This document shows positions 1 to 64,000 of a stretch of 64,000 nucleotides of DNA, piece by piece. Each line of letters opens with the position of its first letter. Position 1 is the first letter of the stretch. The notes under the pieces were generated by a model. The model was given only the letters and a program-made list of their open reading frames with translations, was not told where the DNA came from and did not search any database. A program made the position numbers and the translations under genes. Origin of the DNA: an uncultured Anaerolineales bacterium (lineage in GTDB: Bacteria; Chloroflexota; Anaerolineae; Aggregatilineales; Aggregatilineaceae); assembly GCA_937135955.1 (NCBI GenBank), contig CAKZOB010000042.1, forward strand, positions 1 through 64,000, given 5' to 3'.

Positions 1-59
1 AAATTCCTGGCGCGCAGCAAGCAGCGCCCCTACAGAACCGAATTTACGAAGATACCTGA

Positions 60-290
60 AATGCACCCCCTTTGAGAAGTGCGCGCAAACTGTGACAGGC
101 CGTTTGCTGCGTTTTGGTTGACCTCACCCCCAGCCTCGCTTCGCTCGGCTTGCCCCCTCCCCGACGCGGGGGGGCGCGAGGCGTGCCAGCGCCGAGCGGG
201 GGTGAGGTAAGCGCCTCCGCACCGGGCAAATCGCTGAGACCCTTTGCTCGCACTCAGTTTGAGGGGGCACTTCACAACAGTTCACCCCAG
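60..290. repeat. Intergenic repeat, family 1, copy A
   Basis: This fills most of the gene-free left edge (1-353). It contains an inverted repeat, CCTCACCCCC at 122-131 facing GGGGGTGAGG at 198-207, flanked by GTTTGCTGCG on the left and a CTTTGCTCGCACT tail on the right. The same blocks recur near 3.6, 13.1, 25.4, 30.8, 53.4 and 55.1 kb. I see no gene, tRNA or clear promoter in this stretch; short reading frames across it run through the repeat and are not convincing. Confidence 0.8.
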
Positions 291-353
291 AGCACGGCTG
301 CTGAGGGTCCCTCTACCTTTTCCGTGTTCTCCCGGCGGTGAAAGCCCCTGCCC

Positions 354-3149
354 TCAGCGCGCCAGCCACTCCTTGGCGGCGCGTGGCAGGTGAGCCAATG
401 GCCCGCGCACCACGGTACAGCCCGGCAGACTGTCCAGGAAGACTTGCCCGTAACGCTTGGTGATGACGCGGTTGTCGAACAGTGCCACGACCCCGCGATC
501 GGTCTTGGTGCGGATCAGTCGCCCAAACCCCTGGCGGAAGCGCAACACCGCATCGGGCACAGCGTACTGCATGAAACTATTCTCGTACTGCTCCGACCGC
601 GCCGCGAAGATCGGGTCGGAGGGTACGGCGAACGGCAGTCGCACGATCACTACCACGCTCAGGTCATCGCCGGGGATGTCTACCCCTTCCCAAAAAGAGC
701 GCGTCCCCAGCAATACCGCCCGCTCCGTCCGCACGAAGCCTTCTACCAGCGCCTGACGGCTGGTGCCATCACTCTGGTCGAAGACGGTGATGTTGCCCAG
801 CGCCAACCTTGGCGCGATCGCCTGGGCCGTCTGCCGTAGCTGAGCGTAGTTGGTGAACAGGCCCAGCATTCGCCCCTCGGTCGCCGCCGCCAGATCGATC
901 AACCCGCGCTCGACGGCGCGCTGATACTCATCCTTCCGGCTCGGATCGGGCATGTCGGTGGGGATGAAGATCAGCGTGGAAGTCTCGTAGTCGAACGGCG
1001 ATCCCACCACCGCCGTCGTCATGTGATCCGCCGCCAGACGGTCGCACAGATAGTCGAACGAGCCGCCCGTGCGCAGCGTGGCGCTAGTGAGAATCACCAC
1101 GTCTTTGGTGTCCCAGATGTACTGCCGCAGCAGCGGGCCAACGTGCAGCGGCGCAGCATGGATGGACAACCGCGTGCCATCCTGGTCTACCTGCGCCCAG
1201 TAGATCATGTTCTCCTGCGGGCTGACCGAGAACGAATGCAACTCCTGGTGAATCTCTGCCAATTGCCGCGCGGCAGCCTGTGTGCTGGCCAGGATGTCGT
1301 CGAAATTGAGCACGTCGAACTGTTCCAGGCCCGTCAGCCCGCGCGCCAGTCGTTCCATGGCATCGGCAATGGCCTTGGTGAACTGACTGAGCACTTCCCA
1401 GGCATTCTGCACCTGCGCCCAGTTGGGTTGTTGGCGCAGGGCCTCAGTGATGCGCACCTGATTTGAGTATTCGCCCGCCCGCAACTGCCCCGCCGATTCC
1501 AGGAAACGCAGGAGCGTTTCGAAATAGCGCTCCACATGGTGCCCCATCGAGCGCAGCGACTCGCTGACAATGTTGACGAATTCCTCGATCTGCGTGAAGT
1601 ACTTGCCTGGCACGCTACCGCGCGTGCTGCGGATCACTTCCCCCAGCAGACCGCGCCGCGAGTCCCCCAGTTCGTCCAGCCGCCGTTGCAACGCCGTCTG
1701 ACTGATCTGGAACGACAGACCGTTGGTCGTCGCGTCTTCCAGGTGATGCGCCTCGTCTATGATCAGGTGACGGTACTCCGGCAGCACGCGATTGCCGATC
1801 TGCACGTCCGCCAGCAGCAGGGCATGGTTGACGATGAGCACATGGGCGGACTCCGCCTGCCGCCGCGCTTTGTAGAAGGGGCAGGCTCCGCCCATTTGCT
1901 CTTCGCAGCGTTCCAGCGCGCAGCCCTCGTCCTCGGCGCTCAGCCGCGACCAGACGGCGCTCTCCTCATAGCCCCGCAGCGAAATCTCGTTACGGTCGCC
2001 GGAGTCCGATTCCAGCAACCACACCAGCACCTTGGCCAACATCCGCGCCTCGTCAACCGAAGTCGGGCCGCGTCGCCGCAGGGCAGTCAACCGACGCGGG
2101 CACAGGTAGTTGCTGCGCCCCTTGAGCACAGCCATTTCGAAGGGAATACCCAGTGCCTGTTGCAGCATGGGCAGGTCGCGTTGCAGCAACTGATCCTGCA
2201 GGTTGATGGTGGCGGTGCTGATCACCACACGCTCGTTGTTCTGTATGGCCCAGAAAATGGCGGGCAGCAGGTAGGCCATACTTTTGCCGACGCCGGTTGG
2301 CGCTTCGATCATCAGGTGATCGTTCTCGTTGAAGGCGCGCGCCACATGGCGCAGCATGGTCACCTGTTCTGGGCGATGCTCGTAGTTGGGAAACGCCGCG
2401 GCGACCTCGCCGTTTGCTTCGATCATGCCTGCCAGCCGATCGATGTCCAGGAGTTGCCGCACCGGGTTGGGGCGCAGCGGTCGCCAGGGCCGACGATCGG
2501 GCGGGAACAATTGCTCCACCGTGATCGCCCGCGAGCGCTGCGGCGCGGTGAAGGCTGTGCGCGTCCGTTCCTGCAACGCTGCGCCAAAGACGCGCCCGGT
2601 GGACCAGTCGGCCTCGCGAGCCACCTCGACGATCTCGCTCAGCGTCTCCAGTGGCAACGCCAGCGTCCGTTCCCACAGCAACCAGTAGAGCCGCCCGGCT
2701 GCTTCGGCGTCGGCCAGGGCGCGGTGCGACTCGCTCGTCTCCAGGCCAAGCTGAGTCGTCAGACCATTCAGGCTGTAACGGGGCGCTGTCGGCAGGAGCA
2801 CCGAAGCCAGGTCATAGGTATCAATGGTTGGGTTGTCCAACGGCAGGTGACGCGCCAGAAAGGCCAGATCGAAATCCACGTTGTGCCCCACGACGGGGTG
2901 CACGCCAATGAAGCTGCGCAGGCGGGGCAATACCTGGTGAAGACGCGGCTGCCCGATCAAATCCTCGGTGCGAATGCCGGTGATGGCTGTGATGCGCTCC
3001 GGCACGCCTCGCCCCGGGTTGATCAGGGTACTGAACGTATCTATCAGTTGACCATCTTCGAACTTCGCCGCCCCAACCTCAATAATATCGTCCTCGTCTG
3101 GGTTCAGGCCGGTCGTCTCCAGATCGAGGGCGACGATGACTTCGCGCAT
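354..3149 (-). CDS. dinG: DinG-family helicase with N-terminal DEDD exonuclease domain
   Basis: The 931-residue protein fuses a DnaQ-like 3'-5' exonuclease (about residues 5-165, opening with the D-x-E motif of ALDLETTG) to an XPD/DinG superfamily 2 helicase. Walker A is PTGVGKS (Lys289), the DEAH box is at 465-468, and four cysteines between them (YLC, then GC, RC and AC in one cluster) fit the Fe-S cluster of this family. The family unwinds forked or damaged DNA and works in repair. The ATG at 3149 is preferred because GGAG lies six bases upstream; an in-frame ATG at 3161 is the alternative. The exonuclease fusion is a known arrangement in Firmicutes and some other phyla. The gene stands alone, followed only by repeat DNA. 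Confidence 0.93.
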   Translation of the reverse strand: MREVIVALDLETTGLNPDEDDIIEVGAAKFEDGQLIDTFSTLINPGRGVPERITAITGIRTEDLIGQPRLHQVLPRLRSFIGVHPVVGHNVDFDLAFLARHLPLDNPTIDTYDLASVLLPTAPRYSLNGLTTQLGLETSESHRALADAEAAGRLYWLLWERTLALPLETLSEIVEVAREADWSTGRVFGAALQERTRTAFTAPQRSRAITVEQLFPPDRRPWRPLRPNPVRQLLDIDRLAGMIEANGEVAAAFPNYEHRPEQVTMLRHVARAFNENDHLMIEAPTGVGKSMAYLLPAIFWAIQNNERVVISTATINLQDQLLQRDLPMLQQALGIPFEMAVLKGRSNYLCPRRLTALRRRGPTSVDEARMLAKVLVWLLESDSGDRNEISLRGYEESAVWSRLSAEDEGCALERCEEQMGGACPFYKARRQAESAHVLIVNHALLLADVQIGNRVLPEYRHLIIDEAHHLEDATTNGLSFQISQTALQRRLDELGDSRRGLLGEVIRSTRGSVPGKYFTQIEEFVNIVSESLRSMGHHVERYFETLLRFLESAGQLRAGEYSNQVRITEALRQQPNWAQVQNAWEVLSQFTKAIADAMERLARGLTGLEQFDVLNFDDILASTQAAARQLAEIHQELHSFSVSPQENMIYWAQVDQDGTRLSIHAAPLHVGPLLRQYIWDTKDVVILTSATLRTGGSFDYLCDRLAADHMTTAVVGSPFDYETSTLIFIPTDMPDPSRKDEYQRAVERGLIDLAAATEGRMLGLFTNYAQLRQTAQAIAPRLALGNITVFDQSDGTSRQALVEGFVRTERAVLLGTRSFWEGVDIPGDDLSVVVIVRLPFAVPSDPIFAARSEQYENSFMQYAVPDAVLRFRQGFGRLIRTKTDRGVVALFDNRVITKRYGQVFLDSLPGCTVVRGPLAHLPRAAKEWLAR

Positions 3150-3244
3150 GGTGTGCTCCATTCTAAGCAGGCTACCGCTGCCGAAGGGCTATTGTAGCAC
3201 ACCTGCGCGAGAGTTTCGCCGGTAACTTTGCTCAAAAAGGCCGT

Positions 3245-3484
3245 TCATCCGCCGGAAATAGTCGGCAACAGCTTGACGCGGTCGCCCGCCTGCAGTAACA
3301 CGCTGTCCTCGATCAGTTCACCGTTGCGCGTCACCAACACCTCTTCGGGCTGCAAGCCGCACTGCATCATGGCCTCGCGCACCGTCTGGCCCGCACGCAC
3401 CCGGAATTCCCGGCGGCGAAAGGTCAGGACGGCGAACTCATCAGCGTCGTCAGGGGAAGATGGTGTGTGCGTTACATCGCTCAT
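3245..3484 (-). CDS. ThiS/MoaD-family sulfur carrier protein
   Basis: This is a 79-residue beta-grasp protein ending in the diglycine TISGG, the C-terminus that is adenylated and thiocarboxylated in ThiS, MoaD and related sulfur carriers. About 16 acidic, disordered residues precede the fold. No thiG, moaE or E1-like enzyme is adjacent, so the pathway (thiamine, molybdopterin, tRNA thiolation or another) cannot be chosen. It has its own extended -10 promoter at 3523-3528 and stands upstream of dinG on the same strand. The family call rests on size, the GG end and the ubiquitin-like hydrophobic pattern. Confidence 0.8.
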   Translation of the reverse strand: MSDVTHTPSSPDDADEFAVLTFRRREFRVRAGQTVREAMMQCGLQPEEVLVTRNGELIEDSVLLQAGDRVKLLPTISGG

Positions 3485-3522
3485 GTTGGCAGGTCTCTGT
3501 CTTCGATGGCCGGTTACAGGCG

Positions 3523-3531
3523 ATTATAGCA
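3523..3531 (-). promoter_or_regulatory. Extended -10 promoter of the sulfur carrier gene
   Basis: Read on the minus strand this is TGCTATAAT, a perfect -10 with the extended TGn element. No good -35 is seen. The predicted leader is about 30 bases. Confidence 0.6.
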
Positions 3532-3539
3532 AAGGCCCA

Positions 3540-3862
3540 CCTGCCAGGAGACAGGGACGCATTTCGCGAAAGTTCACGGTCGGCTGAGAATGCATCAGAC
3601 CTGATTTGAGGGGTGCGCGCGCAAGCTGTGAGAGGTCGTTTGCTGCGTTGTGGTTTACCTCACCCCCAGCCTCGCTGCGCTCGGCTTGCCCCCTCTCCGC
3701 GTCGGCTTATCATTACCCACATCTTGAGCCGATAGCCCTCATCCCCCGGCCTCTTCTCCCGCGCTGCGGGCGAAGGGGAGTGCCTGGGCGAGAGAAAGTA
3801 AGTCCCCTCTCCCACAGCGTTGGGAGAAGGGATTGAGGGGTGGGGGGCAGCAGACCGCCGCA
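3540..3862. repeat. Intergenic repeat, family 1, copy B
   Basis: Occupies most of the gap 3485-3983. It carries the GGTCGGCTGAGAATGCATCA block, the GTTTGCTGCG block and the CCTCACCCCCAGCCTCGCT block of copy A. A second module (CCCTCATCCCCCGGCC to GGGATTGAGGGGTG) follows and is shared with the copy near 30.7 kb. No gene seen here. Confidence 0.8.
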
Positions 3863-3906
3863 CACTGCCCGACACATTTTGTACACACCCCCGAAAAGAC
3901 GTTCAT

Positions 3907-3935
3907 TTGCGAATTTCGCCTTCCTCAAACATACT
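3907..3935 (+). promoter_or_regulatory. Putative promoter of the M23-domain gene
   Basis: TTGCGA at 3907-3912, a 17-base spacer, then CATACT at 3930-3935. It lies just outside repeat copy B and about 50 bases before the start codon, which has AAAGGAG upstream. Confidence 0.45.
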
Positions 3936-3983
3936 ACCATGCCAGCAGGGATCGTCGAGGTAGGTCTCAAAGGAGTGTGAGGC

Positions 3984-5819
3984 ATGGCGACGCCATATGA
4001 TGGCAAAGTAGGCATCTGGCATTGGAAAGGAGACTCGATCGCCGAAGAGACAATCGAGGCACTATGCCGGACGATCAAGAAATGGGCGCCTGCGATCACT
4101 CAGGTGTGGGTGAAGACCAGCGATGGCGAACACTGGCAGGGTGAATTCGACACCGATCGCAACCTGGCTATTGATGGCCCGGCCAGTGTAGACAAGTGGG
4201 TACGCATTCTGGACTCTTTTGGCCTGGAGTTTCACGCCTGGGCAGTGGTGAAGGGCCAAAACATCGCCGCGGAGGCCGACCGCATCATCGAAGTGTGCAA
4301 CCGGCCCGGCGTGCGCTCGATGATCCTCGACGTCGAACCCTATTCCGGCTTCTGGACGGTGGGCAAAGACCCAATTCGCCCTTTCATGACGCGCATCCGG
4401 CGCGGCATCGGGGGGCGGTTTCATCTGGGCATGGCGGTTGATCCGCGCCCGCGCCACAAAGCGTCTATCTTCCCCCACGAGTGGCGGCCCTTCGTCAACA
4501 GTGTACACCTGCAGGTATATTGGGATACGTTCCAGCGCCCTTACGACGAGGTGCTCGACGAAGCCTATCGCACCTGGGGCGATTATGGCCTGCCGCTGTA
4601 CCCGGTGATGCCCGGCAAGGCCCCGCGCGACGAGATCAAGGCAGGCCGAGAATACGTCATCAAGCGTCACAAGGCGGCGGGGATGAGCTGGTGGCGCTTC
4701 GGCACGATCGGGCCAATTGAGTTCCCCGTCATCAACCAGCCTATGGAAGAAGTGGACGGGGGGACAACGCCCGAACCACCTCCAGCCAAGGGGCGCTACG
4801 GCATCGAGATCGTCGTCACGCCGGACAAGCCTCAATACCGCGATGGCGCGCACGGCGGCGGTGATGTCAACACGCTGCTCAAGAAGTTCAAGAATACCTG
4901 GGGCTGGACGTGCAAGTACAAGAAAACGGCCAAACAGAGCAGTCAGGTCTGGGCGCGCTGGGACCCGCAACTGGTGGCGAGTGGCTGGTATGAGGTCTCG
5001 GCCTTTGTGCCGGCGCGGCACGCCACGACCGAACGCGCGCGTTACAAGCTGCACGGGGCGATCGGTGCACCGAGCGAGTTAGTCATTCCAGTGCGCCAGA
5101 GCGACTATTACAATGTGTGGGTGCCGCTGGGCGTCTATCAGTTCGATGCCAACAATGCCACAGCGGGGGTGGTCTTCCTCAACGATCTGACCGGCGAGGA
5201 CGACAAGGAAATCGCCTTCGATGCCATCCGCTGGCGGCAGATCGTAGGAATCACCCCGACCGAAAAATACCTGGCTGACGGCTACGATAGCCCGGTGGGC
5301 ACGGCTGCCGAACGGCGCGGCGACAAGCTATGGCCTGGTAACTGGTTCGATGCAACGGGTTTCGACCGGCTGTATCGCGTGGGCACGCCCAATCAGGCCT
5401 ATCACACGGGCGCTGACCTTAACATGAATGAGCCATACTGGGATGCCGATGCCCATTCGCCGGTGTATGCGGCGGCGTCTGGCGTAGTGGTCTTCGCCGA
5501 CCGTCTGCCCGGCTGGGGCAACGTGATCGTCATCCGTCACGATCCGCTCATTTCGACCGGTCAGGTGCTCTATGGGCGCTACGCACATGTGGAAGGGGTG
5601 CGCGTACAGGTGGGCGATCGCGTGGTGCGCGGTCAGCAGATTTGCAAGGTGGGCAACGCCGATGGCCTGTTCACCTATCATCTACATTTCGATCTCAGCC
5701 CGACGACCATCCTGGAAACGCAGCCCTGGCACTGGCCGCGTATGAACCGCACCGAACTGCGGGCCAATTATGTCAACCCGCTCGATTTCATCCTCAATCA
5801 TCGGCCCAAGGATCGGTAG
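3984..5819 (+). CDS. TIM-barrel-like / golvesin / M23 peptidase multidomain protein
   Basis: The 611-residue protein has three parts. Residues 1 to about 250 look like a TIM-barrel glycoside-hydrolase-type domain (LDVEPY strand end, repeated WW/YW motifs). About 275-420 resembles the golvesin carbohydrate-binding beta domain. About 440-605 is an M23 (LytM) zinc peptidase: HTGAD supplies His474 and Asp478, and HLHFD supplies His566 and His568. M23 enzymes cut peptidoglycan cross-bridges, so this may be a cell-wall or competitor-wall hydrolase. Oddly there is no signal peptide or N-terminal membrane segment; the protein starts directly with the barrel. It has a good ribosome site (AAAGGAG) and its own promoter. 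The N-terminal domain assignment is tentative; M23 is firm. Confidence 0.8.
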   Translation: MATPYDGKVGIWHWKGDSIAEETIEALCRTIKKWAPAITQVWVKTSDGEHWQGEFDTDRNLAIDGPASVDKWVRILDSFGLEFHAWAVVKGQNIAAEADRIIEVCNRPGVRSMILDVEPYSGFWTVGKDPIRPFMTRIRRGIGGRFHLGMAVDPRPRHKASIFPHEWRPFVNSVHLQVYWDTFQRPYDEVLDEAYRTWGDYGLPLYPVMPGKAPRDEIKAGREYVIKRHKAAGMSWWRFGTIGPIEFPVINQPMEEVDGGTTPEPPPAKGRYGIEIVVTPDKPQYRDGAHGGGDVNTLLKKFKNTWGWTCKYKKTAKQSSQVWARWDPQLVASGWYEVSAFVPARHATTERARYKLHGAIGAPSELVIPVRQSDYYNVWVPLGVYQFDANNATAGVVFLNDLTGEDDKEIAFDAIRWRQIVGITPTEKYLADGYDSPVGTAAERRGDKLWPGNWFDATGFDRLYRVGTPNQAYHTGADLNMNEPYWDADAHSPVYAAASGVVVFADRLPGWGNVIVIRHDPLISTGQVLYGRYAHVEGVRVQVGDRVVRGQQICKVGNADGLFTYHLHFDLSPTTILETQPWHWPRMNRTELRANYVNPLDFILNHRPKDR

Positions 5820-5888
5820 AGGGCAGAGGGGGGCGCGTGTGCCGTCACAGACGGGGTACGCCAGAATACCGATTTGGGAGAGGAAGAC

Positions 5889-6905
5889 ATGACGATCACA
5901 CGGCTGAAGCTGGAGCGCTTTACCGCGTTCGAAAGTCTGGAAGTGGAGTTTTCTCCCCGCGTCAATATCTTCCTGGGCACCAACGGTACTGGCAAGACAC
6001 ACCTGATGAAGGTTGTCTATGCGGCCTGTGACGTCACGAAAAGCGATCGCGGCTTTGTCGAGAAACTGGTGCGGGTGTTCTTGCCAGCCGAAGGGGCACC
6101 AGGCCGCCTGGTGAAACGCTACGGGCAGAGCACTCGTTGCACGATTGAGGTTTCCAGGGATGGCAGAAAGCTGTCCGCTTCTTTCTCCAACCACACCAGG
6201 GTTCCAGCATCAGCAACGGTCACTGGAATGAGGGGATGGAAAGAAGAGCGGATTGAGGCGGTTTACATCCCGGTGAAGGAGATGCTGGCCAATGCACCGG
6301 GATTTCGCTCCCTGTATGCTCAGAGAGAAATTCACTTCGAGGAGATTTACGCCGATATTGTGGATCGCGCACTTCTGCCCGTGAGGCGTGGCCCTGTTGA
6401 CGCCCGACGGAGACGATTGCTAGAAATCCTGCAGGGCGCAATCGAAGGTCGTGTTCATCAGGAAAATGAACAGTTCTTCTTGCGCAACAGGCAGGGGAAC
6501 CTGGAGTTCACATTGTTGGCCGAGGGACTGCGCAAGCTGGGCCTGTTGTGGCTGCTCATCCAGAATGGTACCCTCCTGGAAGGTTCCGTGTTGTTTTGGG
6601 ATGAACCAGAGGCCAATCTCAACCCGTCTCTCTTCAAGACGCTTATTGAAATCCTGCTCGAACTCGCGCGTGGGGGAGTGCAGATATTTGTGGCGACCCA
6701 TGACTATCTCATTCTCAAAGAGTTCGACCTCCAAAAACACGAGAAAGAAGTCCTGTTTCATGCGTTGTATCGTGACGAGGAAACAGGGGAAGTGCAGTGT
6801 CGCTCGGTATTCTCCTATGTCGAGATCGATCCCAACGCGATTGCTCAGGCCTTTGCCAGCGCCTATGACCGGGAAGTAGAACGCAGTCTCAAGGGGATCA
6901 GATAA
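5889..6905 (+). CDS. AAA/ABC-type ATPase of the RecF/OLD-like class
   Basis: This 338-residue protein begins with the RecF/SMC-type opening (ITRLKLERFTAFESLEVEF). Walker A is GTNGTGKT at 30-37, Walker B is LFWDEPEANLNP (Asp238, Glu239) and the switch histidine is in VATHDY (His271). That is an AAA_15/AAA_21-like ABC ATPase head with only a short insert where SMC proteins have a coiled coil. Such heads power many restriction and abortive-infection systems as well as repair. The ATG at 5889 is chosen for GGGAGAGGA upstream; a TTG at 5874 is the alternative. Its stop and the next start are four bases apart. Base composition is visibly less GC-rich than its neighbours (45% in one row counted by eye), which suggests acquisition. 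Confidence 0.85.
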   Translation: MTITRLKLERFTAFESLEVEFSPRVNIFLGTNGTGKTHLMKVVYAACDVTKSDRGFVEKLVRVFLPAEGAPGRLVKRYGQSTRCTIEVSRDGRKLSASFSNHTRVPASATVTGMRGWKEERIEAVYIPVKEMLANAPGFRSLYAQREIHFEEIYADIVDRALLPVRRGPVDARRRRLLEILQGAIEGRVHQENEQFFLRNRQGNLEFTLLAEGLRKLGLLWLLIQNGTLLEGSVLFWDEPEANLNPSLFKTLIEILLELARGGVQIFVATHDYLILKEFDLQKHEKEVLFHALYRDEETGEVQCRSVFSYVEIDPNAIAQAFASAYDREVERSLKGIR

Positions 6906-6908
6906 GTC

Positions 6909-7415
6909 ATGATACTGCGTGAGCGGAATCTCGAGCTCACTTTGCCCCCTGGGGTGAAGGCGTGGAAGTTCGACGACGATACTCATGGACTTTCTCACTG
7001 CATGAAGGCGGTGGACTTCATTGTTGAACTGGCAGATCGCTTTCTTTTCATTGAAATCAAGGACCCGGAGTATTCTTCGGCTACGTCGAGAGTCCAGCAG
7101 AAATTCATTCAAGACTTTCAGTCGGGACGACTGGACGAAGATTTGAAGTACAAGTACCGGGATTCGTTCCTTTATCAGTGGGCCTGTGGATCTCTGAACG
7201 ACAAGCCGATTTACTATTTTGTGGTCGTGGTGTTGAGCAACCTGACCGAAGCAGACTTGCTCGCCAGAACGGAGGCTCTCAGACGTCAGTTGCCGCAACA
7301 AGGGCCATCATCAGGTGTACGGCGACGTCGAATTGTCGAGGACTGTGCGGTATTCAACCTGCAAACCTGGAACTCGAAACTCCCTCAGTATCAGATTCGG
7401 CGTGTGCGATCGTAA
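6909..7415 (+). CDS. Small protein with PD-(D/E)XK-like nuclease motif, partner of the ATPase
   Basis: The 168-residue protein is translationally linked to the ATPase. Residues 33-52 contain Asp36 in AVDF, 13 residues before Glu49-x-Lys51 (IEIKD), at the end of two predicted beta strands. That matches the catalytic core of PD-(D/E)XK nucleases. The rest has no motif I recognise; a second hydrophobic strand (YYFVVVVLSN) lies around residue 105. GC content is low (one row counted at 43%). By analogy with other ATPase-nuclease pairs I infer a nucleic-acid-targeting effector, possibly in defence. Nuclease activity is unproven, and I cannot exclude a match to an already named system. Confidence 0.6.
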   Translation: MILRERNLELTLPPGVKAWKFDDDTHGLSHCMKAVDFIVELADRFLFIEIKDPEYSSATSRVQQKFIQDFQSGRLDEDLKYKYRDSFLYQWACGSLNDKPIYYFVVVVLSNLTEADLLARTEALRRQLPQQGPSSGVRRRRIVEDCAVFNLQTWNSKLPQYQIRRVRS

Positions 7416-7535
7416 ACTTGTTGTCTACATCCACCCTTTGGCATTGACGACACTTACAGTCAGTCGAAGGCGGGGGCGGGTGTGAGTCTGCCCCCCAACG
7501 TTTGCCCGACGGACGTTCTCCGCGGGCTGATTGCC

Positions 7536-7544
7536 TGGTATAAT
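7536..7544 (+). promoter_or_regulatory. Extended -10 promoter, probable leaderless transcript
   Basis: TGG followed by TATAAT at 7539-7544. The ATG of the FHA gene is at 7552, seven bases after the -10, so transcription should start at or next to the start codon. There is no ribosome site. Confidence 0.6.
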
Positions 7545-7551
7545 CCGCGCC

Positions 7552-8376
7552 ATGGACAAGAGGCGGTTCTCGCAGTTCGAAGAGCGCGTGCAGGCGCTGG
7601 TCGAGGGGGGCTTTGCGCGGCTGTTCGCCGGGCGTCTGCGCCCGCACGAGATCGCCGTGCGCCTGGCCCGCGCCATGGAAGACGGCGCAGTCCTCGACAG
7701 CGACGGTCTGCTCGCCGCACCGAACCGCTATATCGTGCGCCTGCATCCCGACGATCACGTCTCGCTGATGGCGACCGACGCCGACCTGGCCGGGGCACTG
7801 GCCCAAGACATCATTGTGCTGGCCCGCGAAGGTGGTCTGCGCCTGGAAACGCCGCCGGAAGTGGTGCTGGTGGCCGACGGTGACGTAGACCCGCACACGG
7901 TGGCGGTTTTCGCTGAGCACGTCAGCGCAGTGCATCAGACGACGCTCTCGCTGACCATGAGCGAGCAACTCCCCGCCCGTGCGACCAAAGAGACGGTGCA
8001 GCTTCCGCCCGCCTATCTGGTGGTGAATGGCGATCGCTACATTGCACTGGAACGCTCGGTGATCAACATTGGGCGGCGGCGCGATAACACCATCGTGCTG
8101 GACGACCGGCGTGTCAGCCGTCATCACTGTCAGTTGCGCTTTCGTTTCGGGCACTTTGTGCTTTACGACCTGGCCAGCCGAGGCGGCACCTTCGTCAACG
8201 GGATGCGGGTGAGCGAGTGCGTGTTGCGCTCCGGAGACGTGATCTCGCTGGCGGGAGTCAAGCTGGTCTACATGGTGGACGAGGGCACGACTGGCGCGCG
8301 CCCAGCCAGGGGCGGCGATACGCAGATGTACCTGGTGCCGCCCGATCCGCCGGAAGACCTGCCAGACGAGAGGTGA
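7552..8376 (+). CDS. FhaA-like protein (DUF3662 + FHA domain)
   Basis: The 274-residue protein has the N-terminal DUF3662 fold of FhaA proteins at about residues 1-125 (RFSQFEERVQALVEGGFARL, then RLRPHEIA). A linker follows, then an FHA phosphothreonine-binding domain at about 175-255 with the core residues IGRRRDN, SRHHC and GGTFVNG. In Actinobacteria FhaA is read by a Ser/Thr kinase and controls cell-wall synthesis. Here no PknB, phosphatase or rodA is adjacent; a SEDS/PBP pair lies at 43.6 kb. It forms an operon with the next FHA gene, four bases apart. ATG 7552 is chosen over TTG 7531, which would overlap the -10. Confidence 0.88.
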   Translation: MDKRRFSQFEERVQALVEGGFARLFAGRLRPHEIAVRLARAMEDGAVLDSDGLLAAPNRYIVRLHPDDHVSLMATDADLAGALAQDIIVLAREGGLRLETPPEVVLVADGDVDPHTVAVFAEHVSAVHQTTLSLTMSEQLPARATKETVQLPPAYLVVNGDRYIALERSVINIGRRRDNTIVLDDRRVSRHHCQLRFRFGHFVLYDLASRGGTFVNGMRVSECVLRSGDVISLAGVKLVYMVDEGTTGARPARGGDTQMYLVPPDPPEDLPDER

Positions 8377-8380
8377 GGCC

Positions 8381-8806
8381 GTGGACGTGCTGCTCCTGGT
8401 TTTGCGGCTGGCAGCGGGAGCTGTGCTGCTGCTCTTCATCGGCGCTGTGCTGGTGATCTTATGGCGCGACTTCCAGGCCGCAACGCTGGCCCTGGGCGAG
8501 CCAGGCCGCCAACGGGGACGGCTGGTGGTGGTGCGCGGAGACGCTGTGCGCGCCGGAACCGTGTTCACCCTGTTGCCGCTAACCAGCCTGGGCCGCGCGC
8601 CGACCAATACCATTGTCCTCAACGACACCTTCTGCAGTCAGGAGCACGCCTGGATCATGCGCCGCGATGGGCAGTGGTGGCTGGAGGATCGCGGCAGCAG
8701 CAACGGCACGCGCCTCAACGGGGAACGCATCAGCGAGCCGGTGGTGCTGTCGTCTGGCGACGTGATCGGCATCGGGCGGCTGGAACTGCGCGTAGAACTG
8801 GAATGA
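8381..8806 (+). CDS. Membrane-anchored FHA-domain protein (FhaB-like)
   Basis: This 141-residue protein has one N-terminal membrane helix (about residues 3-27, LLLVLRLAAGAVLLLFIGAV) and a cytoplasmic FHA domain at about 60-140 with LGRAPTN, SQEHAW and SSNGTRLNG. The layout matches FhaB/FipA, which is phosphorylated by PknB and linked to septal wall synthesis. The GTG start follows GAGGTGAGG. It is the second gene of the FHA pair, and the GNAT gene follows after 38 bases. Confidence 0.87.
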   Translation: MDVLLLVLRLAAGAVLLLFIGAVLVILWRDFQAATLALGEPGRQRGRLVVVRGDAVRAGTVFTLLPLTSLGRAPTNTIVLNDTFCSQEHAWIMRRDGQWWLEDRGSSNGTRLNGERISEPVVLSSGDVIGIGRLELRVELE

Positions 8807-8844
8807 ATGATCGGTACCCGGTCTGATGAGGAGGGCATAGCAGG

Positions 8845-9342
8845 GTGAATGCTGCCCCAGATGTGATCGTCCGGCTCTTTACACCAGCGGACTTGATCCC
8901 ATGCACCGAGGTCGAACGAGCCGTCTATGGCAGCGGGGCCTACTCGACCTATTTCTTCCGCCAGCTTTACGATCTGTTTCCTCGCTTGCTGTGGGTGGCC
9001 GAAGATCGGCGCATGGGCAAAATCGTGGGACATCTGTGCGCGGCCATCGGTCAGGGCGGGCAGACTGGCTGGATGCTCAACACGGCGGTGCTGGCGCACT
9101 ATCGTCGTCAGGGCGTTGGGCGGCGACTCATGGAGCAGGGCATGGCGGAGTTGCGGGCGGCGGGCGTGCAGCGCGTTCTGGTCACTGCGGAGCCGGAAAA
9201 CGAAGCGGCGTTACGGCTCTATGAGAAGTTCGGTTTTCAGCCCGTGCGGCTTGAACCGGACTATTACGGCGACGGCTGCGACCGCCTGGTTCTGGAATGT
9301 CGGGTGATGCAAGCGGAAGTGACTCAACAGGAGGGATCATAG
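8845..9342 (+). CDS. GNAT-family N-acetyltransferase (RimI-like)
   Basis: At 165 residues it has the normal GNAT length. The acetyl-CoA loop is RRQGVGRRLM (motif A, around residue 90), followed by VLVTAEPENEAALRLYEKFGF, the strand-helix typical of RimI and related enzymes. The substrate is unknown; RimI-like enzymes acetylate protein N-termini or small amines. The GTG start has GAGGAGGGC upstream. It is probably co-transcribed with the FHA pair and with the SDR gene four bases downstream. Confidence 0.85.
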   Translation: MNAAPDVIVRLFTPADLIPCTEVERAVYGSGAYSTYFFRQLYDLFPRLLWVAEDRRMGKIVGHLCAAIGQGGQTGWMLNTAVLAHYRRQGVGRRLMEQGMAELRAAGVQRVLVTAEPENEAALRLYEKFGFQPVRLEPDYYGDGCDRLVLECRVMQAEVTQQEGS

Positions 9343-9346
9343 TCCG

Positions 9347-10138
9347 ATGAACCTGGGTCTGGAAGGAGCGCGGGTATTCGTGGCGGCCAGCAGCGCCGGA
9401 CTCGGTGCGGCGGTAGCCCGCCGCTTCGTCCTGGAGGGGGCCGCTGTCGCCATCAACGGGCGCGACGCACAGCGCCTGGCCGTGACGGCGGAGCGGCTGC
9501 GCGCAGAAACCGGGCGCACGGTGTTGGAGTTGCCCGGCGACGTGGCGCAGCCTGAGGAGGTCTATGCGATGGTGGCGCGGGCAGCCGAGCAACTGGGCGG
9601 CCTGGATATTCTGGTCACCAATGCGGGCGGGCCACCGACGGGCACCTTTGACAGCGTCGAACCGGCGGATTACGAGCTGGCCTTCCGGCTCAACTTCATG
9701 AGCGCCGTGCACCTGATCCGCGCCGCGCTGCCACACCTGCGGCGGAGTCAACGTGCGGCCATCCTCACCGTCACCTCGGTGACGGTCAAGCAGCCGGTGA
9801 ATAACCTGATCCTGTCGAACAGCGTGCGCATGGCTGTGGCTGGGCTGACCAAGTCGCTGGCCAACGAACTCGGCCCGCAAGGGATTCGCGTCAACAGCAT
9901 TCTGCCCGGCTATACCCGCACGGAGCGCGTACAGCAACTGATGGAGAAGCGGGCGCAGGCCGAGGGGATTTCGGTAGAAGAAGCCTACGCCCGGCAGGCA
10001 GCGAGCAGTCCCCTGGGGCGGCTGGGCGAACCGGAAGAGTTCGCCAATGTGGCTGTGTTCCTGTGCTCGCCGGCTGCCGGTTATGTGCACGGCGCGATGA
10101 TCCCGGTGGACGGGGGGATGATCGCCGCGACGTTGTGA
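9347..10138 (+). CDS. SDR-family protein lacking the usual Tyr-x3-Lys catalytic pair
   Basis: A 263-residue classical SDR fold: the Rossmann glycine motif is ASSAGLGAA near residue 14, the NAGG strand is present, Ser sits in TVTSVTV, and the end is PVDGGM. It resembles 3-oxoacyl-ACP reductases. Where YxxxK should stand the sequence reads SNSVR (Ser157 to Arg161), so both the general acid and the lysine are changed. The downstream helix (LTKSLANELGPQGIRVN) aligns well, so this is not a frameshift. A subgroup of SDRs annotated as reductases shares this change. Either chemistry differs or the protein only binds NAD(P). Its stop is followed by a separate promoter. Confidence 0.85.
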   Translation: MNLGLEGARVFVAASSAGLGAAVARRFVLEGAAVAINGRDAQRLAVTAERLRAETGRTVLELPGDVAQPEEVYAMVARAAEQLGGLDILVTNAGGPPTGTFDSVEPADYELAFRLNFMSAVHLIRAALPHLRRSQRAAILTVTSVTVKQPVNNLILSNSVRMAVAGLTKSLANELGPQGIRVNSILPGYTRTERVQQLMEKRAQAEGISVEEAYARQAASSPLGRLGEPEEFANVAVFLCSPAAGYVHGAMIPVDGGMIAATL

Positions 10139-10144
10139 GACCGC

Positions 10145-10174
10145 TTGTCCGGCGGTGCGACGCAGTGCTATCAT
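10145..10174 (+). promoter_or_regulatory. Promoter of the TolB/SH3 exported protein gene
   Basis: TTGTCC at 10145-10150, 18-base spacer, TGC-TATCAT with the -10 at 10169-10174. The start codon at 10209 has AAGGAG at 10197-10202. Confidence 0.6.
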
Positions 10175-10208
10175 GAGGTCCAGTTGACTCGGACGAAGGA
10201 GCGCGCTC

Positions 10209-11486
10209 ATGACCCGACACAAACGCCTGATGATGCTGATACTGGTGGTGACAATGGCTGCGCTGGGAAGGGCAGCACTGGCGCAACGGAGCGATTTCGC
10301 CGTGCCGCCGGGCCGGGTGGTGGCTGGCGACGACGACGGCCTGTTCCTTATGCTGGCCGACGGCAGCGGCAAGCAGTATCTGGCGCAGGAGCAGGAAGCC
10401 GATTGCTGGCTGCGCGATGGCGTCTGGAGTCCGGACGGCACCATGATCATGTACACGGCCATCTGCGGCGGTGAATCGCCGGGTGACTGGCGTCCAGACC
10501 CAGAGCGGACAGACCTGCGCGAGCGTACCGCTCAGGTGATGCTGGTGGATGTGGCGACGGGAAACGTCCGCGAACTGGTGCCGGGCGATGGCATGCACCA
10601 GGATTACGCGGGAGACTGGCATCCGAACGGCGAGCAACTGATCATCTACTCGGATCGCGACCCAAGCGGCATTTTCAACCTGTTTCTGTATAAACTGGCC
10701 GACGGCTCGCTGACGCAACTGACGACCTTCGACAGTAACGTGAGCCGCGTTTCGTTCGACCCTGGCGGCAACTATGTGCTTTACAACCGCCGCATTGTGG
10801 AAGACGACGACATTCGTTTCGAGGTGCGCGCGTTCGACCTGAACACACAGACGGAGATAGCGGTCGCCAGGGGCATCACGCCGAACTGGAGTCCGGATGG
10901 GCGCTGGATCGCCTATGCGACCGAAGGTGAGGTGTCCGACATCTTCGTCATGCCCGCCGACTGCATCTACAACGGCGGTGGCTGCGATGCTGAGACCAAC
11001 GCTCGCAATGTGACGCTATCACCGGCGGTGGCCGAACGCGAGCCAGTCTTCAGTCCCGATCAGACACAGTTGCTCTATGTGCGCGATACGGACGACGCTC
11101 TGGGAACCCTGACCTGGGACATCTTCCGCCATGATCTGCGCACCGGGCTGCACACCAACCTGACCAACACCCCCGACCGCGAAGAACGGCACCGCGGCTG
11201 GGAGCGCGTAGCAGACGTTACGCCGGTGGATGTGGCGACAGTGTTGCCAGTGGTGGCGCGGGTGCGCACTGCCGAGGGCGCAGCCAACCTGCGCGCCGAG
11301 CCGAGTACCAATGCGGAGATCGTGGGCGTGGTGCCGCGGGATACGTTGCTCATCGTTGACGGAGCGCGGCCCGACCGCACCTGGTACCGCGTGACGCTGC
11401 CAGCAGATGGTTCGCAGGCGTGGATTTACGGCAACCTGATTGTGGCCGCTGCCGGTGACCTGGCCAGCGTGCCGGTGGTAGAGTAG
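10209..11486 (+). CDS. Exported TolB-like beta-propeller protein with C-terminal SH3 domain
   Basis: The 425-residue protein has a signal peptide at residues 1 to about 25 (MTRHKRLMMLILVVTMAALG, cut near ALA-Q). WD40-like/PD40 propeller blades follow, each with the WSPDG or FDPGG type motif (VWSPDG, DWHPNG, NWSPDG, FSPDQ), at about 60-345. The end (about 350-420) is a bacterial SH3 domain (ANLRAEPSTNAEIVGVVPRDT). It is likely extracytoplasmic and binds protein or glycan; no enzyme motif is seen. It is a single gene, convergent with the CorC gene at 11507. Confidence 0.82.
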   Translation: MTRHKRLMMLILVVTMAALGRAALAQRSDFAVPPGRVVAGDDDGLFLMLADGSGKQYLAQEQEADCWLRDGVWSPDGTMIMYTAICGGESPGDWRPDPERTDLRERTAQVMLVDVATGNVRELVPGDGMHQDYAGDWHPNGEQLIIYSDRDPSGIFNLFLYKLADGSLTQLTTFDSNVSRVSFDPGGNYVLYNRRIVEDDDIRFEVRAFDLNTQTEIAVARGITPNWSPDGRWIAYATEGEVSDIFVMPADCIYNGGGCDAETNARNVTLSPAVAEREPVFSPDQTQLLYVRDTDDALGTLTWDIFRHDLRTGLHTNLTNTPDREERHRGWERVADVTPVDVATVLPVVARVRTAEGAANLRAEPSTNAEIVGVVPRDTLLIVDGARPDRTWYRVTLPADGSQAWIYGNLIVAAAGDLASVPVVE

Positions 11487-11506
11487 GGGGCAGGGGCGAG
11501 CGTCTG

Positions 11507-12853
11507 CTAAAGTTGTGCTGGCAGAGCCGGATCGGTCGAAGCGCGTGGCACGAACTGTACCTGGGCCACGCGCATTTCGTCCATAGCCACCACGATCACA
11601 TCGTAGGCACCGTAGGTGACGCGGTCGCCAACTACGGGGATGCGATCCAGACATTCGGCCACATAGCCGCCGATGGTGGCGGAGTGCACTTCGCAGCCGG
11701 GATCGCCGAAGCGCTCGGCAATGTCGCTGAGCGTGGTCAGGCCGTCCACGATGGGGGCGGCGGTGTCTTCGCCGGTGGACGCTGTTTCAGCATCGAACTC
11801 GTCCTGTACCTCTCCGATCAACTCTTCCAGGATGTCTTCCATGGTGGCGATGCCTGCCATGCCGCCGAACTCGTCCACTACCACGGTGAAGGGCATTTTG
11901 GCCCGCTGCATCTGCTCCAGGACACGGCCTACATTGGCCATTTCGGGGAAGTAAAGCGGAGTGCGCAGCACCGAACGAAGGTCGAAGGACGCTTGCCCGC
12001 AGATCAGAGCCGGTTGGTGCACGATGGCATCGAACAGGTCTTTGGCGTGCAACACGCCGACCACCTGATCCAGCGAGTCCTGGTAGACCGGATAGCGCGA
12101 ATAGGTGCCGGAAGCGACGCGCTGCAGCACAACCGGTAGCGGCGCATCTACCGGGATGCCTTCGACTTCCACGCGCGGCTGCATGACATCGCGCAGATAC
12201 AGGTCGCCAAAGTCGAAGGCGCGCTGCACCAGGCGCTCCTCGGTATCTTCCAGCAGTCCGGCTTCGCGGGAGGAATGGACGAGCATCAGCAGTTCCTCGG
12301 CGGAATGGACGCGCTCGTGCCCGCTGGTGGGTTCGAAGCCCAGCAGACGCACCACACTGTTGCCGATGCTGTTCATCACGAAGATCACCGGGCGAAACAG
12401 ATGCATGAAGGCGGTCACGGGGCGGGCGACGATGATGGCGGTGCCTTCGGGCCGTTGCAGCGCAATGGATTTGGGAACCAGCTCGCCCAGCGCGATGTGC
12501 AACATGGTGACGATAGAAAAGGCCACGGCGAAGGAGAACCCCACCCCCAGGGCGTGTGACAGATCGGTGGGTAGCAGCGATTCCAGGGCCGATTCCACCA
12601 GGTGTCCCAGCGCCGGTTCGCCGATCCAGCCCAGACCCAGGCTCGTCAGGGTGATGCCCAATTGCGTGGCGGCGATATAGCTATCCAGGCGCTGAATAGC
12701 GCGTTGGGCAGCGCGCGCGCCCGTGTGCCCTTCGGCGGCGAGTTGAGCGATGCGCGTCCGCCGTGCGCCGACGAAAGCGAATTCCGCCGCCACGAAGACG
12801 CCGTTAACAAATACCAGCCCGAAGACAGCCAGTAAGCCGATGACCGTGTTCAT
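11507..12853 (-). CDS. HlyC/CorC-type (CNNM) transporter with CBS pair
   Basis: A 448-residue protein with the standard order: a DUF21/CNNM membrane domain with about four helices (residues 1-185, starting VIGLLAVFGLVFVNGVFVAA), two CBS domains (about 205-325) and a C-terminal CorC_HlyC domain (about 345-430). The family exports Mg2+ or other divalent cations with Na+ coupling, with CBS sensing of nucleotide. The EFGGMAGIATMEDILEELIG stretch between CBS2 and the C-terminal domain is diagnostic. No partner gene is adjacent. Confidence 0.92.
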   Translation of the reverse strand: MNTVIGLLAVFGLVFVNGVFVAAEFAFVGARRTRIAQLAAEGHTGARAAQRAIQRLDSYIAATQLGITLTSLGLGWIGEPALGHLVESALESLLPTDLSHALGVGFSFAVAFSIVTMLHIALGELVPKSIALQRPEGTAIIVARPVTAFMHLFRPVIFVMNSIGNSVVRLLGFEPTSGHERVHSAEELLMLVHSSREAGLLEDTEERLVQRAFDFGDLYLRDVMQPRVEVEGIPVDAPLPVVLQRVASGTYSRYPVYQDSLDQVVGVLHAKDLFDAIVHQPALICGQASFDLRSVLRTPLYFPEMANVGRVLEQMQRAKMPFTVVVDEFGGMAGIATMEDILEELIGEVQDEFDAETASTGEDTAAPIVDGLTTLSDIAERFGDPGCEVHSATIGGYVAECLDRIPVVGDRVTYGAYDVIVVAMDEMRVAQVQFVPRASTDPALPAQL

Positions 12854-13004
12854 GGTATTTCACCGTAGTGTCCAGCCGACCCGATCGCGCGATCCGCGGT
12901 TGCCTGTTAACCTTAGCATAGACTCGCAGTGTCCAACAGGGGTAGTTGATACAGGCGGAGGGATCGCATCAAAACTGGCCAGCAGAACCATGGGCAGGAG
13001 TAAG

Positions 13005-13250
13005 CTCAGGTGTGATCTTCTGGTTGACCTCACCCCCGCTCGGCGCTCGCGCGCCTCACTGCCCCCTCTCCGACGCGGCTTATCATTACCCACAAGTCTC
13101 CCCTCACCCCTCAATCCCCTCTCCCAACGTGTATAGACCGGAGACATGGGTAACACCTCCAGAGTACCATCAAAGGGGCTGGGGGATGAGAGTCCTCGGA
13201 CGGAGCAAAACCGTTGACACCCTTTGCTCGCAGCTCTCCTCGCAGCGGCA
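13005..13250. repeat. Intergenic repeat, family 1, copy C (diverged)
   Basis: The gap 12854-13304 holds the CCTCACCCCCGCTCGGCGCTCG block, the CTTATCATTACCCACA block also present in copy B, and the CCTTTGCTCGCA tail. There is no gene in this gap. A TTGACA at 13214-13219 lies too far from the -10 at 13265 to form one promoter with it. Confidence 0.7.
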
Positions 13251-13264
13251 CACGACAAAGCAGG

Positions 13265-13270
13265 TATAAT
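13265..13270 (+). promoter_or_regulatory. -10 element upstream of the PPC-domain gene
   Basis: A perfect TATAAT 35 bases before the ATG at 13305, followed by AGGAGAAG as ribosome site. No matching -35. Confidence 0.5.
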
Positions 13271-13304
13271 CCGCGCCAGACAGGATTGCTCCAGGAGAAG
13301 AACG

Positions 13305-14336
13305 ATGCGTCCACTAACAGGGTCGTCGGCTCTGCTACTCCTCCTCTGCGCGGCTCTCGTCACGCCACTGGCCCAGGCGCAGGACGGACAATCTCTGCGC
13401 TATGGCGAGGCCGTCCAGGGTTCCCTCAATCCTTCCGCGTCCGAGCAGGACTGGCGCTTCAGCGGCAACGCCGGCGACTGGATACTGGTGGACATGCGGG
13501 CCATTGGCGACGGCGAACTGGACACCTTCTTGACGCTGCTCGACCCCCAGGGTAACGCGCTCGCCAGCGACGACGATAGCGGCGAGGGCACCAACGCCCG
13601 CCTCGGCCCGCTCAAGCTCCCCGCCGACGGTGAATACACCATCCTAGCCGGGCGCTACGATGGCGCTGGCGCGTATTTGCTGACCCTGCTGAACCTGGCC
13701 CTGTTGCCTGCCTTAGCCCCGCAGAAGCCGTTGATCGGAGCGCTCAGCGACCAGCACCCCGCCGACTTCTTCGCTCTGGCTGTCCCTGAGCCGGGAGGAC
13801 GCCCGCTCGGCCTCAGTGTCCGCAGCAGCGATCCAGCCCGCCCCTCCATCCTCAGCGTTTACGGAACTCAGGGTATGCTGGCCAGCACCGAAGATAGCGG
13901 CGGCGAGACTCTTGACCCGCTGTTGCTCGTCGCCGAAGAACTTTACGCTGTAGTGGTCGGCTGGAGCGGCCAACCGGGGGGCGAAACCTACGAACTGTGG
14001 CTAACCGACTCGCGCGTCCCCCTGCTCCTGCCAGATCAGTCAGTAGAGATTCTGCTGGAACCGCAGGCGGGAGCCGCATACTTCTTCGAGGGGGAAGAGG
14101 GCACAACGGCACGGCTGACGATCGATGCTGCTGCAGGCATAGCGCCCGCGTTGACCGTCACCATGCCCGGCAATGGCGATATCCTGTTCCGCAACGAGGG
14201 ATCACAGACGCGCGCCCTGACCGTGACGCTTGACCTCCCCGCGCGGGGTCTCTATCGCCTGGACATCAGCGACGCGAGCGGGCACAGACTGCCGGGCACG
14301 GTCCGACTATTGCTCGAAATCCTGCCCCTGGGTTAG
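13305..14336 (+). CDS. Exported PPC-domain (pre-peptidase C-terminal) protein
   Basis: The 343-residue protein has a signal peptide (residues 1-24, ending PLAQAQ) and then one clear bacterial pre-peptidase C-terminal domain (about 27-125: FSGNAGDWILVDM, DTFLTLLDPQGN, DDDSGEGTNA, YTILAGRYDG). The remaining 200 residues appear to be further beta-rich copies with weaker similarity. PPC domains are secreted beta-sandwich modules that fold beside proteases or bind cell-wall or matrix material; no catalytic domain is present. The stop codon TAG overlaps by two bases the stop of the convergent SufT-like gene. Confidence 0.8.
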   Translation: MRPLTGSSALLLLLCAALVTPLAQAQDGQSLRYGEAVQGSLNPSASEQDWRFSGNAGDWILVDMRAIGDGELDTFLTLLDPQGNALASDDDSGEGTNARLGPLKLPADGEYTILAGRYDGAGAYLLTLLNLALLPALAPQKPLIGALSDQHPADFFALAVPEPGGRPLGLSVRSSDPARPSILSVYGTQGMLASTEDSGGETLDPLLLVAEELYAVVVGWSGQPGGETYELWLTDSRVPLLLPDQSVEILLEPQAGAAYFFEGEEGTTARLTIDAAAGIAPALTVTMPGNGDILFRNEGSQTRALTVTLDLPARGLYRLDISDASGHRLPGTVRLLLEILPLG

Positions 14337-14665
14337 AACAGGCCCCAATCGCGCAGCGCGCCTTCCTCGGCCATCGAAGGGTCCCAGATCTCCATCCCCA
14401 CCTCAATGGTCGTCGGCACGCCCAGCGTTTCCTGGGCTTTGCGGCGTGTCGCCTCCAGCAGTTGCGGCGCATAGGGACAGAACGGCGTGGTCAGGATCAT
14501 CACAATATGGGCGCGATCGTCCTCGATGGTCATCTCGCGGATCAGACCCAGTTCCACCACGTTCAGCCCGATTTCCGGATCAACGATTTCGCGCAACGCC
14601 TCGCGCACCAGGTGTTCTCTTTCCTCGCGCGACATGGCGCTGAGTTGTGGCGACTGATCAGACAT
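14333..14665 (-). CDS. MIP18/DUF59 family Fe-S assembly factor, SufT-like
   Basis: The 110-residue protein has the DUF59 signature (ALREIVDPEIGLNVVELGLI, then TTPFCPYAPQL with the conserved Cys). SufT/MIP18 proteins help mature Fe-S proteins, and the gene stands divergent from sufC, which supports that role. PaaD-type proteins share the fold but sit with phenylacetate genes, which are absent here. The ATG at 14665 is preferred for AGGAGAG upstream; a longer start at 14698 would add 11 residues. Confidence 0.85.
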   Translation of the reverse strand: MSDQSPQLSAMSREEREHLVREALREIVDPEIGLNVVELGLIREMTIEDDRAHIVMILTTPFCPYAPQLLEATRRKAQETLGVPTTIEVGMEIWDPSMAEEGALRDWGLF

Positions 14666-14784
14666 GGATAGCTCTCCTCTACGACGTTTCACAGCCAACG
14701 TCTGCTGAGCAGAGTATAAAGCAGGGGCAAAGCCTGCGGCAATGGCGCACTTCGGATTAATTTATTAGATATTCATCTATTTTA

Positions 14785-14814
14785 TTGGCCGACTAGCCGG
14801 AACAGTGCTATAAT
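14785..14814 (+). promoter_or_regulatory. Promoter of the suf operon
   Basis: TTGGCC at 14785-14790, 18 bases, then TGC-TATAAT with the -10 at 14809-14814. The upstream stretch 14757-14786 is AT-rich (TTTATTAGATATTCATC), unlike anything nearby. The predicted start near 14821 leaves a leader of about 115 bases before sufC. Confidence 0.7.
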
Positions 14815-14837
14815 GGCACTTGATTATTGCAAAGCGT

Positions 14838-14849
14838 TCTCAATTGAGA
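14838..14849. promoter_or_regulatory. Perfect palindrome in the suf leader
   Basis: TCTCAATTGAGA, a perfect 12-base palindrome about 17 bases downstream of the predicted transcription start. Its position suits a repressor operator. It does not match the IscR or SufR consensus I know. Confidence 0.4.
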
Positions 14850-14864
14850 GAGACTCCACATCAG

Positions 14865-14877
14865 AGGTCACTGACCT
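14865..14877. promoter_or_regulatory. Second palindrome in the suf leader
   Basis: AGGTCACTGACCT, two perfect 6-base arms around a central C, 15 bases after the first palindrome. Two dyads in one leader suggest protein binding rather than chance, but no regulator gene is adjacent. Confidence 0.4.
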
Positions 14878-14936
14878 TTGATATGAGTACACACCAACCA
14901 ATTACTCGATCACCGACGAGGAGAGATAGCACAGTC

Positions 14937-15713
14937 ATGAGCGCTGCGTTGGAAATTCGCAACCTGCATGTGAGCGTCGAGGGAGAACCGATTCTCAAGG
15001 GCGTCAATCTGATCGTGCGCCAGGGCGAGATTCACGCCCTGATGGGCCCTAATGGGTCGGGCAAGAGCACGCTTTCCTACACCATCATGGGCCATCCGGC
15101 CTACGAAGTCACTGCCGGGCAAGTCATCTTCGACGGCGTGGACATCCTGGAACTGGAGCCGGACGAGCGCAGTCGTCTGGGGCTGTTCCTGGCCTTCCAG
15201 TATCCGGTCGCCATTCCGGGCGTCACCGTCGCCAACTTCCTGCGCAACGCCATCAACGCCCGTCGCCGCGCCGAGAATCCAGAAGACAAGGGCATTCCCA
15301 TCCCAGCTTTCCGCAAGCTGCTCATCGAAAAGATGGACATGCTCAAGATGGATCACGACTTCGCCGGGCGCTACCTCAACGACGGTTTCTCTGGCGGCGA
15401 GAAGAAGCGTGCGGAAATCCTGCAGATGGCCGTCCTGGAGCCGAAGATCGCCATCATGGACGAGACTGACTCCGGCCTGGACATTGACGCGCTGCGCGTC
15501 GTCTCGGAGGGCGTGAACCGGCTTGCAGGGCCGAACCTGGGTGTGCTGGTGATCACGCACTATCAGCGCATTCTCAACTACATCAAACCGCAGTTCGTGC
15601 ACATCATGATGGACGGGCAGATCGTCGAGAGCGGCGGTCCCGACCTGGCGCTGCACCTCGAAGAGCACGGCTACGACTGGCTGCGCGAAAAGCAGAACGG
15701 CAACGAGAGATAG
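14937..15713 (+). CDS. sufC: SufC, Fe-S cluster assembly ATPase
   Basis: A 258-residue ABC ATPase that drives the SufBCD scaffold. Walker A is GPNGSGKST (37-45), the signature is [11 protein letters not shown], and Walker B is [14 protein letters not shown] with the SufC-specific DETDSGLD. The closing YDWLREK region also fits SufC. ATG 14937 is chosen because it starts [11 protein letters not shown] with GAGGAGAG 11 bases upstream; earlier in-frame starts lie in the leader. First gene of the suf operon, 134 bases before sufB. Confidence 0.97.
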
Positions 15714-15847
15714 CGGTTAGCCCTCAGCGCTCAGCCGTCGGCAGGTAAGGGGACGCTGGTGATTGTTAGCTGTGCCACAGCCCTGCCACCTTCCATCAGA
15801 TCGCTGAAAGCTGAACGCCGACCGCTTTAACCAACGGAGCAACGATC
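15714..15847. repeat. sufC-sufB spacer with imperfect inverted repeat
   Basis: GGTTAGCCCTCAGCGCTCAGCCGTCGGC at the left is an imperfect inverted copy of GCTGAAAGCTGAACGCCGACCGC at the right. This looks like a short interspersed element or a transcript hairpin inside the operon. No gene seen. Confidence 0.4.
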
Positions 15848-17260
15848 ATGAGCGATGCAGAGCAGCTAAAAGGTATTCGCGAAGCCTACGACGAGCAATA
15901 CGGGTTCAGCGACCCGGAAGTATACGTCTTCAAGACGCGCAAAGGCCTCGACGAAGAAGTTGTGGCGCAGATCAGCGAGGTCAAGGGCGAGCCGCAGTGG
16001 ATGCGCGACTACCGCCTGAAGGCGCTGGAAATCTACCGCAGCAAGCCCGTCCCTACGTGGGGGGCTGATCTATCTGGCCTGCGCGAAGACGACATCTACT
16101 TCTTCGTCAAACCCGCCGAGCGCGAAGCCCGCTCCTGGGACGAAGTACCAGAGACCATCAAGCGTACCTTCGACCGGCTGGGCATCCCCGAAGCTGAACA
16201 AAAATTCCTGGCCGGCGCAGGCGCTCAGTACGACTCGGAGATGGTCTATCACCAGATTCGTAAGGAACTGGAGGCCCAGGGTGTCATCTTCAAGAGCATC
16301 GAACAGGGCCTGCGCGATCACGAAGACCTGTTCCGCCAGTATTTCGGCACTGTCGTGCCCCCGCACGATAACAAGTACGCCGCTCTCAATGCAGCGGTGT
16401 GGTCGGGTGGTTCGTTCATCTATGTCCCGCCGGGAGTCAAGGTGGAGATGCCCTTGCAGGCGTACTTCCGCCTCAACACGGCCAATATCGGGCAGTTCGA
16501 GCGCACCCTGATCATCGTGGACGAAGGCGCGTTCCTGCACTATGTCGAAGGCTGTACCGCGCCCACCTACTCCACCGACAGCCTGCACAGCGGCGTGATC
16601 GAGATCATCGTCAAGCGCGGTGCGCGTTCGCGCTACACCACCATCCAGAACTGGTCGGACAACGTCTACAACTTGGTGACGCAGCGCGCTCTAGTCTATG
16701 CCGACGCCAGTCACGAATGGGTAGATGCCAACCTGGGCAGCAAGGTCACCATGAAGTATCCCTCGGTCTTCCTGATGGAACCGGGCGCGCACGGCGAAAT
16801 CCTGTCCATCGCCTTTGCCGGTCGCGGACAGACCCAAGACGCCGGCGGCAAAGCCGTGCACATCGCGCCGCGCACCACCAGTCAGATCATCAGCAAGTCC
16901 ATCTGCAAGGATGGCGGGCGCAGCAGCTACCGCGGCCTGCTGCGGGTCTACCCGGACGCCGAGGGCAGCAAGAGCACGGTTGTGTGCGACGCGCTCTTGC
17001 TGGACGATCACAGCGAGTCCGACACCTACCCGTACATCGAGATCGAGAATCCCAACGTCACCATCGGGCACGAGGCCACGGTCAGCAAGATCGGCGACGA
17101 TCAGCTCTTCTACCTGATGAGCCGCGGCCTGAACGAAGACGAGGCCAGCGCCATGATCGTCAATGGCTTCCTGGAGCCGCTGACCAAAGAACTGCCGATG
17201 GAATACAGCATCGAGATGAACCGTCTGATTCAGCTTCAGATGGAAGGTTCGATCGGTTGA
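15848..17260 (+). CDS. sufB: SufB, Fe-S cluster scaffold subunit
   Basis: A 470-residue protein of normal SufB length. The N-terminal YGFSDPE region and the beta-helix core ([36 protein letters not shown]) match SufB closely. The C-terminus has the SufB/SufD motif [20 protein letters not shown] followed by the YLMSRG helix. With SufC and SufD it forms the SufBC2D scaffold in the cytoplasm on which clusters are built. The start has CGGAGCAACG upstream. Confidence 0.97.
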
Positions 17261-17268
17261 CGCACAGA

Positions 17269-17327
17269 CGCCCTGCCCCTGGTCTTCAGCGGGGCTTGCA
17301 TGGGTGGCATTGCCAGCGGGCAGGGCG
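17269..17327 (+). other. Long hairpin in the sufB-sufD gap
   Basis: CGCCCTGCCC (17269-17278) pairs perfectly with GGGCAGGGCG (17318-17327) across a 39-base loop. No T-run follows, so it is not a normal terminator. It could stabilise or segment the suf mRNA. Confidence 0.5.
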
Positions 17328-17381
17328 CTGCACCATCAACTGAAGGAAGATTGATCACTGATCACCTGGGAGAAAGTACCT

Positions 17382-18725
17382 GTGGCAACCCGCAGACGTG
17401 TTGCACGTGATTTCATCGCTCCGCCGCTCACCCGCGCCGAGGTCGAGGCGCTGAGCGCCCGTTACAACGAGCCGGATTGGCTGCGTCAGGCCCGTCTGGC
17501 TGCCTGGGAAGTGTACGAAGCGCTGCCCATGCCCACTACCCAGGACGAACCCTGGCGGCGCACCGATTACCGGCACATCAACTGGAACAGCGCGGGCGTC
17601 CTGCTTTCACCCAACGGCGGGCGTCTCGACGACATCCCCGCCGATAACCTCCGCCCGCTGCTCGGCGACCGGCAAGGGGGAATGCTCGCCTTTGTAGACG
17701 ACAAGCCGGTACACGCTGAACTGAGCGCAGAACTGGCCCGCCAGGGCGTCATCTTCACCGACCTGCACACCGCCGTCCGCGAACATGGCGACCTGGTACG
17801 CCAACATCTGATGACGCATGCCGTCACGCCACAACATGGCAAGTTCGCGGCGCTCAACGCGGCGCTGTGGACGCACGGCGTCTTCCTGTACGTGCCGCGC
17901 GGCCAGGCGGTGACCCTGCCTGCGCACAGCATCTTCTATGCCGATCGCCCTGGCGCGGTGCTGGGCCATATCCTGGTTGTGCTGGACGAAGGCGCCTCCA
18001 TTGACTATCTGCACGAGACGCTCTCGCCCACCCTCACCAGCGACGCCAGCTACATCGGCGTCATCGAGCTGATCGTCGGCCCCGGTGCGTCGTTGCGCTT
18101 CGTCAACCTGCAGGATTGGGGCCGTCACCTGTTCGAATTCAGCACGCAGCGCGCCCGCGTTGCCGCCGATGGGCAACTCGACTGGATCACCGGGCAGATG
18201 GGCGGCAAGTTGATCAAAGCCTTCATGGAGATAGACCTGGACGGGCCGGGCGCGTGGGGTCGTATGAGCGGGCTATACTTCCCGGACGGCGCTCAGTTCA
18301 TGGACCTGGACACGCAGCAAAATCACAACGCGCCGCATACCACCTCCGACCTGCTCTTCAAGGGCGTGCTCAAGGATCAGTCGCGGGCGGTGTGGCAGGG
18401 CATGATCAAGGCGCTGCCCGGCGCGCAGAAAACCGACGGCTTCCAGGCCAACCGCACCATGCTGATGAGCAAAGAGGCGCGCTCGGATAGCATCCCCGGC
18501 CTGGAGATTCAGGCCAACGACGTGCGCTGCACCCACGCTTCGGCGACGGGCTACATCGAGGAAGAAGTGCTCTTCTACCTGATGTCGCGCGGTCTGCCCC
18601 GTCCGGAAGCGGAAAAGCTGGTAGTGGATGGCTTCTTCGTGCCGGTGCTGGATCGCATCCCCTTCGAGAACGTGCGCGAGCGCATGATGGCCTATGTCGA
18701 GCGCAAGCTGCTCGGCCAGGTGTGA
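17382..18725 (+). CDS. sufD: SufD, Fe-S cluster scaffold subunit
   Basis: The 447-residue SufB/SufD-family protein starts with GTG after GGGAGAAAG. Features are the RRTDYRHINW region near residue 55, the beta-helix core (GVFLYVPRGQAVTLP), the NHNAPHTTSDLLFKGVL segment with the conserved His that SufD contributes to the SufB-SufD interface, and CTHASATGYIEEEVLFYLMSR at the end. It is SufD rather than a second SufB because of its N-terminus and position. It precedes a strong terminator at 18756-18783. Confidence 0.95.
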   Translation: MATRRRVARDFIAPPLTRAEVEALSARYNEPDWLRQARLAAWEVYEALPMPTTQDEPWRRTDYRHINWNSAGVLLSPNGGRLDDIPADNLRPLLGDRQGGMLAFVDDKPVHAELSAELARQGVIFTDLHTAVREHGDLVRQHLMTHAVTPQHGKFAALNAALWTHGVFLYVPRGQAVTLPAHSIFYADRPGAVLGHILVVLDEGASIDYLHETLSPTLTSDASYIGVIELIVGPGASLRFVNLQDWGRHLFEFSTQRARVAADGQLDWITGQMGGKLIKAFMEIDLDGPGAWGRMSGLYFPDGAQFMDLDTQQNHNAPHTTSDLLFKGVLKDQSRAVWQGMIKALPGAQKTDGFQANRTMLMSKEARSDSIPGLEIQANDVRCTHASATGYIEEEVLFYLMSRGLPRPEAEKLVVDGFFVPVLDRIPFENVRERMMAYVERKLLGQV

Positions 18726-18755
18726 CGGCTGCCGTCGGCGTGAACAGAGCGAAAG

Positions 18756-18783
18756 AACCGGGCCTGCACCTGCCCGGTTTTTT
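18756..18783 (+). terminator. Intrinsic terminator after sufD
   Basis: AACCGGGC (18756-18763) pairs with GCCCGGTT (18772-18779) over an 8-base loop, followed by an unbroken T-run to 18783. It separates sufCBD from sufSU. Confidence 0.88.
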
Positions 18784-18853
18784 CTTAATTCTTTTATGAT
18801 CTATGCCATCAATTTTCAGGCGAGAGATAACTGCCCCGCAGGCCGGGTGGCGA

Positions 18854-18859
18854 TATAAT
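18854..18859 (+). promoter_or_regulatory. -10 element upstream of sufS
   Basis: Perfect TATAAT 42 bases before the sufS ATG and 70 bases after the terminator. No clear -35. It suggests that sufS-sufU and the downstream genes have their own transcript. Confidence 0.5.
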
Positions 18860-18901
18860 TTCAACGAAGCATCAGGTCTCTGCAGGAAGCGAGCGCACAC
18901 C

Positions 18902-20158
18902 ATGACCGAACCGATCACCTATCCCCTCGACATCGCCGCGATCCGCGCCGATTTTCCCATCCTCGATCAGGAAGTGCACCCCGGTAAACGCCTGGTCTTC
19001 CTGGACTCAGCGGCGAGCAGCCAGAAGCCCCGCCAGGTTATCGAAGCTATGCGCCGCTATTACGAGCGCGATCACGCCAACGTGCACCGCGGGATTCACG
19101 CGCTCAGCGAACGGGCCACTGCCGCCTACGAAGGGGCGCGCGAGAAGGTGCGTGCCTTCATCAATGCCCGCTCTGTCCGCGAGATCATCTTCACCCGCAA
19201 CGCCACCGAGAGCATCAACCTGGTCGCCCAGAGCTGGGGCCGCGCCAACCTGCGCCCCGGCGACGTGGTGGTGCTCAGCGAAATGGAGCATCACAGCAAC
19301 ATCGTCCCCTGGCAGATTCTGGCCGAGCAGATCGGGTTCCGCCTGCGCTACATCCCCATCACCGACGACGGCCTGCTCGACCTGGACGCTTACGCCGCCC
19401 TGTTGCGCGACGAACCGGTCAAACTGGTCAGCGTGATGCACGTCAGCAACGTGCTGGGCACAGTCAATCCGGTCAGGGAGATGGCCGCGCAGGCGCACGC
19501 GGCGGGCGCGCTCTTCATGGTAGACGGAGCGCAAAGCGTGCCGCATTTGTCCGTGGACGTGCAGGCGCTCGATATGGACTTCCTGGCCTTCTCCGGGCAC
19601 AAGATGGCCGGCCCAACTGGTATCGGTGTGCTCTATGGCAAACGCGCCCTGCTGGAGGTCATGCCGCCGTTCCTGGGCGGCGGCGAGATGATCAAAAAGG
19701 TGACGCTGGAAGGCAGCACCTGGAACGACCTGCCGCACAAGTTCGAGGCGGGCACGCCCGCCATCGCCCAGGCCGTGGGCTTGGGCGCGGCAGTGGATTA
19801 CCTGAGCGCCCTAGGTATGGACAACATCCTGGCGCACGAGAAAATCGTGGTGGACTACGCGCTCGACCGCCTGAGCGAAATCCCCGGTCTGAAGGTCTAC
19901 GGCCCCGGCCCAGAACACCGCAACGGCGTCGCGGCCTTCACTCTGCAGGACGTTCACGCGCACGACATCGCCCAACTGCTCGATGCCGAAGGCGTGGCTG
20001 TGCGCGCCGGGCATCACTGTGCCATGCCCCTGCACAAACGACTGGGGGTGGTAGCCACCGCCCGCGCCAGCTTCTACGTCTACAACATGCGCGACGAAGT
20101 GGACGCCCTGGTCGAAGCGATCTACAATGCGCGCAGAGTATTTCGGCTGGGCGGCTGA
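18902..20158 (+). CDS. sufS: SufS, cysteine desulfurase
   Basis: A 418-residue group II PLP-dependent cysteine desulfurase that supplies sulfur for Fe-S assembly. The PLP lysine is in SGHKMAGPTG (Lys234), and the catalytic cysteine is in RAGHHCAMPLH (Cys373), with the short loop typical of SufS. EMEHHSNIVPW is the cofactor-stacking His region. The next gene is sufU, its usual sulfur-transfer partner in SufE-less bacteria. The ATG at 18902 is chosen because the family N-terminus (DIAAIRADFPIL) follows directly. Confidence 0.96.
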   Translation: MTEPITYPLDIAAIRADFPILDQEVHPGKRLVFLDSAASSQKPRQVIEAMRRYYERDHANVHRGIHALSERATAAYEGAREKVRAFINARSVREIIFTRNATESINLVAQSWGRANLRPGDVVVLSEMEHHSNIVPWQILAEQIGFRLRYIPITDDGLLDLDAYAALLRDEPVKLVSVMHVSNVLGTVNPVREMAAQAHAAGALFMVDGAQSVPHLSVDVQALDMDFLAFSGHKMAGPTGIGVLYGKRALLEVMPPFLGGGEMIKKVTLEGSTWNDLPHKFEAGTPAIAQAVGLGAAVDYLSALGMDNILAHEKIVVDYALDRLSEIPGLKVYGPGPEHRNGVAAFTLQDVHAHDIAQLLDAEGVAVRAGHHCAMPLHKRLGVVATARASFYVYNMRDEVDALVEAIYNARRVFRLGG

Positions 20159-20211
20159 TCTGTTGCGGTGCGCTATCCCGTAGCCGCCCCGAAACACGCG
20201 AGGGACAGTTT

Positions 20212-20610
20212 ATGGACCTCTACATGGAGAACATCATTGATCACGGGCAGCATCCCCGCAACTTCGGGGAGCCGCTCGATCCCGCCGACATTGACTACGA
20301 AGACGAGAATCCCTTCTGTGGCGATTATCTGCACCTGACCGCTCAGCTCGACGAGGAAGGGCGCATCAAAGCCGTATCGTGGCAGGGACAGGGCTGCACC
20401 ATCAGTCAGGCGTCGGCCTCGATGCTCGGCGAGGCGATCATCGGCAAGACGCTCGACGAACTGCGCGAGTTCAATCGCCAGACCATCCTGGACATGCTGG
20501 GCATTCCCCTCAGCCCCACCCGCCTGAAGTGCGCGCTGTTGTCACTGAAAGTCCTCAAGGGGGGCATCTACGGCTTGAGCGACTGGCCAACCGACGAAGG
20601 CGAGGAGTGA
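20212..20610 (+). CDS. sufU: SufU, zinc-dependent sulfurtransferase
   Basis: A 132-residue IscU-fold protein. The ligand set is Cys36 and Asp38 (NPFCGD), Cys62 (GQGCTISQAS) and Cys107 (RLKCAL). The insertion between the second and third cysteines is that of SufU, not IscU. SufU binds zinc and accepts persulfide from SufS. It follows sufS by 53 bases with GAGGGACAG as ribosome site, and the protease fusion starts 16 bases later, so they are probably one transcript. Confidence 0.95.
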   Translation: MDLYMENIIDHGQHPRNFGEPLDPADIDYEDENPFCGDYLHLTAQLDEEGRIKAVSWQGQGCTISQASASMLGEAIIGKTLDELREFNRQTILDMLGIPLSPTRLKCALLSLKVLKGGIYGLSDWPTDEGEE

Positions 20611-20626
20611 CGCCCTGAACCACACT

Positions 20627-21997
20627 ATGCAACGCCTTGTCCAGCCTCTCACTGCCGACCTGCAAGCTGCTCTTGAGCGTGCTCATCAGGAAGCGGCGCG
20701 CCGTCAAAGCGTCTATGTGGATGTCGAACATCTGCTGCTGGGGTTGCTCAGCCAGCCCAACAGCCCAGCCTGCGCTTTGTTGCGCAGCGCCCAGGCCGAC
20801 CCTGCCCTGCTCTATCAACAGGTCGCTGCCGAAGTGGGCGTGGAACGTGAGCCACCTGTCGCGCTCAAAGGCTACACGCGCTGGGCGAGCCAGGTTCTTG
20901 AACGCGCCGCGCAGGCTGCCCGTCAACTGGGGCACGGTGTGCTGGATACCCGCCATCTCCTGCTCGGCCTGATGGACGAGCGCGACGGGGTGACACAGCG
21001 GGTGTTAGCTGGTGCAGCGCTGTCCACCGCGGAAGTTCACGCCGACTTGTACCGGCAGCCCCCCGCCGCACCGATCCCCTCAGGGAAACCCTCTCCCGCT
21101 GGGACTGCGCTCTCAGAGAGCACACCAGGCCCACAACCGGAGATCGTGCTTGTCCCCACCCGGCGCAAGACAGCGCAGCCTGGCACGGGTACCGCGCGCT
21201 GGGGTCGCTGGCCCTGGCTGATCGGCGGGGTTTTGCTGCTGATCTACCTGATAGCCTTCCTGCCCGGCGGATCGCTTTTCACCTTCGTTTTCGTGCTGGT
21301 TGGCTGGATTTTTTCGGTGACGCTGCACGAATTCGCGCACGCCCTGGTTGCCTACTGGGGCGGCGACTACACGGTCAAAGACAAAGGTTATTTGTCGTTC
21401 AACCCGCTCAAATACACGCACCCCATGCTTAGCATCGGTCTGCCGCTGATCTTCCTGGCCATGGGCGGGATCGGGCTGCCGGGCGGCGCGGTGTACATCG
21501 AGCGACACCGCCTGCGCAGCAAGTGGTGGAGCGCGGCGGTCTCTGCGGCAGGCCCGCTCGCCAACCTGCTGCTGGCCGCGCTGCTCTCGCTCCCCTTCAT
21601 GCTGGGCCTGGTAGACACCGACCTGATCCGCTTCTCGATCTGGATAGGGCACACCCCACAGGGCGTTTCGCTCTGGCAGAACGCTTCTTTGTGGTCGGCC
21701 ATCGCCTTCCTGATCATGCTCCAGATGACCGCCGTCTGCTTTAACCTACTGCCCATCCCTCCCCTGGATGGCTTCGGCGTGATCGAGCCACTGCTCGATC
21801 AGCGCACACGCTGGCAGATGTTGCAGATCGGCTCCTATGGGCTGTTCCTGGTGTTTCTGGCCCTGTGGTTCGTCCCGCCCATCGCCAACGGGTTCTGGGA
21901 GATGATCTTCGACATCACGCACGCGCTCCAGATTCCCGATGATCTGGTCCGCGAGGGATTCCGCAACTTCATGTTCTGGCGCGAGCCGCCATCATAG
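20627..21997 (+). CDS. ClpN-repeat / M50 site-2 protease fusion
   Basis: The 456-residue protein joins two families rarely seen together. Residues 1 to about 140 contain two Clp-N repeats (VDVEHLLLGLLSQP and LDTRHLLLGLMDE), the adaptor and substrate-recognition module of ClpA/ClpC. A Pro-rich linker follows (140-190). From about 195 there are six or so membrane segments with the M50 zinc motif HEFAH (His234, Glu235, His238) and the distal NLLPIPPLDG (Asp381). M50 proteases cut membrane or membrane-near substrates; the Clp-N part may recruit them. The gene is embedded in the suf cluster, 16 bases after sufU and 25 before the Rieske gene. A true fusion is likely, as the frame is open throughout. 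Confidence 0.88.
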   Translation: MQRLVQPLTADLQAALERAHQEAARRQSVYVDVEHLLLGLLSQPNSPACALLRSAQADPALLYQQVAAEVGVEREPPVALKGYTRWASQVLERAAQAARQLGHGVLDTRHLLLGLMDERDGVTQRVLAGAALSTAEVHADLYRQPPAAPIPSGKPSPAGTALSESTPGPQPEIVLVPTRRKTAQPGTGTARWGRWPWLIGGVLLLIYLIAFLPGGSLFTFVFVLVGWIFSVTLHEFAHALVAYWGGDYTVKDKGYLSFNPLKYTHPMLSIGLPLIFLAMGGIGLPGGAVYIERHRLRSKWWSAAVSAAGPLANLLLAALLSLPFMLGLVDTDLIRFSIWIGHTPQGVSLWQNASLWSAIAFLIMLQMTAVCFNLLPIPPLDGFGVIEPLLDQRTRWQMLQIGSYGLFLVFLALWFVPPIANGFWEMIFDITHALQIPDDLVREGFRNFMFWREPPS

Positions 21998-22022
21998 GAA
22001 ACAGATTCGACAGGAGGGAAAC

Positions 22023-22337
22023 GTGAGCCGTTTTGTCACAGTCGCCAAGACCGCCGAACTGCCACCGGGCGCGCGCGAAGTCTTCGAAGTAGACGGGCTG
22101 TACATTGCCGTGTTCAACGTAGATGGCAGGTACTACGCCATCGAAGACCGTTGTACACACGATGATGGCCCCCTGGCCGAAGGTGACCTGGACGGCTATA
22201 CCATCATCTGTCCGCGGCACGGCGCTCGCTTCGATATCCGTGACGGGCGCGTGCTGAGTATGCCAGCGGTCATTCCGGTGCCCTGGTTCCCCGTGCGCGT
22301 CGAGGGGGACGAGATTCAGATCGGCCTGGAAGACTGA
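22023..22337 (+). CDS. Rieske [2Fe-2S] ferredoxin
   Basis: The 104-residue Rieske protein has ligands Cys44-x-His46 and Cys63-x2-His66 (RCTHDD, CPRHGARFD) and no membrane anchor, so it is a soluble ferredoxin like those serving non-haem oxygenases or, in many Gram-positive-type suf operons, Fe-S assembly. The GTG start follows CAGGAGGG. Its place after suf genes and the lack of an oxygenase gene favour an electron-transfer role in Fe-S biogenesis, but that is inference. Confidence 0.93.
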   Translation: MSRFVTVAKTAELPPGAREVFEVDGLYIAVFNVDGRYYAIEDRCTHDDGPLAEGDLDGYTIICPRHGARFDIRDGRVLSMPAVIPVPWFPVRVEGDEIQIGLED

Positions 22338-22351
22338 AAGCAGGTAAGCCC

Positions 22352-23074
22352 ATGCCCACCCTCTTCCGTTACGATACGACGCTCCTGGCCCGCTTCCCCA
22401 CCATTCGCGGCGGCGTGATTCTGGCGCGCAACCTGCGCAACGGCCCCACGCCGCCCGCCCTCGCCGCCGCCTTTGCCGCCGAGCAGCAGGCTGCCCTGGC
22501 CCGCCTGGGCGATACCCCCCTCAGCGAGGTGCCCAGCCTGGCCGCCTGGCGGCGAGCCTTCAGCGCTTTCGGTGTTGAGCCGACCAAGTACCGCAGCGCT
22601 GCCGAATCCCTGCTGCGCCGGTTGACCAAAAAGGGAGATATTCCCTCGCTAAACCTGCTGGTTGACCTGGGCAATCTGGTCAGCATCCGCTATGCCCTGC
22701 CAATCGCCGTTTTCGACCGCCGCGCCACGACCGGCACGGTGACCGTGCGCTTCGCCGCTGGTGACGAACGCTTTACCGACCTGGGCACCGACGAAGTTGT
22801 GCACCCCGACCCTGGCGAAGTGATTTTCGTGGACGAAGCGGGGCTGGTCAGTGCGCGGCGCTGGTGCTGGCGGCAGAGCGATCAGAGCGCCGCCCGCGAA
22901 GATACGACCGAAGCGCTGATCACGGTTGAGGGACATCATGCCAGCGCTGAAGACGATGTCCGCGCGGCCCTGGCCGACCTGGAAGCACTGCTCGGCGAGT
23001 ACAGCCCTGGCGTCACGCTGCACACGGCCTTGCTCTCTCCGGCGCAACCAGCTTTCGAACATGCCCTGGCGTGA
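22352..23074 (+). CDS. B3/4-domain protein
   Basis: The 240-residue protein carries the B3/4 fold of the phenylalanyl-tRNA synthetase beta subunit (about residues 55-200: WRRAFSAFGVEPTKYRSAAE, SLLRRLTKKGDIPSLN, LVDLGNLVSIRYALP). Free-standing B3/4 proteins may edit mischarged tRNA or bind free amino-acyl products; the function is not settled. It is the last gene of the suf-to-Rieske run and is convergent with the PfkB gene nine bases away. Confidence 0.88.
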   Translation: MPTLFRYDTTLLARFPTIRGGVILARNLRNGPTPPALAAAFAAEQQAALARLGDTPLSEVPSLAAWRRAFSAFGVEPTKYRSAAESLLRRLTKKGDIPSLNLLVDLGNLVSIRYALPIAVFDRRATTGTVTVRFAAGDERFTDLGTDEVVHPDPGEVIFVDEAGLVSARRWCWRQSDQSAAREDTTEALITVEGHHASAEDDVRAALADLEALLGEYSPGVTLHTALLSPAQPAFEHALA

Positions 23075-23082
23075 GGGGCGCT

Positions 23083-24003
23083 TCAGCCATCCCGCGCACC
23101 GTAGACCTCAGCGCATAGCCGTTCCAGCTCTGGGGCGGTCAGCAGACCGCCCGCTGCGCCTGTCGCCCCGATCTTGTAGGAAGCGAAGACCACCGCCTGG
23201 CGAATGGCCCGGTATGGGTCGCCTGTTTCGGCATAGACATGCACAAAGCAAGAAAACAGCGCGTCGCCCGCCCCGATGGTGTTAACGACAGGGCGCGTGT
23301 ATACCGCAGGCACCCGCTCGACGAAGTTATCGGCGCGCACGCCCAGCAACGCCCCCTGCGCCCCCAGGCCGATCACCACCACTGGCGCTGCATAGCGCCC
23401 CCACAGGCCGCGCACCCATTCCTCCGGCGAACAGGGTAGCCTCTCGTCGCTCATGAAAAGCAGCGAGGCAGCTTCCAGCCAGTCGCGGTTGTACGCATCG
23501 TCGAGGTCGGCGAGGGTATGCACGTCGGTGGCGATGGGCACCCCGCGCGCTCGCATTTGCGCCAGCATGGGCCGCGCGAAGTTGATGTTGCACAGCACCG
23601 CCAGCGACACATCCTGCGTCGCCGCCTCGAACAAGGCGGGCGGATATGGCCGTTCCTGGATGTCCTTCAGGTCAACGTAGATCGCGCGCTGCCCACTGGT
23701 GTCGTACAGGATCACCGAATGAGCCGTCTGGGCGACCTCCTGCACCACAAAAGCATCGTCGATTCCGTCGGCGCGTAGCTGCTCATAGACCATCTGCCCG
23801 GCCAGGTCGCGCCCGATCAGCGACAGGAAGCGCACCGACCGGCCCAGCCGCGTCAACGCCTTGGCCACGTTGTAGCCCACGCCGGAAATGCTCGCATTCA
23901 CTCCCCCAAAAGGGTAATGCACCGGCACATAAGGGATCGGGAAGCCATCTACCCGCAGGGTCACTTCCAGGTTGATCAGGCCAGCAACCAGGATGTGGCT
24001 CAC
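23083..24003 (-). CDS. PfkB-family carbohydrate kinase
   Basis: The 306-residue ribokinase/PfkB-fold enzyme has GGVNASISGVGYNVAKALTRLG (substrate side, near residue 32) and the catalytic NTIGAGDALFSCF motif near residue 245 with the Asp base. It phosphorylates a sugar or nucleoside; the substrate is unknown. The GTG start has GGGGAGGG upstream. It lies 75 bases downstream of the baeRF gene on the same strand, with a strong hairpin (24028-24050, GGGCCAGGG/CCCTGGCCC) between them. Confidence 0.9.
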   Translation of the reverse strand: MSHILVAGLINLEVTLRVDGFPIPYVPVHYPFGGVNASISGVGYNVAKALTRLGRSVRFLSLIGRDLAGQMVYEQLRADGIDDAFVVQEVAQTAHSVILYDTSGQRAIYVDLKDIQERPYPPALFEAATQDVSLAVLCNINFARPMLAQMRARGVPIATDVHTLADLDDAYNRDWLEAASLLFMSDERLPCSPEEWVRGLWGRYAAPVVVIGLGAQGALLGVRADNFVERVPAVYTRPVVNTIGAGDALFSCFVHVYAETGDPYRAIRQAVVFASYKIGATGAAGGLLTAPELERLCAEVYGARDG

Positions 24004-24078
24004 TATCGCCCTCCCCGGACAGCAAGTGGGCCAGGGTTTCGCCCTGGCCCCACATTCACTCCGTTTGTCTATACGACC

Positions 24079-25224
24079 TCAGTAACGGAAGATGGCCGCG
24101 ATCAACTCCCCGCCGGGCACCTTCTCCGGCTCCAGCACATAGACCGTCCCCCCATGCGCTACGGTCTGCGCAGCCGCCAGATCGATCAGGTCGTAGTCGC
24201 CGGGCTGCTGCGAAGGATGTACATGGACCTTGTGGCTGTGCGCCCGGTACACCCCCCACTTTTGCACACTGTGCGGCACAAAAAGCGTGGCAACCCGTCC
24301 CTCGAACGCTGCCCGCACGATATCCGTCAAGGTATGCGAGGCCCGCACATCACCGCGCCCGTCGAGTTCGTAATAGAGCGCAATCTGTTCGGCCTGCTCC
24401 GCGGCAAAGACAGGCCGGACAATCTCCCAGGCGCGCTGATGCAGTTCCCTGGCACTGACCATGTCCGGGTTGCCGATGATGCCCTGTTCTAGCAGATGGG
24501 AATAGCTGTTGGCCTCCCGGTAGATTGGCAGCAGGTAATCCACTCCAGCCAGCACCAGGGGCACACGCTTGTCGGCCAGGTAATCGCGCAAGCCCCGATC
24601 AACAAGCTGAAAGTAGCGCAGCAGATCGGGCTTGGCCGTTTCCTCTGGGCCACCGTGCCCGTGAAAGACTGCCGCGCCAGTCTCGCCTATCGCGCGCGCC
24701 CGCACCTGCCGCTCTGGCCGGTCGAGCTGCAACGCTTCGGCCATGCTGGTAGGCACGTCGGGCAACTCGACCTCGGCCACGCTGTCGCGCGTCCCTTCCA
24801 GCAGACGCACCTGATCCTGGCTGAGCGCCAGCACGAAGAACTGACCATCGCCACTGAACAGCGGCAACAGCGGCTTGACATAGAAACGCCGGTTCACCAC
24901 CACTATTTCATCGAAACGCAGCGGCAACCGAAAGGTGCTCAAGTGTCCCTGCCCCACAAAGACCGCCAGACCATCCCCCTGTTCACGCCAGAACCCCGCA
25001 TCATCGAGCAGGGCTGTAGCTGGCCCCAATAAACGTTCTACATCGGGGACGCGCATTTGCACGGCCTGCAAAGATTCTTCGGCACGGCGAAGTAAATTTC
25101 TGAACCGGATCGTGTTCTGCTGCACCTCCGCCCCCGCGCGCACGGCGGGCATGTACAAAGAGACGCACCATTCCCCTTCCACATCGATCAGTTCGGCCAG
25201 ATCACTTCGGGTCAACGAGTCCAT
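24079..25224 (-). CDS. Bacterial archaeo-eukaryotic release-factor-family (baeRF) protein
   Basis: The 381-residue protein matches the baeRF type: LTRSDLAELIDVEGEWCVSLYMP at the start, a central FFVLALSQDQVRLLEG strand run, and a C-terminal eL30/eRF1 domain-3-like part ending in VAHGGTVYVLEPEKVPGG. The family resembles eRF1 and ribosome-rescue proteins and may act in translation quality control or hibernation; no role is proven. The start has GGAAAGGAG upstream with a TATATA at 25241-25246. A hairpin separates it from pfkB. Confidence 0.82.
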   Translation of the reverse strand: MDSLTRSDLAELIDVEGEWCVSLYMPAVRAGAEVQQNTIRFRNLLRRAEESLQAVQMRVPDVERLLGPATALLDDAGFWREQGDGLAVFVGQGHLSTFRLPLRFDEIVVVNRRFYVKPLLPLFSGDGQFFVLALSQDQVRLLEGTRDSVAEVELPDVPTSMAEALQLDRPERQVRARAIGETGAAVFHGHGGPEETAKPDLLRYFQLVDRGLRDYLADKRVPLVLAGVDYLLPIYREANSYSHLLEQGIIGNPDMVSARELHQRAWEIVRPVFAAEQAEQIALYYELDGRGDVRASHTLTDIVRAAFEGRVATLFVPHSVQKWGVYRAHSHKVHVHPSQQPGDYDLIDLAAAQTVAHGGTVYVLEPEKVPGGELIAAIFRY

Positions 25225-25289
25225 AGTAAACTCCTTTCCTTATATAAAGCTTAGTGGAGTTTTTCAGGCCACGCCACTGATCAGGAGAG

Positions 25290-25552
25290 TGCATTTCACA
25301 AAAGGTCATGGTCGGCTGAGAATGCATCAGACCTGATTTGAGGGATGCGTGCAAAAGGTGACAGGCTGTTTGCTGCACTTTGGTTTACCTCACCCCCGCC
25401 TCGCTACGCTCGGCTTGCCCCTTCCCCGCGTCGGGGAGGGGGCAGCGAGGCGCGCAAGCGCCGAGCGGGGGTGAGGTAAACGTCTCCGCACCGGCCATAG
25501 CGCTGAAAACCTTCGCTCGCACTCGTGAACTAACCTGAAATACACCCCTGAT
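25290..25552. repeat. Intergenic repeat, family 1, copy D
   Basis: In the gap 25225-25653. It has the most complete structure: the GGTCGGCTGAGAATGCATCA block, then CCTCACCCCC (25388-25397) facing GGGGGTGAGG (25467-25476), then GTCTCCGCACCGG and the CTTCGCTCGCACT tail. No gene seen in the gap. Confidence 0.8.
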
Positions 25553-25653
25553 CAGCTGCGCAGAATCATTCTGCCCACCCGCGAGAGCGAGAAAGGGGAT
25601 AAGATGAGGCCGGCCAGGTTGGCAGGTCCTGGCGCTAGACATACCCTGCACTT

Positions 25654-26394
25654 TCAAGCCGCGAGTATCAGGGTGCGCAGACTCAGCACGATGATCAGCA
25701 CGCCCACCACAAACATCAGTCTACGCGGGGATAGTCTGCGGCAGATCAAGGCAGCGAGCGGCGCAGCCACTACACCGCCCGCCAGGAGACCAACGATAAT
25801 TTCCCAGTTGGTCAGCTGAATGGTGATCAGGAAAACTACCGACTGCGAAAATGTGACGAAGAACTCAGCCAGATTCACCGAACCGACAGAGATGCGCGGG
25901 TTGTGCCCGTTGGCAACCAGCGTCGAGGTGACGATTGGCCCCCATCCACCGCCGCCGATGGCATCGAAGAAGCCGCCCGCCAGCCCCAGCGGGGACAGGT
26001 GTTTGAGCGGCCTCCCCGACTCCGAAGATTGCCGCACCGCTTTCCACAGAATACGCCCCCCCATCAGCAGCAGGTAGATCGCTATATAAGGCTTGATCTT
26101 GTCGCCCGGCAATTCGCTGAGCACGTAGGCCCCCAGCACGCCACCCAACACGCCGGGGATGACCAGTCGCCGGAACAGTGACCGATCTACATTGCCGATG
26201 CGCCAGTGCGAGAGGCCCGACACCAGGGTGGTGAACACTTCGGCCATGTGCACGCTGGCGCTGGCCACGGCTGGCCCCACCCCGCTGCTGAGCAGAAAAG
26301 TGGTCGAGGTCACCCCATAGGCCATGCCCAACGCGCCGTCAATCAGTTGCGCCACAAAGCCAACCAACACATAGACCAGGATATTCTCTGGCAC
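25654..26394 (-). CDS. TSUP-family (TauE/SafE) membrane transporter
   Basis: The 246-residue membrane protein has about eight helices in two pseudo-symmetric halves. Diagnostic motifs are QLIDGALGMAYGVTSTTFLL in the first half and GLAGGFFDAIGGGGWGPIVT in the second, the paired Gly-rich signatures of TSUP carriers (sulfite, sulfonate or other organic anions). The GTG at 26394 is chosen because GGGGAGAG lies seven bases upstream; a start at 26451 would add 19 residues. No sulfur-oxidation genes are adjacent, so the substrate is open. Confidence 0.9.
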   Translation of the reverse strand: MPENILVYVLVGFVAQLIDGALGMAYGVTSTTFLLSSGVGPAVASASVHMAEVFTTLVSGLSHWRIGNVDRSLFRRLVIPGVLGGVLGAYVLSELPGDKIKPYIAIYLLLMGGRILWKAVRQSSESGRPLKHLSPLGLAGGFFDAIGGGGWGPIVTSTLVANGHNPRISVGSVNLAEFFVTFSQSVVFLITIQLTNWEIIVGLLAGGVVAAPLAALICRRLSPRRLMFVVGVLIIVLSLRTLILAA

Positions 26395-26535
26395 TACCAG
26401 TCTCTCCCCGCTTGTTACCTGGGCTGTCCAGGGGAGACCCGGCCAGCCCATTCCAGGAATGCGTAGTAATTCTAGCAGTGTTTAATTCATTCACACAGAT
26501 TCCATCATCCAGGCAACGCCCTTCGTGCCAGATGA

Positions 26536-26565
26536 TTGTCGTTTGCCCGCCATCTGTGGCACAAT
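26536..26565 (+). promoter_or_regulatory. Putative promoter of the tandem-HhH gene
   Basis: TTGTCG (26536-26541), 18 bases, CACAAT (26560-26565). The start codon at 26633 has GGAAGG upstream. Confidence 0.35.
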
Positions 26566-26632
26566 AAAGGCATCATTCTGTTGTTCTTGCCCGTCCGTGC
26601 AATTGCTTTTGCCAAAGAATGGAAGGTTTGCC

Positions 26633-27481
26633 GTGCCCGCACAAGAGAAACTCTCTCCTACTGAGCAATATCTGGCCTATCTGACCGGGCTGGGCATTGT
26701 GATCACCGTTGTGGCGTTGTTTCTGATCGCCTTGGGCACCATCGAGAACGACAACATCGCTACCAGCCTGCTGATCGTGGGCATCGTTATCATTGTCCTG
26801 GGCGTGGCAGGCTGGCTGCTCCTGGTGCGCCCCTGGGAGCGCTTCGACGACCTCAAGACCCCTCACTACACCGGTCACGAGGAGCATGTCGAAACAGCCG
26901 CGCCCGTCGCTGAAGCTGCGGCCCCGGCAGAAGCGGTCGCGCAGGCCGAAGCGCCCGTCACCCCGCCGGCTCCTGCTGCCGCCCCTGACGATCTGACGCT
27001 GATCGAGGGCATCGGCCCTAAGGTCGCCAGCGCCCTGCATGCGGCGGGAATCACCACCTTTGCCCAGGTCGCCGCCATGACCCCCGAGCAGCTCGAACAG
27101 ACCTTGCGCGAGCAGGGCGTGCGCCTGGTAGGCAGCACCGCCACCTGGCCCGAACAGGCGCGCCTGGCCGCAGCGGGCGACCTGACTGCGCTGCAAAGCC
27201 AACAGGCGCGCATCAAGGGGGGCGGCGCGGTGATCGAAGACGATCTGACCCTGATCGAAGGTATCGGCCCCAAGTCCGCCGCTGCCCTGCGCGACGCGGG
27301 CATCACCACCTTTGCGCAGGTCGCCGCCATGACCCCTGAGCAACTCGAACAGATCGTGCGCGAACGCGGAGTGCGGCTGGTCGGCTCTACAGCGAGCTGG
27401 CCCGAACAGGCGCGCCTGGCCGCAGCCGGTGACCTCAGCGGTCTGGAAGCGCTCCGGGCGAAGCTCCGGGGCGGGAACTGA
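26633..27481 (+). CDS. Membrane protein with two near-identical helix-hairpin-helix domains
   Basis: The 282-residue protein has two N-terminal membrane helices (about 14-37 and 42-65), an Ala/Pro/Glu linker (about 80-118), and two C-terminal copies of a 70-residue helix-hairpin-helix module. Copies start at 26987 and 27239 (84 codons apart), each opening DDLTLIEGIGPK and containing ITTFAQVAAMTPEQLEQ and RLVGSTA. GIGPK hairpins bind DNA backbone or act as protein contacts (DUF4332-like). Anchoring such a module to the membrane is unusual for a repair protein and more like a structural tether. GTG 26633 is chosen for its ribosome site. Confidence 0.82.
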   Translation: MPAQEKLSPTEQYLAYLTGLGIVITVVALFLIALGTIENDNIATSLLIVGIVIIVLGVAGWLLLVRPWERFDDLKTPHYTGHEEHVETAAPVAEAAAPAEAVAQAEAPVTPPAPAAAPDDLTLIEGIGPKVASALHAAGITTFAQVAAMTPEQLEQTLREQGVRLVGSTATWPEQARLAAAGDLTALQSQQARIKGGGAVIEDDLTLIEGIGPKSAAALRDAGITTFAQVAAMTPEQLEQIVRERGVRLVGSTASWPEQARLAAAGDLSGLEALRAKLRGGN

Positions 27482-27517
27482 CGCGCGCAAAAGTCCGAGT
27501 GCTCTCATCGGCCAGAT

Positions 27518-27553
27518 CCAAAGAAAGCGGCGCGAACCATCCGCCCGCGCCGC
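27518..27553 (-). terminator. Terminator of the GT-C glycosyltransferase gene
   Basis: On the minus strand an 8-base stem (27527-27534 with 27546-27553, GCGGCGCG/CGCGCCGC) with an 11-base loop is followed by TTTCTTT. Confidence 0.65.
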
Positions 27554-27570
27554 CCTGTCACTGTTCCGCG

Positions 27571-29352
27571 TCATTCCTCTGGGGGGAATTGCTGCTGATA
27601 CTGTGCTGCCACGGCTTCGTAACTGCTGGTTAAGACGGGTTCCAGCGTCTTCCACAGCGCGCTGACCGGCGGGCCGGTCACTGCCGGAAGTGGCAACCGA
27701 CTGGTGTTCGGGTAGGCACAGCGATACATATACACCCCATCTATCACATCCACCTGCCAGCAGTGCTTCTCCACGAAGTCGAAGATCGGCTGCAGGTTGG
27801 CGACATCGCGCCGCCCACCCTCGCGCCACCATTCCACGCGCAGGGCGGGATCGAGCGGCGGCACGCGATCCCCATCAATCATCGTGCTGTCCACAATGAT
27901 TGTTGGCTTGTTGCGCTCCAGATCGCGCACCATCTCCAGGATATACTCTTCGGAGAGTTTGCCCGGCATCACCAGCGGATAGCCGTAGTTAAATTGCGTG
28001 GGGCTGCGCCGGTTGGCCAGGAAGTTGACTACTGTGTTGACCCCCCACACCAACACCGTGTCGCTCTCGTCGGTGCGCTCTTCCACATAGCTGACCACTT
28101 CCTGCTGACGCTCCAACCCTGACAGGCTCGTCCTGGAGAGCGCCACGCGCACCAGCGTCGTCACCACGGGTACACCCAGCAGAAGTACCGCCAGATAGAC
28201 GCGCAGCCCGGCCCATATCTTGCGCCATCGTCCCGTCGAAGTAGCAATGTAGCGAGCTACTTCGGGCAGGCTCATAGTCGTCAGCAGGGCGATGGCCGGG
28301 ATCATGGTGATGTAGTAATGGGCATAGCCGCGATTGGTCACGTTGACCAGCACCATATCGGCGAAGAAAGTGAGCACCACCCACACTCCCAGCGTGGCAT
28401 CGGTGGCCATCTGCCGATCGCGCGCCCGCCGACGCAGATTGCGCCGGGCCACGCGCATCCCCAAGACCAGGAAGGGAGACAGGGGCACGATCACCACAGG
28501 GGCCAGACTGGCCGTCCAGGTGGTGATCACCGTGCGACCGATCCACACCGACTCTTCGCTCACCCACTCGTGAAACATGTTGGCTGCCACGAATGAGGCC
28601 GCCAGAGCATCGTCCAGAATGCCATTGACCAGCAGATAGAGTGCCACTATGCCCAGGCTGCACACGCCACCCAGGATGATCGTGCCCAGCCCGTGCCAGC
28701 GCTGGCGCGTGCCCAGGACAGGATGTCGGCTGAGGAGCACCGCCGGGATGAACATCAACGCGCCGCCAACCGTCGTCTGTTTGATCAGGAAGGCTGCGCC
28801 CGCCGCAAACCCCATGGCAAACCCCCAGCGCGAGCGCGGTTGGCGCAGGAACTGATAGCCCGCCGCCAGCACCAACACCTGGGGCAGCAGCGCATACGGT
28901 TCGGTGAAGTTGATATCGGAGGTCAACGTGGGGTGGCGCGTGAGCAATACCAGCACCAGTGGCCCCACCCATGCCTCGCTGCGGTCGCCGTAGACCTGAC
29001 GCAGCAGCCAGAACAAAGCCATGCCTGCCGCAAAGATAGTCAGGTTCTCAGCCAGCCACAAGGCCCAACGCCCTGTGCCGAAGATCAGAAAGGCCAGCGC
29101 ATTGATGAAATAGACGCCGGGCAGTTTGTTATCCCAGGCGTCAACGTAGGGCAAACCGCCGTTGCGGATGGTCAGGCCGGTGTAGGCGAAGATACCGCTG
29201 TCGCGACGCTGTTCGATGATCGAGGGTGCGAACTGCAGCGAAACCAGCACAACCAGAAGCAACAGAGCACACGCTGGCAACACCCACGACATCCGGACGA
29301 AGGACAGCGCACTGCCCCTCGTGCGCGGATGAGCTGATGTGGATCGACTCAT
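27571..29352 (-). CDS. GT-C fold membrane glycosyltransferase (GT39/ArnT-like)
   Basis: The 593-residue protein has about ten to twelve membrane helices. The first periplasmic loop has RRDSGIFAYTGLTIRNGGLPY, with the acidic residue typical of lipid-phosphate-sugar dependent GT-C enzymes, and DAWDNKLPGVYF follows. The C-terminal 200 residues are a soluble domain. Such enzymes move a sugar from a polyprenyl phosphate to lipid or protein outside the membrane; the acceptor is unknown. It has its own -10 (29391-29396, minus) and a terminator at 27518-27553, so it is monocistronic. Confidence 0.85.
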   Translation of the reverse strand: MSRSTSAHPRTRGSALSFVRMSWVLPACALLLLVVLVSLQFAPSIIEQRRDSGIFAYTGLTIRNGGLPYVDAWDNKLPGVYFINALAFLIFGTGRWALWLAENLTIFAAGMALFWLLRQVYGDRSEAWVGPLVLVLLTRHPTLTSDINFTEPYALLPQVLVLAAGYQFLRQPRSRWGFAMGFAAGAAFLIKQTTVGGALMFIPAVLLSRHPVLGTRQRWHGLGTIILGGVCSLGIVALYLLVNGILDDALAASFVAANMFHEWVSEESVWIGRTVITTWTASLAPVVIVPLSPFLVLGMRVARRNLRRRARDRQMATDATLGVWVVLTFFADMVLVNVTNRGYAHYYITMIPAIALLTTMSLPEVARYIATSTGRWRKIWAGLRVYLAVLLLGVPVVTTLVRVALSRTSLSGLERQQEVVSYVEERTDESDTVLVWGVNTVVNFLANRRSPTQFNYGYPLVMPGKLSEEYILEMVRDLERNKPTIIVDSTMIDGDRVPPLDPALRVEWWREGGRRDVANLQPIFDFVEKHCWQVDVIDGVYMYRCAYPNTSRLPLPAVTGPPVSALWKTLEPVLTSSYEAVAAQYQQQFPPEE

Positions 29353-29390
29353 GTGTGCAGTCGTTTCTCCTTAATTGGCCGCCTAATCCC

Positions 29391-29396
29391 ATTATA
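29391..29396 (-). promoter_or_regulatory. -10 element of the GT-C gene
   Basis: TATAAT on the minus strand, 38 bases before the ATG at 29352; AAGGAG lies between. Confidence 0.5.
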
Positions 29397-29486
29397 AACC
29401 GCCCTATCAGGACGATCAACAACGACTCCCCTGCGCTCGTCGGTGTTCTGTATGAGCGGCCTCAGCAGCGGCGTGCCCGCACAAAC

Positions 29487-29515
29487 GGACGGCGTGAGGG
29501 CTGCTCACGCCGTCC
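29487..29515 (-). terminator. Strong hairpin downstream of mdh
   Basis: A 12-base perfect stem (GGACGGCGTGAG with CTCACGCCGTCC) with a 5-base loop, 40 bases after the mdh stop; the trailing sequence is GTTTGT, so termination may be partial. A second stem (29535-29543 with 29554-29562) overlaps the mdh stop codon. Confidence 0.55.
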
Positions 29516-29552
29516 ATCCAGAGCCTGCATTTTACCACGCTTGCGGGCTTTT

Positions 29553-30548
29553 TCAAGCGTGGGCCAGCAGATCGGCCACTGCCTCGCGCTCTTCCAGCAG
29601 TTCCTGGGCAGAGATCATCAGCTTGCGCCGCGCATATTCGCTCAACTGCATCTCTTGCACAGGCACCACCGAACCATCGGGCAGTGTCCGCAGCGGAAAC
29701 GAGAACATCAGACCTTCCGGCACGCCATAAGGATTGCCATCCGAGAGCACCGCCGCGCTGTAACATTCACCTTCTCGCGTGACGTTCGACACGCTGCGGA
29801 TATGATCGATTACGGCGTTCGCTGCGCTGGCCGCGCTGCTCTTGCCCCGCGCCTCAATCACGACCTTGCCACGCTGCTGCACAGTCGGCACGAACACTTC
29901 CTCGAACCAGGCGCGGTCGGGGATCACCTCCAGCGCGGGCTGACCATTGATACGCGCGTTCTCGAAGTCCGGATACATAGTTGGGCTGTGATTGCCCCAC
30001 ACTGCCAGATGCGTCACCGCCGTCACTGGCACACCGGCCTTCTTCGCCAGTTGTGCCCTGGCGCGGTTCTGATCAAGACGGGTCATGGCAAACCAGCGAT
30101 CCCGCGGAATGTTCGGCGCGCTGTGCATGGCAATGAGAGCGTTAGTGTTGCAGGGGTTGGCCACTACCAACACGCGCAGATCACGGCTCGCGCACTCATT
30201 CATGACCCGCCCCTGCTCTTCAAAGACAGGCGCGTTGTCCCGGATGACATCGGCGCGTTCCATGCCAGGGCCGCGCGGTTTGCCACCCAACAGCACAGCC
30301 CAGTTGGCGTTTTGAAAGGCCACGCACGGATCGTCCGTCACTACGACACCCTGCAACAGCGGAAAAGCGCAATCCTCCAGTTCCATCACCACGCCGTTCA
30401 AGGCGCTTTGCGCTTCTGGGATATCCAGCAGTTGCAAGATCACAGGTTGCTCCGGACCAAAAGCATCTCCGTGGGCCAGACGGAACAACAGACTATAGCC
30501 GATCTGACCAGCTGCGCCGGTTACTGCTACACGGATTGGGGCTTTCAC
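29553..30548 (-). CDS. mdh: Malate dehydrogenase
   Basis: The 331-residue NAD-dependent MDH interconverts malate and oxaloacetate. It is the cytosolic/type 2 form: [20 protein letters not shown] (NAD loop), [13 protein letters not shown] (substrate arginine loop), NPCNTNAL, and catalytic His in [11 protein letters not shown]. Length is typical for the group (about 327-333). The GTG start has AAGGAG seven bases upstream. The PPDK gene elsewhere in the window could work with it in C4 metabolism, but they are not linked. Confidence 0.96.
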
Positions 30549-30654
30549 CTCTGCACTCCTTACAGATCACGAGAGACGGTAAAGGCACTATATTGAATGG
30601 GGAGTCTTGCCTGTATGCTATGTTAAGAATTTAGCGCCATGCCATGAACAACAG

Positions 30655-30925
30655 CAAATGGGGGGCATTTCACAAAAATTCACGGTCGGCTGATAAAGAC
30701 CGTTTGAAAAGCCCCCTCATCCCCCGGCCCCTTCTCCCGCGCTACGGGAAAAGGGGAGCGCTCGTGCGAGAGATGGTAAGTCCCCTCGCCCCGCGACGCA
30801 GTCGCGAGGGAGAGGGGATTGAGGGGTGAGGGAAGACTTGTGGGTAATGCATAGCCCCGCGTCGGGGAGGGGGCAAGCCGAGCGTAGCGAGGCTGGGGGT
30901 GAGATAAAGCGGCAAGCGGTTTGAT
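30655..30925. repeat. Intergenic repeat, family 1, copy E (two modules, inverted)
   Basis: In the gap 30549-31029. The left part has GGTCGGCTGA and the CCCTCATCCCCCGGCC-GGGATTGAGGGGTGAGG module shared with copy B. The right part (30861-30906) is the reverse complement of the CCTCACCCCCAGCCTCGC block. No gene seen apart from the promoter at 30977-30985. Confidence 0.8.
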
Positions 30926-30976
30926 GCCATCCCCCTGGCCGTCCCCAAAAACAGCGTCCCAACCGCAAACGCTTTG

Positions 30977-30985
30977 TGGTATACT
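30977..30985 (+). promoter_or_regulatory. Extended -10 promoter of the metallophosphoesterase gene
   Basis: TGG-TATACT with the -10 at 30980-30985, 44 bases before the ATG at 31030. No clear -35. Confidence 0.5.
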
Positions 30986-31029
30986 TCGCCCGGTTTGACA
31001 ACAGCACACTAGCCAGCCCTTTTTGCGCC

Positions 31030-32040
31030 ATGCTCACCCGCTTCGTAGACCTGACCGACGGCGTCGCCATGATCGTGAGCGACCTACACGGAGACCGCGA
31101 TGCCTTCGATCGCTATGTGACTCGCTTCCGCTCCCTGTACGCTTCCGGCGCGGCACAACGGTTGATCTTTTTGGGCGATCTCATCCATGCTTACGGGCCC
31201 CCCTATCAGGATCAAAGCCTGGGCATCCTGCTGGATGTAATGGCTCTGCGCGCCGAGTTCGGCCCGCAGACGGTGATCATGCTGCTGGGCAACCATGAGA
31301 TGCCGCACATCTACGGCGTCTCGCTGGCCAAAGGAGATTATGAGTTCACGCCCCGCTTCGAACAGGCATTGGGGAAACGCCGCGAACAGGTCATCGCCTT
31401 TCTAAGCGAACTGCCTTTCTATGTGCGCACCGCGGCGGGCGTGCTGCTGAGCCATGCCGGTCCGGCGAGCGAAGTCACCGGACACGTAGACCTGCTGCGC
31501 CACTACGATCACGCGCAAGTGCTGGCCCAGGCCGATGCTCTGCTGGCCCAGGTGCCCGATCTGACGCCTTACTACGAGCGCTATCGCCAGGTGTTCGGCA
31601 CCTCCTACGACGACGATGCCCGCCACTATCTGGCCGTGCGTGGCCCGGACGATCCGCGCTATCCGCACCTGCTGCGCGGCACTCTGATCGCCCAGCAGAG
31701 CCGCGAATTCGCCGTGCTATGGGACGCTTTGTTCACCCAAAATGAGCTGGGCCTGACCGAGTACAGCTACGTGCAGCAGGTGCGCGAATTCCTGGCCGCC
31801 TTCTCGGACGGAGCGCCTGCGCCGCAGCAGGTGATAGTCAGTGGCCACATTGTCACCCCCCTGGGCGGTTATATGCTGGTCAATCGCTATCATCTGCGCC
31901 TGTCCAGCGCGGCACACGCCCGTCCGCGCGAAGCAGGGTGTTACCTGCTGCTGGACTGCGCCCGGCCCGTTCACGCTGCCAACGAACTGCTGCCTTGCCT
32001 GGATACTGTGTTCGAAGACGAAATGGAAGATGACGACTGA
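31030..32040 (+). CDS. Calcineurin-like metallophosphoesterase
   Basis: The 336-residue protein has the PPP-type metal motifs in order: SDLHGD (Asp18, His20), FLGDLIH, LGNHE and LSHAGP. A distal GH motif (VSGHIVTP) completes the di-metal site. It is larger than the usual 200-250 residue bacterial PPP enzymes because of an insert around residues 165-230. It may dephosphorylate proteins or nucleotides such as Ap4A; the substrate is unknown. The ATG at 31030 is chosen since earlier starts overlap the promoter. Its end overlaps the next gene by 11 bases. Confidence 0.86.
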   Translation: MLTRFVDLTDGVAMIVSDLHGDRDAFDRYVTRFRSLYASGAAQRLIFLGDLIHAYGPPYQDQSLGILLDVMALRAEFGPQTVIMLLGNHEMPHIYGVSLAKGDYEFTPRFEQALGKRREQVIAFLSELPFYVRTAAGVLLSHAGPASEVTGHVDLLRHYDHAQVLAQADALLAQVPDLTPYYERYRQVFGTSYDDDARHYLAVRGPDDPRYPHLLRGTLIAQQSREFAVLWDALFTQNELGLTEYSYVQQVREFLAAFSDGAPAPQQVIVSGHIVTPLGGYMLVNRYHLRLSSAAHARPREAGCYLLLDCARPVHAANELLPCLDTVFEDEMEDDD

Positions 32041-32701
32041 CCTGGCCATCACAAACAGCCTTCCCAATTCGCCCACGCGCGTGCTGTGCATCCGGCACGG
32101 CGAAACCGATTGGAACGCCGCCGGTCGCTGGCAGGGGCACGCACCCGTCCCCCTCAACCCCGCCGGACTCGCGCAGTCGCGGGCGCTGGCGCATTACCTG
32201 GCCCGCAACGGCTGGCCCATCAAGGCGATTTACAGCAGCGACCTGCCCCGCGCCATGCAGACCGCACAGGCCATCGCCGCCGCGCTTGGTCTGACAGTAC
32301 ACCCCGACGCCCGCCTGCGCGAAATAGACCTGGGCGAATGGCAGGGTCTGACGCGCGAAGAAGTGCTGGCCTGGGATGGGGAACGCTACGCCGCGCATCA
32401 GGCCGACCGCGATCACGTCCCCACGCCCAATGGCGAGACACACCTGGCCCTGCGCGCTCGTGTTCTGGCTGCCTTCGACGAGATCACCGCTCACCATGCC
32501 GGGCAAACTGTCGCCTTGGTGACACACGGCGGGACGCTGGGCGTCTTGCTGGTCAGTTTATTTGGGCCGCTCGAACGTCCCTCGCTCACCAATACCTCGA
32601 TCACTGTGATCGAGCGCTCCGCTCCGGAAGCCCCCTGGGTGCTTGTGCGCGTGGCCTGGGCACCGCATCTGGAGACAGCTCCTCTGGGCGAAACCTGGTA
32701 G
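32030..32701 (+). CDS. Histidine phosphatase (phosphoglycerate mutase-like)
   Basis: A 223-residue branch-1 histidine phosphatase: the phosphohistidine motif is IRHGETDWN (His23), YSSDLPRAMQTAQ is the second signature, the acid is in REIDLGEWQG, and the second His is in VTHGGTLGVLL. Cofactor-independent phosphatases of this class act on phosphosugars, cobalamin or acid intermediates (CobC/GpmB type). Translational coupling with the metallophosphoesterase (11-base overlap) suggests a joint role. Confidence 0.88.
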   Translation: MTTDLAITNSLPNSPTRVLCIRHGETDWNAAGRWQGHAPVPLNPAGLAQSRALAHYLARNGWPIKAIYSSDLPRAMQTAQAIAAALGLTVHPDARLREIDLGEWQGLTREEVLAWDGERYAAHQADRDHVPTPNGETHLALRARVLAAFDEITAHHAGQTVALVTHGGTLGVLLVSLFGPLERPSLTNTSITVIERSAPEAPWVLVRVAWAPHLETAPLGETW

Positions 32702-32825
32702 CCCGACCAATCCCCTCTTCATGCTGATATTATCCACAGTATTGGCAATGGGCGGCGGAAAAGCTTATGATCTCATGAATTCTGCTGCCTCCTGTGGAGG
32801 CAAGAGCTTTCAGGAGCTACCTATC

Positions 32826-33704
32826 ATGATGAAACGCATCGCAATCAGCATCGCTCTGGTCCTGGTGCTCACCGTGACGCCTGCCTCTCTGCTGGCGCAG
32901 GGTGATGACGAGTTCGAAACCTACACGTCCGAAGATGGTCTGTTCACTGTATCTTATCCCGCCGGCTGGTTCTCCAATATGGATGAGGGAGCGCCATTCC
33001 CCTTCGTCATCTTCCTGAACTCGGAAGACGCCATACAACGGCTGGAAGCTGGGGAAGACCTGGCCAGCGGTGACCAGGGCCTGCTGGTGATCGTCCTGCC
33101 GACCGACTTTCTGATCTTCTTCGGCGTGACGCTGGCCGACGACGCCACTCCCGCCGAAGCCGCCGAGACGATTGCCACCATGGTCTTTGCGCCCGACGCG
33201 GGAGCAGACGGCACAGTTGACGAGAGCGAGCAGGTCGAATTCAGCGAATTCGAGGAAGTCGAACTGGGCGAAGACCTGGTTGGCGGCTTTGGCATCGCCA
33301 CCAGCCAGAAAGAAGAAGCGGCCATCACCATCTTCACGCCGGGTGAAGGACTGGTGGCCATCGTCTACACTGCTGCCTTCACTGGCGAACTGACCGACGA
33401 TCTCAAGGAGCTGAGCCAGAGCGCCGCAGCCAGCCTCTCCTACGATGGCACTGCCGAAGACCTGATGAATGCCATCATGGGCGGCGCAATCGAGCCAGCG
33501 CCCGAAGACAGCACGTCGCAAAACCTCGACGGCGCAGCGCTGGTCGCTGAGCGCTGCACGGTCTGCCACTCCGCCGAGCGCATTGACCGCGCCAGCAACG
33601 ACGAAACGGGCTGGGCGGCCACCGTTGACCGCATGATCGGCTACGGGGCGCAACTCAACAGCGCCGAGCGCGAAGCGGTCATCGCCTATCTCAGCAGCCG
33701 CTGA
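32826..33704 (+). CDS. Exported protein with C-terminal haem c domain
   Basis: A 292-residue protein with a signal peptide (residues 1 to about 24, ending LLAQG). A PsbP-like domain follows (about 30-205: YTSEDGLFTVSYPAGWF), then a cytochrome c-like module with haem motif Cys244-x-x-Cys247-His248 (CTVCH) and candidate axial Met270 in DRMIGYG. The C-terminal part resembles the haem module of quinohaemoprotein amine dehydrogenase alpha. Redox or haem-sensing in the periplasm-equivalent space is inferred. AGGAGC precedes the start; the first ATG (32826) is used, the second (32829) is equally possible. Confidence 0.82.
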   Translation: MMKRIAISIALVLVLTVTPASLLAQGDDEFETYTSEDGLFTVSYPAGWFSNMDEGAPFPFVIFLNSEDAIQRLEAGEDLASGDQGLLVIVLPTDFLIFFGVTLADDATPAEAAETIATMVFAPDAGADGTVDESEQVEFSEFEEVELGEDLVGGFGIATSQKEEAAITIFTPGEGLVAIVYTAAFTGELTDDLKELSQSAAASLSYDGTAEDLMNAIMGGAIEPAPEDSTSQNLDGAALVAERCTVCHSAERIDRASNDETGWAATVDRMIGYGAQLNSAEREAVIAYLSSR

Positions 33705-33736
33705 CTCCCTTGCAACGCGCCCGCCGCCCGCCGCAT

Positions 33737-33769
33737 CTAAACGGACAGGTAGCGAGCGTTGTTGCTCAT
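33737..33769 (-). CDS. Candidate 10-codon mini-ORF
   Basis: On the minus strand GGAGGTGA sits a few bases before an ATG that opens a 10-codon frame (MSNNARYLSV) ended by TAG. The ribosome site is among the best in the window. It lies beyond the shared hairpin at 33786-33815, downstream of the 33824-35437 gene. It could be a short peptide or chance. Confidence 0.25.
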   Translation of the reverse strand: MSNNARYLSV

Positions 33770-33785
33770 GGTTCACCTCCCTACA

Positions 33786-33815
33786 CCCCTCAACCGGTTA
33801 CTGCTGGTTGAGGGG
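33786..33815. terminator. Hairpin between convergent genes
   Basis: CCCCTCAACC and GGTTGAGGGG form a perfect 10-base stem with a 10-base loop, between the ends of the haem-protein gene (+) and the exported unknown gene (-). The plus side is followed by CGTTTGT, so termination is plausible in both directions. Confidence 0.6.
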
Positions 33816-33823
33816 CGTTTGTA

Positions 33824-35437
33824 TCAGGACAGGCCCCACACTTTCCAGGTGTTCTCCACCATGTAGATCACCGTGCCGTCCGGCAGGGTCAGATACAGAC
33901 GCGAATACTTGAAGTCGCCGGAGCGCTGTACCCAGGCCGTGTAACCGCGCTCGAAATTGGTCGCCCAACCCAGGCCAGTGCGCACCTGCGGGTTGTCCAC
34001 CCACACGCGCCCGAAACCCCGGTCGGGCTTGTAGCGACCCACGGGCGGCTCTTCGGGATAGTCCACCCACTCGCCCAGCCAGGTATCGCGAAACCGGTTG
34101 ACCAGGCCCGTATCGCGGAAAAAGACGTAGATGTCGCTGGTGTCGGCCCGCCAGATCATGAACCCGCGCTCGAATTCCTGGTAAGCGGCCTGTACTGTCC
34201 TGGCGGCCTCAGCAGGGCACGAGAGAACCTGCCCGCGCGTATCGAAGAAGTATACGTAGGGACAGATGACGTCAACGATGACGGTCTCCTGACGCTGCTC
34301 ATCCGCCGCGCCGCGCGCGAAGAGCATGAACGTTGCCTCGTCCACATACGTTTCCGGGACCGTCACCGTCCACGTCCCCTGCTGCGCCGCTGTGCCCGGG
34401 GCCATCTGCGCCAGCCGACCGCCCGGCTCCACCAACCAGACCCCTACCTCCGTAGCGTTGCGCACTTCCCAGGTCACCGTTACCGTCCCGCCACGCGGGA
34501 TGATCTCTGGAGCGGCAGTGAATAGAGTCACCTCCACCGGTGCCGCACTGCCCGCCGCCCCCGCCTGAGCGCCAGAACTGACCGGCGCGCCCGACGAGGT
34601 CCTGCCCTGGCTGGCAGGTGCGGGGGCAGGCGCTCTGGCAGCGGTCACTACAGGGATGGGCGGCAGCGGATAGGTCGCCAGGGTATCGCCATTGCGCAAA
34701 TCTACCATCCGCAGCCGCAACCGCACCGGCTGACCGACCGCAGTGAAAAGGGGCGCGACTACCCCTTCTCCCTGAGAAGCCACCCAGAGCGTCAGGCGCG
34801 GCAACTCGACCGAGACAGTGTCGCCCGTCTCCAGCACCTGCTCGAAGATCAGGTGCATATACGGCTGCCGACCGCTGACCCGCCAGAAGACTGGCACGCG
34901 CACCGTCCGCGCCGCCAGCGCTGCCGCGTCCAGCTCGCTTGCGTCGGCACGGAATTCGTCAATGCTCAGCGGCGGGGCTTCGTCGTCGCTGGCATAGGGC
35001 ACGGTCAGCACCCGCTGATCGAGCATTTGCCCGGCGGCGTCGGCGAGCACCAGACTGTACGTGGGCGGGCCGAAGGTCAGCGGATGCTCGACGACGATGC
35101 TCACCTCGCCCGTCGCTGGCAGTGGTTCGCTGCCAGGAGGGAGAACCAGCGGCTCCCACCGGTTGACGCGGAACGCATAGAGCACCAGGCGGTGTTCAGG
35201 GCGCATCCCTACCGTCCGCCAGCTCAGACGGGCGGGGGTCAGGCCCGCTTCGGCCTCAGCCAGCGTAATAGACCCTACGTCAATGCCAAACTCAATAATG
35301 GTGGGCGGGTAGGCTGGCCCCGTCTGCGCGGCGGCAGCGGGCAGTTCTAGCGACAGACCCGCCCCCAGCGCCTGACCGGAAGCCAGCAGGATCGCCCCCA
35401 ACACTCCCCAGATCGCCATCCAGCGTCTGCTCATCAC
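33824..35437 (-). CDS. Exported protein of unknown function, beta-rich
   Basis: The 537-residue protein has a signal peptide (about 1-25, GVLGAILLASGQALGAG). Beta-sandwich-like segments cover about 40-290, an Ala/Pro/Ser-rich linker about 285-315, an Ig-like segment about 318-400 (GGTVTVTWEVRNATEVGVWL), and a C-terminal part (about 440-537) has WxxNPQVRTGLGWAT and GTVIYMVENTWKVW. I do not recognise the family; the C-terminal motif looks like a repeat unit used in secreted wall proteins. It is monocistronic with an adequate start context. Confidence 0.65.
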   Translation of the reverse strand: MMSRRWMAIWGVLGAILLASGQALGAGLSLELPAAAAQTGPAYPPTIIEFGIDVGSITLAEAEAGLTPARLSWRTVGMRPEHRLVLYAFRVNRWEPLVLPPGSEPLPATGEVSIVVEHPLTFGPPTYSLVLADAAGQMLDQRVLTVPYASDDEAPPLSIDEFRADASELDAAALAARTVRVPVFWRVSGRQPYMHLIFEQVLETGDTVSVELPRLTLWVASQGEGVVAPLFTAVGQPVRLRLRMVDLRNGDTLATYPLPPIPVVTAARAPAPAPASQGRTSSGAPVSSGAQAGAAGSAAPVEVTLFTAAPEIIPRGGTVTVTWEVRNATEVGVWLVEPGGRLAQMAPGTAAQQGTWTVTVPETYVDEATFMLFARGAADEQRQETVIVDVICPYVYFFDTRGQVLSCPAEAARTVQAAYQEFERGFMIWRADTSDIYVFFRDTGLVNRFRDTWLGEWVDYPEEPPVGRYKPDRGFGRVWVDNPQVRTGLGWATNFERGYTAWVQRSGDFKYSRLYLTLPDGTVIYMVENTWKVWGLS

Positions 35438-35591
35438 TGCGCCTCCTGAGTTCGCTTGTGAACAGTCTCCCCTGTTCGTCTACAGTATACTCCATCGCTC
35501 TGACAGGCGCGTGCCCAGGTGTCATCGTCGTTGCCAGCGAGCGCTTCCCGCCGGTGTCTTCCTGTTGCATTTTGCCTCACGCATCCCAAAC

Positions 35592-35623
35592 AAAAAACAG
35601 CCGCCCGGTTTATGGGGCGGCTG
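35592..35623 (-). terminator. Intrinsic terminator of ppdK
   Basis: On the minus strand CAGCCGCCC and GGGCGGCTG (35598-35606, 35615-35623) form a 9-base stem with an 8-base loop, followed by TTTTTT. The ppdK stop is 25 bases upstream. Confidence 0.9.
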
Positions 35624-35647
35624 CCATGTTGATCGCTACGGTCGCGT

Positions 35648-38344
35648 TTAGTTGAGCTTGCGGTTGGGATCGCGCACGCCCAGTTCGCCCAGGCGCTCCC
35701 AGCCCTGCTCGCGCAGCACAGCGTGCGCCGCGGCCAGACGCGCCACCGGCACGCGGAACGGCGAGCAACTGACGTAGTTCAGGTTGATACGGTGGCAGAA
35801 GTCAATGCTATCGGGGTCACCGCCGTGCTCGCCGCAGATACCCACTTCCAGGTCAGGCCGCGTCTTGCGCCCTTCTTCGACAGCCATCTTCATCAGGCGG
35901 CCCACACCGTCGCGGTCAATGGTCTGGAAGGGGTTCTTGGGCAGGATACCCTTCTCGACATAGTCCAGCAGGAAGTGACGCTCGGCGTCGTCGCGGCTGA
36001 TGCCATAGGTCATCTGCGTCAGGTCGTTGGTGCCGAAGCTGAAGAACTGCGCCAGTTCGGCGATCTCGCCCGCGGTCAGGGCGGCGCGCGGAATCTCGAT
36101 CATGGTGCCGAACTTGTAGTCCACCGTCACGCCCTTCTCGGCCATGACCTTCCTGGCTTCGTCTTCCAGAATCTTCTGGAGCAGCTTCAGCTCGTTGATA
36201 TGCGAGGTCAACGGGATCATGACCTCAGGATGCACTTCGTAGCCATCCTTGGTGGCATCGCACGCGGCGGAGATGATCGCGCGCACCTGCATCAGCGTGA
36301 CATCGGGCATCATGATGCCCAGGCGGATACCGCGCAGACCCAGCATGGGGTTGAATTCGGCCAGTTCTTCGGCCTTGCGCAGGATCGCTTCCTTCTCGGA
36401 GACATCCTCGCCGCGCTCGCGACCCACGGCCACGTCCACTTTCAGTTCGTCGCGCGCAGGCAGGAACTCGTGCAGCGGCGGGTCAATCAGGCGGATGATC
36501 ACCGGCAGGCCGTCCATGGCGCGGAAGATGCCATAGAAGTCATCGTGCTGCAGCACGGCCAGCTTGTCGAGCGCCTTCTGCTTGGCTTCCGGATCGGTTG
36601 CCAGGATATATTCCTGGAAGATTTGCGTGCGGTCGCCCAGGAACATGTGCTCAGTACGGCACAGGCCGATACCCTGCGCGCCGTAGCTGCGGGCGCGGGC
36701 TGCCTGCTGCTCGTCATCGGCGTTGGCCCACACCATCAGGCGACGGATTTCGTCGGCCCAGCCCAGAATCTTGAGCAGTTCGGTCTGCTCTTCCAGCTTG
36801 GGCGCGACGACCGGGATTTGCCCGATGTACACATTGCCCTTGGCACCGTCCAGCGAGATGAAGTCGCCTTCCTTGACCACCTGGCCGTTGACCGTGAAGT
36901 ACTTCTGCTCCAGGTTGATCTTGATATCGGAGCAGCCGGCCACGCACGGCTTACCCAGCTGACGGGCCACCACTGCCGCATGGCTGGTCGCGCCACCTTC
37001 CGCCGTCAGGATACCCTTGGCTGCCAGCATACCGTGCACGTCGCTTGGCTCGGTCAGCGGACGAACCAGGATCACCGGCTCGCCTTCCTTGCTCTTGGCT
37101 TCGGCGGTGTCGGCATCGAAATAGACCTTGCCCACTGCCGCGCCGGGCGAGGCATTGAGGCCCTTGGCCACCGGAGGCGTCGCCTTGAGCACCTTCTCGT
37201 CGAAGCGCGGGTGCAGCAACTGATCGATCATGTCCGGGGCGATACGCGCCACCGCCTCGGCGGGCGTGATCAGGCCCTCGTCCACCATGTCCACGGCGAT
37301 CTTGACGGCTGCTGCCGCGGTACGCTTGCCGCTACGGGTCTGCAACATCCACAGCTTGCCATGCTCGATGGTGAACTCGATGTCCTGGGTTTCGCGATAG
37401 TGCTTTTCCAGGATGTCCGCCACGCGCATCAGTTCTTCCCAGGCTTCGGGGATTTCCTTGGCCAGGCTGGAGACCTCGGTCGGCGTGCGCGCGCCCGACA
37501 CCACATCCTCACCCTGGGCGTTGAGCAGGTATTCGCCATAGAATTTCTTCTCGCCGGTAGCGGGGTTGCGCGTGAAGGCCACGCCCGTGCCGCTCTTGCC
37601 GTCGGCGAAGTTACCGTAGACCATGGTCACGATGTTAGCCGCCGTGCCCCAGGTGTGCGGGTAACCGTAGTGATTGCGGTAGTCCACCGCGCGCTTGCCG
37701 TTCCAGCTCTTGAACACAGCCTCGATGCCCAGCTCGAGCTGCTTGTAGGGGTCCATGGGGAACGGCTGCCCCGTGTGACGCTGTGCCAGTTCCATGAAAC
37801 GCTCGGCGCAACGCTGCCAGCCCTCGGCGGTCATTTGAGCGTCGGTCTTGGCCCCCACACGCGCGCGCTCTTCCTCGATAATCTCCTCAAATTCCTCACC
37901 AGGCACGTCCAGCACAACCTTGCTGAACATCTGAATCAGGCGGCGATAGAGGTCCCAGGCAAAGCGCATGTCGTTGAATTGCTTGCCCATTGTCTCGACC
38001 GCGCCCGGCGTCAGGCCCACGTTGAGAATGGTGTCCATCATGCCCGGCATGGACTCGCGTGCCCCGGAACGGATGGAGACGAGCAGTGGGTTGGCGTCGT
38101 TGCCGAACTCCTTGCCGGTCTTGCGGTTCAAATCCTGCATGGCAGCCAGGACCTGTTCCCACATCCCTTCGGGGAACTTGCCGGTGTTCATGTACTCCAC
38201 ACACGCTTCCGTCGTCACCGTGAAGCCAGGTGGAACGGGCAGGCCGATCCGGGTCATCTCGGCCAGATTGCACCCCTTACCACCCAGCAGGTTACGCATG
38301 GTAGCGTCACCTTCTTCGAACGCATAGACCCACTTATGTGCCAT
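35648..38344 (-). CDS. ppdK: Pyruvate, phosphate dikinase
   Basis: The 898-residue PPDK interconverts pyruvate, ATP and Pi with PEP, AMP and PPi. It has an N-terminal ATP-grasp domain (GGKGCNLAEMTRIGLPVPPGFT; SIRSGARESMPGMMDT), the phosphohistidine domain with TSHAAVVAR (His455, matching the standard numbering) and the C-terminal PEP/pyruvate barrel (GICGEHGGDPDSIDFC). Full length. The ribosome site GAGGAGAGG precedes the ATG, and a stem-loop (GGGCG-AAAG-CGCCC) lies about 50 bases upstream of the start. It may serve gluconeogenesis or PPi-dependent glycolysis. Confidence 0.97.
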   Translation of the reverse strand: MAHKWVYAFEEGDATMRNLLGGKGCNLAEMTRIGLPVPPGFTVTTEACVEYMNTGKFPEGMWEQVLAAMQDLNRKTGKEFGNDANPLLVSIRSGARESMPGMMDTILNVGLTPGAVETMGKQFNDMRFAWDLYRRLIQMFSKVVLDVPGEEFEEIIEEERARVGAKTDAQMTAEGWQRCAERFMELAQRHTGQPFPMDPYKQLELGIEAVFKSWNGKRAVDYRNHYGYPHTWGTAANIVTMVYGNFADGKSGTGVAFTRNPATGEKKFYGEYLLNAQGEDVVSGARTPTEVSSLAKEIPEAWEELMRVADILEKHYRETQDIEFTIEHGKLWMLQTRSGKRTAAAAVKIAVDMVDEGLITPAEAVARIAPDMIDQLLHPRFDEKVLKATPPVAKGLNASPGAAVGKVYFDADTAEAKSKEGEPVILVRPLTEPSDVHGMLAAKGILTAEGGATSHAAVVARQLGKPCVAGCSDIKINLEQKYFTVNGQVVKEGDFISLDGAKGNVYIGQIPVVAPKLEEQTELLKILGWADEIRRLMVWANADDEQQAARARSYGAQGIGLCRTEHMFLGDRTQIFQEYILATDPEAKQKALDKLAVLQHDDFYGIFRAMDGLPVIIRLIDPPLHEFLPARDELKVDVAVGRERGEDVSEKEAILRKAEELAEFNPMLGLRGIRLGIMMPDVTLMQVRAIISAACDATKDGYEVHPEVMIPLTSHINELKLLQKILEDEARKVMAEKGVTVDYKFGTMIEIPRAALTAGEIAELAQFFSFGTNDLTQMTYGISRDDAERHFLLDYVEKGILPKNPFQTIDRDGVGRLMKMAVEEGRKTRPDLEVGICGEHGGDPDSIDFCHRINLNYVSCSPFRVPVARLAAAHAVLREQGWERLGELGVRDPNRKLN

Positions 38345-38614
38345 TCAGACCTCTCCTCAACTGACTGCAAGACCACTGCGTTTCTGGTTTTGGTCGGGCG
38401 AAAGCGCCCGCGGCGGCATGCACCCGTCGCGAGCATACACATCCCCTTGCGCAGAGCAACTGGCCCATGAGCAAACCTGAAGGATTCTGCCGCGCCGGCT
38501 CGCGTGAGGACAGTGAAGAAACGCACTGGATCGCGTGACGAGTGTTACAACTTATCAAAAATACCCTGTCTGGCCCCTGTCGTCAACGGTCTTTCGCCTT
38601 TTTCGTCTTTTGAC

Positions 38615-38620
38615 TATACT
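38615..38620 (+). promoter_or_regulatory. -10 element, probable leaderless transcript
   Basis: TATACT eight bases before the ATG at 38629, with no ribosome site between. Transcription should begin at the start codon. The -35 (TTTCGC near 38592) is weak. Confidence 0.45.
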
Positions 38621-38628
38621 GCTCAATC

Positions 38629-41600
38629 ATGAGCGAGAATCAGTCTCCCATCCCGGACTTTGCGACCCTGCCCGCCAGCGAGTTCACGCTGCCCTGCGGG
38701 TACGATCTGGCCGCCGACCCCGGCCTGGCCCAACTGCACCATTACCTGCCCGTGCTGGCGGTCATCGCCGCCCCCTTCGCCTCGATGAGCGGCACCGAAG
38801 ACCCGCTCAGCCCGGCGGACCCGGCCCAGGAATGGCTGGCGCTGCTGCGCACCGTGCGCCAGGTAACTTCGGAGGCCAGAGTGGGTAGCGCTCCCCTGGC
38901 TCTGGTGCGCTTGCTGCCCCCAACCTCCGAACGACTGGGAATAGCGCTCAGCGCGCGCGGGCCGGACGCCTTCCGCATCGTACACCTGATCGCGCACGCC
39001 GAACGCGACATCCTCTACCTGGAAGACGAAGAGGGCCGCGAAGCCTATGCTGTGGCCGAGCACATCGTCCGGCGCTTTGCCAGCAGCGACGTCCGTCTGG
39101 TGCTGCTGGACGGTTGCTTCAGCCGCCGCCTGGCGCAGATGCTGCTGGACGAAACGCCTGTGCAGGCTGTCATCGGCACCGTACGCCGCGCCAACGAAGA
39201 CTGCACAGTGGCTTTCAACGCCTGTCTCTACGCAGAGCTGGCGGGCGGAGCCAGCGTGCGTGAAGCCTTCCGCGCCGCCATCGCCGAGGTACGGGAACTA
39301 CCCAACAGTCAGCCCGAGCGCTACGAGTTGGTGCTCGCCGACGATCAGCACGATCTCCGGCTCCCCCTGCCCGAACCGGCTCACCGCGCCACGCGCCCCC
39401 TGGTCGCCGATGGACTGCCGCGCGCCTTTGAACTACCGCTGCCCACCGGCTTTATCGGGCGGCGCGAGTTGCTGGGCAGGCTGGCCGAAGACATGTTCAC
39501 CCACAACCGCCGCCTGCTCCTGTTAACCGGCCCTCAGGGCGTGGGCAAGCGCTCATTAGCCGCGGCCTTTGCCTATCGCTTTGGCTGGCGCTTCCCCGAT
39601 GGCATCGTCTGGCTGCGCTGCGGCCCTGCCATCACCGCCGCCGAAGTGCAAAGCACCCTGGCTCAGCTTGCCGGTCTGCCATCACAGGCAGCGCGGGCCG
39701 ACGTGCTGACGGCCTGGTCGGGGCGACGGCTGTTGCTGGTGCTACAGGACATTGACGCTCTGCCCTCTGGAACTGCGCGGGCCGAACTCGCCACCTTGCT
39801 GGCCGAGTTGCTCGCGTCAGCCCATCACGGCGTGCTGCTGACCGCCCAGGAAGCCGACGAAACGCTGTTACCCGCTGGCCCCACCTTCAGCGCCAAGGCG
39901 CGTCCAGTCGAGCCACTGACTGGCAAAGACGCGCGCACTCTGGCCATGCGCCGCGCAGTCCTGCGCCGGGTCGAGACGCTCGATGTAGACACCATAGACG
40001 ACTTTCTGGAGCGCACGCAGCAACTGCCCTGGCTGATTATCCGCGGCGTAGAGATGGTGCGCCGCGATGGGGTGGACGCGACGCTCAAGTACCTGAGTGC
40101 CTTCGACCAGGACGCGGCCACCCTGCCGCGCGCCTACCTGCGCCGTCAACTCGAATGGCTGCTGGCCGACCGCCGCGAGGTCTTCCGGCTGCTCATTCGC
40201 GCTCAGGGGTTGCCCGCCCCGCTCGACGAACGCCTGGCCCTGGGGCTGGCTGGCCGCGACGCCGCCGATCACCTGTCCGTCTTGCTCGATCGCGACATCC
40301 TGCAGCGCGACGGAACGCTGATCGCCATCCCCGCTGAGGTGCGCGCGTTCGTGTGGGAACGCTTCCCGCTCGACACGCCCAAGCAGGCGCACCTCGACCG
40401 CGTGATCGCGCAGTACTTCGCGCAGACCTGGCCCGACGAGGTGCCCACTCCCCTGCCTGCCGAGTGGCGGGCGCGCCTGAGCAACGTGCGCGCCCTGCTC
40501 GACCGCCAACTGAGCGGCCCGGTGTTGCTTTCGCCTGTCGAACTGGCCCGCCTGCTGGTAGTGACTGCGCCCGCCTTTCTGAATGCGGGGCTGGCCGAAG
40601 CCTTCCTGAGCTATGCCACGGCGCTGCGAGGTCGCCTGCCCGAAGGAGATGACCTGGCCCGCCTGCAAATGGCGATGGGCACGGCCCTGGCGGCGCTCCC
40701 CGGCAGGCAGGATGAAGCGGGGTGGCTGTTCCAGGTGACGCTGACTCTGGAACACCTCAGTCGCACCGCCCTGGCCGAAGCCAGCCTGGCCTACGGACGA
40801 CATTTGCTCGGCGTGGGGCAGAGCGGGACAGCGACCGACGTGCTGGCGCGCGCCTTCCGCGCGGTGATGGCGCAGCCGGAAGGAGCCAATGTGCGTGTAG
40901 CCGCCATGCTCGCTCACGAGTGGGGGCGCGCCCTGGCCGCACGGGATCAGCACGGGGATGCCATCAAGCGCTTCGAAGGGGCGCTGGCCGGATACGCGCG
41001 CACCAGGCAGGTAGCGCTCTCCGCCACCGCTCAGCGCGATCTGGGTCTGTCGTTGCTGGCCCAGGGTGACAGCGCCCGCGCTGAAGACGTCTTCCGGCGT
41101 GCCCTGGCGACAGCGGATTTCATTGCGCGGCGCGACCTGGCTGCCGACCTGCGCCGTCATCTGGCGGGCATTCACCTGGCGCGCGCCGGGCAGTTTCAAC
41201 ATGAAGAGCGCGTGACTGAAGCCGCCGCCGAGATGGGCGAGGCCGTGCGTCACCTGCATGGAGCCATCGCCGACGCCCTGACCACGCCCGACCGCCTGCT
41301 GCTGGCACACCTTCTGCACGATCTGGCGCGCGCTCAGGCGCAGGCGGGCATGATAGACGACGGAGCGGCCAATGCCGCGCGTGCGCACGTCCTTTTCACC
41401 GCCGTGAGCAGCTCATCTGACCTGGCCGAAGCATCCATCACGCTGGGACAGTTGCGCATGGCCCAGGGTGACTCCGTGCGCGCACAGGCGGCCCTGCACG
41501 AAGCGCTCGACCTGGCGCAGGCGCTCAACCTGTCGGAAGCCCTGGAGCGCGCCGCAACGGTCCTGGTGCGCGTGCATCAGATTCGCGCCCGCCATGCCCT

Positions 41601-41724
41601 GCAGGGGGATCAGGCCTTCCGCCGCGATACCATTGCGCAGGCCGAAGTCTCGCGCCGCCGCCTGGCCGAGCTTAACCTGGCCGAGCACGCCGCCGCGCTC
41701 GAACGCATCGCCCACAGCCTGTGA
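38629..41724 (+). CDS. CHAT protease-STAND NTPase-TPR protein
   Basis: The 1031-residue multidomain protein starts with a caspase-like CHAT domain (about 25-240): HLIAH (His119/His123) and LLDGC (Cys163) form the putative dyad. A STAND/NB-ARC-type NTPase follows (about 275-560), with Walker A GPQGVGKR (Lys307) and Walker B LLLVLQDID (Asp374). The rest (about 640-1030) is Ala/Leu-rich TPR repeats. This order of effector, NTPase switch and sensor repeats matches bacterial immune and cell-suicide ATPases. The Lys-Arg (KR rather than KS/KT) after the P-loop is atypical. No partner gene is obvious; the next gene is 282 bases away. Confidence 0.85.
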   Translation: MSENQSPIPDFATLPASEFTLPCGYDLAADPGLAQLHHYLPVLAVIAAPFASMSGTEDPLSPADPAQEWLALLRTVRQVTSEARVGSAPLALVRLLPPTSERLGIALSARGPDAFRIVHLIAHAERDILYLEDEEGREAYAVAEHIVRRFASSDVRLVLLDGCFSRRLAQMLLDETPVQAVIGTVRRANEDCTVAFNACLYAELAGGASVREAFRAAIAEVRELPNSQPERYELVLADDQHDLRLPLPEPAHRATRPLVADGLPRAFELPLPTGFIGRRELLGRLAEDMFTHNRRLLLLTGPQGVGKRSLAAAFAYRFGWRFPDGIVWLRCGPAITAAEVQSTLAQLAGLPSQAARADVLTAWSGRRLLLVLQDIDALPSGTARAELATLLAELLASAHHGVLLTAQEADETLLPAGPTFSAKARPVEPLTGKDARTLAMRRAVLRRVETLDVDTIDDFLERTQQLPWLIIRGVEMVRRDGVDATLKYLSAFDQDAATLPRAYLRRQLEWLLADRREVFRLLIRAQGLPAPLDERLALGLAGRDAADHLSVLLDRDILQRDGTLIAIPAEVRAFVWERFPLDTPKQAHLDRVIAQYFAQTWPDEVPTPLPAEWRARLSNVRALLDRQLSGPVLLSPVELARLLVVTAPAFLNAGLAEAFLSYATALRGRLPEGDDLARLQMAMGTALAALPGRQDEAGWLFQVTLTLEHLSRTALAEASLAYGRHLLGVGQSGTATDVLARAFRAVMAQPEGANVRVAAMLAHEWGRALAARDQHGDAIKRFEGALAGYARTRQVALSATAQRDLGLSLLAQGDSARAEDVFRRALATADFIARRDLAADLRRHLAGIHLARAGQFQHEERVTEAAAEMGEAVRHLHGAIADALTTPDRLLLAHLLHDLARAQAQAGMIDDGAANAARAHVLFTAVSSSSDLAEASITLGQLRMAQGDSVRAQAALHEALDLAQALNLSEALERAATVLVRVHQIRARHALQGDQAFRRDTIAQAEVSRRRLAELNLAEHAAALERIAHSL

Positions 41725-41781
41725 TCGCCTGCGTAGCTCTGCCGCAGTCAGGGGGCATGCGCATCTGGCACAGTAATCTTG

Positions 41782-41851
41782 AACCGCAGAGACGCCGAGA
41801 CCGCGGAGGGGAACAAATCAAAGTCTCTGTGTCTTTCTCTGTGACCCCTGC
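41782..41851. repeat. Intergenic repeat, family 2, copy 1
   Basis: In the gap 41725-42006. CCGCAGAGACGCCGAGACC and CTCTGTGTCTTTCTCTGTG form an imperfect inverted repeat. A relative in opposite orientation lies near 56912-56990. The rest of the gap has no feature I can name. Confidence 0.5.
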
Positions 41852-42006
41852 GCTCTCCATGGTGAATTCTACTTCCAAACCCGAACGCGCCCGGCGCAGC
41901 AAACGGGCTGATACATTCTGCACGCTCCCCGTCGATCAGCCGCCCGTTGTGCGTACCCCGCTCGCGCGTTACACTCGCAAGAACTGACGGAGAGAATCAC
42001 CACACC

Positions 42007-42687
42007 ATGACGCAGAGAGATCCCCTGACCTGCGCTTTTCACCCTGAGCGGATCGCGCTGGAACGCTGCGAGGTCTGCCACAAGCCGCTGTGTGCCTATT
42101 GTCTGTACTATACCGAGGACGGGCAGCGACTCTGCGCCGAGCACGCTGCGCAGGCCCGCCAACTGGGTCTGCGCGTCGAAGAGCCGGGCCTCTACGCCGA
42201 TCAGTTGCTGGGGGCACAGGTCGGGGCCGACCGCAAACACAAGCGCGAACGCGACCACGAGGCCGAGGGTATCTACACCGGCAACTCGACTGACCTGCTG
42301 AGCCTGATCGGCCTGTTGATCGGCGGTGTTTCGCTGCTGGCCTGCTGTGGCGCGGGGTATTGCCTGCCTGTTGTGGGCTTCGTGTTTTCTTTGGTAGCGC
42401 TGATCAACGCGCGGCACGCCGTAAACCCGCGCCGGACGCGGCGGCTGGGCATCGTGGGAATGCTGGTGTCGGGCGTCTGGGTTGTGTTACTCGTCGCCTG
42501 CATCGCCGTCTACGGCCTCTCGTTGTCGTCGGCGCTGGCGACCTTCCGCAGCGCCACCTGGTACTTTCCGACGGCTGTTCAGGCCACCGACACACCGACC
42601 CCTTCCGCCACGTTGGAAGACCTGTCCAACGCCGCGCTGGAGCGCGAACCACTTGTGCTTCAATCCTGGGCAAATCTGAAGGAGTGA
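42007..42687 (+). CDS. B-box-type zinc finger membrane protein
   Basis: The 226-residue protein has an N-terminal zinc module whose potential ligands are Cys9, His12, Cys21, Cys24, Cys29, Cys32, Cys43 and His46, the spacing of a B-box finger. A charged linker follows, then two or three C-terminal membrane helices (about 98-122, 125-145, 155-180; DUF4190-like, with VVGFVFSLVALINARHA). The module probably faces the cytoplasm and binds protein. MTA phosphorylase starts five bases downstream, so they are probably co-transcribed. Confidence 0.8.
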   Translation: MTQRDPLTCAFHPERIALERCEVCHKPLCAYCLYYTEDGQRLCAEHAAQARQLGLRVEEPGLYADQLLGAQVGADRKHKRERDHEAEGIYTGNSTDLLSLIGLLIGGVSLLACCGAGYCLPVVGFVFSLVALINARHAVNPRRTRRLGIVGMLVSGVWVVLLVACIAVYGLSLSSALATFRSATWYFPTAVQATDTPTPSATLEDLSNAALEREPLVLQSWANLKE

Positions 42688-42692
42688 TACAC

Positions 42693-43562
42693 ATGGAATC
42701 CGTTCGCATCGCCGTCATTGGTGGCTCCGGGCTGTACGATATGCCCGAATTGAGCGACGTAACTGAAGAGCGCCTGGAGACTCCCTTTGGCCCGCCCAGC
42801 GACGCCATCCGCATCGGCACACTGGCCGGGCAACGTGTGGCGTTCCTGGCGCGACACGGGCGCGGGCATGTCCATCTGCCCTCCGAAGTGCCTTACCGCG
42901 CCAATATCTATGCCCTCAAGATGCTGGGCGTGCAGGAAGTGATCAGCGTGAGCGCGTGCGGTTCGCTCAAAGAGGCGCTCGCGCCGGGGCATGTGGTGGT
43001 GCCCGACCAACTGGTGGACTGGACGCGCGACAATCGGGGCCGTACCTTCTTTGGCAATGGCCTGGTCGCCCATATCTCCGCTGCCGATCCGTTCTGCCCG
43101 CGTCTGAGCGCTCTGCTGGCCGACGCTGTCGCAGCCGTCGGCGGCACGGTGCATCGAGGAGGTGTGTTCATCACCACCGAAGGGCCGCGTTTCGCCACCC
43201 GCGCCGAAAGCGCCCTCTATCGCAGTTGGGGCTATGACATCATCGGCATGACCACCGCGCCCGAAGCATTCCTGGCCCGCGAAGCGGAGATGTGCTACGC
43301 CGTGATGGCCCACGTGACCGACTACGACGTGTGGCACGAATCCGAAGCCGACGTATCCGTCGAACTGGTGCTGCAGACGCTGAGCGCCAACATCCGCCTG
43401 GCGCAGGAAGCGTTGATCGCCGTGGTACAGCGGCTGGGCAACGCCGCGGAAGACTGCGCCTGCCATCACGCCCTGGCCGACGCGCTGATCACCGCCCGCC
43501 AGGCCATCCCGCCGGAGACGCTGGCGCGGTTGCAGCCGATCGTCGGCAAGTATTTCGCCTGA
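42693..43562 (+). CDS. mtnP: S-methyl-5'-thioadenosine phosphorylase
   Basis: A 289-residue purine phosphorylase of the MTAP/PNP trimer class, which splits MTA in methionine salvage. It has the phosphate loop GGSGLYDMPELSD, LARHGRGHVHLPSEVPYRAN, VSACGSLKE and TEGPRFATRAES, and a conserved pair DYDVWH near residue 210. The ATG follows AAGGAG at a good distance. MTAP and related S-methyl-5'-thioinosine phosphorylases cannot be told apart by motif alone. It is probably in one transcript with the B-box gene before it and the SEDS gene after it. Confidence 0.93.
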   Translation: MESVRIAVIGGSGLYDMPELSDVTEERLETPFGPPSDAIRIGTLAGQRVAFLARHGRGHVHLPSEVPYRANIYALKMLGVQEVISVSACGSLKEALAPGHVVVPDQLVDWTRDNRGRTFFGNGLVAHISAADPFCPRLSALLADAVAAVGGTVHRGGVFITTEGPRFATRAESALYRSWGYDIIGMTTAPEAFLAREAEMCYAVMAHVTDYDVWHESEADVSVELVLQTLSANIRLAQEALIAVVQRLGNAAEDCACHHALADALITARQAIPPETLARLQPIVGKYFA

Positions 43563-43614
43563 GCGCCGTCATGCTCGCCCTTTGCTGGCGCTCTGGCGCG
43601 GACATAGCCAGACC

Positions 43615-44916
43615 ATGAGGACATTTCCCCTGTCAGCGGACGAAGTAGCGCCCGCTCAGCGTCGCGAACGATTGCTGCTGGCCCTGGCCGGAGCCTTCAT
43701 GCTGATCAACCAGGTTGCGCTGATTCTGGCGCGCAGTCGTCCCGCGCTCGACCTGTGGCCGGTGCTGGTGTGGGGAGCGTGCGCCGCTGCCGGGCATTCC
43801 ATCCTCAGCCGCCGTCTGCCCGCCCGCGACCCCCTGCTTTTCCCGCTGGCGATGCTGCTGGCTGGCTGGGGGTTGAACCTGATCGCCCGCCTGGTGCCCT
43901 CCTTCGCCGATCGGCAGACGCTGTGGCTGGTGATGGGCACGGGAGCGCTGCTGGGCCTCACCGCCCTGCCGCGCGACCTGCGTTGGCTGCGCCGCTACCG
44001 CTACACCTGGCTGATCGGCGGACTGGCCCTGCTCTTCCTGACCATCCTCATCGGTCAGAACCCCGCCGATACCGGCCCGCGCCTGTGGCTGTGGTTGGGA
44101 GTGGGGCGCATCTACTATCAGCCCTCGGAACTGCTCAAAATCCTGCTGGTGGTCTTTCTGGCCAGCTACCTGGCCGAACACCAGCGCTACATGCGCCAGG
44201 ATACGGTGCGCGTGGGGCCGTGGCAGGTGCCCTCGCTGGCTTTCCTGGGGCCGGTGTTGCTGATGTGGAGCATCTGCGTGGTCGTGCTCATCTGGCAACG
44301 CGACCTGGGCACAGCCACGCTATTCTTCGCCGTCTTCCTGGCCATGCTCTACCTGGCCAGTGGACAGGGTCTGTTGCTGGCGGGTGGAAGCCTGCTGATG
44401 ATCGCAGCGGCGGCGCTCGGCTACCATCTGTTCGACGTGGTCGCACTGCGCGTGAAGGTGTGGTGGAATCCCTGGCCCACTGCCGATGCCCAGGCGTATC
44501 AGGTTGTGCAAAGCCTGATCGCCGTTGCCTCAGGCGGGATTCTGGGCCAGGGCATTGGCCAGGGTCAGCCAGGGATCATCCCCGTCGTCCATTCAGACTT
44601 TGCCTTCGCCGCCATCGCGGAAGAATGGGGGCTGGTGGGCACGTTGAGCGTCATCGCCGCCCTGGCGACGCTGGTTATACGTGGGATGCGCATTGCCGCG
44701 CTGGCCAGTCATCCGTTCCGCACGCTGCTCGCCGCCGGTCTCAGCGTGTTGCTGGGAGTGCAGAGCCTGTTGATCATGGGCGGCGTGCTCAAGATCGTGC
44801 CGCTCACCGGCGTCACGCTGCCCTTCGTCAGTTACGGCGGCAGCTCGCTACTGACCAGTTTCGTCATCGTCGGGCTGCTGTTGATCCTCAGCGAACGGAG
44901 CGCGCCGACCCCGTGA
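43615..44916 (+). CDS. SEDS peptidoglycan glycosyltransferase (FtsW/RodA family)
   Basis: A 433-residue membrane protein with about ten to twelve helices. SEDS signatures are YYQPSELLKI, WQRDLGTATLF, HSDFAFAAIAEEWGLVG and LPFVSYGGSSLL. Asp328 in HSDF corresponds to the essential extracellular Asp of RodA/FtsW, so the polymerase site appears intact. It polymerises lipid II with a cognate PBP; the partner gene overlaps its stop (GTGA). The FtsW versus RodA choice is not resolved. ATG 43615 has no clear ribosome site, and a TTG at 43582 is an alternative. Confidence 0.92.
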   Translation: MRTFPLSADEVAPAQRRERLLLALAGAFMLINQVALILARSRPALDLWPVLVWGACAAAGHSILSRRLPARDPLLFPLAMLLAGWGLNLIARLVPSFADRQTLWLVMGTGALLGLTALPRDLRWLRRYRYTWLIGGLALLFLTILIGQNPADTGPRLWLWLGVGRIYYQPSELLKILLVVFLASYLAEHQRYMRQDTVRVGPWQVPSLAFLGPVLLMWSICVVVLIWQRDLGTATLFFAVFLAMLYLASGQGLLLAGGSLLMIAAAALGYHLFDVVALRVKVWWNPWPTADAQAYQVVQSLIAVASGGILGQGIGQGQPGIIPVVHSDFAFAAIAEEWGLVGTLSVIAALATLVIRGMRIAALASHPFRTLLAAGLSVLLGVQSLLIMGGVLKIVPLTGVTLPFVSYGGSSLLTSFVIVGLLLILSERSAPTP

Positions 44917-46394
44917 ACGAGACACACACCGCCCCCCGCGACCTGGTCCGCGTGGCCCTGGCCCTGCTGATCGCCTTCGGCGTCATCGCGCTGGCCTCTG
45001 TGTATTGGAGCGTGATCGCCGCGCCCGATCTGCTCGCTCGCGACGACAACGCCCGCAACATCATCGCCGAACAGCGCATCCGGCGCGGCGCGATCCTCGA
45101 CCGGACGGGCGAGGTGCTGGCCTTCAGCCAGGAGACCCCCAACGGGCTGACAGCACGGCGCTATCCGCAGCCGGTCGTCGCCAGCGCTGTCGGTTACTAC
45201 AGCCTGACCTATGGTACCGCGGGCATCGAAGCAGCCTACGACTCGCTATTGCGCGGGGACGAAGGTCGCGACGAACTGGACGCACTGCTCGACGATCTGC
45301 TGCACCGCGCCCCCCAGGGCGGCGACGTGCGCGCCACGCTCGACCTGCGCGTACAGGGAGCCGTCGCCGAAGCGCTGACCGGACGGGCTGGCGCGGCGAT
45401 TGTGCTCGATGTGCCATCGGGAGCAGTGCGAGCGCTGGTCAGTCAGCCCACATTCGATCCCAACACTCTGGACGCGCAGTGGGACGCACTGGTCGCCGAC
45501 CAGGGTGCGCCCTTGCTCAACCGGGTGACGGCAGGGCTGTATCAGCCGGGCGGTGTCTTCCAGACGGTGCTGCTGGGGGCGCTGTTCGCCACACAGCCCG
45601 ATCTTTCCGATGCAGGCGCAGGGTTGCTGACTCAGCCCGCGGACATCTTCAGCGAGCCGGTGCGCGTGGACGACCTGACGCTCGACTGCCTGCGCCAACC
45701 CATTACCGACACCCCCACCCTGGCCGACGCCTACGCTTTCGGCTGCCCGGCCCCCATCCTGGCCCTGGCCGAAAGCAGTCTTTCGTCCGAAGCCGTGCGC
45801 CAGCGCATGGAAGCACTCGGCCTGCTCGATGCGCTCGCGCTGACCGGTTTCCCGACCGTCACCGCACCGGCGACGTTGTTCCCCGCTGAGGTCTCGCCCA
45901 CCGCGCACAGGGCGCTGCTGGCCGGTCAGGGAGCGCTAACCATCACTCCACTGCATCTGGCGCAGATGGTAGCCGCCATCGCACACGGCGGCAACGCCGT
46001 GTCGTTGCACCTGGTAGATGCTGTGCGCCCGCCGGAGTCGTCGCAATGGCAGACGCCCTCCGCCCCAACAACGCGCGAACGAGCCATGCTCCGCGCAGAC
46101 GTAGCCGCGGCGTTGGAGAGCGCGCTCGCCTATGCTGCACGCACCAGTCCCGACACGGCCATCGCTGCCCCGCCAAACGTCCCGCTGTTCGGGCACAGCG
46201 CGCTGGCCTTCGCCGGGCCACAGAAAACCCCCTATGCCTGGTTCTACGGCTACGTGCGTCCAGACGACGCCGGTGAAGAGGCCATCGTGGTCGTTGTGGT
46301 GGTAGAGGACGAGCGCAACCCGGCAGTGGCCGCGCGGGTGGCGCGGGCCGCCTTCACCGCCGCCCTGCAAAACGACGAACCATCAGCCGATTGA
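44913..46394 (+). CDS. PBP2-like protein with all three transpeptidase motifs lost
   Basis: A 493-residue class B PBP homologue paired with the SEDS gene by a GTGA overlap. It has one N-terminal helix (about 12-35), the pedestal-like RGAILDRTGEVLAFSQ and a transpeptidase-like domain from about 150. Motif 1, normally PGSTFK, reads PGGVFQ (Ser to Gly214, Lys to Gln217). Motif 2, normally SxN, reads GCP (Gly277, Pro279). Motif 3, normally KTG, reads HSA (428-430). The surrounding sequence aligns well and the frame is open, so the protein is a structural pseudo-enzyme, not a pseudogene. It could act as a non-catalytic SEDS activator, as PBPs do allosterically. Confidence 0.88.
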   Translation: MNETHTAPRDLVRVALALLIAFGVIALASVYWSVIAAPDLLARDDNARNIIAEQRIRRGAILDRTGEVLAFSQETPNGLTARRYPQPVVASAVGYYSLTYGTAGIEAAYDSLLRGDEGRDELDALLDDLLHRAPQGGDVRATLDLRVQGAVAEALTGRAGAAIVLDVPSGAVRALVSQPTFDPNTLDAQWDALVADQGAPLLNRVTAGLYQPGGVFQTVLLGALFATQPDLSDAGAGLLTQPADIFSEPVRVDDLTLDCLRQPITDTPTLADAYAFGCPAPILALAESSLSSEAVRQRMEALGLLDALALTGFPTVTAPATLFPAEVSPTAHRALLAGQGALTITPLHLAQMVAAIAHGGNAVSLHLVDAVRPPESSQWQTPSAPTTRERAMLRADVAAALESALAYAARTSPDTAIAAPPNVPLFGHSALAFAGPQKTPYAWFYGYVRPDDAGEEAIVVVVVVEDERNPAVAARVARAAFTAALQNDEPSAD

Positions 46395-46410
46395 GCCTGA
46401 GGAGGCCACT

Positions 46411-47169
46411 ATGCCCCTGGAGGACCTGCGCCAGCTCCTGGCAGCGCTCGGTGAGCCGCGTGGCTGGGACTTCTCCGCCATCCGCGACGACTGTGACCCC
46501 GTGCCCTGGTCGTACCGCGAGGTAGCACGCCGCTATCTTTCACCATTGCAGCGCGTGCTGGACATCGGCACGGGCAGCGGCGAGCAATTTCTGGCGCTGG
46601 CCGAATACTTCGGCAGCGGTTTGGGCATAGACGCTGATCCGCAGATGGTCGCCCTGGCCGAAGCGAACACCCCTTCAGCCATCGCCTGCCGCGTTAAATT
46701 TCTGGCGATGGACGCCGCGGCGCTGGAATTCCCCGCCGAGTCGTTCGACGTGGTGCTGGCCCGGCATGCCCCGATCTATCCTGCCGAGGTCGCCCGCGTG
46801 TTGCGAAGCGGCGGCGTGTTCATCACGCAACAGATCGGCGCGCGCAATCACGCCAACATTACCGCTCTGTTCGGCTGCGGGCCAGACGGGCGCTATACGC
46901 GCGATCCGCAGCAGACCATCGCCACCTGGGCCGAAGAGTTCGCCCGTCTGGGGTGCGTCGTGCGCGCCCGCGGCGAATACGATGTGCCCTACTACTATCA
47001 AGACGCCGCGTCGCTCTTGTTGTGGCTGCGCACCTTACCTGTGCCTGAGGACTTTGCCATTGAACGGCACTGGCCGCAGATCGATCACATCCTGCGCGAA
47101 TTCCAGACCCCGCGCGGCATTGCCACCAACGTACACCGCGAATTGCTGATCGCGCAGAAAGCAGGCTGA
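46411..47169 (+). CDS. Class I SAM-dependent methyltransferase
   Basis: A 252-residue protein with the SAM-binding motif LDIGTGSGEQFL near residue 50, GLGIDADPQMV, and FDVVLARHA as motif III, in the UbiE/Methyltransf_11 manner. No membrane segment. The substrate is unknown. The ATG follows GAGGAGGCC 17 bases after the PBP-like stop, so it is probably read from the same transcript, though a functional link is not evident. Convergent with the DinB gene one base away. Confidence 0.88.
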   Translation: MPLEDLRQLLAALGEPRGWDFSAIRDDCDPVPWSYREVARRYLSPLQRVLDIGTGSGEQFLALAEYFGSGLGIDADPQMVALAEANTPSAIACRVKFLAMDAAALEFPAESFDVVLARHAPIYPAEVARVLRSGGVFITQQIGARNHANITALFGCGPDGRYTRDPQQTIATWAEEFARLGCVVRARGEYDVPYYYQDAASLLLWLRTLPVPEDFAIERHWPQIDHILREFQTPRGIATNVHRELLIAQKAG

Positions 47170-47170
47170 G

Positions 47171-47629
47171 TCACAGCCCCTGCGCCGCCTGAATGTCGCG
47201 CAGATGCTGTCCTTCGTGCAGGGCGATGATGCGCAGGATATCGCCGACGCTCATCTCGCCCAGGGCCGGATGCGGGCCGCGCCGCTCCAGCGCTACCTCG
47301 TCCAGACTTTCGAGGAATTTCACGGTCTGCGCGCGCTGTTCGGTCAACGCCGCCAACAACGCCTCGCGCGACAGCCGCCCCAGTTCCTCCAGACGGCGGG
47401 CATTGTGAGCGTCCAGGGCGAATTCGCGCGGCAGTCGTTCGGTCTCGCCCTGCACGATGACTTCGATCACCCGCCGGTGATCCTCCTCCGAAGCCACCAG
47501 ATGAGACAATATCTGCCGGATCGTCCAGTCACCGGCGGCGGGGCGATCAAGATCGCTCTCTGTCAGTGGCTCGATGACGGCCAGCAGGCGCGCGCGACTC
47601 TTGTTCAGGCGGTCGAGAAGCGGGGACAT
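47171..47629 (-). CDS. DinB-family protein
   Basis: The 152-residue four-helix DinB-fold protein has TIRQILSHLVASEEDHRRV and GDILRIIALHEGQHLRDIQAAQ. Its His residues (in LSHLV and LHEGQHL) form the usual metal triad of the DinB/YfiT superfamily, which includes thiol-dependent transferases. No substrate can be assigned. It starts five bases after the gnd stop with GGGAGTGA upstream, so the two are co-transcribed. A slightly longer start at 47644 is less likely. Confidence 0.88.
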   Translation of the reverse strand: MSPLLDRLNKSRARLLAVIEPLTESDLDRPAAGDWTIRQILSHLVASEEDHRRVIEVIVQGETERLPREFALDAHNARRLEELGRLSREALLAALTEQRAQTVKFLESLDEVALERRGPHPALGEMSVGDILRIIALHEGQHLRDIQAAQGL

Positions 47630-47634
47630 GGGGA

Positions 47635-49035
47635 TCACTCCCACTCAGTGTGAAAGACGCCGTCCCGATCGATCCGCCGGTACGTGTGCGCCCCGAAGAA
47701 GTCGCGCTGTGCCTGAGTCAGGTTGGCGGGCAGGCGACCCGTGCGGTAGGCGTCGAAATAGGCCAGCGACGCCGCCAGCGCCGGAACGGGGATGCCCGCT
47801 TCGATGGCCGTGCGCAGCGTCGCCCGCCACGCGGCCTGCCGCTCCAGGACCGCCGTGCGGAACGGTTCGGCCAGCAACAGATTGGGCAGGTCGGGCTGCG
47901 CGGCGAAAGCTGCCCGCACATCTTCCAGCAATGCCGCCCGGATGATACACCCGCCACGCCAGATCGCCGCAATCTCAGACAGGTTGAGCGCGTAGTCGTA
48001 TTCCTGGCTGGCCGCCCGCAGCAAGGCGAAACCCTGCGCATAGCTGCACAAGACCCCTGCGTAGAGCGCCCCCCGCACCCCTTCGATGAAAGCGGCGCGG
48101 TCGCCGGAGAAGACGAACGTCGGCCCCGGCAACTGTTTCTCCGCTGCCAGGCGTTCGCCGCGCAGCGCCGAGATCAACCGCCCTTCGACGGCGGCGTTGA
48201 TAGTGTGTGTCGGCACACCCAGGTCGAGCGCGTTCTGGCTCGTCCACTTGCCAGTACCTTTTTGCTCCGCTTCGTCGAGGATCAGCTCGACCAGCGGTTG
48301 CCCGCTATCGGGGTCGCGCCGACCGAAGATCGCAGCCGTGATCTCGACCAGATAGGCATTCAACTCGGCCTGGTTCCACGCGCCGAAGATACGCGCCAGT
48401 TCTTCCGTCGTCGCCCCGGCAACGCGCTTGAGCAGGTCGTAGGCTTCGGCGAGCAGTTGCATGACGCCGTACTCGATGCCGTTGTGCACCATCTTGACGT
48501 AGTGCCCCGCCCCACGCGGCCCCATGTAGGCCACGCATGGCTCGCCGTTCACCCTGGCCGCGATCGCCTCGAACACCGGCGCGATCAACTGATAGGCTTC
48601 GCGCTGCCCACCCGGCATGATCGAAGGGCCGCGCAGCGCCCCTTTCTCGCCACCGGAAACCCCGCTGCCGATGAACAGAAGCCCGTCCTGTTCCAGGTCG
48701 GCGGAGCGGCGCTCAGTATCGCGGAAAAAGCTGTTGCCCAGGTCTACCAGCAGATCACCCGGCTGCAAATGAGGCCGTAACGAGGCAATGACCGCGTCCA
48801 CCGCGTTGGCAGGAACCAACAGCAATATCCGGCGCGGCCTGTCCAGTGCCCCCACGAACGAAGGGATATCGGCGAAGCTGCGCAATAGCTCCGGTGCGGC
48901 CAGCCGGTCGAAGGCGGCGCGTGTATCCGCGCTGCGGGCATAACCCGCCACGCTGAAGCCGTGTTCTGCCAGGTTGCGGGCCAGGTTAGCGCCCATCACC
49001 CCCAATCCGACCATGCCCAGGTGATATGCCGCCAT
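47635..49035 (-). CDS. gnd: 6-phosphogluconate dehydrogenase, decarboxylating
   Basis: A 466-residue pentose phosphate enzyme, NADP-dependent in the long form. It has GLGVMGANLARNLAEHGFSV (Rossmann), SGVSGGEKGALRGPSIMPGG, the catalytic GAGHYVKMVHNGIEYG and KGTGKWTSQNALDLGVP. Length is normal for the dimeric type. ATG 49035 is chosen for AGGAGGGG upstream. The CpXC gene ends 97 bases upstream, with a nested hairpin at 49061-49091. Confidence 0.96.
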   Translation of the reverse strand: MAAYHLGMVGLGVMGANLARNLAEHGFSVAGYARSADTRAAFDRLAAPELLRSFADIPSFVGALDRPRRILLLVPANAVDAVIASLRPHLQPGDLLVDLGNSFFRDTERRSADLEQDGLLFIGSGVSGGEKGALRGPSIMPGGQREAYQLIAPVFEAIAARVNGEPCVAYMGPRGAGHYVKMVHNGIEYGVMQLLAEAYDLLKRVAGATTEELARIFGAWNQAELNAYLVEITAAIFGRRDPDSGQPLVELILDEAEQKGTGKWTSQNALDLGVPTHTINAAVEGRLISALRGERLAAEKQLPGPTFVFSGDRAAFIEGVRGALYAGVLCSYAQGFALLRAASQEYDYALNLSEIAAIWRGGCIIRAALLEDVRAAFAAQPDLPNLLLAEPFRTAVLERQAAWRATLRTAIEAGIPVPALAASLAYFDAYRTGRLPANLTQAQRDFFGAHTYRRIDRDGVFHTEWE

Positions 49036-49060
49036 GTATGCTACCCCTCCTGAATCTAAA

Positions 49061-49091
49061 GACTTCCGCAGTCTCCAAGACTCCGGAAGTC
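49061..49091 (-). other. Nested hairpin between the CpXC gene and gnd
   Basis: GACTTCCG (49061-49068) pairs with CGGAAGTC (49084-49091), and inside it AGTCT pairs with AGACT around a CCA loop, separated by a single C-C mismatch. No T-run follows. It could be a processing or attenuation hairpin, or a remnant of a short repeat; a similar AGACTC-type sequence lies at 50592-50620. Confidence 0.45.
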
Positions 49092-49132
49092 CATATCCCC
49101 TCTGCCCTGGTGCGGGCAACTCCGCACTGCCA

Positions 49133-50506
49133 TCACGCCTTCGGTTTAGCTGCACTGACCGCCTGCGCCGCCACATCGCGCAGATTCCGCAGACGCCGTG
49201 CCTGTTCGAGCCGCCCCCCTCGTTCGAGATCGAGCGCGATCGCGTCCATCAGCGCCAGAAAATCTGGCCCCAGGGGAGGCGCGCCCTCGGCGATCAGCCG
49301 CCGCGCTTCGTCTTCGCTCTCCGCCGAAAGCACATCGTTGATCAGGCGCAGCGGCGGCGGCGCGGCCTCGCGCAGCGCAGCGAGCACGCGCTCAAGCACC
49401 AGTTCCAGGCGTTCGCGTGTGCGCTCGTCGCCGGCATCTTCTGCGGCTTGAATGTTGGCCTGCAACACCGCCAGAAACGTATCGTCAATCAGTTCCAGGC
49501 GCGGGCGGATGGCCGCATCAATATCCTCGCTGTTGACGATGACGCGCAACGTATCGGTGGCGCGCTGCAACACGGCCTGTGTCTGCTGGTCTACGGCGCT
49601 AGTGAGTTCCAGCAGCCGCTCGCGAAGCTGCGTTAATCGTTCGCGCTGATCGCCGTTGGCGCTCTCGATGCGCCCGCTCAGTTCCTGGAAGAAAGTGTAG
49701 TCGAAAGCCGGACGCATCAGCCCCACCAGGGCCTGCAACCGGTCGAGATCATCGGCGTATTCCAGCACCATGGCCATGAAATCCTGCCGCGTGAGTTTGC
49801 TGCCGATGCGTTGCAGGCGCTCTGCGACCTCGCGCACTTTCTGTTCCTGCTCGCGCACTTCCTTCACAATGGCCTGTCCCGCTGGCGTGTTCTGCAGCAG
49901 AAAATCGTAGAGCGCTATCAGGCCGTCGGCCATTTCCGGATGGCCCGTCGCAGCGGAGTTGTCGGCCATGGTCAGCAGCATCTCCAGGAACTCGCGATCC
50001 AGATGTTTGGCCTGCTCCTGCGCCACTTTGGGCCAGTTTTCCGGATGCACTTGCAGGAACAGCTCCATCACGCGCACCTTCTCGCGCTGCGCTTCGCGCA
50101 TCTCGCGCGTGATGCCGTCTGCATCCAGAATCATGTCAACCATGCCGGGCAGGGTGAGCGCCTGCTTGGGCTGCAGTAGATAGGCGCGGCGCTGCTCCGG
50201 CGGGATGCTGTTAGTGAGGCGACGCGTCAGGTCGCCGATGATGTTCTCGCGCTCCGAAGGCGAGATGTTGAGTTCCATCGGCACATATACGATCAGCAGT
50301 TCCTTGCTGGGATCGTGATAAAGCAATGGCGTGCCGACGCCCAGCGTGTGCCCACAGTTGGGGCAGGCGACCATATTCACGCGGCCCGACAGGAAACGCG
50401 CCTTCACCTGCGGATCGCGCCCCACGTCGAGAATCTGCTCGACGATGGCGGGGAAGCGGTGACCACAGCGCGGACAGGCCAGCGTGGTTCTGACAACTTG
50501 GGTCAT
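49133..50506 (-). CDS. CpXC-domain protein
   Basis: A 457-residue protein with two zinc knuckles, CPRC (Cys11, Cys14) and CPNC (Cys48, Cys51), in the N-terminal CpXC domain (about 5-125). The rest is helical and Glu/Arg/Gln-rich, with coiled-coil character around 215-330. The CpXC domain is found in many phyla and its role is unknown. ATG 50506 is chosen for CAGGAGC upstream. Located between the histidine kinase and gnd on the minus strand; no functional partner is clear. Confidence 0.82.
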   Translation of the reverse strand: MTQVVRTTLACPRCGHRFPAIVEQILDVGRDPQVKARFLSGRVNMVACPNCGHTLGVGTPLLYHDPSKELLIVYVPMELNISPSERENIIGDLTRRLTNSIPPEQRRAYLLQPKQALTLPGMVDMILDADGITREMREAQREKVRVMELFLQVHPENWPKVAQEQAKHLDREFLEMLLTMADNSAATGHPEMADGLIALYDFLLQNTPAGQAIVKEVREQEQKVREVAERLQRIGSKLTRQDFMAMVLEYADDLDRLQALVGLMRPAFDYTFFQELSGRIESANGDQRERLTQLRERLLELTSAVDQQTQAVLQRATDTLRVIVNSEDIDAAIRPRLELIDDTFLAVLQANIQAAEDAGDERTRERLELVLERVLAALREAAPPPLRLINDVLSAESEDEARRLIAEGAPPLGPDFLALMDAIALDLERGGRLEQARRLRNLRDVAAQAVSAAKPKA

Positions 50507-50615
50507 GGTGCAAGCTCCTGAAAACAGTGTGGCCGGTGTGTTCCGGCGTGCAAACAGATGCAGTATACCGCACAAACGCCCTGCTGCACGAAGAATCTGA
50601 AGATTCTCAAGACTC

Positions 50616-52193
50616 TCAGTCGCCGCGCGGCAATACGAAGCTGAAAGTCGCGCCGCCGTCGGGGTTGTTCTCCGCCCAGATGCGTCCCCCGTGCGCCTTG
50701 ATCACGGCGTCGGCCAGGTACAGCCCCAGGCCCGTGCCCTGTGCTTTCTGAGCCAGGCTGCTGTCCACGCGGTAGAAGCGCTCGAAGACGCGCTGTAACT
50801 GATCGGGCGGCAGGCCGATGCCCTGATCGCGCACCGAGACCTGCACCTCGGTGTCGGTGAACGCCCCGCTGATGACGATTTCTCCGCCCTGCGGGGAGTA
50901 CTTGATGGCATTGCTGACCAGGTTGTCAATCACCTGGCGCAGACGTTTTGTGTCGCCCCGAATGATCGGGAAATCGGGCGAGAAGACTGCCCGCAACTGA
51001 TGTTTGTCGGTCTGCGTCTGAAAGCGCTCGATAGATTGTCGCGCCAGCGCGGGCAGGCTCACGTCGTCGTAAGTGAGCTTCATCCCCTCGGCCTGCAGCT
51101 TGGACGCTTCCAGCAGGTTTTCGATCAGCTCTGCCAGCCGGTCGGCCTCTTCTTCGATGACGGTCAGGCCGTTCTTGATGGTAGCGCGATCCCAGTCGGC
51201 ATCGTCGCGGCTCAGCGCATCGGCGTAACCCTTGATCAGCGCCACCGGTGTCTTCAGTTCGTGCGACACCACCGAGATGAAAGTGGACTTGAGTCGCTCG
51301 GCCTCGCGAAAATGGGTGATGTCGCGCACATTGGCGATCACGTTCAGCAGTCGGCCATCTTCGTCGGTGAGCGCCGCGTAGGTGATGCCTACGCTCAGCA
51401 CTGAGCCGTCCAGCCGCTCCAGATCGCCCTCGACATAGATCGTCTCTGGCGAAGTGTGATCGCTGCGCTGGCGCGGCCAACCCTGCCGCACCATGTCGGT
51501 CAGGTCTGGCCCGATCTCGCGCTGCCGCCAGCGGATGACCACGTCGTGATGGCGTCCCGTCGCCTGCTCGGGTCGCCAACCAGTCATGTGACTGAGCGCG
51601 CGGTTCCAACGCTCGACCCGCAGTTGCGGGTCGAGGATCATCACCCCATCGGCGCTGTGATCCAGGATAGCCGCCAGCCGTTGCCGCTCCTGGTTGACGG
51701 CGGCGTACATACGGGCGTTGTGCACAGCAATAGCGGCCTGATCGGCGAAGCTCTGCAACAACTGATAGTCGTTCTGCGTCGGCGCGCCGGCGTAGGCGCG
51801 GAAGATGAAGACAATGCCCAGCATGTCGTCGGCCACCGACATAGGCAGCGCGACCACCTGTCGCAGAGCCGGATCAACGCGGCGGGCAATGCTGCGCAGG
51901 CGCGCGTGAAACGCCTGCACTTCCGCCTCGCTGCTGCCAGGCGAGGCGGGCAGTTCTTCCAGCAGCGCGTCGAACAGGTGCGCCTGTTCCGGCGGCACGC
52001 CGAAGATGGCGCGCGTGCGGAAGACGTCACCCTCGCGCAGCGCGATGATGCCCACCTCGCCGCTGAGCATCGAGGTAGCCGCCTGCAGCACCATGCGCAG
52101 AACCTCGCCCAGGTCGAGCTGCGCGGTGATGGCCCGGCTGATGTTCAGCAGATAGTCCCGCTGACGGACGCGATAGTCAGGTAACAGAAACAT
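50616..52193 (-). CDS. GAF-PAS sensor histidine kinase
   Basis: A 525-residue cytoplasmic kinase. GAF covers about 15-165 and PAS about 175-290 (LDHSADGVMILDPQLRVERWN). HisKA follows, with SHELKTP (phospho-accepting His311), then HATPase with the N box DNLVSNAIKYS, the G1 box VRDQGIGLPPDQ and GTGLGLYLADAV. No membrane helix is seen, so it senses an internal signal. A response regulator at 55171-55890 is the nearest candidate partner, about 3 kb away. The promoter TTACCG-17-TACAAT (52200-52228) is so close that the mRNA may be leaderless. Confidence 0.93.
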   Translation of the reverse strand: MFLLPDYRVRQRDYLLNISRAITAQLDLGEVLRMVLQAATSMLSGEVGIIALREGDVFRTRAIFGVPPEQAHLFDALLEELPASPGSSEAEVQAFHARLRSIARRVDPALRQVVALPMSVADDMLGIVFIFRAYAGAPTQNDYQLLQSFADQAAIAVHNARMYAAVNQERQRLAAILDHSADGVMILDPQLRVERWNRALSHMTGWRPEQATGRHHDVVIRWRQREIGPDLTDMVRQGWPRQRSDHTSPETIYVEGDLERLDGSVLSVGITYAALTDEDGRLLNVIANVRDITHFREAERLKSTFISVVSHELKTPVALIKGYADALSRDDADWDRATIKNGLTVIEEEADRLAELIENLLEASKLQAEGMKLTYDDVSLPALARQSIERFQTQTDKHQLRAVFSPDFPIIRGDTKRLRQVIDNLVSNAIKYSPQGGEIVISGAFTDTEVQVSVRDQGIGLPPDQLQRVFERFYRVDSSLAQKAQGTGLGLYLADAVIKAHGGRIWAENNPDGGATFSFVLPRGD

Positions 52194-52199
52194 ACCTGT

Positions 52200-52228
52200 A
52201 TTGTAGCAGGCAGTGCGTCGTCCGGTAA
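52200..52228 (-). promoter_or_regulatory. Promoter of the histidine kinase, probable leaderless
   Basis: On the minus strand TTACCG (52223-52228), 17 bases, TACAAT (52200-52205). The ATG at 52193 lies six bases after the -10, leaving no room for a ribosome site. Confidence 0.5.
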
Positions 52229-52300
52229 GATGGCCAGGGCGTTTCTAAGGGCGATTTTGCACCATTCTTGCGCGATTCTGACGCGGGGGAATGACCAGGC

Positions 52301-53227
52301 TCAACGCCCAGCCGGACCGTTGAATGCCCAGTCGGGCAGCGGCTCCCGGCTGGCCAGCCAGGCCGCCGGAATGCCCCCCACCCCATTGACCATCACCACC
52401 ACCGCCCCGGCAATGGCACAGGTGGCGTCTATATCGCCCATGCCGCTGGCGGCCAGCCACAGCGCCTCCGCGTAATCGTTCAGATGACGCGCAGCACACC
52501 ACAGGGCAAAGGGCACCGTATCCTGAGCAGTGGCGCGGCTGCCGTTGCCCAGTTCGGCCACCACCATCTCGACCGCGGCATCGGCTGGCAGGTCGCGGGC
52601 GCGACGCAGCCCTTCGCGCACCTTGCTGAATGGCACCACCAAAATCAGGTTGCCCAAGAACTGCCGATAGCCCGGCTGAGGATTGGCATTGCGCCCTTGC
52701 CAGGCCAGCGCGGTCGCGGCAGCGACGGCCACCGCCCCCGCGACTGCCTCCGGGTGACTGTGCGTCACCTGCGCCGAGGCACACGCATGATCCACCGCCG
52801 CGGGAAGGTCGTCGGCGAAGTACGCTCCCACCAACGCCGCCCGTACCGCTGCCTCGCTCCCATATGCCCCCTGCCGCCCATAGAGAGTCGGCGTCAATTT
52901 GCGCCACGACGCGCCCTGTCGCAAGGCAGGCAACAGACTGCGCATGGCTATGCTGTAGCCACGCGATCGGTCGTAGTGCTCAGCCAGGCTGCGGGCCAGC
53001 CGATCCTGATCAATGCCCGCGTGTCGGCTGAGGACATGATAGACCGACAGCGCCATGTTGGTATCGTCGGTGAAGTACCAAGGAGCGGCTGGCAGCCGGC
53101 GCGTCGCCAGAATGCGCGCCAACACCGCCGGAGGGACGGACAGGCTCTGTCCGAAAGCGTCTGCCACCGACAGCCCTTCCAGCGCACAGCGCGCGCGCGC
53201 AAGTCGTTCGGCGTGACGGGACGACAC
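52301..53227 (-). CDS. ADP-ribosylglycohydrolase (DraG-like)
   Basis: A 308-residue DraG/ARH-fold protein. Metal-binding motifs are FTDDTNMAL near residue 52, THSHPEAVAGA near 152 and GDIDATCAIAGAVV near 265. It removes ADP-ribose from proteins or nucleic acid; no ART or toxin gene is next to it. Upstream of its start is the repeat region 53228-53527. The N-terminal 30 residues are slightly divergent but have the usual ALEGLSVADAFG helix. Confidence 0.9.
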   Translation of the reverse strand: MSSRHAERLARARCALEGLSVADAFGQSLSVPPAVLARILATRRLPAAPWYFTDDTNMALSVYHVLSRHAGIDQDRLARSLAEHYDRSRGYSIAMRSLLPALRQGASWRKLTPTLYGRQGAYGSEAAVRAALVGAYFADDLPAAVDHACASAQVTHSHPEAVAGAVAVAAATALAWQGRNANPQPGYRQFLGNLILVVPFSKVREGLRRARDLPADAAVEMVVAELGNGSRATAQDTVPFALWCAARHLNDYAEALWLAASGMGDIDATCAIAGAVVVMVNGVGGIPAAWLASREPLPDWAFNGPAGR

Positions 53228-53309
53228 AACGCTCCCCTCCCGGTCGATCCGGACAGCCTGCCGTCAGAAGGTAACACCCGGCACAGGCAACACGCTCACA
53301 GCCCCCGCA

Positions 53310-53470
53310 TATGACTTTCAGAGACCATTTGAAAAGCCCCCCTCAACCTCCGGCCTCTTCTCCCTCTGACAGGCGAAGGGGAGACGGGCCAGGTTTTCTC
53401 CCTCAGCCCCATTGAGGGAGAGGGGTAGCGCACAGCGCCGGGGCGAGGGGTTATCAAATGGCCTTTCAGC
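53310..53470. repeat. Intergenic repeat, family 1, copy F (partial)
   Basis: In the gap 53228-53527. GACCATTTGAAAAGCCCCCCTCAACCTCCGGCCTCTTCTCCC matches the left module of copy E, and GGGCGAGGGG closes it. The gap also holds the terminator at 53491-53519. No gene seen. Confidence 0.65.
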
Positions 53471-53490
53471 GCCCACCCGCACAGCAAGAA

Positions 53491-53519
53491 GGGGCCATCC
53501 CCTGCCCCAGGACGGCCCC
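53491..53519 (-). terminator. Weak terminator of the aminotransferase gene
   Basis: GGGGCC and GGCCCC (53491-53496, 53514-53519) pair over a 17-base loop, and on the minus strand TTCTT follows. Located nine bases after the stop at 53528. Confidence 0.4.
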
Positions 53520-53527
53520 TGTTTCCC

Positions 53528-54865
53528 TCAGCGCAATAGCTCTTCCTCGGCCAGGCCGATGGCGTGCTCCAGAATGACCATGGCCTCGTCAATGATCTCG
53601 CGCTCGACGTTGAGCGCTGGAATCACGCGGATGGTGTTCGGGCCGCAGCCCAACAGGAGTAGCCTGTTCTCGAAGGCGTGCGTCACCACCGCGTCGCGAA
53701 TCTCCGGCGCGCGCTCGTGCGTGACACGGTCGCGCACAAATTCCACGCCCACCATCAGGCCCCGTCCACGCACATCGCCAATGCTGGGATGGCGCGTCGC
53801 GATCTCGCGCAGCCTGCCCATCATGTAGTCGCCCATCCGCGCGGCGTTGTCAATATAGCCGTTCTTCAACAGGTCGAAGGTGGCGATCCCCGCCGCGCAA
53901 CTGATGGGGTTGCCCCCGAAGGTGCTGGCATGCGCCCCTGGCTGCCACTCGCGCATGATCTCTTTGCGGGCAATCGTCGCACCCAGCGGCATCCCGCTGG
54001 CGATCCCCTTGGCCGCGCAGACAATATCGGGCTTGACGTTCCAGTGATCCACGCCCCACCATTTGCCAGTACGCCCCATGCCTGTCTGCACTTCGTCCAC
54101 GATCAGCAGAATGCCGTAGCGATCGCATAGCTCGCGCAACCCCGGCAGGAAGCTATCCGGCGGCACCACGTAGCCACCCTCGCCCTGGATCGGCTCGACC
54201 AGAATGCCCGCTACCTCGTCCGGCGGGACAAGGGTCTTGAACAGCAGGTCTTCGATGTAGTGCAGCACCGCTTCACCCTGGTCGGCGTAACCGTCTTGCA
54301 GCAGCAGGGGATGGTAAGGATCGGGATAGGGCACATGCGTGACGCCAGAAACCAGCGGCGAGAAGCCCTGCCGCTGTACGTACTTGCTGGCGGTGAAGCT
54401 CAGTGCGCCCAGCGTGCGCCCATGAAAGCTGCGCAGAAAGCCGATGAACAACTGCCGCCCCGTGTAGAAACGCGCCAGTTTGATGGCCGCCTCGACCGCC
54501 TCGGCCCCACTGTTGCCGAAGAAGACCATCGCCTCATCGTCGAAAGGCGCTACCGAGGCCAGCCGCTCGGCCAGCTCGATCTGCGGCAGGTAGTAGAAGT
54601 CCGTCCCCGACATGTGAATGAACTTCTCGGCCTGCTCCTGAATGGCCTTGACCACCGCCGGGTGAGAGTGACCGGTCGCCGTGACGGCAATGCCGGTCGT
54701 GAAGTCGAGATAGCGCTCACCATCCACATCCCACACCCACGCCCCCTGGCCGCGCTCGATCACAAACGGATAGCCGCGCGTGTACGACGGAGACATCACC
54801 GCCGAGTCGCGTTCGATGAGCGCCTGTGCTTTTGGGCCTGGCAGGACCCGATTCAACGTTGCCAT
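53528..54865 (-). CDS. Class III aminotransferase (4-aminobutyrate/acetylornithine type)
   Basis: A 445-residue PLP enzyme. GNSGAEAVEAAIKLAR is the phosphate-binding turn, GILVEPIQGEGGYVVPP and LIVDEVQTGMGRTGKW the acidic region, and Lys in AAKGIASGMPLGA forms the aldimine. It resembles GabT/ArgD and the broad-range ornithine/omega-aminotransferases of thermophiles; no argB, argC or gab genes are adjacent, so the substrate is not fixed. ATG 54865 is chosen because AGGAG lies eight bases upstream, whereas the ATG at 54871 would be too close. Confidence 0.9.
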   Translation of the reverse strand: MATLNRVLPGPKAQALIERDSAVMSPSYTRGYPFVIERGQGAWVWDVDGERYLDFTTGIAVTATGHSHPAVVKAIQEQAEKFIHMSGTDFYYLPQIELAERLASVAPFDDEAMVFFGNSGAEAVEAAIKLARFYTGRQLFIGFLRSFHGRTLGALSFTASKYVQRQGFSPLVSGVTHVPYPDPYHPLLLQDGYADQGEAVLHYIEDLLFKTLVPPDEVAGILVEPIQGEGGYVVPPDSFLPGLRELCDRYGILLIVDEVQTGMGRTGKWWGVDHWNVKPDIVCAAKGIASGMPLGATIARKEIMREWQPGAHASTFGGNPISCAAGIATFDLLKNGYIDNAARMGDYMMGRLREIATRHPSIGDVRGRGLMVGVEFVRDRVTHERAPEIRDAVVTHAFENRLLLLGCGPNTIRVIPALNVEREIIDEAMVILEHAIGLAEEELLR

Positions 54866-54915
54866 ACGCATCACTCCTGATCAGCCAACGAGAGTTAAAA
54901 AGCATCTATTTTGAC

Positions 54916-54951
54916 AAAAACGCCCGCAAACCAGTGGCGCTGGTGCGGGCG
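54916..54951 (-). terminator. Strong intrinsic terminator
   Basis: On the minus strand CGCCCGCA pairs with TGCGGGCG and an inner CCAG/CTGG stem tightens it, followed by TTTTT. It lies 220 bases downstream of the response regulator gene and 50 bases before the aminotransferase start. Confidence 0.82.
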
Positions 54952-55094
54952 AACAAAGCCCACTGCCCTGGAAAGGAGCGGGCAGGACTACCACCGGCTC
55001 CTGGCCCCGCTTGAGGGATGCAGTGCCGCTGATGATTATCCTCTTTGAGGCTGGTCTTGGCAAGGTGAGAGTCAGGCCGGGTCAGGAGGATTGC

Positions 55095-55185
55095 CTCAAC
55101 CCGCTTGCCGCTTTACCTCACCCCCGCCCGGCGCTGACGCGCCTTGCTGGCCCTTATCTGGTGAGGGGATTTAGGGACGAGGGCT
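55095..55185. repeat. Intergenic repeat, family 1, copy G (partial)
   Basis: In the gap 54866-55170: GCCGCTTTACCTCACCCCCGCCCGGCGCTGACGCGCC resembles the core block of the other copies, ending at the response regulator stop. Apart from the terminator at 54916-54951 no gene is seen. Confidence 0.55.
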
Positions 55186-55890
55186 ACCCGATACCTGCTT
55201 CTCGAAGCGATAGCCTACGCCCAGTTCGTTGATGATATAGGTCGGCTCTTTGGGGTTTGGTTCGAGCTTGCGGCGCAAATGCCAGATATACACGCGCAGA
55301 TAGTCCATATCGTCAATGTACTCAAACCCCCATACCTGTTCCAGCAGGTCACGGTAGGGCACCACGCGCGGATAGTTCTTCACCAGCATCATCAGCAGGT
55401 TGAACTCCGTCGGGGTCAGCTTAACCGGTTCGCCCTTCACCGTCACCCGCCGCGCCTGCGCGTTGATGGTCAGGTAGTCGTCGTTGTAGACCACATCTCT
55501 GGAATAGGCCACCGGCTCGCTGGCCGCCCGCCGCAACATAGCCCGCACCCGCGCCAGCAACACCTGAGGCTCGCAGGGCTTGAGCACATATTCATCAGCG
55601 CCCATCTCCAGCCCTCTGACGATCTCCTCTGGCGAAGATTGTGCCGTCAGCATCAGGATGGGCACGTTACTCACTTCGCGCACCCGCTGACAGACCACCC
55701 ACCCGTCCATCATCGGCATGTTGATATCCAGGATGATCAGGTCGGGCCTGTGCTCATAGATTTTGCGCAGTCCTTCCTGGCCGTCGTGCGCCGTGATTAC
55801 CCGGTAATGGTTCGCCGTCAGCACATTGGCGAACATTTCCACCAGCGGACGGTCGTCATCAATGATCAGAATGGTAGCGGAATCTGTCAC
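55171..55890 (-). CDS. OmpR/PhoB-family response regulator
   Basis: A 239-residue regulator with an intact receiver (Asp12 and Asp13, phospho-acceptor Asp55 in LDINMPMMDG, Thr82, Lys104) and a C-terminal winged-helix DNA-binding domain (TPTEFNLLMMLVKNYPRVV, then the recognition helix YLRVYIWHLRRKLE). Its kinase is not adjacent; the GAF-PAS kinase at 50616-52193 is a candidate. The ROK kinase starts 1 kb upstream on the same strand, its stop 43 bases before this start, so they may be co-transcribed. Confidence 0.94.
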   Translation of the reverse strand: MTDSATILIIDDDRPLVEMFANVLTANHYRVITAHDGQEGLRKIYEHRPDLIILDINMPMMDGWVVCQRVREVSNVPILMLTAQSSPEEIVRGLEMGADEYVLKPCEPQVLLARVRAMLRRAASEPVAYSRDVVYNDDYLTINAQARRVTVKGEPVKLTPTEFNLLMMLVKNYPRVVPYRDLLEQVWGFEYIDDMDYLRVYIWHLRRKLEPNPKEPTYIINELGVGYRFEKQVSGSPRP

Positions 55891-55933
55891 GGCTGTGTTC
55901 TTTCCAGGTGAGCGAGAGCACCAGACATATCCG

Positions 55934-56890
55934 TCAGGCCTGCAAGAAGCTGCCTCCGCGCGTGGCCACCAACGCCGCCGCGCCGATCAGCGCCACGTTG
56001 TCCCCCAGGGCCGCCGGTACAATGGGAACCTGCTGGCAATAGGCCGGGTCGAGCACATACTCGGCCACTGCCCGCCGCAAGGGGGCAAACCATAGCTCGC
56101 CCGCATTGCTCACCCCCCCCCCAATGACCACGATCTGCGGGTTGAGCACGTGCAACAGGCTCGCGACTGCCAGTCCCACCATGAAACCCGATCGCTCGAT
56201 GAGCGAGACAGCCAGCCGATCGCCCTGGGCCGCTGCCTGCGCCACGATCCTGGCACTGACTGCGTCGAGATCGCCGTTCACCAGATCGCGGATGAGCGAC
56301 TTTTCGCCGGCACGCAGGCGTTCGATGGCCTGGCGAGCAATGGCCGTGCCCGATGCGACCTGCTCAATGTCCTTGATCTCACCATCCACCACCATCAGCA
56401 TATGCCCCGCTTCTGCGCCCAGGCCCTGCGCCCCCACCAGCAAATGCCCGTCGTCGAGGATGCCAGAACCAATGCCAGTGCTCACCGTCAGATAGAGCAC
56501 GTAGCGATACCCCCTGGCCGCACCGCGCGTCGCCTCGGCCAGCGCAGCTACATTGGCGTCGTTGCCCAGGTAGACCGGGCATTCGAAACGTTGCTGGATG
56601 ATCGTGCGAATGGGCACATTGTGCCAGCCAGGTAAGTTCGGCGGCTTGACCACCGTGCCTTCATGCGGGTTGATCGGCCCCGGCACTGAGACCCCGATGC
56701 CCTCCAGCGCGTCCGCGTCGTCAGGCACCACCTGCGCGATCAGATCGAGCAGGCGACTGATGACGCGATCGCGGCCCTCACGGGCTTTGGTCGGCTCGGC
56801 CAGCCGCTTCTGAATGGTGAGCTGCGTGTCGAAACGGGCTACACGCATCTGTGTACCGCCCAGATCAACCCCAACGATGGTACGATCCAC
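55934..56890 (-). CDS. ROK-family sugar kinase lacking the zinc motif
   Basis: A 318-residue ROK kinase (glucokinase-like). It has VGVDLGGTQMRVARF, the catalytic Asp in YLGNDANVAAL, and GTGIGSGILDDGHLLVGAQG near residue 140. After GAEAGHMLM the usual CxCGxxGCxE zinc-binding loop is absent: the sequence goes from VDGEIKD directly to IEQVASGTA. Zinc normally holds the substrate loop. The enzyme is therefore an atypical ROK, and glucose as substrate is not certain. The GTG start has GGAGAGA upstream. The next gene downstream is the response regulator. Confidence 0.87.
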   Translation of the reverse strand: MDRTIVGVDLGGTQMRVARFDTQLTIQKRLAEPTKAREGRDRVISRLLDLIAQVVPDDADALEGIGVSVPGPINPHEGTVVKPPNLPGWHNVPIRTIIQQRFECPVYLGNDANVAALAEATRGAARGYRYVLYLTVSTGIGSGILDDGHLLVGAQGLGAEAGHMLMVVDGEIKDIEQVASGTAIARQAIERLRAGEKSLIRDLVNGDLDAVSARIVAQAAAQGDRLAVSLIERSGFMVGLAVASLLHVLNPQIVVIGGGVSNAGELWFAPLRRAVAEYVLDPAYCQQVPIVPAALGDNVALIGAAALVATRGGSFLQA

Positions 56891-56911
56891 TGTCTATCTC
56901 TCCACTGAAAC

Positions 56912-56990
56912 AAGTCTCTCTGACTGTAGAGACATACAGAACCCAGAGGGAATATATTCTCTGCTCTACACTCTCGGTGTCTCTGCAGTG
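56912..56990. repeat. Intergenic repeat, family 2, copy 2
   Basis: In the gap 56891-57152. GTAGAGACATACAGAACCCAGAGGG and CTCTACACTCTCGGTGTCTCTGCAGTG form an imperfect inverted repeat similar to 41782-41851 in reverse. No other feature is clear in the gap. Confidence 0.45.
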
Positions 56991-57152
56991 ATGCTTTGCT
57001 CAGTTCGCGGGCGCATTCATTGCATGGCAGCAGTTGTCGGCGAGGGGTACGCCTGCTAGAATACGCGGCGCACTCGCTTCCCACCCGATCCATACCGCTG
57101 CCCTGGCGCAATCATAGCTCAAAACAGCGATTAGTGGAATTGTCGGAATCCG

Positions 57153-59753
<2,601 letters not shown>

Positions 59754-59907
59754 GTGCGAGGAACTCTGTTAAGCCCAGAAAAAACCCAGGGCGCAGCAAG
59801 GAGGGAGTGCTGTTCGCCCTTCGCCTCGCCGCCATTTGCCGGGAACGCGCCCGGCATGGTAAATTCACCCCATCTTGTCCCCTGAGCAACATCCACTGAG
59901 GTACACG

Positions 59908-61671
59908 GTGCGTTCGAGTTCCGCTCCAGGCAAGCGTTGGCGTGTGCAACCGCTCATCCCTCCGAGGGTACAACGTCGGTTGGGGGCTTATCATCCTATC
60001 CTGGCGCAGGTCCTCTACAATCGGGGCCAGGACACCCTAGAAAAAGCACAGCGCTTTCTGGAAGGCGGCGACGAGACGCTGCACAACCCCTTCGCCATGT
60101 ATGGCATGAGCGAAGCCGTTGCCCGCATCCGTCAGGCGATCAGGCGCGGCGAATTGATCGCCGTTTATGGCGACTTCGACGCGGACGGTGTCACCAGCAC
60201 GGTCCTGCTCACCCAGACATTGCAGGCCCTAGGCGGGCGGGTGCGCCCCTACATCCCCAACCGCGTAGACGAAGGTTACGGGCTGAACATCAACGCGCTG
60301 GACACCCTGCGCGACGAGGGCGTGCGCCTGGTGGTGACGGTAGACTGCGGCATCCGCTCGCTGGAAGAGGTGGCGCACGGCAGGCGCATCGGCCTGGACA
60401 TGATCGTCACCGATCATCACTCGGTCGGCGAGGAACTGCCCGATGCCCTGGCCGTGGTTGATCCCAAGATAGACGCCCGTCAGCGCGCCGAAAATGGTCG
60501 GGCGAGCGGCTACCCCGAAGACATGCTCGCCGGTGTAGGCGTGGCCTACAAGCTGGCCGATGCCCTGCTGCGCGCCGAAATGGGACAAACCCGCCGCGAC
60601 CCCCCGCTGAAACTCGCCGATCTGCTCGATCTGGTGGCGCTGGGGACGGTGGCCGATCTGGTGCCGCTGGATCGCCTGGAAAACCGCGAGCTGGTGCGGC
60701 GCGGCCTGGAAGTGCTTAATCGGGCGCAGCGCCCTGGCATTTTCGAACTGGCACAGGTAGCGGGGGTACAGCCCGGTCGCATCAACACGACCGTCATCGG
60801 TTTCATGCTCGCCCCGCGCGTCAATGCCGCCGGACGGCTCGACAGCGCCATGATCGCCTATGACCTGCTCACCGCCGACATGCCGCTCGCCGGTCAGCTT
60901 GCCGCCAAGCTGCAACAACTCAACGAAGAGCGGCAGAACAAGACCATGGAGGCCCTCGACATCGCGCGTCAACGGGCGCTGCGCGACGGCCTGGCCGATA
61001 CGCCGCTCATCTTCGACGCCGGGCCGGAGTTCGAGGCGGGCATTGTGGGACTGGTTGCCGGACGGCTGTGCGAAGAGTTCTACCGGCCCGCCGTGGTAGT
61101 CGAACAGGGCGAGACCGAGTCGCGCGGCTCGTGCCGCAGCATCCCCGGCTTCGACATCACCCGCGCGCTCGACGAATGCGCCGATCTGCTGGTGCGGCAT
61201 GGCGGACATGCCCAGGCCGCCGGTTTCACTGTGCGCAACGAGAACCTGCCCGCCTTGCGCGAACGCCTGCAGGCCATCGCTGAACGCGCCCTGGCCGGGC
61301 TGGACCTGCGCCCGGAACTCGTCGCCGACGCTGAAGTGCGCCTGACCGATCTGACGCCAGCCCTGGCCTTCGAGCTACAGAAGGCGGAACCAACCGGCAC
61401 GGGCAACGAGACACCGCTTTTCATCGCCCGCGGGCTGCGCGTCACCGACCGGCGGCGCGTGGGGCGCGACGGGAGTCACCTGCGGCTGCGCCTCAGCGAT
61501 GGGGTGCGCTTCGTGGAGGCTATCGCCTTCAAACAGGGCGATTGGGACGAGCATATGCCCGCCGAAGTAGATGTCGCCTTTCACCTGGAATTCAACGAGT
61601 GGAACGGCTATCTTCGCCTGCAACTCAACGTGCAGGACATGCAGAGTGCGAGCCTCCCCCTCTTCCCGTGA
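59908..61671 (+). CDS. recJ: Single-stranded-DNA-specific exonuclease RecJ
   Basis: The 587-residue RecJ has DHH phosphoesterase motifs YGDFDADGVTST (I), VTVDCGIRS (II), VTDHHSVGEELP (III) and VDPK (IV), then the DHHA1 domain with RHGGHAQAAGFTV. It degrades 5'-ended single strands in recombination and mismatch repair, which suits its place after mutS. GTG 59908 is chosen over TTG 59875 because GAGG lies six bases upstream. Its stop overlaps the next gene's start (GTGA). The length is near the usual 560-580 plus a short C-terminal OB region. Confidence 0.94.
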   Translation: MRSSSAPGKRWRVQPLIPPRVQRRLGAYHPILAQVLYNRGQDTLEKAQRFLEGGDETLHNPFAMYGMSEAVARIRQAIRRGELIAVYGDFDADGVTSTVLLTQTLQALGGRVRPYIPNRVDEGYGLNINALDTLRDEGVRLVVTVDCGIRSLEEVAHGRRIGLDMIVTDHHSVGEELPDALAVVDPKIDARQRAENGRASGYPEDMLAGVGVAYKLADALLRAEMGQTRRDPPLKLADLLDLVALGTVADLVPLDRLENRELVRRGLEVLNRAQRPGIFELAQVAGVQPGRINTTVIGFMLAPRVNAAGRLDSAMIAYDLLTADMPLAGQLAAKLQQLNEERQNKTMEALDIARQRALRDGLADTPLIFDAGPEFEAGIVGLVAGRLCEEFYRPAVVVEQGETESRGSCRSIPGFDITRALDECADLLVRHGGHAQAAGFTVRNENLPALRERLQAIAERALAGLDLRPELVADAEVRLTDLTPALAFELQKAEPTGTGNETPLFIARGLRVTDRRRVGRDGSHLRLRLSDGVRFVEAIAFKQGDWDEHMPAEVDVAFHLEFNEWNGYLRLQLNVQDMQSASLPLFP

Positions 61672-63104
61672 ACACCAACAAACGCCCCGTACCGCCCTGG
61701 AGCATCGCCATAGGTTTCGCCTGCCTGTGTGCGCTGACTTTGGGACGCGGCTTCTACAGCAGCGACGGCGAGGTCATGTTCCAGACGACGGCAGCGCTGG
61801 TGACGGAGGGTAAGCTGGCCCTGCCCCCCGCCGTCGGCCTCCCGCAGATCGTCGCAGGGCACGACGGGCGCTTCTACAGCAAATACGATCCCGGCCTGCC
61901 GCTGCTGGCCGCCCCCTTCTACCTGGCCGGTGACTGGCTGGCCGCCATCAATCACGCGCACCGCACCCAGGTGGCCGCGCTCGCTGTGCTGTTGTTGCCA
62001 GGGCTGGCGGCAGCGGTGACCCTCACCGCGTTGTTCGCGCTGGCCAGAAGCCTGGCCCCGCCGGGCGACGCCCGCCCTCCGCTGCTGACCGTCGCCGCGG
62101 GAATCGGCACGCCGCTATGGTGGTACGGGCGTGTCCTGTTCCCCGAAGCGCTGCTCGCCTGTGCCCTGACCGCCGCGGTGACGCTCACCGTGCGTGCCGC
62201 CAACCGTCCCGCCCGCCTGATCCTGGCGGGCGCTGCCTTCGGCGCAGGGATGCTCACCCGCGCGGCCCTGGCGATCTACGCGCTGCCGCTGGCGGTGCTG
62301 GTTCTGTATGAGTCGGCGCGGGGGCAAGCCGGACGTAGCGAGACTGGAGAGGAGATCAGCAGGGCGCAGCTTGCAGGTGCAATGCGCCTGATGTGGATCG
62401 CCCTGGGCGCACTGCCCTTCGCAGCAGGCGTGCTGATCCACAACGCCCTGCGCTTCGGCGACGCATTCAGCACCGGCTACGCGGGCGAGAGCTTCAGTAC
62501 CTCCCTCTGGCAGGGCGTCAGCGGGCTGCTGCTCAGCCCTGGCAAAGGCGTGTGGCTCTACGCCCCACCGCTGCTGCTGAGCGTCGCGCTCTGGCCGCGC
62601 TTCTGGCGAGCACAGCGGGCGCTGGCCTGCTTCCTGGCGCTGGCGTGGGCGGTAGCGTTGCCCTTCTACGGGAGTTGGTGGGCCTGGGATGGCGGCTGGG
62701 CCTGGGGGCCGCGCCTGCTCGTGCCGCTGTTGCCGCTCAGTTGTCTGCCCCTGCTGACCCTGCCCGCCGACCGGCGCTGGGGTTGGGCGGCTGCGCTGAC
62801 CATAGCGTCGGGCGGGCTGGTCAACCTGCTGGGCGTGCTGACCAATCCGGCAACTCACTACGCGCGGCTGGCAGCTCATCACGCCAACCCAGCCATGCAA
62901 GCGGCGTTCAGTGTGACGGGCGCTCCCATCGCTGGCGCATTGCGCTTGCTGGTCGCCGGGCAGACCGAGCCGCTGGCGCTCTTTCATCTGAACACGAGCG
63001 GGCTACCCCTCACCTGGCAGGTCGGAGCGCCCGTGCTGGCGCTCGCCGGTCTGATCATCGGCGCATGGCACCTGCTGCGCGCCCTGCGTCGCGCTCAGAC
63101 TTGA
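61668..63104 (+). CDS. Multi-pass membrane protein, GT-C glycosyltransferase-like
   Basis: A 478-residue protein with about ten to twelve membrane helices. The first loop has GRGFYSSDGEVMFQTTAALV with acidic residues typical of GT-C enzymes, then YSKYDPGLPLLAAPFY. The sugar donor and acceptor are unknown. A hydrophilic segment at about residues 216-235 (ARGQAGRSETGEEISRAQ) breaks the hydrophobic pattern and is encoded by a fragment resembling the family 1 repeat (62321-62356). Starts with GTG overlapping the recJ stop and ends with a 10-base convergent overlap with mrpG. Confidence 0.78.
   Translation: MNTNKRPVPPWSIAIGFACLCALTLGRGFYSSDGEVMFQTTAALVTEGKLALPPAVGLPQIVAGHDGRFYSKYDPGLPLLAAPFYLAGDWLAAINHAHRTQVAALAVLLLPGLAAAVTLTALFALARSLAPPGDARPPLLTVAAGIGTPLWWYGRVLFPEALLACALTAAVTLTVRAANRPARLILAGAAFGAGMLTRAALAIYALPLAVLVLYESARGQAGRSETGEEISRAQLAGAMRLMWIALGALPFAAGVLIHNALRFGDAFSTGYAGESFSTSLWQGVSGLLLSPGKGVWLYAPPLLLSVALWPRFWRAQRALACFLALAWAVALPFYGSWWAWDGGWAWGPRLLVPLLPLSCLPLLTLPADRRWGWAAALTIASGGLVNLLGVLTNPATHYARLAAHHANPAMQAAFSVTGAPIAGALRLLVAGQTEPLALFHLNTSGLPLTWQVGAPVLALAGLIIGAWHLLRALRRAQT
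62321..62356 (+). repeat. Family 1 repeat fragment inside the coding sequence
   Basis: This 36-base stretch matches 30870-30905 (copy E) at 30 of 36 positions as I count it (GGGGCAAGCCG, then CGTAGCGAG, then CTGG, ending GAGAT). The frame stays open and encodes a hydrophilic loop. Confidence 0.6.
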
Positions 63105-63496
63105 GGCTGATCGGACTCCGGCGGCGCAGTCGCGGGCTGTTTGCTGCGCAGCCGGTGCGAGCGCAGGTCGTACTGCCCCGCCAGTTCGTCAATCACAGTG
63201 GTCTCCACCAGTTTAACCCCGACAAAATAGCCCGCCCGCCCCAACATATGCGCCGCGATCGGCGTGGTGAGCAGCAGAAAGACGATGGTGGCGACCGCCC
63301 GCGTGGTCACGCCTACACTGCCGAAATGCACGGCGACCGCCAGCAGCAACGCCCCCGACCCCAGCGTAGACGCCTTGGAACTGGCCGACATGCGCAGGAA
63401 CAGGTCGGGCATACGCAATACCCCCAGCCCGGCCATGACCATGAAGAAGGCTCCCACAATCATCAAGGCGGCAGTGATCACGTCGGTCATAGTCAC
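63095..63496 (-). CDS. mrpG: Na+/H+ antiporter subunit G (MrpG/MnhG)
   Basis: A 133-residue protein with three membrane helices (AALMIVGAFFMVMAGLGVLRM, ALLLAVAVHFG, VATIVFLLLTTPIAAHML) and a C-terminal hydrophilic tail of about 45 residues. The MPDLFLRM motif after helix one is diagnostic of MrpG. A GTG at 63496 overlaps the mrpF stop; ATG 63490 is equally possible. Last gene of the mrp operon on this strand, overlapping the convergent GT-C gene by ten bases. Confidence 0.93.
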   Translation of the reverse strand: MTMTDVITAALMIVGAFFMVMAGLGVLRMPDLFLRMSASSKASTLGSGALLLAVAVHFGSVGVTTRAVATIVFLLLTTPIAAHMLGRAGYFVGVKLVETTVIDELAGQYDLRSHRLRSKQPATAPPESDQPQV

Positions 63497-63759
63497 ACCG
63501 TCCTCTCGATGTAATAGGCGAAGGCGACCGTCCCCAGGAAGGAGATCAGCGCGGTGGCGATGGCCACATCCAGGAAAGCCGCCTGTCCGGTGGCGATGGC
63601 ATAAGTGGCGATCACCCCAATGCCCAGCGTGGTCAACAGGTCGAGCGCCACAACCCGGTCGGGCAGACTCGGCCCGCGCAACAGCCGCGCGACTGTCAGG
63701 AGAATTGCCAGCATCAGCGCCGGCAGAATGCCATACAGTGCCAGATCGCTCACGTTCAT
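63493..63759 (-). CDS. mrpF: Na+/H+ antiporter subunit F (MrpF/MnhF)
   Basis: An 88-residue protein with three membrane helices, of normal MrpF size. The [15 protein letters not shown] segment between helices one and two is the family signature. It lies between mrpE and mrpG with coding overlaps at both ends, so the genes are translationally coupled. In the complex it is a small subunit needed for Na+/H+ exchange. Confidence 0.95.
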
Positions 63760-64000
63760 TCCAGCAACTCCTTCACCCGCCGCTCGAAGCCGTTCTTGAT
63801 CCCCTGGCGAAATTGCTCCAGATCGTGGACGTGAATGGTGTGCACATACATGACCTGTCGATCCTCGGAAACATCCAGATATAGGGTGCCCGGCGTAAGC
63901 GTGATCAGATTGGCCAGCAGGGTAATCGCCGGGTCAGAGCGCACGCTTAGCGGGATCGCTACCACTGCCGGGCGCAGGTCCAGTCGCGGCGACAGCACCG
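63756..64000 (-). CDS. mrpE: Na+/H+ antiporter subunit E (MrpE/MnhE), 3' part only
   Basis: The C-terminal half of MrpE, running off the right edge: 81 or so residues with [22 protein letters not shown] and [19 protein letters not shown], both typical. The N-terminal helices and the start lie beyond the window. Stop at 63756 overlaps the mrpF start. Confidence 0.9.

Follow-up and report, generated by a model that had tools for sequence, protein, structure and literature searches.

The window analysed here, a 64,000-nucleotide stretch of DNA from an uncultured Anaerolineales bacterium, encodes a SEDS protein of the FtsW/RodA family with its catalytic aspartate in place and, directly downstream, a class B penicillin-binding protein (PBP) homologue that lacks the residues of all three transpeptidase motifs. 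The loss extends across most of the class Anaerolineae, in several families of which the two proteins form a single chain. We consider it probable that the pair is a working SEDS glycosyltransferase with a dead PBP as its activating scaffold, the cross-links being made by other enzymes.

A SEDS gene coupled to a gene for a PBP without catalytic residues

The SEDS gene (43615..44916, forward strand; a TTG at 43582 is an alternative start) encodes a protein of 433 amino acids that scores 240.7 bits against Pfam FTSW_RODA_SPOVE and matches FtsW, T. thermophilus RodA and E. coli MrdB in the PDB. Asp328 (numbered from the ATG at 43615; codon 44596..44598), which the first-pass annotation had described as kept, lies in an HSDF motif and indeed aligns with the aspartate of HTDF in RodA and FtsW. 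The equivalent residue is mutated to alanine in T. thermophilus RodA entry 6PL6, and the D262A substitution of the catalytic aspartate of E. coli RodA abolishes polymerisation (PMC6207328). With the PF01098 fold and a catalytic aspartate in H[ST]DF, the protein has the features of a SEDS glycosyltransferase. The aspartate is conserved in all 118 readable orthologues, whether the accompanying PBP is active or dead, and so, in active and dead lineages, are the E of PSE (119 of 119) and the D of QxDLG (118 of 118).

The PBP gene (44913..46394, forward strand) starts with a GTG that overlaps the SEDS stop codon by 4 bp (GTGA, in ccccGTGAac). The cognate genes are thus adjacent and coupled here, or fused elsewhere, as in a SEDS-class B PBP synthase; cross-linking by the pair, judged from sequence only, is not expected, since the partner PBP has no catalytic residues. 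The 493-amino-acid product has the architecture of a PbpA-type class B PBP: an N-terminal helix (residues 8-35, 44934..45017; AlphaFold secondary structure) that would serve as the membrane anchor, a PBP_dimer_2 pedestal (residues 58-139, 45084..45329; 50.4 bits against a Pfam cut-off of 27) and a transpeptidase-fold domain (PF00905; residues 160-479, 45390..46349; 58.5 bits against a cut-off of 22.1). The AlphaFold model (pLDDT 90.9, pTM 0.89) shows the PbpA fold, and M. tuberculosis PbpA, about 27% identical, is the closest solved relative by both sequence and predicted fold (best E 5e-30; TM 0.75 by query and 0.83 by target). The first-pass annotation had named the protein a PBP2 homologue; it is of class B, and the nearest type is PbpA, with PBP_dimer_2, rather than E. 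coli PBP2.

Alignment with M. tuberculosis PbpA (3UN7) shows what has replaced each motif in the intact reading frame: PPGSTFK reads QPGGVFQ, KSCN reads FGCP and SKTG reads GHSA. The SxxK position is thus GVFQ (G214-Q217, 45552..45563), the SxN position GCP (G277-P279, 45741..45749), with its Cys and Pro conserved in orthologues, and the KTG position HSA (H428-A430, 46194..46202), all three as first annotated. His in place of the KTG Lys is not disabling alone, some D,D-peptidases using HTG; by contrast, the loss of SxxK together with SxN is predicted to disable the enzyme. No Ser/Lys pair can be placed elsewhere in the domain: K438 is the only Lys among the 493 residues, and SxxK occurs at no place in them, so that re-alignment cannot rescue catalysis by the classical mechanism. 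By its sequence, then, the protein is a PBP homologue but not a penicillin-binding transpeptidase.

Catalytic loss across Anaerolineae

In a first search, nearly all of 60 relatives yielded a relative, and in most of them the closest was the orthologue. Sampling was then broadened to 249 genomes of the class and 301 of the phylum, and 143 orthologous loci were aligned. The PBP is catalytic at 33 of these loci and dead at 110, nearly all of the latter from class Anaerolineae (Chloroflexota). Every active copy has the Ser and Lys of SxxK, the Ser and Asn of SxN and the Lys and Gly of KTG (or KSG). Every dead copy is missing the SxxK Lys, and a single one (L130) keeps the KTG Lys. In the window's order (L009-L058), no orthologue has the Lys of SxxK, the Asn of SxN or the Lys of KTG. 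The substitutes are themselves conserved among the dead copies (QPGGxLQ, GCPxPF, GHxA), with the SxN Asn changed to Pro in 76 and the KTG Lys to His in 60. In eight close pairs dN/dS was 0.04-0.43, and the pedestal was usually below the dead domain. On these alignments and ratios, the loss is lineage-wide, with purifying selection acting on the protein. The genomes from the window's family are draft assemblies.

The disappearance of all three motifs is also what a decaying pseudogene or an assembly error might produce, but intact open reading frames in at least eight families of the order, from independent genomes, with conserved replacement residues and low dN/dS, leave this reading next to no probability. 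A frame error, a pseudogene, chance and a sequencing error were ruled out by the orthologues that share the loss and by the seven intact PBPs encoded elsewhere in the same genome.

The Cys that precedes the substituted Pro, C278 in the window protein, is present in 77 of the 77 dead orthologues that retain the region, and might suggest an unprecedented acyl-enzyme with another nucleophile, of which this invariant Cys of GCP would be an example. We regard such chemistry as very improbable: the presence of another invariant Cys, C259, points to a disulfide, a Cys stands at this position beside an intact Ser in 18 of the 33 active homologues, and other lineages have lost the region altogether.

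Fusion to SEDS and erosion of the transpeptidase part

At 46 sampled loci from several Anaerolineae families, SEDS and the dead PBP were found in one open reading frame with no stop codon in between, giving fusions of about 750-950 amino acids. These loci (among L093-L164, plus L035 and L182) lie outside the window's order, except for one (L035) inside it. A scan of named genomes with the fused Anaerolineales form as query yielded 65 contigs (L191-L255) showing both SEDS and a dead PBP, and in all 65 the two were one open reading frame; most of the contigs are labelled Anaerolineales or Anaerolineae, Chloroflexota. One of them, L193, is labelled as a Herpetosiphon sp. metagenome-assembled genome and encodes an Anaerolineales-type fusion (69% identity); the label looks wrong.

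The transpeptidase part of two families, f11 and f34, measures 184-240 amino acids, down from about 320, and has lost the SxN-bearing region. The N-terminal and pedestal part, by comparison, has a median of 167-169 amino acids in dead lineages against 168 in active copies. The model of an 806-amino-acid fusion (pLDDT 89.2, pTM 0.81) shows a PBP part that still matches PbpA-type structures. Chemistry lost, fold partly lost in some lineages and anchor and pedestal kept is the pattern that a scaffold model predicts, and the retention of the dead PBP beside SEDS or fused to it suggests that holding SEDS or switching it on is the task left to it.

In the window's order, purifying selection still acts on the full-length dead domain, an indication that the domain does more than a bare pedestal would; it may have a binding role. 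A domain re-purposed to bind or sense nascent peptide, lipid II or a partner protein, and so to gate SEDS, would be a sub-form of the scaffold model. The conserved replacement motifs (QPGGxLQ, CPxPF, GHxA, GQG and a W) and a dN/dS of about 0.03-0.43 in the dead domain would fit such a module. We nevertheless hold it to be unlikely, as the deletion of the SxN region in f11 and f34 means that the function could not be general, and the ligand is hypothetical.

Other wall enzymes and a putative role as SEDS activator

Two further SEDS proteins are encoded in the window's genome besides the one with Asp328; the gene of one adjoins Mur ligase and Glyco_transf_28 genes and that of the other shares a contig with mreB and PBP2. 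Seven other PBPs, three of class B and four of class A, all have intact SxxK and KTG, and there are five YkuD-type L,D-transpeptidase domains. A shortage of other cross-linkers was therefore rejected. One class B PBP (L001, on C33) carries a MecA_N (NTF2-like) domain beside its intact SxxK and KTG. Of eight other genomes checked, seven carry three SEDS genes and the eighth carries two, so that the SEDS-dead-PBP pair is an addition, absent from some lineages.

The first-pass annotation had proposed either a PBP kept as an activating scaffold or a lineage with a different cross-linking scheme. The latter is not needed, given the motif-bearing PBPs and YkuD domains of the genome, and nothing found points to it. 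The former fits best: the loss marks a whole lineage and purifying selection persists, the SEDS residues and the pedestal are kept, and, in loci outside the window, the transpeptidase part is eroding and fusions occur; activation itself we infer.

Class B PBPs activate their SEDS partners in addition to performing their own chemistry. In the machine that we propose, the SEDS protein would polymerise lipid II as a glycosyltransferase, and the PBP, a pseudoenzyme, would bind it through its membrane helix and pedestal and either hold it in the active state or bring it there, as both scaffold and allosteric activator; cross-links would come from the other transpeptidases of the cell. A physical complex, activation and a glycan-strand product are thus all presumed. 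Work on other bacteria offers precedents. The transmembrane helix of E. coli PBP2 alone, in a fusion, significantly stimulates RodA polymerisation (PMC10449877), and in vitro activation of RodA has been seen with a PBP2 variant (PMC6207328). Division still proceeds with catalytically inactive PBP2b in B. subtilis or SpoVD in C. difficile, inactive SpoVD depending on its SEDS partner for this (PMC12713402).

The product of the pair could also be something else, a glycan to which D,D-transpeptidation never adds cross-links or another lipid-linked polymer. The pair is a third SEDS system beside two others, so its substrate could have drifted, and a partner in such a synthesis needs no transpeptidase. 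Against this, active and dead lineages have the same SEDS catalytic residues and synteny ties the locus to active pairs, and we rate this reading as distinctly improbable. A broader proposal, to which we assign a low probability, is that in much of the class a SEDS-PBP synthase has become a glycosyltransferase of one or two chains whose transpeptidase is vestigial; polymerisation would then be fully separated from cross-linking, and the product might consist of uncross-linked strands or another polymer.

Comparison with known SEDS-PBP systems

Among the closest known systems to the putative activator pair is RodA-PbpA of Actinobacteria (M. tuberculosis PbpA, PDB 3UN7/3UPP), whose PbpA-type class B PBP has the same fold and PBP_dimer_2 pedestal. 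M. tuberculosis PbpA, however, is an active, penicillin-acylated transpeptidase, whereas the window PBP has lost all three motifs. RodA-PBP2 and FtsW-FtsI have the SEDS catalytic Asp and the class B PBP architecture in common with the window pair; their PBPs are catalytic, unlike the dead one here, which comes from a genome with two other SEDS proteins. Functional parallels are the laboratory mutants of B. subtilis PBP2b and C. difficile SpoVD (S311A), in which a dead PBP supports a SEDS-dependent process (PMC12713402), but those are engineered point mutants, and the Anaerolineae loss is natural, old and spread across most of the class. Natural SEDS-PBP fusions in a single open reading frame are on record in a genome paper of McLeod and colleagues, as cited in PMC10449877. 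They resemble the Anaerolineae fusions in being one polypeptide and differ from them in that the latter carry a dead and often shortened PBP. A naturally dead class B PBP with a SEDS partner was not reported in the open-access literature searched.

The role of the PBP as allosteric activator as opposed to transpeptidase has been studied with engineered mutants, and here the transpeptidase chemistry has been removed naturally, with the rest kept, across most of a class. The graded series from active to dead full-length to shortened and fused forms shows which parts of the PBP are indispensable to a SEDS enzyme. The fused forms are natural single-chain complexes, ready for biochemical and structural work. 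The PBP of such a machine should be blind to beta-lactams.

Neighbourhood and descent of the locus

Upstream of the SEDS gene lies an mtnP/MTAP-like gene of the phosphorylase superfamily (42690..43562, forward strand, start approximate; Pfam PNP_UDP_1, 165 bits). An mtnP-like gene adjoins the pair in catalytic loci, both of other classes and of Anaerolineae, as well as in dead and fused loci, and this shared mtnP-SEDS-PBP neighbourhood indicates that active and dead copies represent one orthologous locus. FHA-domain genes occur near active as well as dead Chloroflexota loci. Since the actinobacterial rodA-pbpA operon contains an FHA-domain gene, this is a further likeness between the two.

Trees were built from SEDS and the pedestal, the catalytic columns being left out, by quick searches under two models. 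They require at least three changes of activity, two of which depend on the loci L130 and L182. When these are set aside, the dead copies fall on one side of a branch with support of about 94-95, which is not starred. A single loss of catalysis would be the simplest reading of these trees, short of proof. Judged by starred branches, the fusion state changed at least five to six times, by fusion or fission.

In L130 (G066) the core from SxxK to SxN is a low-complexity run of E, L and G with KTG kept, and its genus-mate L092 is active; L130 is possibly a recent independent loss or an assembly artefact. L182 (G302) is a fused dead copy from a genome placed in another class of the phylum, with 8% contamination, and the genome may be misassigned. 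Further upstream in the window, 38629-41724 encodes a 1031-amino-acid protein with TPR repeats, for which only TPR families pass the Pfam thresholds; its front part, by eye, might be guessed to be CHAT- or ATPase-like.
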